Source: Wolfiporia cocos (lineage: Eukaryota > Basidiomycota > Agaricomycetes > Polyporales > Phaeolaceae). Taken from it: a DNA stretch of 64,000 bases. The first letter of the stretch is position 1. The number at the start of each line of letters is the position of its first letter. The stretch spans positions 1 to 64,000 of the forward strand of contig JACCLO010000059.1 in NCBI GenBank assembly GCA_029448655.1, given 5' to 3'. Position numbers and translations under genes: made by a program. Positions 1-64,000 of the stretch are shown here, in pieces. Under the pieces are notes generated by a model. The model had not been told where the DNA came from and ran no database searches. It saw only the letters and a program-made list of their open reading frames with translations.

Positions 1-1656
1 CCCGCCTTCATGCACATCGAAGAGTTTTGACCACAATCGAGTAGTCGTGCGCCACTTGCATGTAGACGTCATAGCCAGTTTCTGTCACAGATTTGGGACA
101 TGCCACTATTTTTCCCGTATTTTTACCTATTTATCTGGTATTTCTACAACCTTGTAGACATTTACGCTGCTAAGCGCCCGTCTACACGTACACGCAACCA
201 AACAACACGTACACAACGCGGTATACGTCCACTTGTCATAACAACACGTACATAACACGCTTGTACGCGTCAATGACTCAGCGGACTAACCTCCGGTGTC
301 ACGCGCCTTACTCATATCCCGATACCGGGCTATGTCAGTACAATTGGATAAGCGGCCCGCTCGTTATCACATGCCAATGACCTTACGATTACTCATATCC
401 CGATCCCGGAATATAATAATCACATGCATGGCTTACTAACGTAGCTACAGCCACTTCCACAACATGGACCTACGGTCCAAACAAACGATCTTACTGGTGC
501 GGCCATTACCGGCGCACATGGTCTATGGTAGTTTACGACTAAACCATATTAGTTATGTCTGCGCACAGACCACCTTCATGTTTGGCTCCCTTACCGGTAA
601 CCAAACAAAACATGTATATAAGTAGGGCTATCACTGCGGATAAGCCTTAGATTTGTTCTCTGCATTCGCACAGTTACATACCATCTCTGCTTGCGCCCAC
701 TAGCCTCCTCACCAACCTTCTGCAACATCTTCAAGTCGTCTATAAGGTTATAGTGTGAGTCCCACAGTCTAGTCTGTGTCAGTTTCGCCCGCCTCACGCT
801 TGTCCTCACGCAGGCAAACTGGGAAGATCTCCTCCTCGTCCATGAACAACGTTGCATCCGGTTTGCATACGGCACGGTCGAGTTTGGGAAAAAATTTGTG
901 GTTGAGCCTAAAGTTAGGGAGCAGTCCTTGAACACATTCGTTAAATTTCGCTGTGCGTGCGTTCTCATCGTCGAACGGGTTTCCCATCTCGTTGCACAAT
1001 AAGGCGGCAGCACGGATGGAGGCAACCGCGATAGGGTCATCGGTGGCTGAAGAAAGGTCTGTGCCAAGTCGAATTCGGAAAAGACGAAAGACATCGTGGA
1101 GCGTGCATATCGGCACACCGCTCTTTTCAACGGGACGCATACATAAGATGGCTGCGCGGGTTCTTTGTACGTCTGCCCACACGTCCGTCTTGGCAAATTC
1201 TGATGGTGCAGGGAGGGAGTTGAGCAGTACCCTGAAATAAAAGGCAAGGTTCGCATATTGTGTATTCAAATCATTCAGTTGTAACTCTTTTGAGTGCATG
1301 TCAGCTTGGGACTAGGGACGTCAGGAATAGATAGCAAGCCTACTTGCCATATCTGGGTAATCATCTGGGATGTTGATATGTACTTCCAAGTACTGCATTT
1401 CACCCAACTCCTTCTCTCCAGGAGCAGAAGCTGCACTGACCACAAGTCCCATAATACTCATAGCGAGCTTAGCACCAACTGTACCAAGACCCTCCTCCTG
1501 CAGAAGCGGCAATATCTCTTTTTTTACATGTTCAATCAAGCGGTTGACCTTTTTGGCTGCCTCCTCGACTAAGCTCTTTAGAGTTTTGTATTGAGGACGC
1601 GGCTTCTTGCGTGGTGATGATGGGGTGTCACTGGGACGTTTCAAACCCGATGACAT
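1..1656 (-). pseudogene. Hypothetical nuclear-type gene disrupted by a solo LTR; runs off the left edge
   Basis: The reading frame starts at 1656 with a basic Ser/Pro/Lys-rich N-terminus (KRPSDTPSSPRKKPRP) that looks like a nuclear localisation signal, followed by a helical stretch. A 57-nt intron fits at 1287-1343 (GTAGGC donor, CTGAC branch, AAAG acceptor) and keeps the frame into a second exon of about 170 codons ending in a conserved-looking patch (RLNHKFFPKLDRAVCKPDA, then CLREDKREAGET). That exon is cut at 786 by an LTR. If the LTR and one GTTTC copy are ignored, the frame continues into 1-77 (GYDVYMQVAHDYSIVV) before a TGA near 34. Mushroom genomes hold many unnamed proteins with such a C-terminal patch, but I cannot assign a function. 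The LTR and the later stop suggest the gene is dead. Confidence 0.5.
83..781 (+). mobile_element. Solo LTR, 699 bp, TSD GTTTC
   Basis: The element begins TGTCACAGATTTGGG and ends AGTCTAGTCTGTGTCA. It is bounded by GTTTC at 78-82 and GTTTC at 782-786, a 5-bp target duplication typical of Ty3/gypsy integration. A TATA box (GTATATAAG) lies near 614. The 3' end has the CACAG...CTGTG hairpin seen in the other LTRs. No internal domain remains, so it arose by LTR-LTR recombination. Confidence 0.93.
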
Positions 1657-2907
1657 GACACCGTGCTTGGGCTTGGGAGGGGGAGGGCTGTGGTGGTGGC
1701 AGTCAATAGGAGAGATGCGAGTCTACCTATCAGTAAGCAAGAGTCACCACGCTGCACTGGACGGCAACCAGTGCTCCGGTGACCATATATGCATGGTGTC
1801 CAGGGTCCCATGCTGACAAACCAGTGTGCCGACTCGCGGCATCGGTGGCGCTGGGCGTTTACGATCCATATTAATCCCTTCCAATTCACGGCAAGCTAGT
1901 ACGCGATCACGAAGTCGACTCTCACTCGCACTCAGAGTGAGAAGTCCGTTCATCTCGCGATCCCCGTCACCCAAATGCATCTGCACTAGCGAGGCACTTG
2001 TTCGCAAGGCACAGTGAGACACCACGCCCGTTCATCTCGCAATGATCGTCTAGGCTCGTGAACCCTTCGTGAATGGTGCACCTAGCAAGTCCCCTTCACG
2101 CTTTCATGTGTGCTGCGCACAGGCACCATTCTGATGCAGTTCCAGCCCACATAATGGCGGAGGTCGATAGCAAATCGGCTCACCAATGCGTGCTTTGATG
2201 CGTGCACAGCTGTGCTCATAGCCGATTTTATTGAGAAGTAAACCTAATCTTTCCGTGCCAAGAGACCCGCCGCAATGCCGTGAAACAATGTCTCAGGCTG
2301 TCGCCGTCATTGGATATAAACTTATGTTACGGGTGTCAGAGAGCGTGTTCGGCAATGATGGAAGAAGTAACCATTCAACGAGAGTGTGGAAAATGGAAGA
2401 TAGTGTGGCGCGCGGGATGGGAAGAGAAGGGTGCCACACCGGCGAGGAGTGGCCGCGCCCCAACAGTGGTCGAGATGAGCCCGATGGATGCATAACACAA
2501 GGTGCTCTGTATCGAGACGGTATGAACAAAGGAAGCTGGGTAGCGAGGTGTCACGGCGAATACTTTAGCTTCCTCATGCTGCGTTGGAATGCTAGGTGGT
2601 TTTGCACGGGGTTATTGGCATACCATTGTTAGAACAACAAGTTATTTGAGTATCGAATGCCGGATGACGGTAGTTAGGTGAGAGTTACATGCATTGCACA
2701 TATCACCTTCCGCTTGCAATGGTCATGTAAACTAACACTATCCCTTCTGAGGCGTGCGTGGACCGATCGCTTGTATACAGCTGTGTCTTGTTTCCTGTTT
2801 CATGCTACAGCTGCATGTGATGATCAACATGCAATGATTTGTACTAGAGCGTTTGTGATATCGAGCGAACTCACCGCGTTCTCTACTATAACATGGTTGT
2901 ATTCCTT
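1657..2907. other. Intergenic, no gene supported
   Basis: I see no frame here with domain-like content or sensible intron structure; open frames up to 133 codons look like chance. A phrase CCGTTCATCTCGC occurs twice (about 1947 and 2028) in similar surroundings, suggesting a small degenerate duplication. Promoter elements of the gene starting at 1656 should lie at its left end. Confidence 0.5.
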
Positions 2908-5900
2908 TCACTGTCTCAGGCTCGCGGGAATTTCCACTAGGACCACCGGCATCCTTCCAACGAGTGTTGTACGATCGATGCTCTTTATCGTCTCTTCTAT
3001 TTTGCAGCATATCCCTTCATTTGCGCGAAGCAACTCTTCCAAACTGTCAATGACAGCACGCCCAGAGGACGCATATTCGGCCTCGAGGTCGATAAGGCGG
3101 TTGAAGTGGGCGACACTGCAGTGGCCGTTCACAGGGATCAGCAGGTCCGCAAGAATGCGAAGTATGTATGGGCAGTCAGCACACACCTATCCGCACGCAT
3201 GTGCATAGGATCCTGCGCTGCCTCCCGGAGGATTGCACTCCGATCAATGTGCACTTCTTCACGTACGCTGTCAAAGCGATCCGTGATCTTGCCGAAAATA
3301 GCCTGCGAGGGTCGAGCACATACTCAGCATACCGCAATATCCTTAGCAGCTTCTACGGCACCTGATGCAACTCCCGCAGAACATCTTCGATGTCTTGGAC
3401 ATTTGCAGTGGCTTCCTTGCACCGCGAGCGGTTCCCAGCACCCGTTATATTTGTTTTCCGGAATGAGCCACGTTCACGTCGCCCTATGAAAGGCTCGTGT
3501 TCAATATCCTGCAGCAGCAGTCCCAGTGACACTAACAACAAAAGTCAGAAGTGCGCCGTTGTATCTATGGATAAGTTTACCAGTAGCCCTCTCTCGCTTG
3601 TATGGGCTCAGCGATGTGGGCTGACTCCGAGAACCAATCTCAAAGTTCAACTCCGGCAACGGTTCGCATTCTTCCACGACTGGCGCGAAGGTAACGGAAT
3701 GTCTAGGATGGGTCTTTCTCGTGGAGACAGAGTCTCCTGCACAATCATCGACCTCAACAACCTTGCCAATTGGGGTAGATGTTACCTCCGTCAACTCAAA
3801 ATCAGTTTGCTCAAGCTTTTCCGGAGAGGGAATGACGAGAGGAGCAGGAGAATGTATACGATCGGATCTTGGTGTGGTATTCGTTCCGAGCATGGAATCT
3901 GCTATGGTCGCATGTATCGCCTTGTTGGCAACTTCGGAGATGTCTGACATAGAATCTTCAGCGGTGGCTGGCTCCTCAGGCAGAGGCCCTGTATGAACAT
4001 TACCAGATCCCGTCAAGAGGCTTTCAGATGCGGATGATGACATAGACTTCTTGGACAGAGATGTGCATCCCAAAGTATTCAGTGTAGGCTGTATGGTTTC
4101 TTCATGGTGAACACCAGGAACTCCGCTCGTACTGTTGTCTACAGTCGCAGATCTGTGAGGGGCTTCAGAAGTGAGGTTGGCCCATGGCGCAATCTTTCTC
4201 TTTTTGCTTGTGGACTGTTTTAGTATTAGCGTATGGCGTAGAAAGTGTCACGGTACACGCGCCTTAGCAATGTTGGTAGAACCTGACAATGGGTGAGCTT
4301 TCTCTTGCAAGGCAGGGTTCGACATTTCGACCCTCTGTAGTCCACGACCATGATATGGCTTTCTCATCAATCACGAGAACGCAAGAGAACAAACATACCC
4401 TTTTGTCCGTTGTCGAAGCACTGGCTGCGAGAGCAGGGACCACATGCTTTGCGTGTGTCTTGATTTTTACTTCCGATTGATTTTCCTTAGTCTCTTCGAC
4501 AGGTTCGTCCTCGACGAACGTGTCAGATAGCTCATGCCTGTCACATAACGGATCGTCGTCCGAGGCTCCCTGGTAGATGATAGGGCCCGGCGGAGACGGT
4601 TTTGTCTTCCAGAGCTTTGCTTTATGAGGTCTACCTTTGGTCGTGCTCGACTGAGGGGCTTTGCTTTCCAGGGCAGGCTTATTGTCGGCCTTCTTGCGAC
4701 GAGCAAACAAAGCTGTGAGAGGAGACAACGTGTTCCGAGTAGACGAAAATGGATCGGATTCGGGTAGAGCACCATAGTCAATCATGTGGGAGCATGAGGT
4801 AGGAGAACATATTTTCTCCTTTTCGCCGTGATATCTGTTGGTTGCCCTAGTCGCCGCTGTAGAACGAGGCTGAAGCACCTGAGATTCCGTGCGCTCTGGA
4901 GGATCTGGTGTGCAAAGAGCGCTACGACCTGTCGGGGAAGTCTTGGATCGTTTATTGGCAACAGCGTCCTCTGCCAGCTTATCTGAGTTAGGACCGTCTT
5001 CGCTGCACTCAGTAGAATCTCGCTTTCTCTTGTAGGCCTTGGCGGCAACAGAGTTATTGGTCGACTTGCGGGTTTTCCCGGCAAGTCGGGATTCGGACGA
5101 TTTGGCTGACCTAGTGGAGATTACTCTAGGGCCTTCCGACCGTTGCCTACGTTGAGGCGGGGCCAGCAGAACCGAGTCGACGTCAGATGGATCACATAGT
5201 TCCTCATCGCTTGCGCCAAAGGCTTCTCTTCGGACATTTTTCGAACGCATATGGGGCGTAGATTTCATAGACTGACGTTCGTCGATAGCAGAAGATCTCG
5301 AACTAGTCGCGTTATCAAGGTCTGATCCGCAGCTGAGTTCGTCACTGCTTTGGTTGGTATTGTAGACTAGCGGAAAGTTGACAGTGTTGATGAGCGCGGA
5401 TGCTATGGATTGTGTGATACTCACATTGTTGGACTTTCTCAATCCTCTAGTGAGTGGAGATCAGTCATGGAAGAATGCGATCAATTTAGCGCACCTCGGA
5501 TTGGCTTAGTTGTTTCATCGGCTTGCCCTGGGTGTCAAAATCTAAAACCAGTGGCGACGTCGCTAGTGATAGCTTCGGTGGGAGTATCTCTCTATACTTC
5601 TGTCCCTGCATTACGATACCGTGTCAGCACTCGCAAACCAGATAGAAAGTATAAGCTACGCTTTCTTACTTGACCTCTGTCGCGCAACGCATTTGCGAAT
5701 CTGTCCAGATCGCCGCTCGTAAGAGTAAACGTTACAACTGGGCCGCTTTCGTCTATGCCAGAGGTTATCGGTTCTCCTCCGAGAATAGGAGGACTGCACA
5801 TGACAATTTGCACCTGCGCGCCGACCCTCTCCTCGCCAGAACGCTCGCGCAGGATATCTATTTTGTGTATGGAAGTGTATGAGATTGTCAGGGATTCATA

Positions 5901-7292
5901 TTGGTTATCCTGTATCGATGTATGAACATATAATCAGCTCGCCGTATGACGGACATCGAATAAGGTCAAAAGGCACACTTCTATGAGCATGTTCACGAGT
6001 ATTGCCTTGGGATCGACATATAGCCTATCGCATCGTTGTGTTTGCCCACAGGCACAGACTTCTTCTATCGCAAAAGGCTGCGGGCTATATGGCGCCGGTC
6101 AGCGTGATAATACGGCAGCTTAAGTTACTCACAAAGTCCGGTCGCCAGCAGCCAGTGCTTCGGCAATCTTCCGTGAGGTCACGTCCCAGTCCTCCGAGGG
6201 CACGTTCTCAAGCAGCCCCGTGACCTTTTTGTCCGATGCTGGTGGTTTCCGGGGGAGACGACTTGCTGAACACAGACTGGATGAATGCAGTACGGTTTGC
6301 GCGACCGGAGGCAGCCCCCTTCGTTGAAGGCAATAGACGCGCAAATAGCGTCAACAAGCTCTCCAGAGGAAGGAAATCTGGATCATGGTATCGGAATCTG
6401 ACATGACGCTGCTTCGAGAGAGCTTACCTTTGGTGCGCCAGATGGTGGCTCCGAGGCGACGACTACGCACAAGAAATGGTATGCGGCATAGTAAGGTAAA
6501 ATGGAATCAGGCTCACCCTCCAAGGATTTGGTCGTCACGAAGCGTGTGTTGATTGGCGTGATGCATCGCAGCAGAATCGGCGAGAAGAGTATATGCCTGG
6601 TAATGTCGAAATGAGTGTAAGTTTGGCGCATAAATAAAGGTGTAAGAGACCGTACAGTGCATCGTAAACCAGTACTTATCATCGGAGCAGTTGGTGAGAA
6701 ACATATGTCGCATAGATTGGGAAAAAGCGTGGCTGCTATGACGTCCTTTGCTTTGCTACTTTTGCCTTTGTCTAGCGCACCCATGAGCCCATCTGAAGAA
6801 GGGAATGGGGATGGAGATTACCGTTTTCACTTTCATCGAGAAAATCCTGGACATAGTCAGCTTCCCGGACAAAGCGTAAACATCGAACTAAAGCATACGA
6901 GAACACCGGACAAGAGAGAGTTGAGCACTCCTTCCCATAACCCCTGTTGCTCATTCTGCTGCTTTCTAAGAGTTGGGAGAACCTTCTCGTGATAGACCTT
7001 GTAGAAAATCGCGGCAGCGGCTTCAAGGGCAGGCTGCGGAAAAGCAGAGTATATGGGAAGAAGGGGCCTGCGCAGACACTGAGATAACACTTTGGATGCT
7101 TGCTCGGATATCGTGGATAAATTCTATATGATGATGAACAGACATCCACTGAGCCCCAAATAGCTGCCTTACGAGTAAGACGAGGTGGGAGGACACCTTC
7201 TCGAGGGCCTCTGCTAGACTTTTGCTATTCTTGGCGCGAGATTTTGAGATAGTCTGCTGCAGCAATTTGAAAGGAGAATCGGAGGCAGACAT
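2908..7292 (-). CDS. Large multi-exon gene; candidate meiotic chromosome axis protein (Red1/SYCP2-like)
   Basis: Exons read leftwards from an ATG at 7292 (MSASDSPFKLLQQTISK). The first 250-300 residues are helical and repeat-like (LEAAAAIFYKVYHEKVLPTL; NSLLSGVLDYVQDF). Next comes a beta-rich patch near 5813-5690 (PPILGG, VVTFTLTSGDLDRFANALRD), then a long Ser/Pro/Lys-rich, basic, disordered middle (5442-3500) with possible nuclear signals (KRKRDS, NKRSKTS). The C-terminus (3300-2908) is a short coiled coil (ITDRFDSVREEVHIDRSAIL, then LEELLRANEGICCKIEETI). ARM-like plus PH-like N-terminus, disordered middle and terminal coiled coil is the known layout of the meiotic axis core proteins Red1, ASY3 and SYCP2. 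This is an inference from architecture, not a sequence match; another chromatin or cytoskeletal scaffold is possible. Exon borders are approximate, with several introns between 7100 and 5450. Confidence 0.45.
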
Positions 7293-7662
7293 TTCAAGTG
7301 GTGGGTGTACAAGGAGTAACTAGTATGGCTGTCAAGAACAAGGCGCGACGCGGAAACGCGTAGTGTCACATCCATCACAAATACGTGACGCGACGCAACG
7401 CACGCGCTACTAGACATCTCTGAATTAAGACGCCGATTCGAGCCGACGTTGTCCAGAATACAAGCTTGTGCTTCTGCGGACGCTTCAAACATAGCTGGTA
7501 TATGTATGGTATATGATATTTCTCATTAGCAGAAAGTAGCCACCCTTGCCGCTCGTTTGTCTTCAGGGCGAGGTATGCGATAATGGTACAAGACAAGAAA
7601 GAAGCATAACCAAAGCTGGCGTAGAGTGACAAGAATGTCCGAACAATGCATACGAGAGCCAA

Positions 7663-8780
7663 TCACTCATACATCTTGTCTCCGTCGGTCTCAACGCCAT
7701 AGAACTGCCACATCCGATGCGCCTCCAAGTCCGGCATCCCATCCATCTTCGCGCCCACTTCTCCGTCAACCTCATATAGCTGTTTAGTCTATAAATGAAG
7801 TCTTATGAGGCACCAAACAGCAACTAGGAAAGGAGGGAGGGGGGGTTGCTCACGAGACAGAGCGTAGTCTTGATCATCGGAGGGCCAGGCGTAAATTGCT
7901 CGAAGTCGTCGTTTGACGAGTCTGCTTGATCCCTAGCGAATAAGTGCGGATGTGGTACGTGCAAATGTTCATCACCACCCTCCGTGGCAGAATCTACTAG
8001 CATGTCGGGCGCAGCGGGATTACTTGGGACAGCGACCTGCATTGTTCGCTTGACACGTATGAGTCTTTCTTCGATCCATCGAGTATAACTGCATCTGAAA
8101 TTGCCCGTGCGACAAGATCGGTAATAGATTTCTGACCAGTGCAAAGTAGCTTAAAATAGCATGAGTACATGATGCTGATTCTCAAAAAAGTGAGGATGCG
8201 TACAATGAGCTCGGCGCTGATCTCGCGCCTGCCAAGTGTTCGAACAACACGCTCTTCTTTGCCGTCGGAGCCTGGAGTTGTCTTACCAGCCTTGATGCTC
8301 GAAGGGTCGAGCCGGTCTCCGAGAATCGTTGTTATTTTCAGCTCTGACAGCAACGAGACGAGTGTGCAAAAGAAATCAACACAGCTGGCCCGGCACACGT
8401 AGCGATCTGCACTGGTGTGAGTGCGTCCCTGTCCTCGGCGTGAGGGGTAGTCGGCGGATCGAAGAACCCAGGGGGAAGTGGCTGCCCGTGAACGATCGTC
8501 GTGTTGGCAGTGGAGTCATACTCCGAGAACTGGTGAGGGCACCGTAGATCCTCTGCCCATAGCGACCGTAAAGCTTCGTAGCCACCCGGCAGCGCGAACT
8601 CCCCGAGGTCGATCGGACCGGCGCGAAGCATTTGATCGAAGAGGAGGTACCTGCGAAGCTGGGGCGTCGTGAAATAGTGCCGCACCTGCTCGAAGTCTTC
8701 GAGGATGACGTCTCGATTGGCGAGGATAGTGAGCGCTTGAGCTTCGAGTGGGAGACCAATATTGCGATCAGTGTCGAAAC
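7663..8780 (-). CDS. Unrecognised multi-exon gene
   Basis: A long exon (about 8770-8400) reads FDTDRNIGLPLEAQALTILA, then FEQVRHYFTTPQLRRYLLFD, and ends near TPVQIATC, where an intron begins. Further exons lie to the left, and a short last exon (LYEVDGEVGAKMDGMPDLEA) runs to a TGA at 7663-7665. Composition is that of a real protein, but I do not recognise the family. The start is uncertain: the first exon abuts the 3' end of the RPP40-like frame with only about 37 nt between, too short for a normal intron here. It may be a separate gene with an overlapping promoter or a misread continuation. Confidence 0.45.
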
Positions 8781-9934
8781 CTATGGCCGGGGTTCGGAGG
8801 AGGATTCGATCACCCACCCACCAGCTCGTCCCATTTTCCCACACTAGTCTCCGCCAGCGTCCACACGTCCTCCTCCTCCCGGCCCTCCTCGTTCCTCCCA
8901 AGGAGCAAGCATCACGTGTCCTCTGACCCCGCCCACGGCGCGAGCGGCACCGTCCTCTTAGTATCAGCATGAACATACGCCGCAGGCACAGTCGGGACGC
9001 CGTGCACGGTCACAGCAGCAAGTGTGGCCGGCGCCCGGCGCCCGGAGTTACCATATCAATAAATCAGCACCGAGCCGCTATGAGAGGGCAGGGATTGGAA
9101 GGGAAGGGGATGAACATGAGCGCGGTCGCGACGTCAGTCACAAACGGCGTGTGGAGGAGGCCGGTCCACCGGACGTGCACCGCGTCTGCGACGGACGCCG
9201 GCGCGGGCGGCGCGTAGACGGCAACGTAAGGGTCGGTAGCGTCGCCAGCGTGCGGCCTGCCGCGGCCGAGTGAGTGAGGTGAGATCGGCGTGTGAAAGGG
9301 AGATGGCGCAGCTCACCGCTGTGCGTGTAGGCATGCCATTCCAGCCTACTGAAAGAGCGCAGATACGTCCTCCTCCCAGTCTGCCTGCCCGTTTGCGTCG
9401 TGTGGCGCCCGGGCGCAGGGGAAGGACGTGGAGAGGTGTATCGCGGGCAGCGTCGTGACGGTCGGCGAGACTACGTGTGCGAGGGATGCTTCCAGGGGGT
9501 GAGTGCGAGTGCATATGAAGAGTTACTATATATGCGGGACCGATCGCGGCAAACGGGACGCAGGACACCTGACTGCAAGGCGTAGAGCACGCGCCGTGGG
9601 CCACGGAGCGTGTCCCAGCCCGATAGCGCCGCGTGCTGCTTCGTGTTCAGCGGGACCACGTCGAGAGGAGCGAGCACCGCAACGCTGTCACCGCGGCGGG
9701 ATGAAGACAAGATGGACACAGACGCAGTAATTAAGGCATAGGGCGGACGGTGTGGGCGTGATAACACATGTAACTAACTTTCACAATCCTGTACGTCCTC
9801 CCGTTGCTCGAGTCTCGTATTGTATTCGTTTCAGACCTGCCCTGTACGCACAATTGAGATCCCTTATTAGGATGTCCCGAGATTCGGCACCGCTCGTCGA
9901 TCGATCGCATGCGGGGACTCAAACCCGCCGTCAT
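8781..9934 (-). CDS. RPP40: RPP40-like subunit of RNase P/MRP
   Basis: RPP40 family proteins are protein subunits of nuclear RNase P and RNase MRP, which process tRNA and rRNA precursors. Successive short exons match the family in order: GDSVAVLAPLDVVPLNTKQ (9700s) corresponds to the GDNVVAL...L..DKDTYE segment of human RPP40; WAGMACLHAQR (9350) to ELLEWLGAVF; DPYVAVYAPPAPASVADAVH (9240-9180) to the ISTYCCPEPSTVVAKAY segment; LAAVTVHGVPTVPAAYV (9030) to WVTLSVQGFADSPVSW; and VWTLAETSVGKWDEL near the end to the YWLQMAVG patch. I chose the ATG at 9934 (MTAGLSPRMRSID) because it opens the frame nearest the divergent MSH4 start; the stop is TAG at 8781-8783. The matches are from memory of the family, and exon borders are approximate. 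The gene is GC-rich compared with its flanks. Confidence 0.55.
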
Positions 9935-10041
9935 TTGTCGTCGCCCTCGGTCTCGCGCCTTTTCCTTTTCGCTGGATCGCTACGCTCGTCCCATATTTTC
10001 CTGGCTTTGCACGCCCTGCCTCATCCCACCCCGCTACGGCG
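9935..10041. promoter_or_regulatory. Short divergent promoter between RPP40-like gene and MSH4
   Basis: The two inferred start codons lie only 107 bp apart and face away from each other. The stretch is pyrimidine-rich on the MSH4 strand (CTTTTCCTTTTCGC), as is common before fungal start codons. No clear TATA box is visible. Confidence 0.45.
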
Positions 10042-13000
10042 ATGTCACGCGGCTGGGCAGCCCAGTCGCGTCCGGCTACCGCCCGACCCCAGACCGCCGC
10101 ATCATCCAGGCACGAGGCCAGCTATGTCCTGGAAGGGCGCGGAGTGTCACGTGAAGTCGGCCTTGCTGCATTGGACAAGGATACCGGGAGGGTTTCCCTT
10201 ATCCAGGTGCGCATGTAGTCAGCTCGTACTGAATCATCGCTCAATATGATGGTCCGCAGCTCGTGGACAGTCCCACATATGTCAAGACGCTGCATCAGCT
10301 TCATCTGCATTCTCCATCCATTATTCTGGTCCCAAACACCTTTTTATCTCTGATAGATACACCTATGGCATCTGGAGGAAAGAAAGCCTCGTCGACTTCG
10401 GTCCTAGTGCAGTGCATGATCGAAGAGTTTGATGCCACAGTCGATCCAGTGATGAGAAAATACTGGAACGATGATGCTGGTGAGCAATATGACTACTGAG
10501 CACATGCTTCGCGTTGCAACTGTAAACGCAGGACTTGCCTTTGTCAACCAGCTGATAGTTGATGACGATGAGCGGCCTGCAACTCTTGTCGCGGTGTCCA
10601 GCAAGTGGGTATATGCGTCCGAAACCTTGCGACTATACTGAACAACATTAATAGGTATTACGCGCTCTCTGCAGCTAGCGCGCTATTCGAGTATGCAGAG
10701 TCGAAGCTCAATTTACGCTTTGCTCCTTCTTCGCTCCTCATACGATATGTACAAGTAGAAGGCAGCATGATGATAGATCCCGAGACTGCTCGAAACTTGG
10801 AGCTGGTGGGCAGCATCTCATTCAAGAGGTCCACCCATTCCATGTTTGGGTAAACCCTCTCTGTCTCTTAATATATGCCCACGATTCAAGTAATTCACAC
10901 CTAGGCTATTAAATCATACATACACTGCAATGGGTGCTCGCCTCCTCCGGGCAAATGTACTCGCGCCTATCACTGGTATCTCATTTTGCAACCGTTACGG
11001 AGTTGATCTAATAATGCTGCAGACAGTCTTCTATAGAGGCGCGCCTTGATGTCGTCGAAGGTCTATCAACTCCATGGATGTGTCTATTTCGGCTTACTGT
11101 CTTAAAGAGCTCATACAGAATGGAAATCGTTTCGACAATATGAAGAACGCGCTCAAGTCCCTCCATAATATGGACTTCGATAAGCTAATCTGCTCGGCAA
11201 GCTTTCGCCGTTTCAGGTCATGCACAGTATCAATGCTCATTTGAATCATCAGCTTGCTGCATCCGAGGCGCGTGAGACAAGCACTGCAAAGCTTGCTGCC
11301 GCTCGCGTCGCGCAAATGCTCAGTCTCCGAAACATAGTCAAGAACATGCCCGTTCTCGCGAAAGCCTTGACAGGCAGCCGCTCCCGTCTGTTACGAATCG
11401 TACTGGACGTAGGTGCTGGAGATATAATTGTAGATTGGATGCGCGCTAAGCGCCTGTTCGATGTAGATGATCTCTGACGAGCGACTTTCAAGAATCGAAC
11501 AGCATGTTAGCGAAGCATTGAATGAAGAAGAAGCTTCAGCGAAAGTACGTGCCAAATAACGCAGCCTTCGTTGAGATTCGATGGATCTATACAGCGCGGC
11601 CTGAATGCGGTGAATGCACGTGTGTACGCCGTCAAGGTATGTTTCCTCCTCCTTAACATCATTTGTTAATGCTCAAATCCAGCAAATCAGGCAAACTACA
11701 ATCGCCTCCTTGACGTCGCACGAGAAACATACAAGGAGAATGTCGGGGATATATTTGCATTGAACCGCGAACTCTCGGAGCAACACGACCTGCCTCTTAG
11801 TCTAGTGTACCAGGACACAGGCTTCGTTTTTGCTTTGAAGAAGACAGATCTCCGAGGGGAGCTACCTAGAGGCTTTGTGAATGTGACAGCTCAGAGAAAG
11901 CGGTGGCTCTTTTCTAGTATCGAGCTGGTCAGTCCTGTACGAGGTTACCAGTGTGAGAATGCTCACAGCTTGAGCAGAAGAAGAGAAACGCGCGCATGAA
12001 GGATGCACTGGACGAGACGCTGATCATGAGTGACAAGTATGTAGTACCGGTTGGCATTCCAATACCCGGCTCACAGGTCATACCAGGATTATACAAGAGT
12101 TGATCGCCGAGATCGTCGATGTCATTGGAGCTCTGTACAAAGCTTCGGAGGCCGTTGCCATTGTGGACATGTTGTGGTCTTTTGCGCATGCCAGCATTCG
12201 TACGTCCTGTAAATGCTAGACTGACAGAGATGTTGATTGTAAGGTTTGGTTTTGATTTCTTAGTGCGTGACTATGGTGAGCATCCTCTAAGTTAGATAAC
12301 AGTGACCACTTAATACTTGGTGTAGTGCGTCCCGAGTTCACGGGAACCTTAGCCATAAAGGCGGGGCAGCATCCTGTTCTAGAGAACGTTCAGGCGGCCG
12401 GGACGCTTGTACCGAATGATGTATATTGCTGCGAGGCTTCCTCTTTTCAAATTGTCCAGGGGCCGAAGTTCGTCTGATCATCTGATTCATCATATCTATC
12501 GCTCAATGCTGATTCAACGCAGCATGTTAGGTACGCCGAGCCCGTATATGGTCAACAAACATCCGATTGTCTGTGACCATAGGCAAGAGCATATACTTGC
12601 GGCAGATTGGGCTGCTGACAGTCATGGCAATGTGCGGATGCTTTGTTCCTGCTGAGTACGGTAGCTTCAGGTGCGGACCTTCTCCAAATATCACCAAAAC
12701 CGCCTCTTTGAATGTCGTATCATGCAGACTGCACGATGCACTCCTGACTCGGCTATCGAACGACGACGATATCGAAAAGAGCCTGAGCACATTTGCGAGT
12801 GAGATGGCATCTTGCGCGATGATCGTTGGTTTGTAACTTGAGCTAACTATGAAACCAGCATCATCTTGATGCCGAAATTGTGCCAGGGATTGCTACGGAG
12901 AATTCTCTCATCCTGATCGACGAAGTTGGCCGCGGCACCTCTCCAAGGGAAGAAGTTGGCATCTCGCATGCCATCGCAGAGGAACTCATCAAACTCAAGG

Positions 13001-13789
13001 TCGTACCGGCTCATTTTGCGGTCCCTGTACATTACTGATAATGCCGTTGGTTTGCTAGTCATATGTCTTCTTCGCAACGTATGCACCTGTACCATTATCA
13101 CTAATGTATGGGTTGCTTACAGGCCCTGTAGTCACTTCAGCGAGCTCACGACAACATTGTCGCGCCAGCCATCTGTTGTCAAGTGAGTAGGTTTTGAATG
13201 ATTACATCTCGGTTACTAACAGAACTTGTCAGCCTTCATCTTGCCGTTCAGGTTCTCCATACCAATCGCTTCGTGTATCTTTGTTAACTTCTGACGCAGA
13301 GGTCACGCCAATCCACGTCGAACTTTGGCATGACTTTTCAATACAGGTGCGTACATTTGCGAGACCTTGGCCCTTTGCTGTTCGTCACAGAGTTGTCGAC
13401 GGAGCGCCGGAACAGACGAGCCACTACGGTTTGTTGGACATATTGTGTGGTACGCTGAGCTAAGTTTCATCTGTGCCAGGTCTTGATCTTGCCCGACTTG
13501 CCGATCTACCGAATGACGTCCTCGCCGAGGGAAGGCGGGTCGCAGAAGCCTTGAGCGAGATGGAGGAACGCCAGGAGCAGGATAGCCGCTCGAACAAAGT
13601 CTCCATACGGCGCAAGGCCCTCCTCAGGGTATGTACTCCTTATGGCAGGTGCTACTTTCAGTCCGCTCTCAGCTACGGACCCAACTCACGCAAGCGCTCG
13701 ATCATTCCTCGCTACCCGATGAAGAGTTGGCTGCTCATCTTGCTCGATTCCAGAAGGAGATCATGCAGGTCCTCCGTGATACCATGTAG
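10042..13789 (+). CDS. MSH4: MSH4, meiotic MutS homologue
   Basis: MSH4 pairs with MSH5 to stabilise recombination intermediates and promote crossovers in meiosis. The ATG at 10042 opens MSRGWAAQSRPATARPQ. The connector region follows (GLAALDKDTGRVSLIQ, intron 10207-10259, LVDSPTYVKTLHQLHLHSP, IILVPNTFLS). Core and lever segments: YYALSAASALFEYAESKLNL, DPETARNLELVGSISF, STAKLAAARVAQMLSLRNIV. The ATPase domain has Walker A (QGPN-M-L-GKS, split by introns) followed by YLRQIGLLTVMAMCGCFVP, Walker B and signature SLILIDEVGRGTS (12910), then HAIAEELIKLK, FFATHFSELTTTLSRQPS and VVDGAPEQTSHYG. The C-terminus GLDLARLADLPNDVLAEGRR continues to the stop at 13787-13789. At least fifteen introns of about 45-60 nt can be placed. 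No in-frame break was found when these are removed, so the gene may be functional. Confidence 0.9.
12523..12530 (+). other. MSH4: Putative 8-nt microexon in the Walker A motif of MSH4
   Basis: The upstream exon ends ...CAGGGGCCGAA at 12467 (Q-G-P-N, last codon split). Only the 8 nt CATGTTAG, flanked by introns 12468-12522 (ends ACGCAG) and 12531-12582 (ends CCATAG), restore the frame into GCAAGAGCATATACTTGCG. The joined motif is GPNMLGKS, close to the family consensus GPNMSGKS. Confidence 0.6.
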
Positions 13790-14199
13790 TATGTCGGGTA
13801 CATCCTTTGACAAGTAAGCGGTTCTGTACTTGTGTGATCACACGCACGAGTGTGGAAAAGACGGCGCCGCGTCATTTTTCGATCCATACTTGCACTTAAG
13901 CTGCCCAGATAGCAATAGCGGACACATATCACCGTGGCCGCCACAAACGTAGCGGCAGCGAACCGGACTTGTCGGGCCGTCCGTGTTTTATGACTTCCCA
14001 GGAATGCGCCCACCGGCGCCTACGTAGCAATTGCGCTTTGATCCGGTACAATTGCGCATTGTACTAGCCATAGACCGCCAAGCTCTGGCTAGCTGCCGTT
14101 GTCCATCTCCGACAGACACATCAGTCTGAAAATGTGCATGCCAATCACGGCGACGGGCACGTACTCTATCACCAAGATCGTCCTCTGCCATCTATGATC
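13790..14199. other. Intergenic between MSH4 and the next plus-strand gene
   Basis: This 410-bp stretch holds the MSH4 3' region and the promoter of the following gene. I see no coding frame, RNA gene or repeat in it. Confidence 0.5.
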
Positions 14200-16290
14200 A
14201 TGACGGATGTCAACGAGAATCGAATCCCTTTGATCATCAACCCCATCAAAATCACCACGATATCCAAGTCAGACTCCTCCTTGGTGCCTCCGATTCTGCA
14301 TCATTCTGGTTAGGTTCTATTGCAATGATGTACTGCTCATGTTTCGACCTCTGGGAGTTTTAAACTGCAACCCAGACATGATCCGAGCACGCTGACCAAC
14401 AAAGCACCGGAGCTATCTCAACAGTGCAGTCCCGACATCTTCGCGTCGTTCAAACCGGCCGATCAGCCCACCACCCGAAGCTAAGGTTCTATTGGACAGC
14501 CACAAAAGTGATAGTCCGGATTGCATCGTGCTGTGCAGAGTCTTCGAATCGGCGCCATTCAGTCTCCGCGAACAATATGGCTGTACACACCTGGGTTTCT
14601 TTGGAATCAAATCCATAAACATGGTATCTCATCGATATCTACGTGGGTACCTTTCGATGGCATGCTGAACAAATGACAGGGGAGAAACGATGCTGGTCAA
14701 GAACTATTTTCGTGGCAATTCACTTTCGATTGGGTACCCGGTAGCGAAACGGTGGATCGGAGTGCTGATCCCTGGTGGCAGGCCCCTCCTTCCATCGGAG
14801 CAGACCAGACAGACCCTAATATCATGTTCAATCCTTTCCACTTTCTTCCTCCCCATTCTTCACCAAATCATCAAATGGATGCCGACTTCGAGTATGGCAT
14901 CTCGGCCACAAGCTATCATGGCGGAAGGCAATGCGTAAAGTGTGGAAAACTGAATGCTCAGCGAAATTTATGGTATTAACTGTGTAGCGGATGCTCAGTG
15001 AGTGTGCCTACCAGAGGCGGCCGAAGCAAGCACTCATACATTCGCGCAGGAAAGCAACTGTATACCTCCTGCGGATGTTCATACCATGCATAATTCCCGT
15101 GGTATTTCTCCAGTGACATTGTCGTGTGACAGGCCGTCCGAGCGTGTCAAACCACCGTAACGGACGTTGCTGATGGCTCGCGTTTAGCGTATATGACAAA
15201 GGATGGCGTCTCTGCCAAGCTTATTTATTTATTTATTTATACCTGTAACGGGGCAGAGTTGCAGGAGCAGCCGACCAGGCTCTTCAGAGAGATGCTGACG
15301 AAAGTTGAATTGTCATTGCTCCAGGATAGCAAGGGTTCCTTTAAAGGTGAGCACGGACAGCGGTGCGTATGTATTGATTCTAAAACATTCTGTGCGTCCG
15401 CAGAGGCCTATTACACCTGCTCATTCAACAATCAAGATACGACAGCGGCCACGACACATGCCCCGCTCTGTATATTGCAAGCACACGCACTGCTTCAAAG
15501 CCGCTTGGCCGCTGAAGGAGGGGGACAGAAATGAATTACTTGGCTTGGGTTCTCCCTGGCTCAAAGAAGGTGAGTTCTGAATTTACTATTCATGGCTTTC
15601 CCCAAGACAGAAGTTGTGCCAGAACGTGCTTGCTGCGAAAAATTCCCCTGTATACATGATGTACCTCGGCGCCGATGCAGAGTTGTCGATGCGCCCCAAA
15701 TCATTAGCTCCAGGTGTACAGCAGCTTCTGCCAATCACCGTCGCAGAGCGTGGATCTCCTAAGAAGGAACTCCCGCACGGAGCTAACGACTCATGCGGGC
15801 CTATGGACATAGACGATTCCGATGTCCCAGCGCCGAGTAACAGTGTGAGCATTCTGGATATGCAAGTTGCTCAAATCACAGACTCCATTACGAAATCTGT
15901 CAAAAGGGAGGGGCCGGTACTCCTCGTGACCCTAGAGCACGGAGATATCCTTATCTTCAACGGTGATGATTTCAAGGTACATTGTGGCACTGTCTTTGCT
16001 ACCCAGCTGACATTCATTCCAACCAGTATTCACTGAATCGGACCAGCATGAGCATTGGTATGCATGGTGATGTATCTTCCTTCCAAAGTACTGAGCTTTC
16101 TTTCCAGTACTCATCAGCAGTCGCTGAAGTGGAAGTGGAGCATTTCTCACTAGTATTTGCACATGAGGGCAAGCATGATCATGCTATGACTACATATTTG
16201 ATGTGTGCAAGGATGTTCACAGGGTGTGATCACGGTGATAGATATGTATGTTGAGACAAAGGACAACCTCATGCAGATTCCTATTTGCAA
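14200..16290 (+). CDS. Degenerate multi-exon gene with a zinc-ribbon; possible AlkB-like 2OG-Fe(II) oxygenase relative
   Basis: An ATG at 14200 opens MTDVNENRIPLIINPIKITT. Likely exons follow: REQYGCTHLGFFGIKSIN (14560-14620), DPWWQAPPSIGADQTDP (14770), and a Cys pair CVKCGKLNAQRNLW (14935) followed by CSGC (14990), which together look like a small zinc ribbon. Further exons: TRLFREMLTKVELSLLQD (15270), FKAAWPLKEGDRNELLGLG (15500), SPVYMMYLGADAELSMRPKS (15650) and LVTLEHGDILIFNGDDFK (15925). Some mushroom AlkB-like oxygenases combine a C-x2-C ribbon with a late HGD-type strand, which is the reason for the tentative label; the Fe-binding HxD motif is not visible. A TAA falls in frame between the two Cys pairs, so the gene may be a pseudogene. 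Confidence 0.35.
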
Positions 16291-16393
16291 GTATGTACAC
16301 CCTATACAGTCCTAAACCATCATGAAAGCATTCTGTACTCAAGCCTCAGTAAACTGCAAGCTGCTTCAATGAGAATGTAAAATGACATACATA

Positions 16394-17013
16394 CTACTTT
16401 GAGGCTTCATCTTCCCAATCTTCCAACTTGGAGGATGGTTTGCCATCACCTAGAGGCAAAAATTGAGGAAGTCTCTCCTCCACTTTTTGGCGCTTGGGAC
16501 CCTGGCCTGCTTCTTCCAATTCTGAAGTAGGCCGCTTCTAGATGCAGAAATTTAAATTCAAGCCATTTTGTGCTAATCATTCACAAGACTTACTATTCCT
16601 CTGCAATCTGCATTCTGGTCTGTAGTGTCAGTCTTGGGCCCTTCCTTCAGCTCAATCTCCAACTTGGGTAGCTGGAATGCCTCAGCATCCAGCCCAAGGT
16701 TGAATAACTTCAAGGCAAAATCAAGTTTTTGACGACCTAATAAAATCCTAGGGTCTCTGTGGAAGTTGGTTGCTAGTTCGTCGTCCTCCAATCGAAAATC
16801 TCTGATTATCTCCTCAGTATACAACTTTGCATTCATTAGTAGAGTAGCAAAAATAAAAAGAATGTAATGTACCAATGCATGCCTGCCCTTGGCATGCCAT
16901 TTGTATAGTTCACCAATCTGTGTCGGGAAAGCAGTGGATATGTGATTATGAAACATGTCTGTGTGTTCCTTCAAAAGATTCAATCCGTAAATTTGGACCT
17001 CTGTTGGCTCCAT
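16394..17013 (-). CDS. Two-exon gene of unknown function with a basic C-terminus
   Basis: Exon 1 (17013-16594) starts MEPTEVQIYGLNLLKEHTD and is helical, with a hydrophobic run HYILFIFATLLMNAKLY near residue 45. Exon 2 (16537-16394) follows a clean 56-nt intron (GTAAGT donor, CTAG acceptor) and reads KRPTSELEEAGQGPKRQKVE, then DGKPSSKLEDWEDEASK before TAG. The basic KRPT...KRQK could be a nuclear signal. No family is recognised. The base composition is lower in GC than its neighbours and resembles the transposon relics further right, so a transposon-derived or captured gene is possible. Confidence 0.5.
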
Positions 17014-17379
17014 TATTATCAGATCGTTGCAGAGTGGATTGGGTGTAAGGTGACAGCGTGGCATTCCCACAGCACGGATGCAGCGTGATACGCAGCACGT
17101 GCCACATCGCTGGGTGCTCATTCGCCGGCCATGTGCAATATAATGCCCGCGCTGGACCCAGTGATCGGCGCTTATTCGCTCTCCACTCAAACACTTCCCA
17201 TTGCTCGATAACGGTCTATCCGGCATTCGTGACTTGCAGCGCCCAACTTATCATTATCTTCGTGGTCATGAGCCGGCGATACACTTGGTATGTACAATTC
17301 TGTGCCCTTTACGACGGTCAGCGACCAATTGGCTGTGGGGTCGACGTCAGCACCTCCCACCTGACCTTGCCCTTGACCG

Positions 17380-17758
17380 TCACCCGCCACGTGCAGAATA
17401 TGTCTGCCCGAAGTGCGGACATTTCAACCCGTCTGCGCACTCGCTGCGCCAAGCCCGTTCCAGGTCGGTGTCGCCGACGCCAGACTCTCGCGTCCTCTCA
17501 CGGTGCCGATACAGCTCCCTCCAGCCTCAGCTGCCCAGCGGTGCGGCCAGTGCGGCTCCAGGCCCCGCGTTCGACGGTGTCTACGCCGAGTCAAACGAAA
17601 GCCATGAACAACAGCTCGAAAACACAATGCAACACGGCCGTGCTCGCGATGCGACACATCCACCAGACGACGCCCTACGAATCGACCTCCATCACAGTCG
17701 GACCTTCCTCGGACACCGTCTTATCTTCTTCCTGGTCCTGAGTCGCACGAACAGGTGA
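17380..17758 (+). pseudogene. Fragment resembling the Lunapark zinc-finger C-terminus
   Basis: The frame reads PRAEYVCPKCGHFNPSA, then SLRQARSRSVSPTPDSR, a pattern known from fungal Lunapark proteins, which shape ER three-way junctions and end in a C-x2-C zinc finger followed by Ser/Pro/Lys-rich tail. Only this piece is seen: no first Cys pair (ICEKC-like) and no upstream transmembrane hairpin lie in frame to the left. I read it as a remnant or a last exon whose other exons are lost. Confidence 0.35.
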
Positions 17759-20200
17759 TTCGGCGTGACCGCGCTGTGGTGGCACCTGTCACTAGTACTA
17801 GTGCGTCACAAGATCTGAGCGGATCGGACGGGCGGTGGCGGCGATCGCTCCATCGTGGTCCAACACTGACCCATATGATTTAAGTGCTAGATGCAGTCCC
17901 CCCGTCGCCTCCACAATCACTCTCGAATTAGAGGTGTTTTGCTAACAATAAAATTGACTGTGGCACGGATTTTTTGAGCTCCACTACTAAGTTTTTAAAA
18001 TGGAGTGGGTAGAGCGTAGTCCTTGATCTTTGTGACGCATACCAGTAACTGTATCCAAGTACTGTTAACCCGCATCGGATGTACGAAAACACTGTAGGGT
18101 ATCAATGATGCCATACCTCGTTCTCATAATTCTTGCACAACCTCGGAAAAGGGCGAGTCATAATTATCGTTAGTAAAAAAACCTCTATTACAACACTTCG
18201 ATCGTGTAGCATGCCGTGCAAATAGCATGAACACGGATTAGCAAGCCACATTGAAGCGTGGGCGCCACCCACGCTGAGTATCTATCTACTCATCTCTGTT
18301 CTTATATTGCTTGATAATGAAGTAGCGCCGGTTCCGACATGGCCCGCTACTTTGCACTAAACGTACTGAATGCCGGACTACAGGCCCTGAAGTCAGTCAT
18401 CACCTAAGTGCTCAGTTCACACATCAGCGAAAACTGCAGTTTCATCGAAGAACGAAGCGATACACGAGCGTGTTTGTGAGGCGAAGGTAAGAACAATGGG
18501 ACATATTATGCCATCTGTGCTACAGGTACACATAGCTACAACTCCTGGGAGTGCACTGGTGAGTAGCAAAGTACGCAAGAAGAGCAGAACATGTTTCGTG
18601 ACAAACAACGCCATCGGCGCATGTGTAGCGTACGTTGCGAAAGTAGATATTTATGTCTCCAGAACCCGCAAAGTCTTCCGCAGCAAGAGTGCTCTGACAA
18701 ATCAAGGAGGTAGCTATTGTGCAACGGTACCGTGTCGCAAACGTTGGGAGGCGAGTGAACCAGCAAGCCTACGAACGGACAGTCACACTGGGCATGACAT
18801 TAAGCAGGTGAGGGAACAGTTTAGAGCAGGACTTCTGAATCGATTAGCCTTTCTCGCGGACGATCGTCTGACTACTTGCGGTGTATTAACTTACTACTGA
18901 CATGGCGAGAATATGCAATCTAATTGTGTGTTTCGGAATCGGGAAGGCGAGGCTCTGAAGAGCTATCCTTGCACTATAAATTCAAGGTGAACGCCCCAAA
19001 TAATTGTCAGAGGCATTGGGCGCCCATTGCTACCAGCTCTGACCCATTTTATCTGTATTTAGCAACTATCGACTTGACATGATACGAAATATGCGCCCTC
19101 GCATGTTAGGATTCTTAGGAAATTGTGTTGTACAGGAACAGTGAGATTTGGTCAATGTAGTGCAGATGAAGTAATTCACGTGGAGCCGAGAGCCTCCTGG
19201 AAGGATTGCAAGCGATGTGTTGTTGCCATATCGTTATCATACAGCCGGAACCACTTTTGTTTACCATCGGGTTAGTCTGAGCCTTTCACCGCCCGGCAGT
19301 GTCGGTATGAGCAATGCCGGACATGCTCAGCCTGGAATGGCCTGGCGGGCACGGTGGTTGGAATGTGCCAGCTCAAATGCGCAGTTGGTCCGAAATGAAA
19401 GGCTCTTCTATCATTTCCGACGTCCATGCAGCTCCGCTCTTTTTGCCACTTGGCCACACTCGTAGGAGAAACGTCTAGATCAATCTTCAATCTCTCACTT
19501 CCAGCAGTGAGTCCTTCCGGGCGTCGAAGCCGCTGGCGGACTTTGACGAGTCACATAGCGATAGACAGGCTATGCGGGAAGATCAGTTGCCCATGCTTTA
19601 CGCGTTAGTTTATTTTGCTGCATGATACCAACTCCCCAAAATCTGACGATCGCAATCGTTGGCGGAATTCTGCGTCGGCTGTCGTGGCCGCGGGCCCCAA
19701 GGTGATGATGCTGACAGCTCTAGAATATCAGCAAGAATGTTCCGCGCCCGTCGAAGATGTACTGGGCTGCTGATTATGTCGTGCCCCTGCGTCTCAGGAA
19801 GGCTGGAGGTGCGAGGCTGTGCGGGACTCCAATCGACTAGCCTCCGATCGCTGGAGAGAACCTTCGCGGCTTTCTGCGACGATAACGAAAGGAACGCTCC
19901 GAGATCACCGCGGTCTCACATTTGGTCGGCTAACAGATGCCGAGCTCGGCCGGCCACTCTTCAGGCCTCAGGATCTAGTACGCCACACTCGATACTGACA
20001 CCAGTAGACGATTACCTACCTGCTCGGATTCATGAGGACAACTGACCCGCAGCGCACCGGCAAGCCATTCAAATATTCACCGATGGACCTTCCCGCGTCA
20101 CGGGGATGGCTCGAGAACTTCGTTTAAATAGGCCTCATTCTCAGCACCCACATACTCCATCAGAATCATTATAATCCACTCTGTTCAGCTTCTGGCAGAT
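17759..20200. other. 2.4 kb without a recognised gene
   Basis: Several open frames of 60-130 codons occur (18496-18900, 19217-19465, 19659-20045, all plus), but none has a domain or convincing introns. There is a long run of AT-rich sequence at 17930-18360. The last 100 bases (TTTAAATAGG near 20124) could be the core promoter of the gene starting at 20201. Confidence 0.5.
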
Positions 20201-21985
20201 ATGTCTGCATCTGCATCGCCTGTACTCCCGCCCCTCAACGGTTCGCTATCTCTCATCCCTGGGCTCGTCGACTTCCATGCCGAATACAATTCCACCTCTC
20301 CGTTCTTTCTCTTCCTGTTTCCAGACTTGTCTTCTGATACGCTCGGAAGTATATCGTTCCTCGAGTTCGCTCAGGCAATTCACCGCGTTGCCCACTCCTT
20401 CAGGCCCGGACGGAAGGGCGAAGAGGGCGCCGTTGTCGCTATCATCGCGAACTGCGATACTCTGCTCTACCATGCGCTCGTCGCGGGTCTGATCCGTGCG
20501 GGGCTCGTCCCCTTCCCTATGTCCTCCCGCAACTCCGTGCCCGCAATAGCAAGCCTGATGGAGCACACGAGCTGCCATCGCATCGTCTCACAGCCCACCT
20601 TCGCCCCATTCACTGACGCGGTCCGGGAGAGCCTGCCGAGCGGATTCGCCATGCACGTCGACGACCTGCCCGCGCTCACGGACGTCTTCCCGACGCTCGC
20701 GCCCTCCTTCGACCCGCCGCGTGCCGTCTCGGGCCCTTACCCGCCGCCCGCGTGCGCGGCGTCGCCATCGGATGTTGTGCTCTACCTGCACTCCTCAGGC
20801 TCCACCGGCTTCCCGAAGCCGATCCCGCACACGCACACGACGATCCTACACTGGTGCAGGATGCCCATCTTCGTGGAGTCGCGCAGGAAGGCGATACGGT
20901 GGGGGTGCATGGCGCTACCGCCGTTCCACGTAATGGGACTCTGCTCGCAGCTGTACGCGCCGCTCTTGTCCGGCCAGCCGACGTCGCTGTTCCCCCCGCG
21001 CGCGATCGTGTCAGCGCCCCCGGTCGTGCCGACCCCGCAGAACACAATTGAGACGGCGCGCAAGACAGGCTGCACGGCTATCGAGAGCGTCCCTGCTTTC
21101 GTCGAGGTAGGCTCTGGTTGTGTAGTGTGCCTGTGATTGCTAAAAGTACTGTTTTCGCCAGGCGTGGTCGCAGAACGAGGATGACGCGAAGTACCTTGCG
21201 TCTCTTCAGGCTCTTGTCAGTACCTGCATCACATTGCGCTGGTCGAGGGAGCAACTCGCTTATCACTCACGTCTTAGATATTCGCCGGCGGCCCGCTCTC
21301 CAGGGCGAATGGTGAGAAGCTCGTGGATAAAGGCGTGCGCCTGTTGGCGTGCTACGGTGCAACCGAATTCGGCCTGGTGACATGCGTGTTCGATGACGGC
21401 GTCGAAGAGCCGAGCCCTATTGGCAAGAAGCGCGCCGACTGGGAATGGATGCAGCTTCCCAGAGAGTGTATGTCGCTGGGTTCCTCAGGGAGACGGGACA
21501 TTCGAGCTGCAGATGTTGGTGCGTGCCAAAATGTAACGATGTAGCCGCCCGAAGTATACTGAGGTATGGCGTGCATGTGCGTGCAGACGTGCGAGACACA
21601 CCAGCCTTGCATCGAGAATATGCCAAATGGGGAGCGTGGCTTTGCCACATCCGACCTTTGGGAACCACATCCGGCCAAGCCTGGTCTCTGGCGAATGTAC
21701 GTCGCAGTCAATATGATTGGCAAATAAAGTCTGATGTCGCATATGAAGTGTCGGGCGTGCTGACGATGTCATCGTACTCGGATCAGGTGCGTCGCCCCTG
21801 TCATCGCCCGAGGGCGGCTGCTAACTTCGATTCAGGTGAGAAGACGGTACCAATCCTTCAGGAGAAATCACATTGGCGTGCACTCATGGGGCGGATAGTA
21901 GTCATACCTTCGCTGCACATGCAAGCACGGAGCCTGCAAGATCATGGCGTCCGATCGCTAGAATTCACATTTTCTGAGTAAGCGG
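20201..21985 (+). pseudogene. Truncated NRPS-like adenylating enzyme (AMP-binding domain)
   Basis: AMP-binding enzymes activate a carboxylic acid as acyl-adenylate. The start MSASASPVLPPLNGSLSLIP lies 40 nt after a CT-rich leader. Visible adenylation motifs: A3 LHSSGSTGFPKPIPHTH (about residue 197), PPFHVMGLCSQLYAPLLSG, after an intron (21107-21161) LIFAGGPLS, A5 ACYGATEFG (21345), then LWR-IVGRADDVIVLGSGEK (A7-A8, 21690-21845, split by introns). In mushroom adenylate-forming reductases and NRPS-like enzymes this domain is followed by a thiolation domain and a reductase; here the frame breaks shortly after GEKTVP and nothing like them follows. The 5' end is GC-rich and intact, the 3' end poor. 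Probably a recently truncated gene. Confidence 0.75.
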
Positions 21986-23461
21986 CCCGTCTTGGGAGTC
22001 CGCACGCGAACTGATGGTTGTACCTGACATGCTAACGCCGGCTTTGCTTGCGAGCTGCAGCACATGGATGAGAGCTGTGGAGAAGCGATCTCAAACTAGG
22101 TGACATCGTGATGGATGATTGTCTCACTGTCAATGGCTGGCTTGTTCTCTAATCCGGCTTCAACGAGGCGGAATCCGGCCAACTTCACTGTACGGATAGC
22201 CGAACCGGTGATTGGGGATGGTACGGTGAGACACTCTCGGCATGATGAACTAGACTCACATGCAGCATTCACATTTCAAGTATCCTCATCATCCATATCG
22301 CGAGACAAGGCAGATGGATTCCACAGATTGACCCCTGCGGATCATATGTGGTAGTTGGAAGAAACCCAGAAATAGTGTGCCCACCTTCACGATCTAGGAT
22401 ATCCACTTGATGGATCCAATCCTTGTTCGACCGCAGGCGCTGCTGGGAGAAAGACTCGGAGAGATATGCCAGCTGGTATAGTTCGGCGCATATAGAGACC
22501 CGACTGCTACGACTACTATCCCCGAGTTTCTGCTTGACGCTGATCAAAGCGTCTACACGAATGGAGGATGTTGCTGTAAATAAGATCCGTGCAATTGAGC
22601 GCATATAACGTACCCTCGATGGAACTGAAAGTATTTGATATGTCTGAAGACAGTTTGCGCTTGTTCGCCGATATTTCCAGTGAGTTATCCACATACAAGA
22701 AGAAGCCCAATGTCTACGATGCCAGCCACAGCGAGCTCCACGCGAGACTTTGACGCGCTCAGTCACGAAGTCGTGACGTCGAGCTTATGTGACGCGGGGT
22801 GATGTTAGCGCGCGCACGCCGTGTGTCAGGCAGGGGAATTATTAATTCTATTTGAGTTACTAAGTGGTGCACACGTTTATCTGTCCGCATCAAGTCCGCA
22901 AACGCATCGCGTTCCATAATTTATCACTATGCCCAACGCCGCCGACACTTCACTTGTGGCTCCCGATGATGCTGTAGCAAGATGTACAACTGTAGGGAAA
23001 TCTATATCCATCCATTCCAATCTCGATAATGATGACATTCACACGCCAACCTCCACAGGAAGCTCGGAGAGACGGCCTCTTCGCTGGCCTTTCCGCTGCA
23101 TTGGCAGGTGGTTAGTAACTTCGCGTATACGCATGGTCCATTGCTGTACTATTCACCCTAGCCATTCTGGGCAACAAACTATTCCGATTCAACAGGAACA
23201 CCACAGTTGTGTGTGGCGTCGGTGAGCGTGCTGCAACGAGGCAGCGGTGGCTCGGATGCCGCTGGTGTCTGCGCACAGTGACGGGGGTGCTTTCTGGTTA
23301 TTATTTCTACCAGGGATTTCTCGCATCTAATCTTGCTTGCCCACGTGCGGAGCAGGCCAAGATGCAACGGTCGGAGTCTGTGTTCGGCGAGGATCTGTCC
23401 ACAAGCACCAAGTCAATGAATGTAATGTATTGTCATCGCAACAATTCCACAGCGGAGTATA
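21986..23461. other. Region without a supported gene; possible relics
   Basis: A plus-strand frame near 22618-22752 (VFDMSEDSLRLFADISSELS) and another at 22929-23225 (MPNAADTSLVAPDD...) have protein-like composition but no recognisable domain and no clear exon partners. They may be parts of a decayed gene between the adenylating enzyme and the aldolase. Confidence 0.4.
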
Positions 23462-24345
23462 ATGCACCGTCTTCTTGAAGCCCTTTCGCGCATCGAAGCC
23501 AGCGTTCGGCGCATGGATTACGCTGCCAGGTGCTTTGAAAGCGCGCACTGCTGCGCTCGCCTCGCCCCATCTCTCATGGCTGCTCATTGATTGTGAGCAT
23601 GGCATGACATCTCTTCAGCCAGGCGCTGCCGAATCCATCCAAACAATATCGGGGCTCGGAAGCTCGGCGCCCAGCACTATTGTCAGAATACCTGCAACAG
23701 GGGCGTGTGCAGACGGTAGTGTCGGTGGCAAATCAAGTATGGGCTTGATGCCGGCGCCCGGGGAGTGCTGGTTCCAATGGTATGTAGAACACGCTGGGCT
23801 AGTCGGTCGTGGTACATATACGTCAATCTGATAGGTATCAACCGCCGCTCAAGCCAAGTCGATCGTTGCTGCGGCGCGCTTCCCCCCAAGGGGTCCAGGT
23901 ATCCGTGGATTCGGCAGTCCATTTACACAGAGCACATGGGGACTGATGGCGTCAGAATACCTCGCATCTGCGAACGACTTGAGGCCGTACAGAGCATCGA
24001 CGAGATCTTGAGTGTAGACGGTCTCGGTCAGTGACCGCACCATCAAAAGCTCAACTACGCACATTACTCACCGTAGTCACTATCGGCCGTCGGAATATAG
24101 ATGGCGTTCTCATCACCTCTCACTCACTCACAACTATCCAGCGCCATCGCCAAATCTCCACCCTGATGTGGAAGTCATCATCAGCTCCGCATCTGATCGC
24201 TCACTTATATGCGTAATCAGCGCCATGTACTGCACTCCGGGCACTCAATCGAACAAGCGTGCGCGGCAGAACGTCACATCAGACAGTGGGGCATTATTGA
24301 AGGCTCTTGCAGAGGATCTCTAGCAGCAGCTGGGGAGATCATAGG
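23462..24345 (+). pseudogene. HpcH/HpaI-type aldolase pseudogene
   Basis: HpcH/HpaI aldolases cleave or form 2-keto-3-hydroxy acids using a divalent metal. Family blocks seen in order: KPAFGAWITLPGALKARTAA, SWLLIDCEHGM (23570-23610, with the conserved DxEHG), APSTIVRIPATG, GLDAGARGVLVPM (23745), VSTAAQAKSIVAAARFPP and RGFGSPF-like sequence (23838-23925), ILSVDGLG (24008), PSPNLHPDVE (24145) and NVTSDSGALLKALAEDL (24272). Damage is visible: the ATG at 23462 is one base out of frame with the next block, the segment with the conserved QIET motif is missing around 23980, and a TAG interrupts the end. It is therefore almost certainly non-functional. Confidence 0.8.
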
Positions 24346-24599
24346 CCAGAAGGACTTCGGGTATAACTAACAGTGTACGACGTACGTGAAGTAGTCAATC
24401 CCTGATACAGGGACCACCTTCGCTTCGTCTGAAGCCCCTCTGCATTGACAGGGCTGATTTGAAGATCTTGCAAAGACACTGATGGAACAGTGCAGGGTCC
24501 AGGCATCGAACCCATAGGTCTTAGCAAGGTATAGCCAAGTGAGATATGCGAAGGTGTCATCGAAAACTTATTGCGCCGTACAATACAATGACGCTGCGA

Positions 24600-25845
24600 C
24601 TAAGGGCGTATGTTACGGCGATCCCACCTTTTACCGATTCCGGCACGTTCTATACAATTTGCCAACGCAGGCACAGTCAACCATATGATTGCAGAGTGAA
24701 TAGAATATGGTTTACTTTGTTTTTTTGCCCGACTACATCTCAAGCAAAGAAGACTGCAGTTTGAGCATGCATGCGGGGAGACATCAGGGTGACACAAACT
24801 CACAGGTTTGTGGGACCCTGGCTACAGGGGAGTCCCTAGACGTCCTACAGGGCGGTGTGCTAACCACAAGGCAGCCAGTCGGCTGTATCCCCAAGGGGGA
24901 ACTCCTAAGGCGACCAAGAGGGAAGACACACAGACAAGCAAGTCGTGGAGGGCCCCCGGGGCAGAGACGCACACAAACGCAGATGAGAAAGGAGCCTAAG
25001 CTCAGTTGTCGAGAATCCTAAAGATGGGGAAGTAAGTCCCCATCTTGTCGTACTTATACATGGGGAGCTGACCAGTAATGGTCGCCCTAAAGTCGCGGCC
25101 TGTGCGCAGTAACTAAGAGGGCACATGATAATGTAACTACCTGTAACGACATGTGACGGTGTGACCCTAACGTGAGTACCTAAGGCGCGCGCTACCCTAC
25201 AGCGCTTACCTACAGTCATATGATCTAGACGGAGTCCTGGATAGACGCGGAGGTGGCTGAGGATCATGGAAGCGCGCGCGCACCTAGCGGCGCCTATAAT
25301 ACCTGCAGCGAGGGATGTTACGTATCCTCTAAGGAAAGTTTGTGACACAGGGCCCCTACAGTCACGCCGCGTTGCAGCGCATTGGGCGCATGGGGGGTCA
25401 TAAACCACCTCTTCGAGTTTCTTTCGCGGTGCCGAGCGACTAGTCCTGCGCTCAGCGGTGGTTATACCCTGACTGGTGGTGGCTTCGATCGGTGGGGGCT
25501 GTGCAGGGGTATCCGGCACTGTGCCGTTTGATGATTTCATCCGAGCAAACGCATCATCCCAAACAGACACGTAGTCGTGATAGAGGTCCAGTGTGCCGAA
25601 AGGAGATAGAAGGGGCGCTTTAAAGTGAAGCGAGTCGTAGAGATTCTTTGACAGCCTGTTAGCGCAACACAGGTTTCCAGGTAGTGAGAGCGCACCTTGC
25701 AATGATCGAGTCGTTGCACCCAATCACAAAGCTCCTCTTGGTCAGCGGCCGCGCATGGCGGGCACTGCAGCAGCTGTTTGACTTCGCGAATAAGCTTTAG
25801 AGACTCCAGGTGAACTGTGACTCCAGATATGTATCCCGGATCCAT
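24600..25845 (-). pseudogene. Cys-rich hypothetical gene split by a solo LTR
   Basis: The gene starts at 25845 (MDPGYISGVTVHLESLK) and contains CPPCAAADQEELCDWVQRLD. A 50-nt intron (GTGCGC...CAAAG) joins it to NLYDSLHFKAPLLSPFGTLD and YHDYVSVWDDAFARMKSSN. A proline/threonine linker leads to PPCAQCAATRRDCRG, where the LTR (24790-25347) interrupts. Skipping the LTR and one CAGGG copy restores an open frame that continues SPHACSNCSLLCLRCSRAKK to a stop at 24600. The C-x2-C...C pairs resemble a zinc-binding cluster; function unknown. Confidence 0.6.
24790..25347 (-). mobile_element. Solo LTR, 558 bp, TSD CAGGG
   Basis: Bounded by CAGGG at 24785-24789 and 25348-25352. On the minus strand it begins TGTCACAAACTTTCC and ends GTTTGTGTCA. 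It carries the TATA-side hairpin at 25022-25047 (10-bp perfect stem) and the U5 hairpin at 24793-24812, whose stem is CACAAAC/GTTTGTG rather than the usual CACAGAC/GTCTGTG. Confidence 0.95.
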
Positions 25846-26224
25846 TTCGGTGTGGCGACCTCTTCGTTATCGTTATCACTGATACGAGTGTTAGCTGAAG
25901 GGTAGTTAATCCTGCTACATGATGGCAGGGTCTTACACTTGAGTTTATAATGTCCCGTCGTCACGAGAGAACGAGAGCGAGAGATCAGGGACTTCGAGTT
26001 TGCATGGCCTTTTCGAACTCCGCTGTGGCTGACTGCGGATGGGCGCTTAGCGTGCGCCCCGTCCTCGAGCAGCCCTCCTCCCCCGCCCTGCCCCCTCTCT
26101 CCTCCCAGTCTCTATTGGATGGAATAGGTGCAAGCTTCACTAGCAGGTGCCACCACTAGGACCTGGATTGTTGAAGCAAGCGTCGGGATCGCGTGAAAGA
26201 GAGCGAACGAAGTGAGCGGTGCAA
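25846..26224. other. Promoter side of the Cys-rich gene; no gene
   Basis: A segment at about 25995-26060 (TTTGCATGGCCTTTTCGAAC, then GATGGGCGCTTAGCGTGC) recurs in diverged form at about 28155-28230, so it is part of a dispersed repeat. Nothing else is recognised. Confidence 0.5.
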
Positions 26225-26232
26225 GAAACAAC

Positions 26233-27091
26233 TAGTGATGTGCCAGGCCCAGCTTTGGGCCATGAGCCGGGCCGGGCCAAGCTGGGCTTTACAGCATGGC
26301 TTGAGATGGCCCAGGGCCTGGCCTGAGATACAGGCCAGGCCGGGCCAAGCTGTTGAGCCCCGGCCTAGGGATCTTAATGGCTACAATATCTGGCAGGCAC
26401 AATATAAGCCCATACAGGCCAGTTATATGCTCAACTCAATCATTGTGCACCTATCTTGTTTATTTAAAACTACAGAAAAGTCAAGTCCTCAACATTGAAG
26501 CCTGCCGCTCACTTTCGGGTGCCTATATGATTCCCCATATGGCAGGCACGCTACTGAATGCTGCACTGGTGAGTGATTATTTCACACTTAATCCTACTAT
26601 AGATTGGAGGTGTCACGGAATATCTGGGGTTGGAATCCCAGGTGGCACATATAATACCAGAAAGGCCAACCATGCCAAGTATTAAGCCAAATACTCAACG
26701 GTGCAATATAAGTGCCTAGCGTGGGAATATGAACTACACATATAGCGTGTCCTGCCTATAACAGCTGAGCTGTTATAGTGGCCCTTTTGGCTAAGGGGTG
26801 TTAGACGTATGTCTCCACAGACACTGGTCTGGGACTGCCAGTTAAATCTGTGACAGGAGGATTCAAGGTTCTATTTCATCTGGGAAAGGTTTGGCAAAGG
26901 TGAATCTCAAGCTCTGAAGCTAAAGTGATGATTATCTTAGCAGTAGTAGGCCATGGTCGAGCCGGGGCCTAGGCTGGGCCAAGCCGTGAGCCGTCAATGA
27001 GGGCCCAGCCTGAGGTTTTGAAAAGCTGTGGGCTGTCCAAGCCAGGCCAAAGCCAGGGCTTTTGAGCCAGGCTGGGCCTGGCACATCACTA
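26233..27091. mobile_element. hAT-type MITE, TSD GAAACAAC, carrying a nested LTR
   Basis: Terminal inverted repeats TAGTGATGTGCCAGGCC at the left and GGCCTGGCACATCACTA at the right are flanked by the same 8-bp word GAAACAAC (26225-26232 and 27092-27099). TAGNG-type ends with 8-bp duplications are typical of hAT transposons. Without the nested LTR the element is about 609 bp, with no coding capacity. Both arms are rich in GGGCC/GGCCC words that can fold. A second copy lies at 61708-62334. Confidence 0.9.
26611..26855 (+). mobile_element. Solo short LTR (TRIM-like family), 245 bp, TSD GGAGG
   Basis: Begins TGTCACGGAATATC and ends AAATCTGTGACA, with GGAGG at 26606-26610 and 26856-26860. It shares the block GCGTGGGAATATGAACT with the miniature element at 59431-60350 and contains the perfect hairpin CTATAACAGC-TGA-GCTGTTATAG near 26757. 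It sits inside the MITE, so it is younger than the MITE. Confidence 0.92.
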
Positions 27092-27099
27092 GAAACAAC

Positions 27100-27435
27100 A
27101 ATGTTGGACAGTGGTTTGTCTCATCCTTGGGGCGGGGAGGCAAACATGCAAAGCATGTACAGCCTAAATTCTACAATAATAAGGGGTACCCTTATCTCTA
27201 AGGCACATCTTTCTGACTTGTTCAAGTATGCTAGTGTCACTGCATGGTATACCCAGCCGGCAATCGGATACGCACTTGCCTGGATGTTCCAACACTGGAT
27301 TGCCACAGTGAATTTATCATGCCCAGGTGCTTGCCTGCATCATATTGCACCTGCATATAGCTCAGCTAAAACAATCCTCATGAAGTGATGCTATCATTTG
27401 TATGATTGTATTGTACATTGTACTGAAATGCTGTG
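27100..27435. other. No gene supported
   Basis: A plus-strand frame covers part of this stretch, but it shows no domain. It may be an old transposon relic; nothing firm can be said. Confidence 0.4.
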
Positions 27436-27903
27436 TGACACAAACTTGACTGGCATACCTCTATCCCTGTCCTACCCCTATAAGTACTAAGACCCAGGGT
27501 ACAACGCCGAGTTGTTGAGACAAGGCGAGGCGGAGTCAGGCAGCATGCTGTAGTGATCAAGAGAGGAGGGCTATCACCCATACATCGAGAAGAACAAGTC
27601 TGAGGTGTAACCCTCAGATGACGTAGTATATATACATGTAGAGATGGCGTAACTACTGAGTCGCGGCCCACCCTAAAGGGGGCCATGCACGACGTCGCGA
27701 TCGTCATGCCATAAGGTGTCATCTACAACTACATCATGTGAGCGGCCCGGCGGGGAGGACGGTCCGCAATCCCTAATCAACGACTCCTTATCTAATCTCC
27801 ATGTCACGTGACTTCCTGTGCATCAGTCAATGCGTTCGACCCACGCAGAGGGCAAATCCTGAGTAAATGCCCAGCCAGGTGCCTAGCCTCAAAATTTGTG
27901 ACA
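27436..27903 (-). mobile_element. Solo LTR, 468 bp, TSD CTGTG
   Basis: Bounded by CTGTG at 27431-27435 and 27904-27908. Minus-strand sense starts TGTCACAAATTTTGAGG and ends AGTTTGTGTCA. TATA box (TATATATAC) near 27640 with the TTAC-loop hairpin at 27599-27618 just downstream in LTR sense. Confidence 0.94.
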
Positions 27904-27908
27904 CTGTG

Positions 27909-28657
27909 AGACTGAGTGCACTGCCTTGTGTCCGACCTCACCTCTGCCCCCACCTCCACCCAGCACTGGAAACAAGATTAAGTGTGCCTGGGCACTGCAC
28001 AGGATAGTGTCTGAGACATCTCCTTGACCTTCTCTGCCGTCTCCGCCCCCACACCACAGCCATTCTTGGTCCCATTGGGCAGCAAGGGTAAGGGCCACAC
28101 CCACAAGTGCACCTTGACATCCAATATGAGCCAGACTTGAGGTTAATGTCCCAGCAAGTTTGCATGACCTTTTCATATTCCACTGTGGCTGGTGCACCGA
28201 CACTGCAGATGGGCGCTTAGCATGCACCATGCCGACCTTTAACTGAAAGTAATAGAGCGATAATTGTTCTCACGCTCAGAGTATTTTCTCACATTTAGAT
28301 AAAAATTATAAGTGATGAATCAGCAGGAAATTGTAAGCAGGCAAGACTTGTGGCAACATTAGCCAGTGACCTCCTTCCATCCTGCATGCCTGCATACATT
28401 ACCCATGATGTCTAAGACCTGCCTAGAAGGCCATGCAAAAAAGCTGAGAGTGCATGTACAAGGAAAATGAACAAAGACACACAAAGTGGAAGGCTCTCAA
28501 TGATGAGGAAGATGATGAAGCTGAGACTGATGTTATGTTGTTGAAGGAGTTTATGGAGACAGTGATGGGTAAGATTGTAGGGCCATTTGAGCTCAAGGCC
28601 CAGATCAACATTGGAGATGATGATCTTCAACTTGATGATCAGGAGCATGCATGCTGA
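27909..28657. other. Transposon relic region; acidic ORF only
   Basis: The only frame with some character is 28454-28657 plus (ALNDEEDDEAETDVMLLKEF...), acidic at its ends, without a known domain; it may be the tail of a lost transposase. The left part contains the diverged copy of the dispersed repeat also seen at 25995-26060. Confidence 0.4.
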
Positions 28658-29703
28658 TACAGATGTACCATCTGTGGGACTGGCCCATAGCCAGGGAATA
28701 TCTCCAATAGACTGACACAGACTCACAAATGTCTGTGGGACTGGCCCTGCTGGGAACCCTACACACCTATCGAGGTGCCACCCAAGTTATGCAGGGTTAA
28801 ACAGAGTCACCTTATGCCTACGAAGGCAAGCCCCCAGATGAGCGAGTAGAGAACTCAGTAGTATGACTGGTGCAGACCCACAGCAAGATGCAAGAGAGGG
28901 GCCTAAGCCCATTGCTGAAAATCCAAAAGATGGGGATAAGCCCCATCTGTCATCTACTTAAGTACATGACAGGAGCATATGTAGGGATGCCCTAAAGTAC
29001 AGGCCTGTGCGCCGTAACTAAGGGTGACTGTAATGCTACATGTGACTACAGTGGTGACCATGAACGTGAGTACCTGATACGTGTGCTGCCTGACTAGCAC
29101 TAATCTACTGGGTCAGGTGATTCTACTGGCATCAAGGGATGATGTGAAGTAACTAAGCAGAGAGGGGCACGCGTGCACATAGCAGTGCCCATACTGTGAT
29201 AGCGAGGAGTGAATTGTCCTAGGAATGCCCCTCTGGGCATTCTGTGACATAGACCATGACAGGTCCCAGGCCCCATGGCGTCAAGGGAAGGCAGGGCAAC
29301 GAGCAGTCTTGTTGGCAGTATGGCGGGTTGGCAAGGTCTGACATCCCCAGACTAGCATGTCGTGAACTAAGAGCAGAGTGGCAGCCCAGTAGACAGCATG
29401 AAAGAGGGTGTCATTACCCTAATGTCAAGAATGCTAGACATGAGGATGTAAGTCCTCATGCCAGTGCATAAGTACATGTGGGTGCACCAGTACCTAAGAG
29501 CTTGCCCAAAAGCCCCAGAGTCCATGCACGTAAACGTAAGCATAGGGGTAAGCATAGATGACAAGGCACCAGTAATGGTGCTGAGTCATGTGGCATAGGG
29601 ATAGAGATGCCAGTAATGGCGCTCTGGCAATGACCACCTGACCCCGTAGATAGGCACTCCGGGGTAGTGCGCACCCATGCATCACTCACATTATGGTCAC
29701 TCC
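28658..29703 (-). mobile_element. Older LTR remnant interrupted by a younger LTR
   Basis: 28658-28712 reads TGATACAGATGTACC, then ATCTGTGGGACTGGCCC, a decayed U5 end in minus orientation. After the nested LTR (28713-29249) the same kind of sequence resumes at 29255 and includes the TATA-side hairpin at 29439-29460. The right border near 29703 is my estimate. Confidence 0.6.
28713..29249 (-). mobile_element. Solo LTR, 537 bp, TSD TAGAC
   Basis: Bounded by TAGAC at 28708-28712 and 29250-29254. Carries the U5 hairpin CACAGAC/GTCTGTG (28716-28737) and the TATA-side hairpin AGATGGGG/CCCCATCT (28928-28948). Confidence 0.95.
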
Positions 29704-30637
29704 CTGTCACTACAGTAGTTACATGCTCGCTTACATACTCTCTTACCTCAGCCGTTAGGATGGTGCTGCACACAGGCCAGCACTTAAGGGTAGACATGTT
29801 GCGCTCCCATGTACATACTTAAAGGGTAGAGAGATGTGACACAGACTTACATAGGTCTGTGGGACCAGCCCTGCCGGGGAATCCAACACATCCACAAGGG
29901 TACCATCAGAGGAATGCAGTGGTGACCAGGGTGACCTCATTGCTGAGGTGGCGACATGTGTTGCCAATGGTGCATCCCAGATGAGCAAGTGAATAACTCA
30001 GCAGTAAGACTGGTGTGCACCCTCAGACAGTATGAAGAAAGGGGCATAGCCCAACATCGAGAATCTAAAGGATGAGGTTGTAAGACCTCATCCCGGTGTA
30101 TTTATGTACATGGATCAGTATGCTATGACTACCTTAATGTAATGGCCTGTGTGCCATAACTAAGGGATCATGTGCTACCATGACCATATGATGTACATAC
30201 TGTGATGTTATAATGCGGGTGACGGAATGTGTGCCCATCATAGGCACTATCTACCAGGTAACGTGATGTACTATGTGAGATGGTTGACGTGGAGGTAACT
30301 AGAGGTATGAGGAGACCGTGCGCTCAGTGGAACCCCAAGAGACCTAAAGCGAGGGATGTAGGGTCAATATCTTGTGGTATAAAACCGTGACAAGATGGGG
30401 CTTACTCCCCATCTCTAAGATTCTTGATGTCTGGGCTGTAGCCCCTCTCTCACCACCTCATCTGTGTGTGTGCCAGTCTGCCTGGGTCTCTCCCTCCTCA
30501 CCTTGCCCGTCTGGGTGGTACCTTAGCCAAGGGCCTTGCCTGCATACCCATTGGCTTAGGATGTGCACTGATGCACTGGCTTTGGGGGATTGTCCCCGGC
30601 CTGTGGGCCGGTCCCACAGACTGGTGAGTCTGTGTCA
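29704..30637 (+). mobile_element. Plus-oriented LTR remnant interrupted by a younger LTR
   Basis: The right part (30393-30637) carries the hairpin AGATGGGG-CTTACT-CCCCATCT and ends GTCCCACAGACTGGTGAG, then TCTGTGTCA, a normal plus-strand LTR end. The part left of the nested LTR 29837-30392 includes TGTCACTACAGTAG at 29704, which I take as a possible start; I could not match a target duplication, so the left border is uncertain. Confidence 0.55.
29837..30392 (-). mobile_element. Solo LTR, 556 bp, TSD AGATG, nested inside another LTR
   Basis: Bounded by AGATG at 29832-29836 and 30393-30397. U5 hairpin at 29840-29861 and TATA-side hairpin at 30070-30093. The target duplication is the first five bases of the host LTR's own TATA-side hairpin. 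Confidence 0.95.
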
Positions 30638-30782
30638 CTCTGCTAGATGTGCAAGCTGAGCCCAGCACTCAGGCAGTTGCCTTCTAAGTCACAGATTTTA
30701 TTGAGGAGTGGGCCTCCAATACACAGGAGCTTGCAATGGATTCAACATGTGTGTGTGCTATGCAAGCTTGCTACGTAAGTAA

Positions 30783-32600
30783 ATTACTGAGATTGAATCT
30801 GTCTAGGGAACACAAACAGGACCAATTTTGGACTGTTTGGTGCAGTTGCAGATGCACATGGGTTGGGTATTCCACTTGTGTTCTTACTGATATCGACAAA
30901 CAAGGAAGCCGATAAGGGTGTCAAGCAAGTTGTGCTTGAGAGATTTCTTGGTGAGCTGAAGGACCTTGGTGTCAACCCAGAATATACATTATCAGACAAG
31001 GATTGGTCAGAAATCAATGCAATGAGGAACACATGGCCACAGGCAAAACATCAGCTATGTTTCTGGCATGCACTCCATGCAGTGAAACAGTGCTTAGCAA
31101 AGAACAAGGAGACACCTGCATTCTATGATGTCAATGAAGCTTGCCATGAGTTCTCTTACATCAAAGCTAACTTCATACCATACCTGCAACAGACAGGCTC
31201 AGTCGTTTGTTTATTTCCAACATTGTGGAATGGGACTTTATTCTCATTAATTCATATTATATGTACTAGCTACCTGCCCCTCCTGTGAAGCCTCTCCATC
31301 GCATCCGGCTTCTCATTGATGGGTATCCATCTGTCATCACCTGTCACTGCCCCCACTTAGACTCAAGCCCATCCCGGCAGGCCATCCTGCTGTGAAGAGT
31401 GAAACCGAAGATGCCAAAGACTTTGACATTGAACACCTGAGTGGCCAGGGCATACTCCCACCTGATCTACATGCAGATGAAAGTGATGAAGAAATGGGCT
31501 GGATAGGTCATAAACATGACAATTGGAATGATGCTGAGTGGGATTGAGACCTAGATGATCTGCAGCATCAGGTTGAGGAGTTTGCAGAAGCACTTGAAGA
31601 GCTCCAAGAAAGCTCACCTTGTGATGACAGAGCAATCAGCACAATGAAGCAAGCAAAGCCTGGCTATGTCTTTTGCCTGACACCACACCGACTGCCTATC
31701 CTCTAGCTTTTCACAAAGCATGCATCACAGCACCATTTTCTCCCTAAATGGCATGGGCAGAGCTGAACATCCAAGGACATTCGACAAGATGCTATTGATG
31801 AGATGTATCAACACTATAAACTCAATAATCTTCATGAGGTATGAGCTTACCTCTGGAGCTCCTGGTACTCGCATGATTGCTGGTGTCTCTGGGTGCATGT
31901 GGTGTACACATCAAGCATACCATGCAAGTGTATAACAATGATGGTTGAGGTGCTCTGGCAGAATCTCAAGCAGCTAGTTCTGCACTGCTATAATCACCTG
32001 CCCATTGATCTCACCATGCATGCAATCATCACAAAAGTGCTCCCGCCATATCAACTGACCCTTGCACAGATCATTACAAAGCATTGTGAAGGGCATTCAT
32101 GATCACTTACCCATATGCAAGAAGCCTTCAGAAGGTCACGGGAACATCTTGCTCAGACTCCAATTAACAGCATCTACAATACAGACATTATGACGTGGAC
32201 ATGCAACTGTGGAGCTCAGAAATATCATGTGTACCTTCTCTACAAGCACCTTGTGCAAGAAGTTTCCACACCTATACCATCATCGTGGTGGGTCACAGTG
32301 CAGTGGCTCCATGTTCAGCCATTCTACACCGTCATGGTGAATGGCATAGTCGCACCTCCACCGGAGTCTACCAGAGATCATGCATGGATGGAGTGAATGC
32401 CCCATGTTCTGGTGCTGACACCATCTGGCAGCTGGGACGATCCAATCATGCTTCAAGATTCCGACACCAAAGAGGCCCCTGTAGTGTCATTGCCAGTACT
32501 TCAGCAGATCATTGAGCCAAAAGTGAGAGACTCACCAGTTTGTTATCACATTTCAGATACTCTCCTCGCCTCAAAAGGGCCCACCAACTGGTCGTGATGG
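30783..32600 (+). pseudogene. Degenerate MULE-type transposase with SWIM zinc finger
   Basis: Mutator-like transposases use a DDE-type core followed by a SWIM finger. The core reads NTNRTNFGLFGAVADAHGLG, IPLVFLLISTNKEADKG, SDKDWSEINAMRNTWPQAKH and QLCFWHALHAVKQCLA (30805-31100), which matches the D-x-C/W-x-H part of basidiomycete MULEs. Several frameshifts follow. Near 32195 the sequence WTCNCGAQKYHVYLLYKHLV is the SWIM motif (C-x-C-x(n)-C/K-x-H form). Stops and shifts throughout make it inactive. Terminal inverted repeats were not identified. Confidence 0.75.
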
Positions 32601-32770
32601 ATTGCTGCGCACATGAGCTGGCAGCGGCAGTGGGTTTGCAGTATGTATATAACAAGTAAAATAGAGATATACTCACCTTCACATCCTAGCCTGACAATCA
32701 AGACCAAACAGACATAGAATATGCTATACACAAGTTGCACCAGGCAGCCGAGATTATTGAGCAGCAGAGG

Positions 32771-33373
32771 TGACACGGGAACATACTTGTGACCATGCTA
32801 CCCATGCTAGTGGGGATGCCTCTATACCTTCTAACCTAGGCCTAAAGGCTACCCATCCTTGTAGGGGAGAACAGGATGGCTTGTCTATTGAGACGACCTG
32901 CCATGAAGCCCGAGGTACTGACCCATGAGTGTACCGGTATGCCCCCAGACTAGCAGGCTAAAGACAAAACTAGGAGATGCAATAAATAGAGACCCCCATG
33001 TCCAAGTAGGATGCAGCAGGCTTGTTGCAGAGCAGTCCGCTGGCTCACACGCACATGCAGCAGAGGGTTGAGAGGTTCCCAGGGGACATGCCCCCTAGGC
33101 CGAGAAGAGTAGAACTGAGGAGTAATCCTCAGATTCTACCTACTTATATACATGGAGATGCTACGTACTGTAGCTACAAGGCCTGACCTAATGGCGTGGC
33201 CTGTGCATACTGTGACTGTGTCTCACATGACTAGGTAATGCTGTAACTACTCAGTGATGACATGTGACCATATTGAGATAAGATAAGTGAATGCTTATCT
33301 ACCTATGCATGTGCATCTCCCTAGCGCTAGCCTAGCATTAGCGTATATCCTAGGGGTGGAGTTTCTGGTGACA
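32771..33373 (-). mobile_element. Solo LTR, 603 bp, TSD AGAGG
   Basis: Bounded by AGAGG at 32766-32770 and 33374-33378. Belongs to the same family as 60834-61450 (shared phrases such as ACCCATGAGTGTACC and CAGCAGAGGGTT). TATA (CTTATATACATGG) near 33143 with hairpin CTGAGGA-GTAA-TCCTCAG at 33115-33132. Confidence 0.94.
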
Positions 33374-33378
33374 AGAGG

Positions 33379-33740
33379 ACAATTGCAGAGCCATGTTTCA
33401 TCTGATGTGCACTCCAAGTTGTGTGCTCCACAATAGAGTGGGTAGAGGACATAGAAGCTCATGTTAGCCACCACACTATGCCAGTGACTAATGTGCGAGG
33501 TTGCTGCCAAACACAATCCATAAATACAATTGGTTACAAGTATATATGCTAGTAATAAGACTAAAGCTTGTGCGCATACCTGCATTGCCCCTCTAGTAGT
33601 TAACTTGTGCATGGTGTGGTGTGCACTAAGCACCCATCCACAGCATCAGTGCACCAGCCACAGCAGAGTTTATAAATGCCATGCAAACTCGCTGGGACAT
33701 TAACCTCAAGTTATGAGCCAGACCCTCTCATGTGTGAGCT
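33379..33740. other. No gene supported
   Basis: Low-GC stretch between two LTRs. A short minus-strand frame is present but without recognisable features. Confidence 0.4.
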
Positions 33741-33745
33741 CACAC

Positions 33746-34710
33746 TGACACAAAATGCCAAGGGTGTACCGTCATCTAGAGTTGTCACATAGAGCAGAAC
33801 CCTTGGACTAGCATGCATAAGACTTGGAGTAAAGAGAGGACAAGCCTCATCATCGAGAATAACAGCTCTGTGACACAGACATACCCTGTGTCTGTGGGAC
33901 TGGCCCTGCTGGGGATCTCGTATATGCCTGCTGGCGTGTCCTAGTATTGTCGTTGACTCTGGGTGCTCAGTTAGAGGGATGACAGCTAGGGGTTGTGGCA
34001 TTTGTCCAGTCAAGTCAGATGAGCAGCACAGCAGAGTGGCCCATAGCCATAGAGAATGAAAGGGGCTGGTTAGGCCCAATTGCCGAAAATCCTAAGAATG
34101 AGGCATAAGGCCTCATTTGTCATACTTTATATACATCTGCGTGTACGCTAGTGTGTCTACCCTGAAGTGCTGATCTGTGCGCAGTAACTATGAGGTCAGG
34201 CATAACAGTAACTAGTCATGAGTATGTAATGAAAGTGTGACCATGTTATGGGTAGAGGCACGTGCGCCTACCCTAAGGGCGCTGTGATCGACGAGTGGTG
34301 CAGGGTTGTTACAGTAACTACAGGACGAAGGGGAGAGGAATACCATAGTGTAGAGGGGCACATGCATGTACAGCAGTGCTCATAAAGCTATAGTGAGGGT
34401 GAATTCAACAGTAATATATCTGTGACACTCTGGGGAGTAAGCCCCAGAGTGTCACAGCTTAAGTACATGAGGAACACTGTCACTGTATACTAGAGACCCA
34501 CCCTAAAGGCAGGGTCTGTGCGTATTGCTGAGTGCTACCTAAGTCATGTGCTGTAGTATCTAAGCTACTGACCATGTGACCATCTATGGGTGGGGCGACC
34601 TGTACCATTACGCTACACTGCTAAGTCCATACAAAGACACATGATGGGGTACTACCCAAGAACGTGGGTTTGAGACAGGGGGGGGGTACCTCTTTTCAGA
34701 ATCTGTGACA
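33746..34710 (-). mobile_element. Solo LTR (403 bp without its insert), TSD CACAC
   Basis: Bounded by CACAC at 33741-33745 and 34711-34715. It starts TGACACAAAATGCC in plus text and ends AATCTGTGACA. It is interrupted by the LTR at 33871-34427. Its own hairpin CTCTGGGG-AGTAAG-CCCCAGAG (34428-34449) lies at the insertion point. Confidence 0.9.
33871..34427 (-). mobile_element. Solo LTR, 557 bp, TSD CTCTG, nested
   Basis: Bounded by CTCTG at 33866-33870 and 34428-34432, inside the LTR 33746-34710. U5 hairpin at 33874-33896 and TATA-side hairpin AATGAGGC/GCCTCATT at 34097-34117. Confidence 0.95.
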
Positions 34711-34715
34711 CACAC

Positions 34716-35040
34716 AAGCCCTCATTGAATGTGTATGAGAATGAGAGTGAGGCTGAGTATGCAAATCCCCAGAGATGCAATGGTTGACACAGGCCAGGTG
34801 TGGGAATGGAGAAGCTCAAGGTGCCAAAGTTCAACACTGTTCTGCTACCCCCATCACTGAAGGAGAATTGTCTGCAGACGCTGGGCACACTTTCTGTTGT
34901 CAATCTTGTGCCAATTACTACAACTAACTTATCACCTGATGATGTACACTAGCCAATCAGGTGTGAGTACTGGTTTGGCATGCCAAGTGTGGTGAGCATG
35001 TCAAGCAGCACATTGGATGTCAATTATGGAAGTGCAGGAC
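34716..35040. other. Unidentified transposon fragment
   Basis: Plus-strand text contains a protein-like run (KLKVPKFNTVLLPPSLKEN) but no recognisable domain. It is bounded by LTRs on both sides. Confidence 0.4.
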
Positions 35041-35274
35041 TGATATCACAAGACGCACCATGGACCCAATGCAATGTGCTCATGAGTGGCAATATAGCCA
35101 CTCCCCCAAAAGGGCTATGATAACAGCTTGGCTGTTATCAAGGGTCCGGCTATATCTGCAGTTCATATTCCCATGCTTGGTGCCTATTGTATTCAGGTCA
35201 CCACCTTAGGGGGAATATACCCTAGTTACTGCTCCATAACGTCCTAGTATCTAGCGTGACCTAGATTTGTGACA
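35041..35274 (-). mobile_element. Short LTR of the TRIM-like family
   Basis: Reverse copy of the LTR at 59431-59684: shared CGTCTTGTGATA end, GCAGTTCATATTCCCA block, and hairpin GATAACAGCTTGGCTGTTATC near 35120. The flanks (AGGAC and GAATT) do not match, so no target duplication is left. Confidence 0.75.
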
Positions 35275-35420
35275 GAATTTTTCGAGCGAGAGTTCATGGC
35301 AATGGCTCTTGATACCTCCCATGTGGTGCCAGAATTGGATGAACCGATACTCCGAGAGATTTGTAAAGCATTGCTAGACAACAAGGTCACTAAGGATTAC
35401 AAGGAGCTTGTCACAAAGTG
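35275..35420 (+). pseudogene. Ty3/gypsy pol fragment (RNase H-integrase linker)
   Basis: The frame EFFEREFMAMALDTS, then LDEPILREICKALLDNKVTK and DYKELV parallels the linker of the minus-strand chromovirus in this window (EFFVNFARELAILAFEP ... ALLDNEVTKDYKGL). It is a separate, diverged element, opposite in orientation and cut at both ends by LTRs. Confidence 0.8.
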
Positions 35421-35849
35421 GCATAGGCTCACTACCATCTAATATACCCCCAATACCGAATAGGTAGAGTACAACACCTAGTTGCTAAGGGGCCTTGGGG
35501 CCATAGCGAGGCGAGGTGGGCACACAAGACCAGCAAGACTAAGAATGCCAGCTAAGAGGGGAAACGCCCCCAACAACGAGATTGACAAGTCTGAGGTGTA
35601 AGCCTCAGACGACATACTATATATACATGAGGATGAGCGCAGGTGGGCCTTAGGGCCTACCCTAACGTAAGGGTCCATGCACTATCTACACAGCCTCTGT
35701 ATATGTAAGCAAGTCATGTGCCTCTAGGGTGCCACGCTATGCTAGATGTTATACCGCTATACTACCTGATGAGGGCCAAACCATCATGTGACTTCAGTAC
35801 CACTAGTGCCTTGGTTTGATTACTGAAGGGGACCCAAAATCTGTGACAC
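35409..35849 (-). mobile_element. LTR remnant of the 468-bp family
   Basis: Shares GAGGCGAGG, AAGTCTGAGGTGTAA and the TATATATACATG promoter with the solo LTR at 27436-27903. TTAC-loop hairpin GTCTGAGG/CCTCAGAC at 35589-35610. Right end is CAAAATCTGTGACA; left border uncertain, with CTTGT/CTTGC as a possible imperfect duplication. Confidence 0.7.
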
Positions 35850-35883
35850 TTGCTGCATCATTAAGACTGACTAGTCTGTGCCA

Positions 35884-36328
35884 TGTCACAGTATTTACAG
35901 GACATGGCCATTTTTCTGCTATTTATAGCAATTATTCTAGGATTTATACGTCTACCTATCAGTTATCAGGGACTTATCCCATTGCCAACCCTTATCACTT
36001 ACACAAGGTACTTACACACTATTAAGCTGATACGACACATGCGACACGCTAGTCATAGACTATTAGTCAAGCTCTTCTATCAACCACGCGGCCTATCAAT
36101 CCACATGGATAACACCAGAAGCAAGTCACGACATATGTCACCATGACAGACACGTCACCACTACGTCACCCAGTCTAGCCAGTCTAGCTAGACCACTACA
36201 TCATCAAGGCACACTGCCTATGACATCATGAGCACACCATGCTCATGCAACTATGGCACCATAGCTAAGTATAGCCAACAGGCTTTACTGCTATTGGCTG
36301 GCAACCCAATCCCGATCACGGATCACGG
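35884..36328 (+). mobile_element. 5' part of a plus-oriented LTR, cut by the chromovirus
   Basis: Starts TGTCACAGTATTTACAGG and resembles the 1094-bp LTRs of the array (ATTTATAGCAATT, GGATTTATACGTCTACCTA). It stops at 36328 where the chromovirus 3' LTR begins. The missing right half was not found on the far side of that element. Confidence 0.7.
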
Positions 36329-37716
36329 TGACACAAACCCAAACCTAATACTCACTAATAGTGTTTCTTGAGGGCGGCTTAGAGGTATACACACACAAGA
36401 AGAGATAGCAAGTAAAAGTGTATGAGCGATGAGGTTGCTTGTTAGGCAGTAGCTCAATATCGAGGAGAACAGAACTGAGTTGTAACGCTCAGACTGTTCC
36501 AGTATATATACATGCTGACACAGAACAGTCTGTGGGACTCACCACTTATCCTCCAGTGGGGAGGGAGGTAAGGTAGACTATTCTAGTGCAGCTAAGTGAG
36601 AGGATTCTTAGGCGCATAGCCTAGAAGAATAGAACTAAGACGTATAGGACGCTTAGTCCCTATCTTATATACATGTTTGGTACTACTATACAGTATGTAC
36701 CTAGTATGGCGTTGTGGCTGAGTAACCATCAACGGAAGGAAGATCCATCTACGAATAGAAGGGTTAGCATGTGATACTGGTACGGTATCGGCATAAGGCA
36801 TAGATGTGTGATTGTGCTAGAAATAGACCGTGGTAAGCCGGTAATGGCGAACCTATCATATTACCTGTAGACATTCACATGGGGGCGGTTGAGACCAGTA
36901 TGACGACAAGGCCGAAGGCCGAGTCTTGAGGGGTAACTGCCATAGGCTGTATCCCGGGGAATGACTAAGGCGGAGCGCCGAGCCATTAGTGCCATTGGTC
37001 GTAAGCCCGAGGGCTAGACTGATGACGAGGGTATGATGCCAGTATGGTGCCATGTGTCTATACATAGGTCGGGACCTAGACATATGATGGTGGTGACATC
37101 ATGATGATATCATAGTCTGGACAAGACCGTAGGTCTAGTCCATGACGTAGGTTATGACGTGGTACGGTTGCAAGCCGGACGTGTCATGGGGCATGACTAG
37201 CGTGTAAGCGCTGTGTCATTCTAGCTTAGTAGCGCATAAGCGTACGTTGAGAAGCCGTAAGGGCAATAATAACCGTAAGGTTATAGCCGTATGGGATAAG
37301 TACTGGATAACTCGTAGTTATGCGTATAAATACCGGATAAATGGCTACGGATAGCGGAAAAATAGGGCGTTTAGATAATACTGTGACACATGCAATACAA
37401 GACCCCTAATACTACTAGGACCTACGGTACTATGGTATGAGTCAGGTTGCATGTGACCGTAAGTGATAACGTATGCGCTATGACTATGAATGAGTCAGAT
37501 GGCAGGTGACTCTACAAGTGTAATGAGTCAGCGGTCACACATATGAGCATTAACATGTGATATCTGTGGAATGGGATGGAACCTGCTAGAAGGTTCCGTC
37601 GGCATCTAGTTCTACTGGGTCACGTGATCTACAAGTATCCGTGCTACGCTAACTATGCTACAAACTGGACTACAAGTCTAGGAAAAATAGGGAAAAATAT
37701 AGGAAAATTTGTGACA
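36329..37716 (-). repeat. 3' LTR of the chromovirus (about 510 bp without its insert)
   Basis: Plus text starts TGACACAAACCCAAACC and ends AGGAAAATTTGTGACA, directly followed by the polypurine tract. It carries TATATATACATG near 36503 and hairpin CTGAG/CTCAG with TGTAAC-type loop at 36475-36492. It is interrupted by the solo LTR 36516-37388. Confidence 0.85.
36516..37388 (-). mobile_element. Solo LTR, 873 bp, TSD CATGC
   Basis: Bounded by CATGC at 36511-36515 and 37389-37393. It is related to the 891-bp solo LTR at 40165: both have AGTTCTRTTCTTCTAGG followed by the complementary CCTAGAAGAA arm. It entered the chromovirus LTR immediately beside its TATA box. Confidence 0.93.
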
Positions 37717-37729
37717 TTACCCCCTCTTC
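37717..37729 (-). promoter_or_regulatory. Polypurine tract of the chromovirus
   Basis: Minus-strand GAAGAGGGGGTAA lies directly before the 3' LTR start TGTCACA. The same GNGGGGGTAA ending precedes the LTRs of the array and of the miniature element, so it is the plus-strand primer site. Confidence 0.85.
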
Positions 37730-37752
37730 AAGATTTGCGGTCCCTGCAAAGG

Positions 37753-38484
37753 TTACTCGGTGATCGGTGGTTCGACATCTTGCCACTTGCTCGCTGAGGG
37801 CTCCATCAGGCGGTCCCAATCCTCATAGTCATGAGGGAGTATTTTGACTTCTCCCAAGTGTCTACCAGTATGACCAAAGCCTTTGTCACCACGAGCTGTG
37901 TCCTTCAAGTATTGTTGATTGTACATGTAGGTTGTACTATGGTGGATTTCTGGTTGAGGGACAGGTTGCAGAAGTAATTGTGCTATCTTGTCCCTATGGT
38001 TAACCATGTATGGATATCCGGTGAAGTTGTAGAGCATGACTATCACTTCTCCACAGTAATCCCAGTCTATGACTCTGCCTTGTACCTGTATGCCCTTCTT
38101 CGCCATGCTAGAATGTGTCTCCAGTTTGCCGCTGAATCCATAAGGGAATAGGATTCTTAGGTCTGTTTTCACGAGCATGGTGGTGTGAGGGTTTATCCTG
38201 GTAGCTTCGGCTGAGTAGATGTCAAATCCGGTGGCATGTTCAGTGCCTCTTTCTGGATATGTGCCCTGGGGTCCTACTGCGAATTCGAGATATTCGTTGA
38301 AGCAAGTGCCTTCTTCTACGGAGTTGCCGAATTTGTCCCGTACTAACCACTTCCGTACTTTCTTGCATTCTTCCGGAGTAAATTCACCTCTCTGCAGTGG
38401 CCAATCATCTGGCCATAGATAACAATCCCCAACTTTCCAGTCTGGGTTGTCATCTGGTTCGAATACTTGAATATTGTGGGTGTG
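37753..38484 (-). CDS. dUTPase domain encoded by the chromovirus
   Basis: dUTPase hydrolyses dUTP to dUMP and keeps uracil out of newly made cDNA. The frame follows the chromodomain frame directly after one TGA (38485-38487). After about 80 residues of linker (VFEPDDNPDWKVGDCYLWPD) the five family motifs appear in order: motif 1 HATGFDIYSAEATRI, motif 2 near GKLETHSSMAKKGIQ, motif 3 GRVIDWDYCGEV, motif 4 HRDKIAQLLLQPV, motif 5 DTARGDKGFGHTGR. The usual PRSG of motif 2 is changed to THSSM. There is no ATG before motif 1, so it was probably made as a C-terminal part of Pol, with the TGA either a mutation or a readthrough site. The stop is at 37753. Confidence 0.85.
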   Translation of the reverse strand, partial: HTHNIQVFEPDDNPDWKVGDCYLWPDDWPLQRGEFTPEECKKVRKWLVRDKFGNSVEEGTCFNEYLEFAVGPQGTYPERGTEHATGFDIYSAEATRINPHTTMLVKTDLRILFPYGFSGKLETHSSMAKKGIQVQGRVIDWDYCGEVIVMLYNFTGYPYMVNHRDKIAQLLLQPVPQPEIHHSTTYMYNQQYLKDTARGDKGFGHTGRHLGEVKILPHDYEDWDRLMEPSASKWQDVEPPITE

Positions 38485-40164
38485 TCATCTTCGCGGAGCG
38501 GTATGTGCGTTAAGGGCATGTTCTGCCTTGTATTCGTCTACCAACTCCTTAGTGTTGACGAAGTCATCTTCATATTCCCATGTGTCTTCTCCCATGGAGT
38601 ACCCTAACCATCGCACCAGGAATTGTAGTTTTCCTGAGGGTGTGAATCTGTGGTTGAGTATTTGCTCCACTTCGTATTCTCCTGACTTATCTGGTTCTGG
38701 AGCTTCTTCCTTGCCGGTATATGGTGTTAGCTTTGACGCATGGAAGACCGGGTGATAGGCTCGGTATTGGCCATCCATGTGTAGTCTGAAAGTCACGGGT
38801 GACAGTTGTTCGACTATTTTGAACGGGCCGATGTACCTGGGGGCCAAACTTCTTTCGGATGTTTGGTAATCCCTTACGTCTATCATAACCTTGTCTCCAA
38901 CCTTGAAGGGTACTTTCTGGATCGATTGATTGTAATACCACTTCATACTGTCAGCTGCTAACTGCATTGCGGCTTTGGCTTGCTCCTGAGCGTTCCAACG
39001 ATCGGTTGCAATTTCATTAAGGTCTGCTTTTGCCTGAATAGCTAAATCTGCTGGCCCAGCCTTTGGGTGCCTTCCCAACTCGACGTAGAATGGTGACATC
39101 TTGGTAGTCTCTGACGCTGCGTTGTTGTATGCAAATTCCGCCGTAGGCAGGAATTGAGACCAATTGTCTTTGCAATACGAGTTTACATAGCATCTGAGGT
39201 ATTGTTCAAGTGTCTGATTCATTCTTTCCATCTGTCCATCTGCCTGTGGGTGATATGCCATAGTCATGGCATGTTCTATCCCTAGCAGTTTACACCATTC
39301 GCCGAATAGTTTGGATGCAAACTGCACTCCGTGATCGGAAATGATACGTTTAGGTAGCCCATGTATTGGGTAAAACCTTCTGTATAGGACTCTTACGGGA
39401 TCCTTTGTTCCGAATTTGCTGGAGATGGGGAAGAAGCATGCTCGCTTGGTCAAGCAATTGACTACAACCATGATTCCGTCATACACCTTGTTGTCTATCT
39501 TCGACTTGGGTAGGTACATAATGAAATCCATGGTTATTATCTCCCATGGGGCTTCTGGTACTTCGTTAGGTATCAGGGGTCCATATGGCTTTTGCGGGCG
39601 ATTCTTCATTTGCTGGCATGTGTCGCATTCCTGTATGTATTTCTTTACCGAGTTGGTTAGTCCTGGCCACCAGTAATTACGTGAGATGAGTTTGTATGTC
39701 TTCCATCTCCCCATATGCCCTGCAGTAGGGTGGTCATGGTGTAATTGTAAGACCTTATTTCTAAGCTCTTCTGGTGCCTTGGGAACGTAGATCTTGTTAT
39801 GGTACAAGAGTAGACCATTCTCGTAGTTCCAGTCTCTGAGAGACTTGCCGAATTCGTGAGGTCCTGACTCCAATAGGCCTTTGTAGTCCTTGGTTACCTC
39901 GTTGTCTAGCAATGCTTTGTGTATTTCTCGTTGGAGTTCGTCATCTGGGATTACCAACTGATGGAGGGGCTCGAACGCAAGGATGGCTAATTCTCGCGCA
40001 AAGTTAACAAAAAATTCCGGTTTCAACAGAATATTGTTCCTATTGTCGAGTTCCACCCCCTCTTCATGGTCTGGTCTCCTGGACAGAGGGTCTGCAGTAA
40101 GCATGGTTTTTCCTGGTTTATGGTGCATGGAGAAGTTAAATCTTGACAGATATAATGCCCATCT
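38485..40164 (-). pseudogene. Pol 3' part: RNase H end, integrase and chromodomain
   Basis: From the right: WALYLSRFNFSMHHKPGK (end of RNase H and its connection), the integrase zinc finger (HHDHPTAGHMGR ... CDTCQQMK, an HHCC pattern), the catalytic core with ITMDFIMYLP, IISDHGVQFAS and GQMERMNQTLEQYL (D, D, E), the GPF/Y-like RYIGPFKIVEQLSP, and a chromodomain YEVEQILNHRFTPSGKLQFL, VRWLGYSMGEDTWEYEDDF. The chromodomain marks it as a chromovirus, whose integrase targets marked chromatin. The reading frame is open for about 560 codons to TGA at 38485-38487. The first codons of the visible frame at 40165-40191 come from the inserted LTR, not from Pol. Confidence 0.95.
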
Positions 40165-41055
40165 TGTCACAGATCTGACATTTTTCCGCAATTAATTGCC
40201 ATTTATCCGGTATTTATTACGCATACCTACGAGTTATCCTGTACTTATCAGTACAAGCCGACATGCCGGTGTAACCTAACAGTTATTACCTAAGCCCAAG
40301 AGTGCTTACGCGCTACTAAGCATCTATGACACGGCGCTTACACGCTAGTCATCAAGCATGACATGTTACATGACACTCTGTCACAAGACTAGACCTATGG
40401 TCTATTCTAACCCATGATACCATCATTACAAATAATGATATCATCATGACATCATATGGTCTAGCCCCTGGCTATGACATCACTATGATGTAACCCCTTC
40501 GTCATCATTACCAATTATGACACCATTGGACCTAGGCCTACAGCCCAGTCCAATCCATAGCACGCCATCATTACACAATAATGGCATCACTATTCTAGAC
40601 CCATGGTCTAGTACATTCCATGACATCATCATTTCCAATCATGACGTCATTATGATCCAGGCCTCCGGCCCGGTAACCATGTATGCGGATCTTCTGATCC
40701 ATCCCTCGTATCTTACTGGCTAAGTCCATTACTGGCTAGCATGGTCACTATAGATACCTATGCATGATGCCTTATCGCATCATTATGATATACGGATGGT
40801 GCCATACTGACACCATCGCCTTATGCAAGCATATGACTAACACGTTTAGGGTAGGACCATTCCCTTACTTACGTAATCAAGTATAAGCATGTATATAAGA
40901 TAGGGCTTAACGCCTTTAGTCGTTAGTTCTGTTCTTCTAGGCGCTGCGCGCCCTAGAAGAACTTCACCTCTCTTCTGCGCGCCTTCTGACTGCTTGCCTG
41001 CTTATTCCCCTCACCTTGTGGATTAGGCGGTGAGTCCCACAGTTAGATCTGGTCA
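40165..41055 (+). mobile_element. Solo LTR, 891 bp, TSD CATCT, inside RNase H
   Basis: Bounded by CATCT at 40160-40164 and 41056-41060. Removing the LTR and one CATCT joins ...RRQAR to WALYLS in frame. TATA box GTATATAAG near 40891 is followed by AGTTCTGTTCTTCTAG and a 14-bp hairpin (40931-40962) with one bulge. Confidence 0.96.
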
Positions 41056-41143
41056 CATCTTGCCTGTCTCCTGGTGAGCTTCTGAGCCGTCTTGAAGTAG
41101 GTTAGGTTCAGATGATCCGACCATACTTCGAATTTTTCCGGGT
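41056..41143 (-). pseudogene. Isolated piece of chromovirus RNase H
   Basis: The 88 bp between the two insertions read, on the minus strand, [15 protein letters not shown], then [12 protein letters not shown]. This is the RNase H segment with the conserved D (xWTDHxNL) that is missing between EWQHYLEGHP at 57102 and WALYLS at 40164, which proves both insertions lie in one element. Confidence 0.93.
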
Positions 41144-42237
41144 TGTCACAGATTTATCTGGGGCTTACAGCATTTTTCCTACGATTATAGCAATTTACCT
41201 GGGATTTATACGTCTAACTACAAGTTATCTACGGGTTAACTCCCATTGCCACCACGACAAGCTCTTAACTGGGCTTATCACCACATGACCAGCATACATA
41301 ACGCTACGGCACCTTCCGGTCCAATAGCATAGTTACAGCTACGTCATAAAGGTCTCGCCCGTCAGAGCAAGACCAGCCACGTCATAGATCGTAGATCATA
41401 ATGATAGGCCGAGCGCGGCACGCTCGCATAATAATGTCCACATGTACAAACAGTGCCTCGCGGCCTTGTACTATTGGGTCGGCCTTCCCGGCTTCCCACC
41501 GCCATAAGATCCTTGATCACAATGGCACCTCAGGCGCGCCACGCCTTCGCATAATAATGGCAACACGGCCAAATAGCACTATATTAGCATCAAGGCAATA
41601 TCGCTATAGGCTCGGCCTTCTCGGCCATCTCACGGACTCGGCGTTCTCCAAGTCCCGGGCTTCTGCCATCACGGCGCTGCCCAAACACCGGTCCTCGCCT
41701 CACGGCTAAGACCAATACATGCCCCGGTAACCATCCGGACCGGGCTGTAACACATGCCACGGTACTACCCGTCCAATGGCATAACGACCTCGGCGTCTCG
41801 CCTTGGTCATCCAACGAAGCACGGCCAATCGCCATTATGCCGCAAGGTATCCGGCAACCGGCTTCACCTATACCCGGGCTGCGCCCGCGTTAGTATCACA
41901 GATAAGACATAATCCCTCTATTACGATTGGGTCGGCCATTAGGGCCTTCCACGGCCATTCTAGATAGAGTAACTAAACATCAGATAAGATAAAGCTTCGC
42001 CACTTGGCAAAGCCACATAACCCGGTAAGGCAACCGCTAGCTAGTAGCACGTGCCCTCCCGACACAATGTATATAAGTAGGAGCCAAGCGCTCTTTAACT
42101 TCAGTTCTATTCTTCTCGGCGTACGCCGTAGAAGAACCTCCTACCTCCTACTGCGTCTGATAACCTCTTCCTCACCTAAGTCGCCTAGTTCATCGCAGGA
42201 TACTGGCTTGGTGAGTCCCACAGAGCCATCTGTGTCA
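41144..42237 (+). repeat. LTR1 of the array (1094 bp)
   Basis: Starts TGTCACAGATTTATCTGGGG and ends CCATCTGTGTCA. TATATAA at 42070-42076; self-primer AGTTCTATTCTT at 42103-42114; hairpin TTCTTC-T-CGGCG/CGCCG-T-AGAAGAA at 42109-42136 (one bulge); U5 hairpin CACAGA/TCTGTG at 42219-42234. Short frames in it are chance. Confidence 0.95.
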
Positions 42238-45200
42238 TAAGAATAGAACTACCTACCCCCTGCGCCTCCTTAACTGGTGGCGCCTGGGTTTTTCCTCCAA
42301 CAGGTGTCTGAGATAGCGCAGGGGCCGCCTACTCTCCTGCAAAGGGGATGTATGCTCCGTGGTTGCGGATTGGGATACATCGGCGGCGGGCTTAGCGGCC
42401 TGCTGCCACCCAGTGGGGCGCTGCTTGCCTAATCAGCAGCATGCGTCCTGCGAACCCGGACTCCAGGGTTAAGGAGAGGCGCCGGCTTCCTGACAAGGTT
42501 GCTGGTGCCAGCGGTTGAGACCCGCCTATTGGGAAAAGGGGACCGTCTGCCTGTGTGCGCGCAGCCCCCTGTCTTGGCAATCCCTGTTCAGGGACCCAAC
42601 ACTACCAGTAGGATCCCCATAGGGATATGCGCTTCGGCGTATTCCCTTAGTTGGGTGTGGGAATCTTCCAAAGCCGCCCCCCAGGCGTAAGGGGCCCGCT
42701 TGGGATCTCCTTCGGGGAATCCAAGTGGTGAGGTGGTGCGGCTCGCAAGGCCAAACCAGCCGAGGTCACTCGCGGTAGCCAATAGCGTAAGTCCTACGGG
42801 CAGCTCGGTGTGCGAGCCTGGGTTAAACCGAGTTGGGGCCCCACCGGAAGCATGCGGCGTTGCCCACCATCCTTGATGTGTGGAGCGCTCGTGAATGCGC
42901 GATCTTAGATCGACGGATGGTTTTTTAGCCCTGATGTGACACCCAGGTGGCTATAGATGGCAAGCCTTACCACTAAAGCGCGGACCGGTCGCGGTGTAAT
43001 ACTGCGACCACTTTCCAGCTCATCTCCACGAGGAAATGGGCTGTCCTATTCCCAACCATGTGACCCAGCTTATCAAGCGCTGGCAGTCACCGACTCTCTT
43101 TCTAGAAGGAAGTCGCGCGCTTCGATGAAGACACCTGTCGGCTAAATTCCGCGCGGCGTCCTGACAAGGGCGCCCCTAACCATGCCCCCGTTCTTCTTGT
43201 GTTAGACATGACCACTCAGCGTTGATCGCTGATGATGAGCTCTCTTTCAGGTACCCTGGTATCCCAGTCAATAAGTAGATAAATATGTAGTTTTAGTGGC
43301 GGCTCCTAGTAGCTTACTTACTTTGTAAAGTAGCTTAGAAACCGTCCAATAGCATTTGTATTCGCCTCTGGAAATCCTGCGTCACCTGCTGGTTCCCAGG
43401 TTATCTAGCCTGGTTAAGGTCGCTTATGTACATATAAAGCAACCTTTTACGTCTTAGGTACAATAAGTCAATCGAAAAAACGATACTAGTACCTTACTCG
43501 ACGTAGGATCGCGTACGCTTGGCAAACATATGCTTATAACTATTATTACTATGGGAATGCCTAAGTACCAAGTCGATTAAGATTCTTAATCTATCGGCGC
43601 CCGTTTGACTTCGGTCTTCGCTCCTGAAAAGGGGATTCGGGTTATTGAGCATCTGTCATTTGGTCACATGTCACAAAGAACCTTAGAACGGGGGCACCCC
43701 TTTTGGTAATGGAATTCCTGACAAGGAAATTACCATCCGATTGGGAAGAGACGTCTGACAAGCGTATAAATAATTGGGTACAGCGCTGTTTCCACCAGCC
43801 ACCCATGTACAAACAGATCGCAACAAGATTACTTCATTGAATCTTGCAATCTGGGTTAGAGGAAAGGAAAACAAGGGACACACGCTATTAATACGCGTTC
43901 CCTTGAAGTGTAGCGGAGGCCGCAAGGCTTCTAGAATCACACTTCATTCGGCATTCTCGCACAATCGCCGAATCTACACCGGTTTCCAACCGGTCCCCCC
44001 TGTATTGAAGTCGACAATTTCGCACGCCAATCGCAAAATTCGTCACGAGGCTAGCTACCTCACTTTTGATTTCACTTCGATTCAACTTTTCTCTGTGGGG
44101 AGAATAACCGAATTCGAAAAATACACCTTAGCAACTCAATGCGATCGTCCGCAAAAGGTCTCGAAGAAGCACTCGAAAACTTCCAGAGAAACAAGGGAGT
44201 CCCCCTTATTAATTCAATCAAGCCGATTTGGCAATCGGTTATCATTTAATTGCTTGGTTTACGGAAACCTACGCCGTCGAGACGCGTAATAAATAAATCC
44301 GGATCTGTATCCTTACGTCAAGAAAGGATTACATCTCGTCACTACATCGAATATGGGCCTGGAAACCCTTCGATTCCGACAAACTAGGGCTTGGAAACCT
44401 TAGTATAAAAATCTGGTCGCATATGCGAGCGACTACACTGGATACAGCCGTATATGGATATACGTCAAGAATACCTTCGGCCCACATCCACCCACCCTTA
44501 TCTGGGTAGAGGCGGTTTAACCTCTTTAAAAACCAAAAACCATCTGGATAGGTTTGATCGGGAGATCAAACGTGAAAGAGGGGGTGGAAACCCTAATTTC
44601 GCACCTAGGACCTTAACAAGTCCACTATCCCACGCTTACAAATGAACCTTACGGTCATTAAAGCAACAAACGACATGCACTAAGAGGCCCGATTACCCTC
44701 ATTCATGCTCGTACTGTCCTATTCGTATATGGACGACAACCCTGTAATAGGAATATAGTAGCTATCTATCCAATAGCGAAATATACCCTTCCCCAACGAT
44801 CATCCCAGTTCCCACGCTTACAATGTCATACTCAATCGAAGAACGACTTTAACGACATACAAGCACATTGGAAACTACCGTCATCGCCACCATGGACTTC
44901 AGCCCTTACGGATACACCTAGACGAGACAACTCCTGACAAGGATGTATGTTCTCACGGTTACCCAATAAGGCCTCACTACGGCAACGACACTACAGTATC
45001 AGGGAATACAATCATAAGCATTGACCATAATGCACAATGATTAGTACTTATACTATGGGGTTTTACACGAGAAGCCTACTCGTTAATAAATAAGTGCATA
45101 CAACAACGAAGGCACAGCTTCATTCCGGAACTTACGACTCCGAAGAGATCGCTACGTAGAAGCAATCTAACTAGGGGACACAACCCTGTAACAAATGGGC

Positions 45201-46081
45201 ATTGACAAATGTCACACGCTTAGTACTTGCGATACTAGGGAGGCGACGCCTCATAAACGTTCATAAGGCGACGCCCTTTAATAACCGTTCAAACCGCATA
45301 AGTCGTACAAAGTAGGATTACCCCTGTACAAGCACAAAGCCTAAGACACCGCCCGCGAACGAAGGAACTTGCAATCCCATTCACCGCTAGGCAATAGACG
45401 TCGAAAAAGCACCGCTATGTCACACTCAATGGGTACTACGCATAAGCAACATATCCGCCCAAGGGCTCGAAGAGACACTAGAAAATCTCCAGAGCTAACA
45501 GTGAAGCCCTCACTCTAAGGAATATCGCACAATGCTATCCGAAATACGTACAACGACACAATGCACCCTCTAATACGCTTGGCAAGCTATTGGAGATACA
45601 GATTACAGTATTCAAAGGCACTATATGATGACCATTTCCATATCGCCTTCTCTACGAGTAACGTCATAAGCAAAGCAATAATCCGACAAGGTCGCGAAAG
45701 GCACTAGAACACCTTCAGCGATAACAGGAGAGTCCCTCCTCTTAGGATCCGCATGCACAATGACAGCACACTCTAGTAACACGACTACATCTCCCTAACA
45801 ACGGCATTTGACCTTTCGGTCATCACGCGTTGATAATCGCTAGTAACGGCATTTAGCACTTCGCTATCACGCGTTACAAATCACTATAAGGAATAAAATC
45901 GCCTTCCACGCTCAGGTTCCACCACAAGTCCTGAAACTCCCATTTATCCCTGTTCAATTGACAAATTGAAGCAGCACCATAACGGCATTTGACACTTCGT
46001 CATCACGCGTTATACCGCTCTTGGGACGTACACAATGAGGAATAGTTTCATCAGGGACGATGAAACCTAAAGCGGGGGTAA
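42238..46081 (+). other. Non-coding internal domain, unit 1 (3844 bp)
   Basis: Begins with the primer site TAAGAATAGAACTACC and ends with the polypurine tract AAAGCGGGGGTAA. The longest frames show no domain and are broken between units by indels, so it is not coding. It is dense in short hairpins, among them GTTTGATC/GATCAAAC near 44550 and GTTTCATC/GATGAAAC at 46045-46066. Structured modules are at 44159-44207, 45465-45514, 45692-45740 (type A) and 45799-45832, 45844-45876, 45980-46012 (type B). Confidence 0.85.
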
Positions 46082-47182
46082 TGTCACAGAGTTCTCTGGG
46101 CTTACAGCATTTTTTCCCTACGATTATAGCAATTTACCGGGATTTATACGTCTAACTACAGTTATCTACGGGTTAACTCCCCATTGCCACCACGACAAGC
46201 TCTTAACTGGGCTTATCACCACTATGACAGCTTACATAACGCTACGGACACCTCCGGTCCAATAGCATAGTACGGCTACGTCATACAGGTCTCGCCCGTC
46301 AGAGCAAGACCAGCCACGTCATAGATCCTAGATCATAATGATAGGACGAGCGCGGGCACGCTCGCATAATAATGTCCACAAGTACAAACAGTGCCTCGCG
46401 GCCCTTGTACTATGGGTCGGCCTTCCCGGCTTTCCCACGCCATAAGATCCTTGATCACAATGGCACCTCAGGCGCGCCCCGCCTTCGCATAATAATGGCA
46501 ACACGCCCAATAGCACTATATTAGCATCAAGGCAATATCGCTATAGGCTACGGCCTTCTCGGCCTCTCACGGACTCGGCGTTCTCCAAGTCCCGGGCTTC
46601 TGCCATCACGGCGTTGCCAAACACCGGTCCTCGCCTCACGGCTAAGACCAAACAATGTCCCGGTAACCTTCCGGTCCGGGCATATCACATGCTACCACTG
46701 GTACCTACCGGTCCAATGAGCATAACGACCTCGGCGTCATCGCCTTGGTCATCAACGAAGCACGGCCAATCGCCATTATACCTCACTGGTATCCGGCAAC
46801 CGGCTTCACTCTATACCCGGGCTGCGCACCGCTGTTAGCATCACAATAAGACATAATCCCTCTATTACGATTGGTCGGCCATTAGGGCCTTCCACGGCCA
46901 TTCTAGATAGAGTAACTAAACATCAGATAAGATAAGCTTCGCCACTTGGCAAAGCCACATAACCCGGTAAGGACCTAGCTAGGCTAGTAGCACGTGCCCT
47001 CCCGATACACATGTATATAATTAGGAGCCAAGCGCTCTATAACTTCAGTTCTATCTTCTCGGCGTACGCCGTAGAAGAACCTCCACCTCACTACCGCGTC
47101 TGATAACTCTACCTCACCTAGTTCGCCTTAGTTCATCGCAAGGATACTGGCTTGGTGAGGTCCCACAGAGCCATCTGTGTCA
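46082..47182 (+). repeat. LTR2 of the array (1101 bp, many small indels)
   Basis: Same layout as LTR1 but with frequent one-base insertions and deletions, often in homopolymers (CATTTTTTCCC versus CATTTTTCC). This may reflect age or an unpolished long-read consensus. TATA appears as TATATAATTAGG. Confidence 0.93.
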
Positions 47183-49108
47183 CGGAATAGAACTACCTAC
47201 CCCCCTGCGCCTCCTTAACTGGTGGCGCCTGGGTTTTTCCTCCAACAGGTGTCTGAGATAGCGCAGGGGCCGCTACTCTCCTGCAAAGGGGATGTATGCT
47301 CCGTGGTTGCGGATTGGGATACATCGGCGGCGGGCTTAGCGGCCTGCTGCCACCCAGTGGGGCGCTGCTTGCCTAATCAGCAGCATGCGTCCTGCGAACC
47401 CGGACTCCAGGGTTAAGGAGAGGCGCCGGCTTCCTGACAAGGTTGCTGGTGCCAGCGGTTGAGACCCGCCTATTGGGAAAAGGGGACCGTCTGCCTGTGT
47501 GCGCGCAGCCCCCTGTCTTGGCAATCCCTGTTCAGGGACCCAACACTACCAGTAGGATCCCCATAGGGATATGCGCTTCGGCGTATTCCCTTAGTTGGGT
47601 GTGGGAATCTTCCAAAGCCGCCCCCCAGGCGTAAGGGGCCCGCTTGGGATCTCCTTCGGGGAATCCAAGTGGTGAGGTGGTGCGGCTCGCAAGGCCAAAC
47701 CAGCCGAGGTCACTCGCGGTAGCCAATAGCGTAAGTCCTACGGGCAGCTCGGTGTGCGAGCCTGGGTTAAACCGAGTTGGGGCCCCACCGGAAGCATGCG
47801 GCGTTGCCCACCATCCTTGATGTGTGGAGCGCTCGTGAATGCGCGATCTTAGATCGACGGATGGTTTTTTAGCCCTGATGTGACACCCAGGTGGCTATAG
47901 ATGGCAAGCCTTACCACTAAAGCGCGGACCGGTCGCGGTGTAATACTGCGACCACTTTCCAGCTCATCTCCACGAGGAAATGGGCTGTGTATCCTATTCC
48001 CAACCATGTGACCCAGCTTATCAAGCGCTGGCAGTCACCGACTCTCTTTCTAGAAGGAAGTCGCGCGCTTCGATGAAGACACCTGTCGGCTAAATTCCGC
48101 GCGGCGTCCTGACAAGGGCGCCCCTAACCATGCCCCCGTTCTTCTTGTGTTAGACATGACCACTCAGCGTTGATCGCTGATGATGAGCTCTCTTTCAGGT
48201 ACCCTGGTATCCCAGTCAATAAGTAGATAAATATGTAGTTTTAGTGGCGGCTCCTAGTAGCTTACTTACTTTGTAAAGTAGCTTAGAAACCGTCCAATAG
48301 CATTTGTATTCGCCTCTGGAAATCCTGCGTCACCTGCTGGTTCCCAGGTTATCTAGCCTGGTTAAGGTCGCTTATGTACATATAAAGCAACCTTTTACGT
48401 CTTAGGTACAATAAGTCAATCGAAAAACGATACTAGTACCTTACTCGACGTAGGATCGCGTACGCTTGGCAAACATATGCTTATAACTATTATTACTATG
48501 GGAATGCCTAAGTACCAAGTCGATTAAGATTCTTAATCTATCGGCGCCCGTTTGACTTCGGTCTTCGCTCCTGAAAAGGGGATTCGGGTTATTGAGCATC
48601 TGTCATTTGGTCACATGTCACAAAGAACCTTAGAACGGGGGCACCCCTTTTGGTAATGGAATTCCTGACAAGGAAATTACCATCCGATTGGGAAGAGACG
48701 TCTGACAAGCGTCTATAAATAATTGGGTACAGCGCTGTTTCCACCAGCCACCCATGTACAAACAGATCGCAACAAGATTACTTCATTGAATCTTGCAATC
48801 TGGGTTAGAGGAAAGGAAAACAAGGGACACACGCTATTAATACGCGTTCCCTTGAAGTGTAGCGGAGGCCGCAAGGCTTCTAGAATCACACTTCATTCGG
48901 CATTCTCGCACAATCGCCGAATCTACACCGGTTTCCAACCGGTCCCCCCCTGTATTGAAGTCGACAATTTCGCACGCCAATCGCAAAATTCGTCACGAGG
49001 CTAGCTACCTCACTTTTGATTTCACTTCGATTCAACTTTTCTCTGTGGGGAGAATAACCGAATTCGAAAAATACACCTTAGCAACTCAATGCGATCGTCC
49101 GCAAAAGG

Positions 49109-49158
49109 TCTCGAAGAAGCACTCGAAAACTTCCAGAGATAACAAGGGAGTCCCCCTT
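49109..49158 (+). other. Structured RNA module type A, first copy in unit 2
   Basis: Exactly 50 nt: outer stem TCTC/GAGA, internal loop GAA/CA, inner stem GAAG/CTTC, apical loop CACTCGAAAA, then TAAC and a second hairpin AAGGG-AGTCC-CCCTT. The loops are shared with the other copies while the stems differ. Confidence 0.8.
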
Positions 49159-50422
49159 ATTAATTCAATCAAGCCGATTTGGCAATCGGTTATCATTTAA
49201 TTGCTTGGTTTACGGAAACCTACGCCGTCGAGACGCGTAATAAATAAATCCGGATCTGTATCCTTACGTCAAGAAAGGATTACATCTCGTCACTACATCG
49301 AATATGGGCCTGGAAAACCCTTCGATTCCGACAAACTAGGGCTTGGAAACCTTAGTATAAAAATCTGGTCGCATATGCGAGCGACTACACTGGATACAGC
49401 CGTATATGGATATACGTCAAGAATACCTTCGGCCCACATCCACCCACCCTTATCTGGGTATAGAGGCGGTTTAACCTCTTTAAAAACCAAAACCATCTGG
49501 ATAGGTTTGATCGGGAGATCAAACGTGAAAGAGGGGGTGGAAACCCTAATTTCGCACCTAGGACCTTAACAAGTCCACTATCCCACGCTTACAAATGAAC
49601 CTTACGGTCATTAAAGCAACAAACGACATGCACTAAGAGGCCCGATTACCCTCATTCATGCTCGTACTGTCCTATTCGTATATGGACGACAACCCTGTAA
49701 TAGGAATATAGTAGCTATCTATCCAATAGCGAAATATACCCTTCCCCAACGATCATCCCAGTTCCCACGCTTACAATGTCATACTCAATCGAAGAACGAC
49801 TTTAACGACATACAAGCACATTGGAAACTACCGTCATCGCCACCATGGGACTTCAGCCCTTACGGGATACACCTATACGAGACAACTCCTGACAAGGATG
49901 TATGTTCTCACGGTTACCCAATAAGGCCTCACTACGGCAACGACACTACAGTATCAGGGAATACAATCATAAGCATTGACCATAATGCACAATGATTAGT
50001 ACTTATACTATGGGGTTTTACACGAGAAGCCTACTCGTTAATAAATAAGTGCATACAACAACGAAGGCACAGCTTCATTCCGGAACTTACGACTCCGAAG
50101 AGATCGCTACGTAGAAGCAATCTAACTAGGGGACACAACCCCTGTAACAAATGGGCATTGACAAATGTCACACGCTTAGTACTTGCGATACTAGGGAGGC
50201 GACGCCTCATAAACGTTCATAAGGCGACGCCCTTTAATAACCGTTCAAACCGCATAAGTCGTACAAAGTAGGATTACCCCTGTACAAGCACAAAGCCTAA
50301 GACACCCGCCACGCGAACGAAGGAACTTGCAATCCCATTCACCGCTAGGCAATAGACGTCGAAAAAGCACCGCTATGTCACACTCAATGGGTACTACGCA
50401 TAAGCAACATATCCGCCCAAGG

Positions 50423-50472
50423 GCTCGAAGAGACACTAGAAAATCTCCAGAGCTAACAGTGAAGCCCTCACT
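50423..50472 (+). other. Structured RNA module type A, second copy in unit 2
   Basis: 50 nt: outer stem GCTC/GAGC, internal loop GAA/CA, inner stem GAGA/TCTC, loop CACTAGAAAA, TAAC, second hairpin AGTGA-AGCCC-TCACT. Confidence 0.8.
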
Positions 50473-50655
50473 CTAAGGAATATCGCACAATGCTATCCGA
50501 AATACGTACAACGACACAATGCACCCTCTAATACGCTTGGCAAGCTATTGGAGATACAGATTACAAGTAGATTCAAAGGCACTATATGATGACCATTTCC
50601 ATATCGCCTTCTACTACGAGTAACGTCATAAGCAAAAGCAATAATCCGACCAAGG

Positions 50656-50705
50656 TCGCGAAAAGGCACTAGAACACCTTCAGCGATAACAGGAGAGTCC
50701 CTCCT
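50656..50705 (+). other. Structured RNA module type A, third copy in unit 2
   Basis: 50 nt: outer stem TCGC/GCGA, internal loop GAA/CA, inner stem AAGG/CCTT, loop CACTAGAACA, TAAC, second hairpin AGGAG-AGTCC-CTCCT. Confidence 0.8.
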
Positions 50706-50763
50706 CTTAGGATCCGCATGCACAATGACAGCACACTCTAGTAACACGACTACATCTCCCTAA

Positions 50764-50977
50764 CAACGGCATTTGACCTTTCGGTCATCACGCGTTGATA
50801 ATCGCTAGTAACGGCATTTAGCACTTCGCTATCACGCGTTACAAATCACTATAAGGAATAAAATCGCCTTCCACGCTCAGGTTCCACCACAAGTCCTGAA
50901 ACTCCCATTTATCCCTGTTCAATTGACAAATTGAAGCAGCACCATAACGGCATTTGACACTTCGTCATCACGCGTTA
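50764..50977 (+). other. Three structured RNA modules type B in unit 2
   Basis: Copies at 50764-50797, 50809-50841 and 50945-50977. Each has an outer stem (CAACG/CGTTG in the first, TAACG/CGTTA in the others), internal loop GCATT/TCACG, inner stem (TGAC/GTCA, TAGC/GCTA, TGAC/GTCA) and a loop of CTTTCG or ACTTC. Confidence 0.78.
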
Positions 50978-51046
50978 TACCGCTCTTGGGACGTACACAA
51001 TGAGGAATAGTTTCATCAGGGACGATGAAACCTAAAGCGGGGGTAA

Positions 51047-52142
51047 TGTCACAGATTTATCTGGGGCTTACAGCATTTTTCCTACGATTATAGCAATTTA
51101 CCTGGGATTTATACGTCTACCTACAAGTTATCTACGGGTTAACTCCCATTGCCACACGACAAGCTCTTAACTGGGCTATCAACCACATGACCAGCTTACA
51201 TAACGCTACGGCACCTTCCGTCCAATAGCATAGTACAGCTACGTCATACAGGTCTCGCCCGTCAGAGCAAGACCAGCCACGTCATAGATCTTAGATCATA
51301 ATGATAGGCCGAGCGCGGCACGCTCGCATAATAATGTCCACAAGTACAAACAGTGCCTCGCGGCCTTGTACTATTGGGTCGGCCTTCCCGGCTTCCCACC
51401 GCCATAAGATCCTTGATCACAATGGCACCTCAGGCGCGCACGCCTTCGCATAATAATGGCAACACGACCATACAGCACTAGATTAGCATCAAGGCAATAT
51501 CGCTATAGGTCACGGCCTCCTCGGCCTCCCACGGACTCGGCGTTCTCCAAGTCCCGGGCTTCTGCCATCACGGCGTTGCCCAAACACCGGTCCTCGCCTC
51601 ACGGCTAAGACCAATACTATGTTCCCGGTAACCATTCCGGACCGGACATATCACATGCTACGGTACCTTCCCGTCCAATAGCATAACGACCTCGGCGTCT
51701 CGCCTTGGTCATCCAACGAAGCACGGCCAATCGCCATTATGCCGCAAGGTATCCGGCAACCGGCTTCACCTATACCCGGCTGCGCCCGCGTTAGCATCAC
51801 AATAAAGACATAATCCCTCTATTACGATTGGGTCGGCATTAGGGCCTTCCACGGCCATTCTAGATAGAGTAACTAAACATCAGATAAGATAAGCTTCGCC
51901 ACTTGGCAAAGCCACATAACCCGGTAAGGACAACGCTAGCTAGTAGCACGTGACCTTCCCGCTACACATGTATATAAGTAGGAGCCAAGCGCTCTTATAA
52001 CTTCAGTTCTATTCTTCTCGGCGTACGCCGTAGAAGAACCTCCTACCTCCTATTGCGTGTCTGATAACCTCTACCTCACCTAAGTCGCCTTAGTTCATCG
52101 CAGGATACTGGCTTGGTGAGTCCCACAGAGCCATCTGTGTCA
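51047..52142 (+). repeat. LTR3 of the array (1096 bp)
   Basis: Same layout as LTR1 with a few substitutions and indels (for example CGTCTACCTACAAG for CGTCTAACTACAAG). Confidence 0.94.
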
Positions 52143-55100
52143 TAAGAATAGAACTACCTACCCCCCTGCGCCTCCTTAACTGGTGGCGCCTGGGTTTTTC
52201 CTCCAACAGGTGTCTGAGATAGCGCAGGGGCCGCTACTCTCCTGCAAAGGGGATGTATGCTCCGTGGTTGCGGATTGGGATACATCGGCGGCGGGCTTAG
52301 CGGCCTGCTGCCACCCAGTGGGGCGCTGCTTGCCTAATCAGCAGCATGCGTCCTGCGAACCCGGACTCCAGGGTTAAGGAGAGGCGCCGGCTTCCTGACA
52401 AGGTTGCTGGTGCCAGCGGTTGAGACCCGCCTATTGGGAAAAGGGGACCGTCTGCCTGTGTGCGCGCAGCCCCCTGTCTTGGCAATCCCTGTTCAGGGAC
52501 CCAACACTACCAGTAGGATCCCCATAGGGATATGCGCTTCGGCGTATTCCCTTAGTTGGGTGTGGGAATCTTCCAAAGCCGCCCCCCAGGCGTAAGGGGC
52601 CCGCTTGGGATCTCCTTCGGGGAATCCAAGTGGTGAGGTGGTGCGGCTCGCAAGGCCAAACCAGCCGAGGTCACTCGCGGTAGCCAATAGCGTAAGTCCT
52701 ACGGGCAGCTCGGTGTGCGAGCCTGGGTTAAACCGAGTTGGGGCCCCACCGGAAGCATGCGGCGTTGCCCACCATCCTTGATGTGTGGAGCGCTCGTGAA
52801 TGCGCGATCTTAGATCGACGGATGGTTTTTTAGCCCTGATGTGACACCCAGGTGGCTATAGATGGCAAGCCTTACCACTAAAGCGCGGACCGGTCGCGGT
52901 GTAATACTGCGACCACTTTCCAGCTCATCTCCACGAGGAAATGGGCTGTGTATCCTATTCCCAACCATGTGACCCAGCTTATCAAGCGCTGGCAGTCACC
53001 GACTCTCTTTCTAGAAGGAAGTCGCGCGCTTCGATGAAGACACCTGTCGGCTAAATTCCGCGCGGCGTCCTGACAAGGGCGCCCCTAACCATGCCCCCGT
53101 TCTTCTTGTGTTAGACATGACCACTCAGCGTTGATCGCTGATGATGAGCTCTCTTTCAGGTACCCTGGTATCCCAGTCAATAAGTAGATAAATATGTAGT
53201 TTTAGTGGCGGCTCCTAGTAGCTTACTTACTTTGTAAAGTAGCTTAGAAACCGTCCAATAGCATTTGTATTCGCCTCTGGAAATCCTGCGTCACCTGCTG
53301 GTTCCCAGGTTATCTAGCCTGGTTAAGGTCGCTTATGTACATATAAAGCAACCTTTTACGTCTTAGGTACAATAAGTCAATCGAAAAACGATACTAGTAC
53401 CTTACTCGACGTAGGATCGCGTACGCTTGGCAAACATATGCTTATAACTATTATTACTATGGGAATGCCTAAGTACCAAGTCGATTAAGATTCTTAATCT
53501 ATCGGCGCCCGTTTGACTTCGGTCTTCGCTCCTGAAAAGGGGATTCGGGTTATTGAGCATCTGTCATTTGGTCACATGTCACAAAGAACCTTAGAACGGG
53601 GGCACCCCTTTTGGTAATGGAATTCCTGACAAGGAAATTACCATCCGATTGGGAAGAGACGTCTGACAAGCGTCTATAAATAATTGGGTACAGCGCTGTT
53701 TCCACCAGCCACCCATGTACAAACAGATCGCAACAAGATTACTTCATTGAATCTTGCAATCTGGGTTAGAGGAAAGGAAAACAAGGGACACACGCTATTA
53801 ATACGCGTTCCCTTGAAGTGTAGCGGAGGCCGCAAGGCTTCTAGAATCACACTTCATTCGGCATTCTCGCACAATCGCCGAATCTACACCGGTTTCCAAC
53901 CGGTCCCCCCCTGTATTGAAGTCGACAATTTCGCACGCCAATCGCAAAATTCGTCACGAGGCTAGCTACCTCACTTTTGATTTCACTTCGATTCAACTTT
54001 TCTCTGTGGGGAGAATAACCGAATTCGAAAAATACACCTTAGCAACTCAATGCGATCGTCCGCAAAAGGTCTCGAAGAAGCACTCGAAAACTTCCAGAGA
54101 TAACAAGGGAGTCCCCCTTATTAATTCAATCAAGCCGATTTGGCAATCGGTTATCATTTAATTGCTTGGTTTACGGAAACCTACGCCGTCGAGACGCGTA
54201 ATAAATAAATCCGGATCTGTATCCTTACGTCAAGAAAGGATTACATCTCGTCACTACATCGAATATGGGCCTGGAAAACCCTTCGATTCCGACAAACTAG
54301 GGCTTGGAAACCTTAGTATAAAAATCTGGTCGCATATGCGAGCGACTACACTGGATACAGCCGTATATGGATATACGTCAAGAATACCTTCGGCCCACAT
54401 CCACCCACCCTTATCTGGGTATAGAGGCGGTTTAACCTCTTTAAAAACCAAAACCATCTGGATAGGTTTGATCGGGAGATCAAACGTGAAAGAGGGGGTG
54501 GAAACCCTAATTTCGCACCTAGGACCTTAACAAGTCCACTATCCCACGCTTACAAATGAACCTTACGGTCATTAAAGCAACAAACGACATGCACTAAGAG
54601 GCCCGATTACCCTCATTCATGCTCGTACTGTCCTATTCGTATATGGACGACAACCCTGTAATAGGAATATAGTAGCTATCTATCCAATAGCGAAATATAC
54701 CCTTCCCCAACGATCATCCCAGTTCCCACGCTTACAATGTCATACTCAATCGAAGAACGACTTTAACGACATACAAGCACATTGGAAACTACCGTCATCG
54801 CCACCATGGGACTTCAGCCCTTACGGGATACACCTATACGAGACAACTCCTGACAAGGATGTATGTTCTCACGGTTACCCAATAAGGCCTCACTACGGCA
54901 ACGACACTACAGTATCAGGGAATACAATCATAAGCATTGACCATAATGCACAATGATTAGTACTTATACTATGGGGTTTTACACGAGAAGCCTACTCGTT
55001 AATAAATAAGTGCATACAACAACGAAGGCACAGCTTCATTCCGGAACTTACGACTCCGAAGAGATCGCTACGTAGAAGCAATCTAACTAGGGGACACAAC

Positions 55101-56007
55101 CCCTGTAACAAATGGGCATTGACAAATGTCACACGCTTAGTACTTGCGATACTAGGGAGGCGACGCCTCATAAACGTTCATAAGGCGACGCCCTTTAATA
55201 ACCGTTCAAACCGCATAAGTCGTACAAAGTAGGATTACCCCTGTACAAGCACAAAGCCTAAGACACCCGCCACGCGAACGAAGGAACTTGCAATCCCATT
55301 CACCGCTAGGCAATAGACGTCGAAAAAGCACCGCTATGTCACACTCAATGGGTACTACGCATAAGCAACATATCCGCCCAAGGGCTCGAAGAGACACTAG
55401 AAAATCTCCAGAGCTAACAGTGAAGCCCTCACTCTAAGGAATATCGCACAATGCTATCCGAAATACGTACAACGACACAATGCACCCTCTAATACGCTTG
55501 GCAAGCTATTGGAGATACAGATTACAAGTAGATTCAAAGGCACTATATGATGACCATTTCCATATCGCCTTCTACTACGAGTAACGTCATAAGCAAAAGC
55601 AATAATCCGACCAAGGTCGCGAAAAGGCACTAGAACACCTTCAGCGATAACAGGAGAGTCCCTCCTCTTAGGATCCGCATGCACAATGACAGCACACTCT
55701 AGTAACACGACTACATCTCCCTAACAACGGCATTTGACCTTTCGGTCATCACGCGTTGATAATCGCTAGTAACGGCATTTAGCACTTCGCTATCACGCGT
55801 TACAAATCACTATAAGGAATAAAATCGCCTTCCACGCTCAGGTTCCACCACAAGTCCTGAAACTCCCATTTATCCCTGTTCAATTGACAAATTGAAGCAG
55901 CACCATAACGGCATTTGACACTTCGTCATCACGCGTTATACCGCTCTTGGGACGTACACAATGAGGAATAGTTTCATCAGGGACGATGAAACCTAAAGCG
56001 GGGGTAA
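52143..56007 (+). other. Non-coding internal domain, unit 3 (3865 bp)
   Basis: Matches unit 2 at an offset of 4961 bp. Type A modules at 54070-54119, 55384-55433, 55617-55666; type B at 55725-55758, 55770-55802, 55906-55938. Ends with AAAGCGGGGGTAA before LTR4. Confidence 0.88.
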
Positions 56008-57101
56008 TGTCACAGATTTATCTGGGGCTTACAGCATTTTTCCTACGATTATAGCAATTTACCTGGGATTTATACGTCTAACTACAAGTTATCTACGGGT
56101 TAACTCCCATTGCCACCACGACAAGCTCTTAACTGGGCTTATCACCACATGACCAGCATACATAACGCTACGGCACCTTCCGGTCCAATAGCATAGTTAC
56201 AGCTACGTCATAAAGGTCTCGCCCGTCAGAGCAAGACCAGCCACGTCATAGATCGTAGATCATAATGATAGGCCGAGCGCGGCACGCTCGCATAATAATG
56301 TCCACATGTACAAACAGTGCCTCGCGGCCTTGTACTATTGGGTCGGCCTTCCCGGCTTCCCACCGCCATAAGATCCTTGATCACAATGGCACCTCAGGCG
56401 CGCCACGCCTTCGCATAATAATGGCAACACGGCCAAATAGCACTATATTAGCATCAAGGCAATATCGCTATAGGCTCGGCCTTCTCGGCCATCTCACGGA
56501 CTCGGCGTTCTCCAAGTCCCGGGCTTCTGCCATCACGGCGCTGCCCAAACACCGGTCCTCGCCTCACGGCTAAGACCAATACATGCCCCGGTAACCATCC
56601 GGACCGGGCTGTAACACATGCCACGGTACTACCCGTCCAATGGCATAACGACCTCGGCGTCTCGCCTTGGTCATCCAACGAAGCACGGCCAATCGCCATT
56701 ATGCCGCAAGGTATCCGGCAACCGGCTTCACCTATACCCGGGCTGCGCCCGCGTTAGTATCACAGATAAGACATAATCCCTCTATTACGATTGGGTCGGC
56801 CATTAGGGCCTTCCACGGCCATTCTAGATAGAGTAACTAAACATCAGATAAGATAAAGCTTCGCCACTTGGCAAAGCCACATAACCCGGTAAGGCAACCG
56901 CTAGCTAGTAGCACGTGCCCTCCCGACACAATGTATATAAGTAGGAGCCAAGCGCTCTTTAACTTCAGTTCTATTCTTCTCGGCGTACGCCGTAGAAGAA
57001 CCTCCTACCTCCTACTGCGTCTGATAACCTCTTCCTCACCTAAGTCGCCTAGTTCATCGCAGGATACTGGCTTGGTGAGTCCCACAGAGCCATCTGTGTC
57101 A
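56008..57101 (+). repeat. LTR4 of the array (1094 bp)
   Basis: Appears identical to LTR1 by reading, as expected if the two outer LTRs were made in one reverse transcription event. Ends CCATCTGTGTCA followed by the target duplication CGGGT. Confidence 0.95.
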
Positions 57102-58103
57102 CGGGTGACCTTCGAGATAATGTTGCCATTCTTCTAATGCTCGAATTATGGCTAGCATCTCTTTGTCATAAATTTTGTAGTTCCGTTCCGGGGCAGTCAT
57201 GCCTGTGGAATAGAAGGCGCAAGGATTCCATTTCCAACTATCTGGTGACCATTGCGTTAGGACTGCTCCAGTCGCAAAGTCTGATGTGTTGGCTTCTATA
57301 CGGAATTTCTGAATTTTGTCCGGAATATGTAAGATGGGGGCAGTTGTAAAGGCCGCCTTGAGCTTTTGGAAAGCTTCTTCCTGTGCTTCATCCCAATGCC
57401 ATTTCTCCGACTTCTTCATGAGTGTTGTCAGGGGTTTCACAATTTTCAAGAAGTCCTGAATAAACCGCCGATAGAAGTTCGCAAAGCCTAAAAAGGCTTG
57501 AACTTCCTTCACCTTGGTTGGGGTCAGCCAATCTAATACTCCTGATAGTTTCGAGGGGTCCATTTCGACTCTGCCCTTAGAAATTATCATACCCAAATAG
57601 TCGATGCTACTTTTTTCAAAGAAGCATTTCTCGGGTTTGGCATATAGATCATTGTCCCGCAGCCTTTTCAGGACTGCCTTGGTGATTTTGCGGTGTTCCG
57701 CTAAGTCGTTGCCAAAGATCAGTATGTCGTCCAGATAGACTATGACTTTTCCGGTGGCAATGAAATCCTTTAGGACGTCGTTCATCATTGCTTGGAAAGT
57801 CCCTGGCACGTTCTTGAAACCGAAATACATAACCATGGCTTCGTACAACCCCTGTTTAGTAATGAATGCTGTTTTCCATTCATCACCTTCCTTGATACGG
57901 ACGTTGTTGTAACCCCATCTCAGGTCGATCTTAGTAAAGATCGATGCACCTGAGAGTTGGTTGATAAGGTCCGATATCTGGGGTATAGGGTACTTGTTAT
58001 CCACAGTTATTTCGTTCAGCTTCCTGTAATTGATTACCATGCACAAGGTTCCATCTTTCTTGGCAACGAAAAATACTGGGCTGGCCATAGGGGAGCTTGA
58101 ATC
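57102..58103 (-). pseudogene. Chromovirus reverse transcriptase and start of RNase H
   Basis: After the TGA at 58104-58106 the frame reads PMASPVFFVAKKDGTLCMVI, NYRKLNEITVDNKYPIP, IDLRWGYNNVRIKEGDEWK, FGFKNVPGTFQAMMNDVL, then the catalytic VIVYLDDILIFG (the YxDD box), FLGFANFYRRFIQDF and the tether into RNase H, AFYSTGMTAPERNYKIYDKE, ending EEWQHYLEGHP where the array is inserted. RTs of this group are normally continuous with the protease frame upstream. All key residues are present. Confidence 0.95.
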
Positions 58104-59042
58104 TCAGATGTAGCCTTTTCGCTTTTCTTCAGCGATCCAGTCACGGAGGGAATTTTCTTCCTTTGGCAAGAGGGAATATGGTTTGGCCAGTGTTGGCAAT
58201 GGAGTGCCTTCGATTAAATTGATGGCATGATCATATGGCTTACGTGTTGGCATCCTTTCGGATGCTTTTTGCGAAAATACCATTGGGCCGAATTCCCAAT
58301 ATTCCTTAGGCACAAGCTGCTTCCATTTTTCGGTTGCAGCTTCTGGTCTGTTCTGGTGGATTTCTCCTACCATTCCCATGAGGAGTCCCAATTCCTCATT
58401 GGACAGGGTACCGATCCACTTGATAAATGGATCATCAGGGTTTCCATCTCCAATCGTGTCTAGCGCAGAATCCCAAATGTTGCTGATGTTATTATTGTCC
58501 TCTTCGTCATCGGGTGCAACTTCTTCCGAATCAGGGGACGATTCTGAGGCTTCTGGGCATGCAGACCCACATCGATATACCAGACTGCCAGAGTTCCAGT
58601 CCATAGTGGGGTTATGTTTAATTAACCAGTCATATCCTAGGATAAGGTCGTGGTTGTGGATTTTCATGATGGTAAGGAATACCTTTTCCTTGTGCTCGCC
58701 ATGTTGCATGAATCCTTTAACTGACTTATTGATGAGACCATTTTTGTTGTATGATCCATCTGCATTATGAATCCAAAAAGGGTCTTTCTTATCGTGGGTG
58801 ACTAGACGATGTTTGTCAACAAAGTCTGAGTTGATGACTGATAACGTTGCTCCACTATCGATTAAAGCCAAGCCTTGCACTTTCTGACCATAGACCCACA
58901 AGTCAACCCAGATCTGGAAAGATCGGGACTTATCACATGCATGATTCTTGTAATAGTGATATAAATTTTCACAATTTTTTACAAGCAGGTCAGCAGTACA
59001 GGCAACTATACTAGTACACAGCACACATAGGCAAGGATTCAC
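58104..59042 (-). pseudogene. Chromovirus aspartic protease and N-terminal RT
   Basis: The frame holds the retropepsin active site ALIDSGATLSVINSDFV and the second block LILGYDWLIKHNPTMDWNSG, then an acidic spacer and the RT entry sequence (RKPYDHAINLIEGTPLPTL, SLRDWIAEEKRKGYI). It ends at TGA where related elements have Arg (GYIR-x-S-x-SP), consistent with CGA to TGA. The frame overlaps the upstream gag frame by 4 nt in the -1 phase. No ATG starts it, so it was probably expressed by frameshifting or as part of a Gag-Pol product. Confidence 0.93.
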
Positions 59043-59430
59043 ATGTGCTGAAGGCGAAAATTCGACTCGCTAGCTGGATGGTCAGGAGTTTTCTGGGCAA
59101 CTGAATGCCATGGGATAATGGTAGTGCCCCAATTCGGTGGCTGACCAATTGGGGCTGTTGATGGAGCCGGTGTACTGGCCAGTGGTTCCTCTACCTCCGT
59201 GATGCGCACGGATGAATGGGCGGTGGAGTTGCCCATGGAGTTGTCACTGTCATCTGGGATCCACATCTCTGTTGTGGTGACCTGGACCATGTGACCTTTG
59301 CCATGAGGTGTGGGGGGGTTGCCGCTAGTAGATTTCTGAGCCCCCTTATTGTCCACCTTGGATGCTGGCACCCTCCAATTGCATCACCCCTCCATGTTTG
59401 TGCAGTCCTTCCGGCCGCAGCTCTTGCATG
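59039..59430 (-). pseudogene. C-terminal Gag remnant with zinc-knuckle-like Cys
   Basis: Directly at the break CKSCGRKDCTNME is seen, a Cys-rich patch as in nucleocapsid regions, followed by a TGA near 59385 and then PASKVDNKGAQKSTSGNPP, GHMVQVTTTEMWIPDDSD and a Pro/Ser/Thr-rich linker to TGA at 59039-59041. The rest of Gag is missing, replaced by the miniature element. Confidence 0.7.
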
Positions 59431-60350
59431 TGTCACAGATAATGCGAAAGCATAATATCATAGACGTTACGGAGCAATAACTAGGGTACATTACCCGTAC
59501 GTGGCGCCGGCATACATGGCCTACACCATAGAGTGTCTAATAGGCGCCGAGCGTGGGAATATGAACTGCAGATATAGCTGGACCCTCGATAGCAGCATGA
59601 GCTGTTATCGTAGCCCTTTTGGGGGAGTGGCTATTATGCCACTCATAAGCACGTTGCATTGGGTCCGCAGCGCGTCTTGTGATATAATAACAGCTCACCC
59701 GGTCGCCGGTTCGAACCTGGGTGGTGGCAAATATTTCCACTGCCTGGGGCGCTTCCGAACCACTGGCGGCTGAGGGAAAAGTACCCACCACGTGACCCCC
59801 TGTATCATGGGGCCCCTCTATAACCGTAAGGTATCAGGGGATAAGATTGGTCAAAGCTTGCGTGGTAAAAACTACTATTAAATAGCCTTAACCCGCACCC
59901 AAAATCCAGGGTGTAAGTCGGGCCTTCAAGAGGTTGGCACACACGTCATAAGCCAAATGGTATAAGGGATTGGGGGTACCCTTCACCAGGCACAATGACA
60001 AAGCATAGTAGAAGTGATACTTAGTACCGGGGGCGGCTTGATGCAGCCTAAGTTATCTCCTTAACCAGAGACGGTTAATCCTTGAAGTGGGGGTAATGTC
60101 ACAGATAATGCGAAAGCATAATATCATAGACGTTACGGAGCAATAACTAGGGTACATTACCCGTACGTGGCGCCGGCATACATGGCCTACACCATAGAGT
60201 GTCTAATAGGCGCCGAGCGTGGGAATATGAACTGCAGATATAGCTGGACCCTCGATAGCAGCATGAGCTGTTATCGTAGCCCTTTTGGGGGAGTGGCTAT
60301 TATGCCACTCATAAGCACGTTGCATTGGGTCCGCAGCGCGTCTTGTGATA
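59431..60350 (+). mobile_element. Miniature LTR element (TRIM), 254-bp LTRs
   Basis: LTR-A 59431-59684 and LTR-B 60097-60350 are direct repeats (offset 666 bp) starting TGTCACAGATAATGCG and ending CGTCTTGTGATA. Between them lie 412 bp without coding capacity. A primer site ATAACAGCTCA follows LTR-A at 59687-59697, and a polypurine tract GAAGTGGGGGTAA precedes LTR-B. The flanks GCATG and AGTTA do not form a duplication, so one border is rearranged. A tRNA T-arm-like phrase GGTTCGAACC lies at about 59708. Confidence 0.88.
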
Positions 60351-60728
60351 AGTTATCCGTGTCATACTCGACCACTGAGACTTATGACATGCATGGTGAC
60401 CTGCATCTTATAGGCAGGACATAGCCTGCTCCTCCTCATCAGGAGTATAGGGTTATATTAGGGGGGTATTCCCCATTGCATGATACACACGGTATTCCAT
60501 GTCATCCCTAGTGACATAGCCTGGTATTGGGATATTACTAAGGGGTGTGACTTCGGAGAACTAGTCCGCTGAGTAACTAGTTTGGACATGCATGTTATGT
60601 ATGTGTTGTTTGTGTACATGGACGTGTCTATGGGCGGTTACAAGTGTAAGTGTAAATAAGCTCGTAGAAATGCCAGAAAAATAGGTAAAAATATAGAAAA
60701 ATTCGTAGAATGTCCCAGATCTGTGACA
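60351..60728 (-). repeat. LTR-like remnant
   Basis: The right end, AATAGGTAAAAATATAGAAA followed by CCCAGATCTGTGACA, resembles the U3 start of the chromovirus 3' LTR (AATAGGGAAAAATATAGGAA). It could be the decayed 5' LTR of the chromovirus or of a relative. The left part is not recognisable. Confidence 0.45.
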
Positions 60729-60833
60729 TAGATCAGGAATTTGATAAACCTTATGTTTAGATATTGCCTTGTGGTAGCTTTGTTTTGTTGGGAGTATTAG
60801 AACAGTTTCTTGGGCTTCTGAGATGTTGTGATA

Positions 60834-61450
60834 TGACACGGTAACCACCATGCTACCTGCCTAAGCGGGGGAACCCCTATATATCCTATATATCCGCCCT
60901 ACAGGGCCCCCATCCTCGTAAGGGGAGAACAGGAGGCTGCATCTATTGAGATGCCTCACCGAATGCCTGAGGTCACAACCCATGAGTGTACCACAATGCC
61001 CCCAGACTAGCGAGCAGAGAGTGAAGCAAGAATAATATTGAAAGAGGCCCCCACCCAAGGAGAGAGCAGCGGGCTTGTTGCTAATGCAGTTCGCTGTTAC
61101 ACTCAAGCCAGGCAGCAGAGGGTTTTGAGAGGTTGCCAGGGGACACACCCCCTAGGCTGAGATACTAAGTCTGAGGAGTACCTCAGACGTCACCAAGTAT
61201 ATATACATGCAGCAACTCCCTAACTACCTAACTGCCTTGCCCTAAAGGTGTGGTCTGTGTGCAGTCAAGTCATGTGCTACAATACAAGGTGACGTTGTTA
61301 CCTAGTGATGACGAAAGACCGTGATGTAGCTAGATAAGATAAAGCATTTATCTACCTATGCACGTGCTGTCCTACGAGCGGCTAAAAACCAGCATTTTGG
61401 CATAAAAACATGGAAAAATGGGGAAAATGACGCCACAATTTCTTGTGACA
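60834..61450 (-). mobile_element. Solo LTR of the 603-bp family, no clear TSD
   Basis: Plus text starts TGACACGGTAACCACC and ends TTTCTTGTGACA. Shares ACCCATGAGTGTACCAC and TTGCCAGGGGACA-type phrases with 32771-33373. Hairpin GTCTGAGG-AGTA-CCTCAGAC at 61169-61188 before TATATATACATG. Flanks TGATA and CATTA differ. Confidence 0.8.
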
Positions 61451-61707
61451 CATTAATGTGGGGTGGTTATAGGATTTGGGTAGAACTGGTTTGTCTTTGG
61501 ATTGAACTGTATGAGGTGTGAACTGATTTGAAGTGATTACAACTGGTTCTAATTCCTGACAGAGATGACTTACCAGTGCTGGAGCAGTGCTGGAGGTACT
61601 TGCCAATCAAGGAAGGATCTGATCTCTGTAGATAAGTGCTGATAATATCAACAGCAGAGTAGCATTCAATCGCCACTCTGAAGGTATCTTATCAATGTCA
61701 GTCAAAC

Positions 61708-62334
61708 TAGGTGATGTGCCAGGCCTGGCTTGAGGCCAGAGCCAAGCTGGGCCAAGCCCTACTTGGGCTGGGGTGAGCTAGGCTTTACAACATGGCTTGA
61801 GATGGCCCAGGGCCCAGCTTGTATCTCAGGCTGAGCCAGGCTGAGCTGTTGAGCCCCAGCCTGGTGACCTTAATGGCTACAATGTCTGGCAACTACAATA
61901 TAAGATTGTACAGGATAGTAGTATGCTTAACTAAACTATAGTATTATATGCTGTTCATTTCAGACTACATAAAAAGCCAATAAGTCATGTCCTTAATGTT
62001 GAAGCCTGCCACTCACCATTGGGCACCTATACAATACCCCATATGGCAGGTGCACTACTGAATGCCATGCTGGTGGAAGGTTATTTTGACACTTAATACC
62101 ACTATAATTTGTAGGCCTCAATGTTCCTTTTCATCAAGGAACAATTGAAAATGGTGTATTTCAAACTTTCAAGGCTATAGTGATGACTATCCTAGCAGTG
62201 GTAGGCCCCAGCTTGGCCCTGGCCCAGGCTGGGCCAAGCTGTGAGCTGTCAGTGAGGGCCCGGCCTGAGGTTTTGAAAAGCGGTGGGCCATCAAAGCCAG
62301 GGCTTTTGGGCTGGGCTGGGCCTGCACATCACTA
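61708..62334. mobile_element. Second hAT-type MITE, 627 bp
   Basis: Ends TAGGTGATGTGCCAGGCC and GGGCCTGCACATCACTA match the MITE at 26233 with small indels. Flanks GTCAAACT and GTCAAATT form an imperfect 8-bp duplication. No coding capacity. It lacks the nested LTR and so shows the uninterrupted form. Confidence 0.85.
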
Positions 62335-63763
62335 GTCAAATTCAATGTGTGACTGGGAAACTAATCATCAGACTGGTATAGAATTGTTGTTTGGTAGTCA
62401 GGCTGGCATATGAATTGCAAAGTGCTGTTGCAGCTTACCTATGTGGATATACTATAGCCTGTGGCATATGCCACACAATGTGGTGCACACCTAGAGGCCT
62501 CAGAACCATCATGTAGAATCACAATGTACAAAATAAGTGGTATACATGATGTTGAGAATGCTCAAACTACAAAAATCTGAGCACATCTGAGAAGCTGTGT
62601 ATATTGCTCAAAGTGGTGCAAAGCCATTCTTGCTGAGCAGGTCATCCAGATTGTCAACTCTGTCCTCATCCAGACCCAAATCCCCATCCTTGTCTTTATA
62701 ATTTTCTGCCCTGTTTCCCTCTTCATCTTCACACTGCTCGTCCACTTCATCCTCAGCAACTTGATACCTATAGTCCAGCTCCTCCTCAATAAGCTTCATA
62801 TCTGAAGGGATGGCGCTCCTGGACCATGCACGGGATGCCATGCACGGCCAGGAACAGGTGTCCCCAAGGGACCAGACGGCCCGCACGGCCGGTGCCCTGC
62901 CTCGATTGTCTTTGGCCGTTCCAGCTCGCGCGTGGCTGCGGCTAGCAATATAAATGTGCCACAGACATTAGACACATGTAAGAACTACCAGGACGCGATT
63001 AAACACACACCAAAACGACACAGAACGCACCACAGAAAGCCAGCTGGTAGGCAGAATGCCCATCTGAGGTAGTTCAGCACAAGCTCGACCGATCGTGATC
63101 GGCCTCGATCATACTTGTACAGTGAACCTTCGCTGGCTCATGACACAATCTGAAACGTCGCAAAAGCCCTGCGGGCACTATCTTGGCTTGCTCATCCAGT
63201 CAAAACAGGTACCCCCTGACGCTTCCCTAGGCTCTCTAGCCTAGCCAGGTCTGGCCCAACCCCGGCTGCCTTCCTATAGCTTTTTTCCATGTCTTTTCTC
63301 TCCAACCTCGGTGCACCACCCTAGATCTACAGGTGATCGGTTTCATAAAATAAGTTGCTTGTGTTTCAGGACAATCTTCCACCGTTTCAGGGTTCGTCTC
63401 TGGATTGTCTAGCTTGTAGGGTGCACACTCGAAATTTTAGGGCACTTAAAATGTTGTAGGAAAATTTCGTGGCTCTCCATGTATTTAGGCGACGTGTAGA
63501 TACGAGCAAACTCATCGAATTCCACCAGACGAAGTCAGACGAAGGGCTGCGCTCGAGGCGTACGCTGTAGGACTTAGGAAATCGTTCACAAACATTTCAA
63601 GTTCAACTTCTATTATTTCCGCTTTATCGACGCCACCGCGCAGGCTCTAAGTCGCTACAGGCTACATTCAACCGGTAAAACTACTCGACCTCAACCCCTC
63701 GAACACCTCGCCTATCCCGGCACATCCAGACCTGCCCGGAGAACCCGAGAGAAAATATTTTTC
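62335..63763. other. Transition out of the transposon nest; no confident gene
   Basis: A minus-strand frame near 62886-62608 ends in an acidic tail (KLIEEELDYRYQVAEDEVDE, LDEDRVDNLDDLLSKNGFAP), with no known domain. GC content and codon-like texture change after 62880, but I see no supported exons up to 63763. Confidence 0.4.
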
Positions 63764-64000
63764 TGACAACAGCGGTATGTGCAGTCTTGCACCACAGACT
63801 AGCGAGTATAGAATAGTAGTGTTGCCAAGACGCAGGCGGGCGCACACGCAGAGGTAGTGAGGATTGACCTGGTTGCCAAGAATAGTAGAACTGAGGTTGT
63901 AAGACCTCAGCTCGCGCTATATGTACATACAGGGGGACACACTGTGTCTACCCTAAAGAGGTGGCCTGTGCACTACCTAAGGTGAGTCACATGGGTGGCA
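63764..64000 (-). mobile_element. Partial LTR running off the right edge
   Basis: Starts TGACAACAGCGG in plus text. Contains AGTAGAACTGAGGTTGTAAG, the hairpin CTGAGGT/ACCTCAG at 63891-63910 and TATATGTACATAC, the same promoter layout as the 500-600 bp LTRs. Confidence 0.7.

Follow-up and report, generated by a model that had tools for sequence, protein, structure and literature searches.

A protein-less, likely self-priming LTR retrotransposon family of Wolfiporia cocos with repeated, covarying modules in its interior

For a stretch of 64,000 nucleotides of the basidiomycete Wolfiporia cocos (assembly GCA_029448655.1, contig JACCLO010000059.1), here called the window, a preliminary description reported a repeated 50-nt module whose stems change while its loops are kept, located within a non-coding LTR element. 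This raises the question whether the stems are maintained by selection on RNA structure and what kind of element carries them. The span described at that time (42238-56007) comprises three internal domains plus the two inner LTRs. The whole element extends from 41144 to 57101 and contains four LTRs and three internal domains:

41139..41143, no strand, left copy of the target site duplication CGGGT, 5 bp, read from the sequence (right copy 57102-57106)
41144..42237, + strand, first LTR, 1094 bp, TG..CA, 100% identity to the last LTR
42238..46081, + strand, internal domain 1, 3844 bp, non-coding
46082..47182, + strand, second LTR, 92.7% identity to the outer LTRs
47183..51046, + strand, internal domain 2
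51047..52142, + strand, third LTR, 95.1% identity to the outer LTRs
52143..56007, + strand, internal domain 3, 3865 bp, reference copy in the comparisons
52143..52965, + strand, G+C-rich 5' part of internal domain 3, collinear blocks of which match the 5' leader of an open-framed Ty3; right boundary approximate
55995..56007, + strand, polypurine tract AAAGCGGGGGTAA, adjoining the last LTR; role assigned by position
56008..57101, + strand, last LTR, 100% identity to the first LTR

Direct LTRs with TG..CA ends, a target site duplication and a multi-kb interior with primer site and polypurine tract are thus present, as in LARDs, and 5-bp duplications also flank nine of ten monomers elsewhere in the genome. 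TRIMs have LTRs and an interior of a few hundred bp; with an LTR of 1094 bp and an interior of 3.86 kb, this element is too large for that class. Genome-wide, exact junctions between LTR and interior number 123 and exact LTR 3' ends 341, some of them within repeated segments, and the copy number in this one genome is well over a hundred, distributed over several subfamilies.

The nine modules of the preliminary description, three per internal domain, were all found on the + strand with a covariance model built from the three modules of unit 3. Within the window they score between E 3.6e-23 and 3.4e-19, and the next matches lie at E 1.8 and 2.4:

44159..44207, + strand, module 1a (wider span 44149-44215), one base short
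45465..45514, + strand, module 1b
45693..45740, + strand, module 1c (wider span 45683-45748), two bases short
49109..49158, + strand, module 2a
50423..50472, + strand, module 2b
50656..50705, + strand, module 2c
54070..54119, + strand, module 3a, P0 not kept
55384..55433, + strand, module 3b
55605..55674, + strand, module 3c including P0 (AUCC/GGAU), three-way junction

The three stems, the kept loops and the spacer agree with the sequence as they had been described, and the length of exactly 50 nt holds for units 2 and 3. Unit 1 is the exception, its first and third modules being short by 1 and 2 nt, and seven of the nine copies are intact. A fourth, closing stem, P0, had been overlooked; it makes the module a three-way junction.

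When three module copies were compared, all 39 cells were paired, and nine of the 13 pairs varied, always by double changes and never on one side only. None of 500 shuffles reached the observed paired number, double changes or covariation score, whereas the observed variety of pair types was reached in 13 of the 500; when one strand was shifted by 1-3 columns, no double change was left among these three copies. The comparison was extended to divergent subfamilies of the same genome by an alignment of 32 modules (30 distinct) and 17 pairs including P0, drawn from 37 module matches listed. Here, 96.7% of the cells are paired and 122 cells are double changes, compared to 34.7 in shuffles. Left out of this set were L039_c, L037_a and C56_751 (one extra base), two L040 matches with indels, window units 1 and 2, two L099 matches, duplicate loci and matches cut by locus ends. 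Furthermore, a phylogeny-aware all-pairs covariation test, performed with our own R-scape-like script and not with R-scape itself, yielded four pairs at E<=0.05, all four inside the proposed structure. The prediction that homologous subfamilies change their stems with compensation is therefore borne out within this genome, and the view that three covarying stems reflect selection on structure is supported.

Two pattern searches for divergent modules were less productive. The first gave 27 matches compared to 67 in the reversed control, none of which was judged real. The second gave 15 compared to 20, including four loci with paired stems (L061, L067, L088 and L082), all later matched by the covariance model.

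A second three-copy module, M2, likewise covaries; 10 of the 23 M2 copies found were used. The following list gives its copies and two kinds of hairpin:

55724..55759, + strand, M2 copy 1, outer and inner stem separated by the internal loop GCATT/TCACG
55769..55803, + strand, M2 copy 2
55905..55939, + strand, M2 copy 3
53623..53636, + strand, recurrent hairpin with loop TGACAA, example (others 54848-54859, 55115-55130, 55879-55896)
52892..52914, + strand, hairpin with loop TGTAATA

In six subfamily sequences and two Ty3 leaders that were compared, the last of these keeps its loop (TGYAATA) while its stem has changed. Hairpins with a GNNA loop on a 4-bp stem occur eight times on the + strand of the window interior, compared to 1.05 in shuffles, and three times on the - strand; the excess on the + strand has the same direction in four of five other interiors, with a tie in L094.

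For the whole interior, pairs were taken from the fold of the window sequence alone, and compensatory changes were compared to 40 tree-based null alignments that keep relatedness. In the 5' part, 129 of 454 pairs show compensatory change (null mean 30.4 of about 262, maximum 44), in the middle part 71 of 291 (8.1 of about 149, maximum 15) and in the 3' part 24 of 341 (4.7 of about 232, maximum 10). When the 5' part of four other sequences was folded, 101-147 compensated pairs resulted, with null maxima of 40-59. The 5' alignment, for which L038, L042, L048, L051 and L052 were not used, has 21 rows, and 16 of these were tested. An all-pairs test on this part (1502 columns, 16 sequences) revealed nothing significant; three pairs reached E<=1, none of them mainly canonical. 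Among the changed pairs of the 5' part, the share that remains canonical exceeds the null maximum in only one of five reference folds (C56, 0.444 vs. 0.425; window copy, 0.467 vs. 0.469). Since this share lies mostly within the null, the single-sequence folds contain many wrong pairs. The folding energy of the + strand in 150-nt windows (mean z -1.0 to -1.2) is no lower than in the flanks (-1.07 and -1.11). The preliminary description is amended here as well: the module is no isolated signal but belongs to a structured interior of ~3.86 kb.

The evidence on the selected strand is mixed. G-U and A-C cells number 151:107 in the 5' part, 42:36 in the middle and 19:41 in the 3' part, and pair types common to at least two sequences number 28:13, 2:5 and 0:1, respectively. 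These counts do not settle the strand, and the consensus folding energy is lower for the minus strand in the middle and 3' parts. With the excess of G-U over A-C among shared types confined to the 5' part, selection at the level of RNA rather than DNA is inferred and not observed.

The interior does not look coding. The longest open frames of the three window copies (126, 126 and 171 aa) lie within the range of 50 shuffles (87-175), there is no gag/pol coding capacity, again as in LARDs, and the interior alignments carry many indels of 1-2 nt. Substitutions in distant subfamilies are even over codon positions (94, 91 and 93 in L041; 101, 109 and 107 in C56). In nearer subfamilies they number 16, 18 and 33 (L050) and 16, 17 and 25 (L057) in the longest frame, and the frame with this slight third-position excess is interrupted by indels. 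A coding origin via a 246-aa open frame in L103 was rejected: indels break it in nine other copies compared, and it shows no codon-position bias in distant subfamilies and a slight third-position excess in near ones.

With regard to known RNAs, the window has no match to any Rfam family at the gathering score, and the comparison with Rfam asked for earlier accordingly leaves the module without a match at that level; three matches at E<5 are far below their gathering scores. Retrozymes carry a hammerhead ribozyme in the LTR, and no such ribozyme was found in the window. Neither was a covariance model match to GOLLD, ROOL or OLE, a tRNA or other small-RNA gene, or the tRNA- or 5S-derived LTR sequence of Cassandra, Helenus and Ajax (TRIMp3). 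In other collections the module pattern matched five viral and two prokaryote contigs. In three near-identical viral contigs 10 of the 13 positions are paired, in the remaining four contigs between 3 and 8, and the best model E is 0.07-0.08. Due to these weak scores and the poor pairing, the matches were taken as chance. A search for a conserved 5' motif among the viral contigs gave no match, and in the open-licence literature no description of the module or the family was found.

On this sequence evidence, the family is a non-autonomous, protein-less LTR retrotransposon, and it is likely self-priming:

42103..42114, + strand, AGTTCTATTCTT, 3' of TATATAAG in the LTR, predicted R start and self-primer (also at 52005 and 56967)
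42239..42250, + strand, primer binding site AAGAATAGAACT (also 52144-52155; altered in unit 2)

AGTTCTATTCTT, the predicted R start, has AAGAATAGAACT as its exact reverse complement, and in two open-framed Ty3 copies R start and primer site have both changed together (AGTTCTATTCAT and ATGAATAGAACT). Levin is said to have described such self-priming in 1995 for Tf1-type elements among the Ty3-type retrotransposons. In common with these, the present family has a primer site immediately inward of the LTR that can pair with the predicted transcript start, and this pairing covaries between the family and the open-framed Ty3. It differs from them by the lack of a protein and by its structured interior of 3.9 kb.

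This open-framed Ty3 family of the same genome, which was reached through a reverse transcriptase search (43 of 122 scored matches lie inside open frames of at least 1400 aa), is the likely helper. The LTRs of both families start with TGTCACA, and the first ~0.8 kb of the interior weakly and collinearly matches the untranslated leader of the Ty3. A profile of the 5' domain gave six matches, all collinear in two Ty3 leaders, whereas 100 shuffled leaders and 51 pieces of the window gave no match; the best E is 9e-4, and three of the six lie above 0.05. No real match to the module was found in the fetched Ty3 leaders and gag parts (best E 0.31). Searches for a helper by LTR end plus primer site gave no match with two patterns, and four matches of a third pattern were antisense R regions of LTRs.

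We favor, with slightly more belief than doubt, a protein-less, likely self-priming LTR family whose structured 3.86-kb interior would likely be one giant RNA, probably packaged by Ty3 and copied in trans. The LTRs and target duplications, the self-complementary primer site, the covarying three-way-junction modules and the weak, collinear leader match were read directly from the sequence, as was the absence of a convincing coding signal. Since the stems keep matching changes across divergent subfamilies, the interior probably makes one giant folded RNA. We infer that it would be transcribed from the LTR as a single molecule and mobilized by Ty3, and that the interior serves this route. Its 5' domain would supply the leader functions of priming, dimerisation and Gag recruitment, and the inner repeated modules would offer a single protein, in all likelihood the Gag of the helper, multiple equivalent sites for docking. 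Through such docking the RNA, which would never be held by ribosomes because it has no reading frame, would compete for particles with the mRNA of the helper, and the Ty3 proteins would then package and copy it in trans. According to the consulted parts of two yeast studies, Ty1 and Ty3 supplied with helper proteins need no more than a few hundred nt of their 5' end and about 70-360 nt of their 3' end (PMC4974528, PMC11381356). Therefore, packaging alone would not explain 3.9 kb. A bolder version, in which the interior is the largest known ornate ncRNA class, a multivalent scaffold of ~3.9 kb that nucleates Gag particles (or its own RNA cage) and takes over the Ty3 helper particles, seems improbable to us.

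The excess length over these yeast ends, the construction from repeated modules and the GNNA hairpins on the + strand would also fit an RNA with a cellular function of its own (assembly, sequestration or regulation, as in large ornate phage RNAs), for which the LTR shell is a mere vehicle. However, LTR sequence lies beside the interior at 22 of 22 places examined, with a search pattern that itself required an LTR end, shorter versions exist whose interiors measure about 2.2 and 2.5 kb, and no host effect is known; we consider this reading unlikely. It is also quite unlikely that the stems are kept at the level of DNA or mutationally, with template switching in reverse transcription or repair correcting the two arms of a hairpin against each other and so producing perfect Watson-Crick stems in the absence of selection on RNA. 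Such correction would account for module changes that are nearly all from Watson-Crick to Watson-Crick with few G-U cells, and for shared G-U types that do not exceed A-C in the middle and 3' parts. It does not explain why the unpaired parts (loops, internal loops, spacers) stay the same on either side of the changing stems; moreover, P0, which encloses about 60 nt and two hairpins, covaries as well, and shared G-U types do exceed A-C in the 5' part. An ordinary decayed element with stems by chance or shared ancestry would agree with the unremarkable folding energy and the empty all-pairs test on the 5' part. Nevertheless, compensatory changes in the module, M2 and the interior are far above nulls that keep relatedness, and for the module the significant all-pairs test contradicts this explanation, which is very improbable.

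Among known systems, LARDs such as Sukkula in grasses share the LTRs, the long non-coding interior without gag/pol and the presumed dependence on autonomous elements, and three LARD families are reported for the basidiomycete Laccaria bicolor (PMC3411680). Covariation tested against phylogenetic nulls and repeated three-way-junction modules are not described in the LARD passages of the sources. Tandem Cassandra/TRIM arrays of plants are likewise non-autonomous, head-to-tail, with shared LTRs and a proposed RNA structure, but the Cassandra LTR carries 5S RNA sequence (PMC7215508, in part). Helenus and Ajax, some of them fungal, are non-autonomous LTR elements with 5-bp duplications as well, and differ by tRNA- or 5S-derived sequence in their LTRs (PMC10886601, in part). 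GOLLD, ROOL and OLE are also very large ornate ncRNAs, the former two carried by phages or prophages; according to the sections consulted, they are bacterial or phage RNAs, far shorter (659 nt in a ROOL example, many GOLLD over 800 nt), and form oligomeric complexes shown by cryo-EM (PMC12286853); the present element has no Rfam match. In the genomic RNA of yeast Ty3 the 5' end is structured too and serves priming, dimerisation and packaging, and mini-elements move with helper proteins in trans; in contrast to the present family, Ty3 is coding, tRNA-primed and needs a few hundred nt in cis, as far as these excerpts go (PMC11381356, PMC4974528). A protein-less LTR element with a folded RNA is a known kind, namely a LARD; what appears to be new in the literature searched is the repeated three-way junction, together with the evidence of covariation.

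Protein-less LTR elements are usually viewed as passive cargo. Here, stems are kept over almost 4 kb, far past the cis needs of the yeast elements, which suggests that the RNA itself plays an active part in its spread. With well over a hundred copies, several subfamilies and a candidate helper in one genome, this question is testable, and the modules offer compact, clear targets for probing structure and assaying protein binding.

The module, a unit of about 50 nt, is present in three copies (a, b and c) in each of the three interiors of the window array, as the preliminary description had claimed. The array lies at:

41144-57101, + strand: LTR-interior-LTR-interior-LTR-interior-LTR array, inserted in a minus-strand Ty3 gene

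Nine of the 13 pairs vary among copies a, b and c, and each change is two-sided, which bears out the covarying stems described. The length of 50 nt holds for the copies of units 2 and 3; in the first unit two modules are 1 and 2 nt short. The three stems proposed are present, and a fourth, closing stem (P0) additionally pairs the module flanks around them, so that the module is a three-way junction. P0 reads GUCC/GGAC in copy a and AUCC/GGAU in copy c, is shorter in copy b and is lost in copy a of the window.

A gap-free alignment of 32 modules (30 distinct, 76 columns) revealed 96.7% paired cells in comparison to 75.1% in shuffles, and 122 double-change cells in comparison to 34.7 in shuffles and at most 8 in slid versions. 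At least one double change occurs in 14 of 17 pairs. Further pair types (24) are not above shuffles (27.6), and the weakest stem is P0, 89.2% paired, the outermost pair of which fails in 10/30. Furthermore, an R-scape-like test was performed with our own script (G statistic with APC), using 200 null alignments in which substitutions were permuted along the branches of a FastTree tree. Here, four pairs reached E<=0.05 and six E<1, all of them within the proposed structure.

A second repeated module, M2, occurs three times in the window (55724-55939). Its 10 distinct copies are 93.0% paired (82.8% in shuffles) and contain 13 double-change cells (4.0 in shuffles), with double changes in 6 of 10 pairs. 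For the whole interior, the reference fold was obtained from the window sequence alone with gap-rich columns removed, therefore covariation did not shape it, and 40 nulls were used per part. Of the 454 pairs in the 5' part, 129 carry compensatory changes, compared with 30.4 of about 262 in the nulls (maximum 44); the middle part has 71 among 291 pairs (nulls 8.1 of about 149, maximum 15) and the 3' part 24 among 341 (nulls 4.7 of about 232, maximum 10). The corresponding RNAalifold energies are -769 (-496 to -517 in four nulls), -233 (-145 to -166 in three) and -462 (-346 to -372 in three). However, an all-pairs covariation test of the 5' part gave nothing significant, changed pairs retained in this part exceed the null maximum in just one of five reference folds, and 150-nt folding energies of the interior resemble those of the flanks, all of which counts against a whole-interior structure.

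A coding interior was rejected. Nearer subfamilies show some third-position excess in the longest-frame region (16, 18 and 33 substitutions by codon position in locus L050), and the distant ones are even (94, 91 and 93 in L041; 101, 109 and 107 in C56). This even spread and the frame-breaking indels, not multiples of three, in all nine sequences compared decided against it.

Three features, namely the promoter motif in the LTR, the primer site and the polypurine tract, place the transcript on the + strand. As an independent strand test, G-U and A-C pair types were compared within helices agreed by both strands. Types common to at least two sequences number 28 vs 13 (5' part), 2 vs 5 (middle) and 0 vs 1 (3'), those seen once 37 vs 30, 21 vs 15 and 6 vs 6. 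For the 5' part consensus folding with G-U favors +, for the middle and 3' parts -; GNNA loops in the window interior number 8 on + and 3 on -. Selection likely acts at the RNA level, which the G-U/A-C counts do not prove.

The window array is flanked by a 5-bp target duplication (CGGGT). Its outer LTRs are identical across 1094 bp, whereas the inner ones are 92.7% and 95.1% identical to them, which looks as if the trimer was inserted as a single unit. Head-to-tail arrays with a period of about 4.96 kb are also found at C1:4742088-4757011 and on contigs C31, C38 and C52. A related family is represented in the same disrupted Ty3 gene by a solo LTR (TGTCACAG..GGTCA, window 40166-41056, duplication ATCTT), and the flanking sequence contains a perfect 254-bp direct repeat (59431-59684 and 60097-60350). 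A search with the reverse transcriptase (RT) of the disrupted Ty3 yielded 1698 candidates, including 122 scored matches. Of the 122, 45, on contigs numbered C7 to C73, are the same truncated gene with the identical cut point (window 57102-58088, minus), and several contigs carry it at the very same coordinates. This suggests that the window locus belongs to a segment with many repeats, which may be subtelomeric or may reflect an assembly effect. Among the named matches to the disrupted Ty3 protein are Trametes, Wolfiporia, Grifola, Ganoderma, Lyophyllum, Lentinula and Amanita, which points to a mushroom-forming fungus as the probable host.

The genome searched for relatives (64.4 Mb, 76 contigs) holds 123 exact LTR-interior junctions, 341 exact LTR 3' ends and nearly identical interiors (40 scored among 229 candidates), part of which sit within one repeated segment. 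The primer-site pattern with a different following base occurs in 22 places, all with LTR and interior start, and 21 with a further interior match. The exception, L038 (C1:3823577-3826594), is an element copy cut about 30 nt into the interior by an open-framed Ty3, 97% identical to its family members L132 and L133. Over the first 1.5 kb, twenty sequences are 58-99% identical to the window copy. The interior is short in the L089 and L091 subfamilies (about 2.2 and 2.5 kb) and still includes the 5' domain together with one or more modules. In the L050, L057 and L094 families divergence from the window copy is unequal between the 5' and 3' halves (about 77-82% vs 90-91%), suggesting that subfamilies have recombined.

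The 5-bp duplications are perfect in 9 of 10 monomers, at different sites. The tenth (about C11:455738 to 461797; L124, L125) has the right flank of the L109 copy on C1, which suggests ectopic recombination between copies. The LTR is followed by AAGAATAGAACT, the reverse complement of AGTTCTATTCTT, which stands downstream of the TATA motif within the LTR. The open-framed Ty3 family, the candidate helper, has the R start AGTTCTATTCAT and the primer site ATGAATAGAACT in the two copies with 5' ends read; this pairing, kept despite a two-sided change, supports self-priming. Of the 122 scored RT matches, 43 fall within frames that stay open for 1400 aa or more. The LTRs of the element and of this Ty3 both start with TGTCACA (that of Ty3 from the copy in L038).

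The 5' domain of the element is probably related to a Ty3 leader, judging from matching blocks and a shared hairpin. The Ty3 leader (about 690 nt) matches the profile of this domain in three collinear blocks (profile 4-128, 409-441 and 695-821); the matches number six in total (best E 9e-4, three with E above 0.05), and 100 shuffled leaders and 51 pieces of the window gave none. A hairpin with a TGYAATA loop is common to the window copy (A3), L050, L094, L041, L040, C56 and the Ty3 leaders, with differing stems. Ty3 leaders and the gag part read contain no real module (one match, E 0.31); two strong matches were rejected as the element itself adjoining truncated Ty3 genes.

Passages on yeast Ty elements describe priming, dimerisation and packaging signals in leaders, and mini-elements requiring just a few hundred nt in cis (PMC11381356, PMC4974528). 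In the element, the interior past the 5' domain stands where gag-pol would be and consists of repeated modules, which may offer multiple equivalent sites for docking, with the Gag of the helper as the likeliest partner. In the literature searched, no description was found of a large retrotransposon derivative (LARD) that repeats a three-way junction or whose structure was demonstrated through covariation. Since yeast mini-elements require so little in cis, plain packaging needs no 3.9 kb. An interior of this length would mean either that the family benefits from many sites or that the RNA serves another function.
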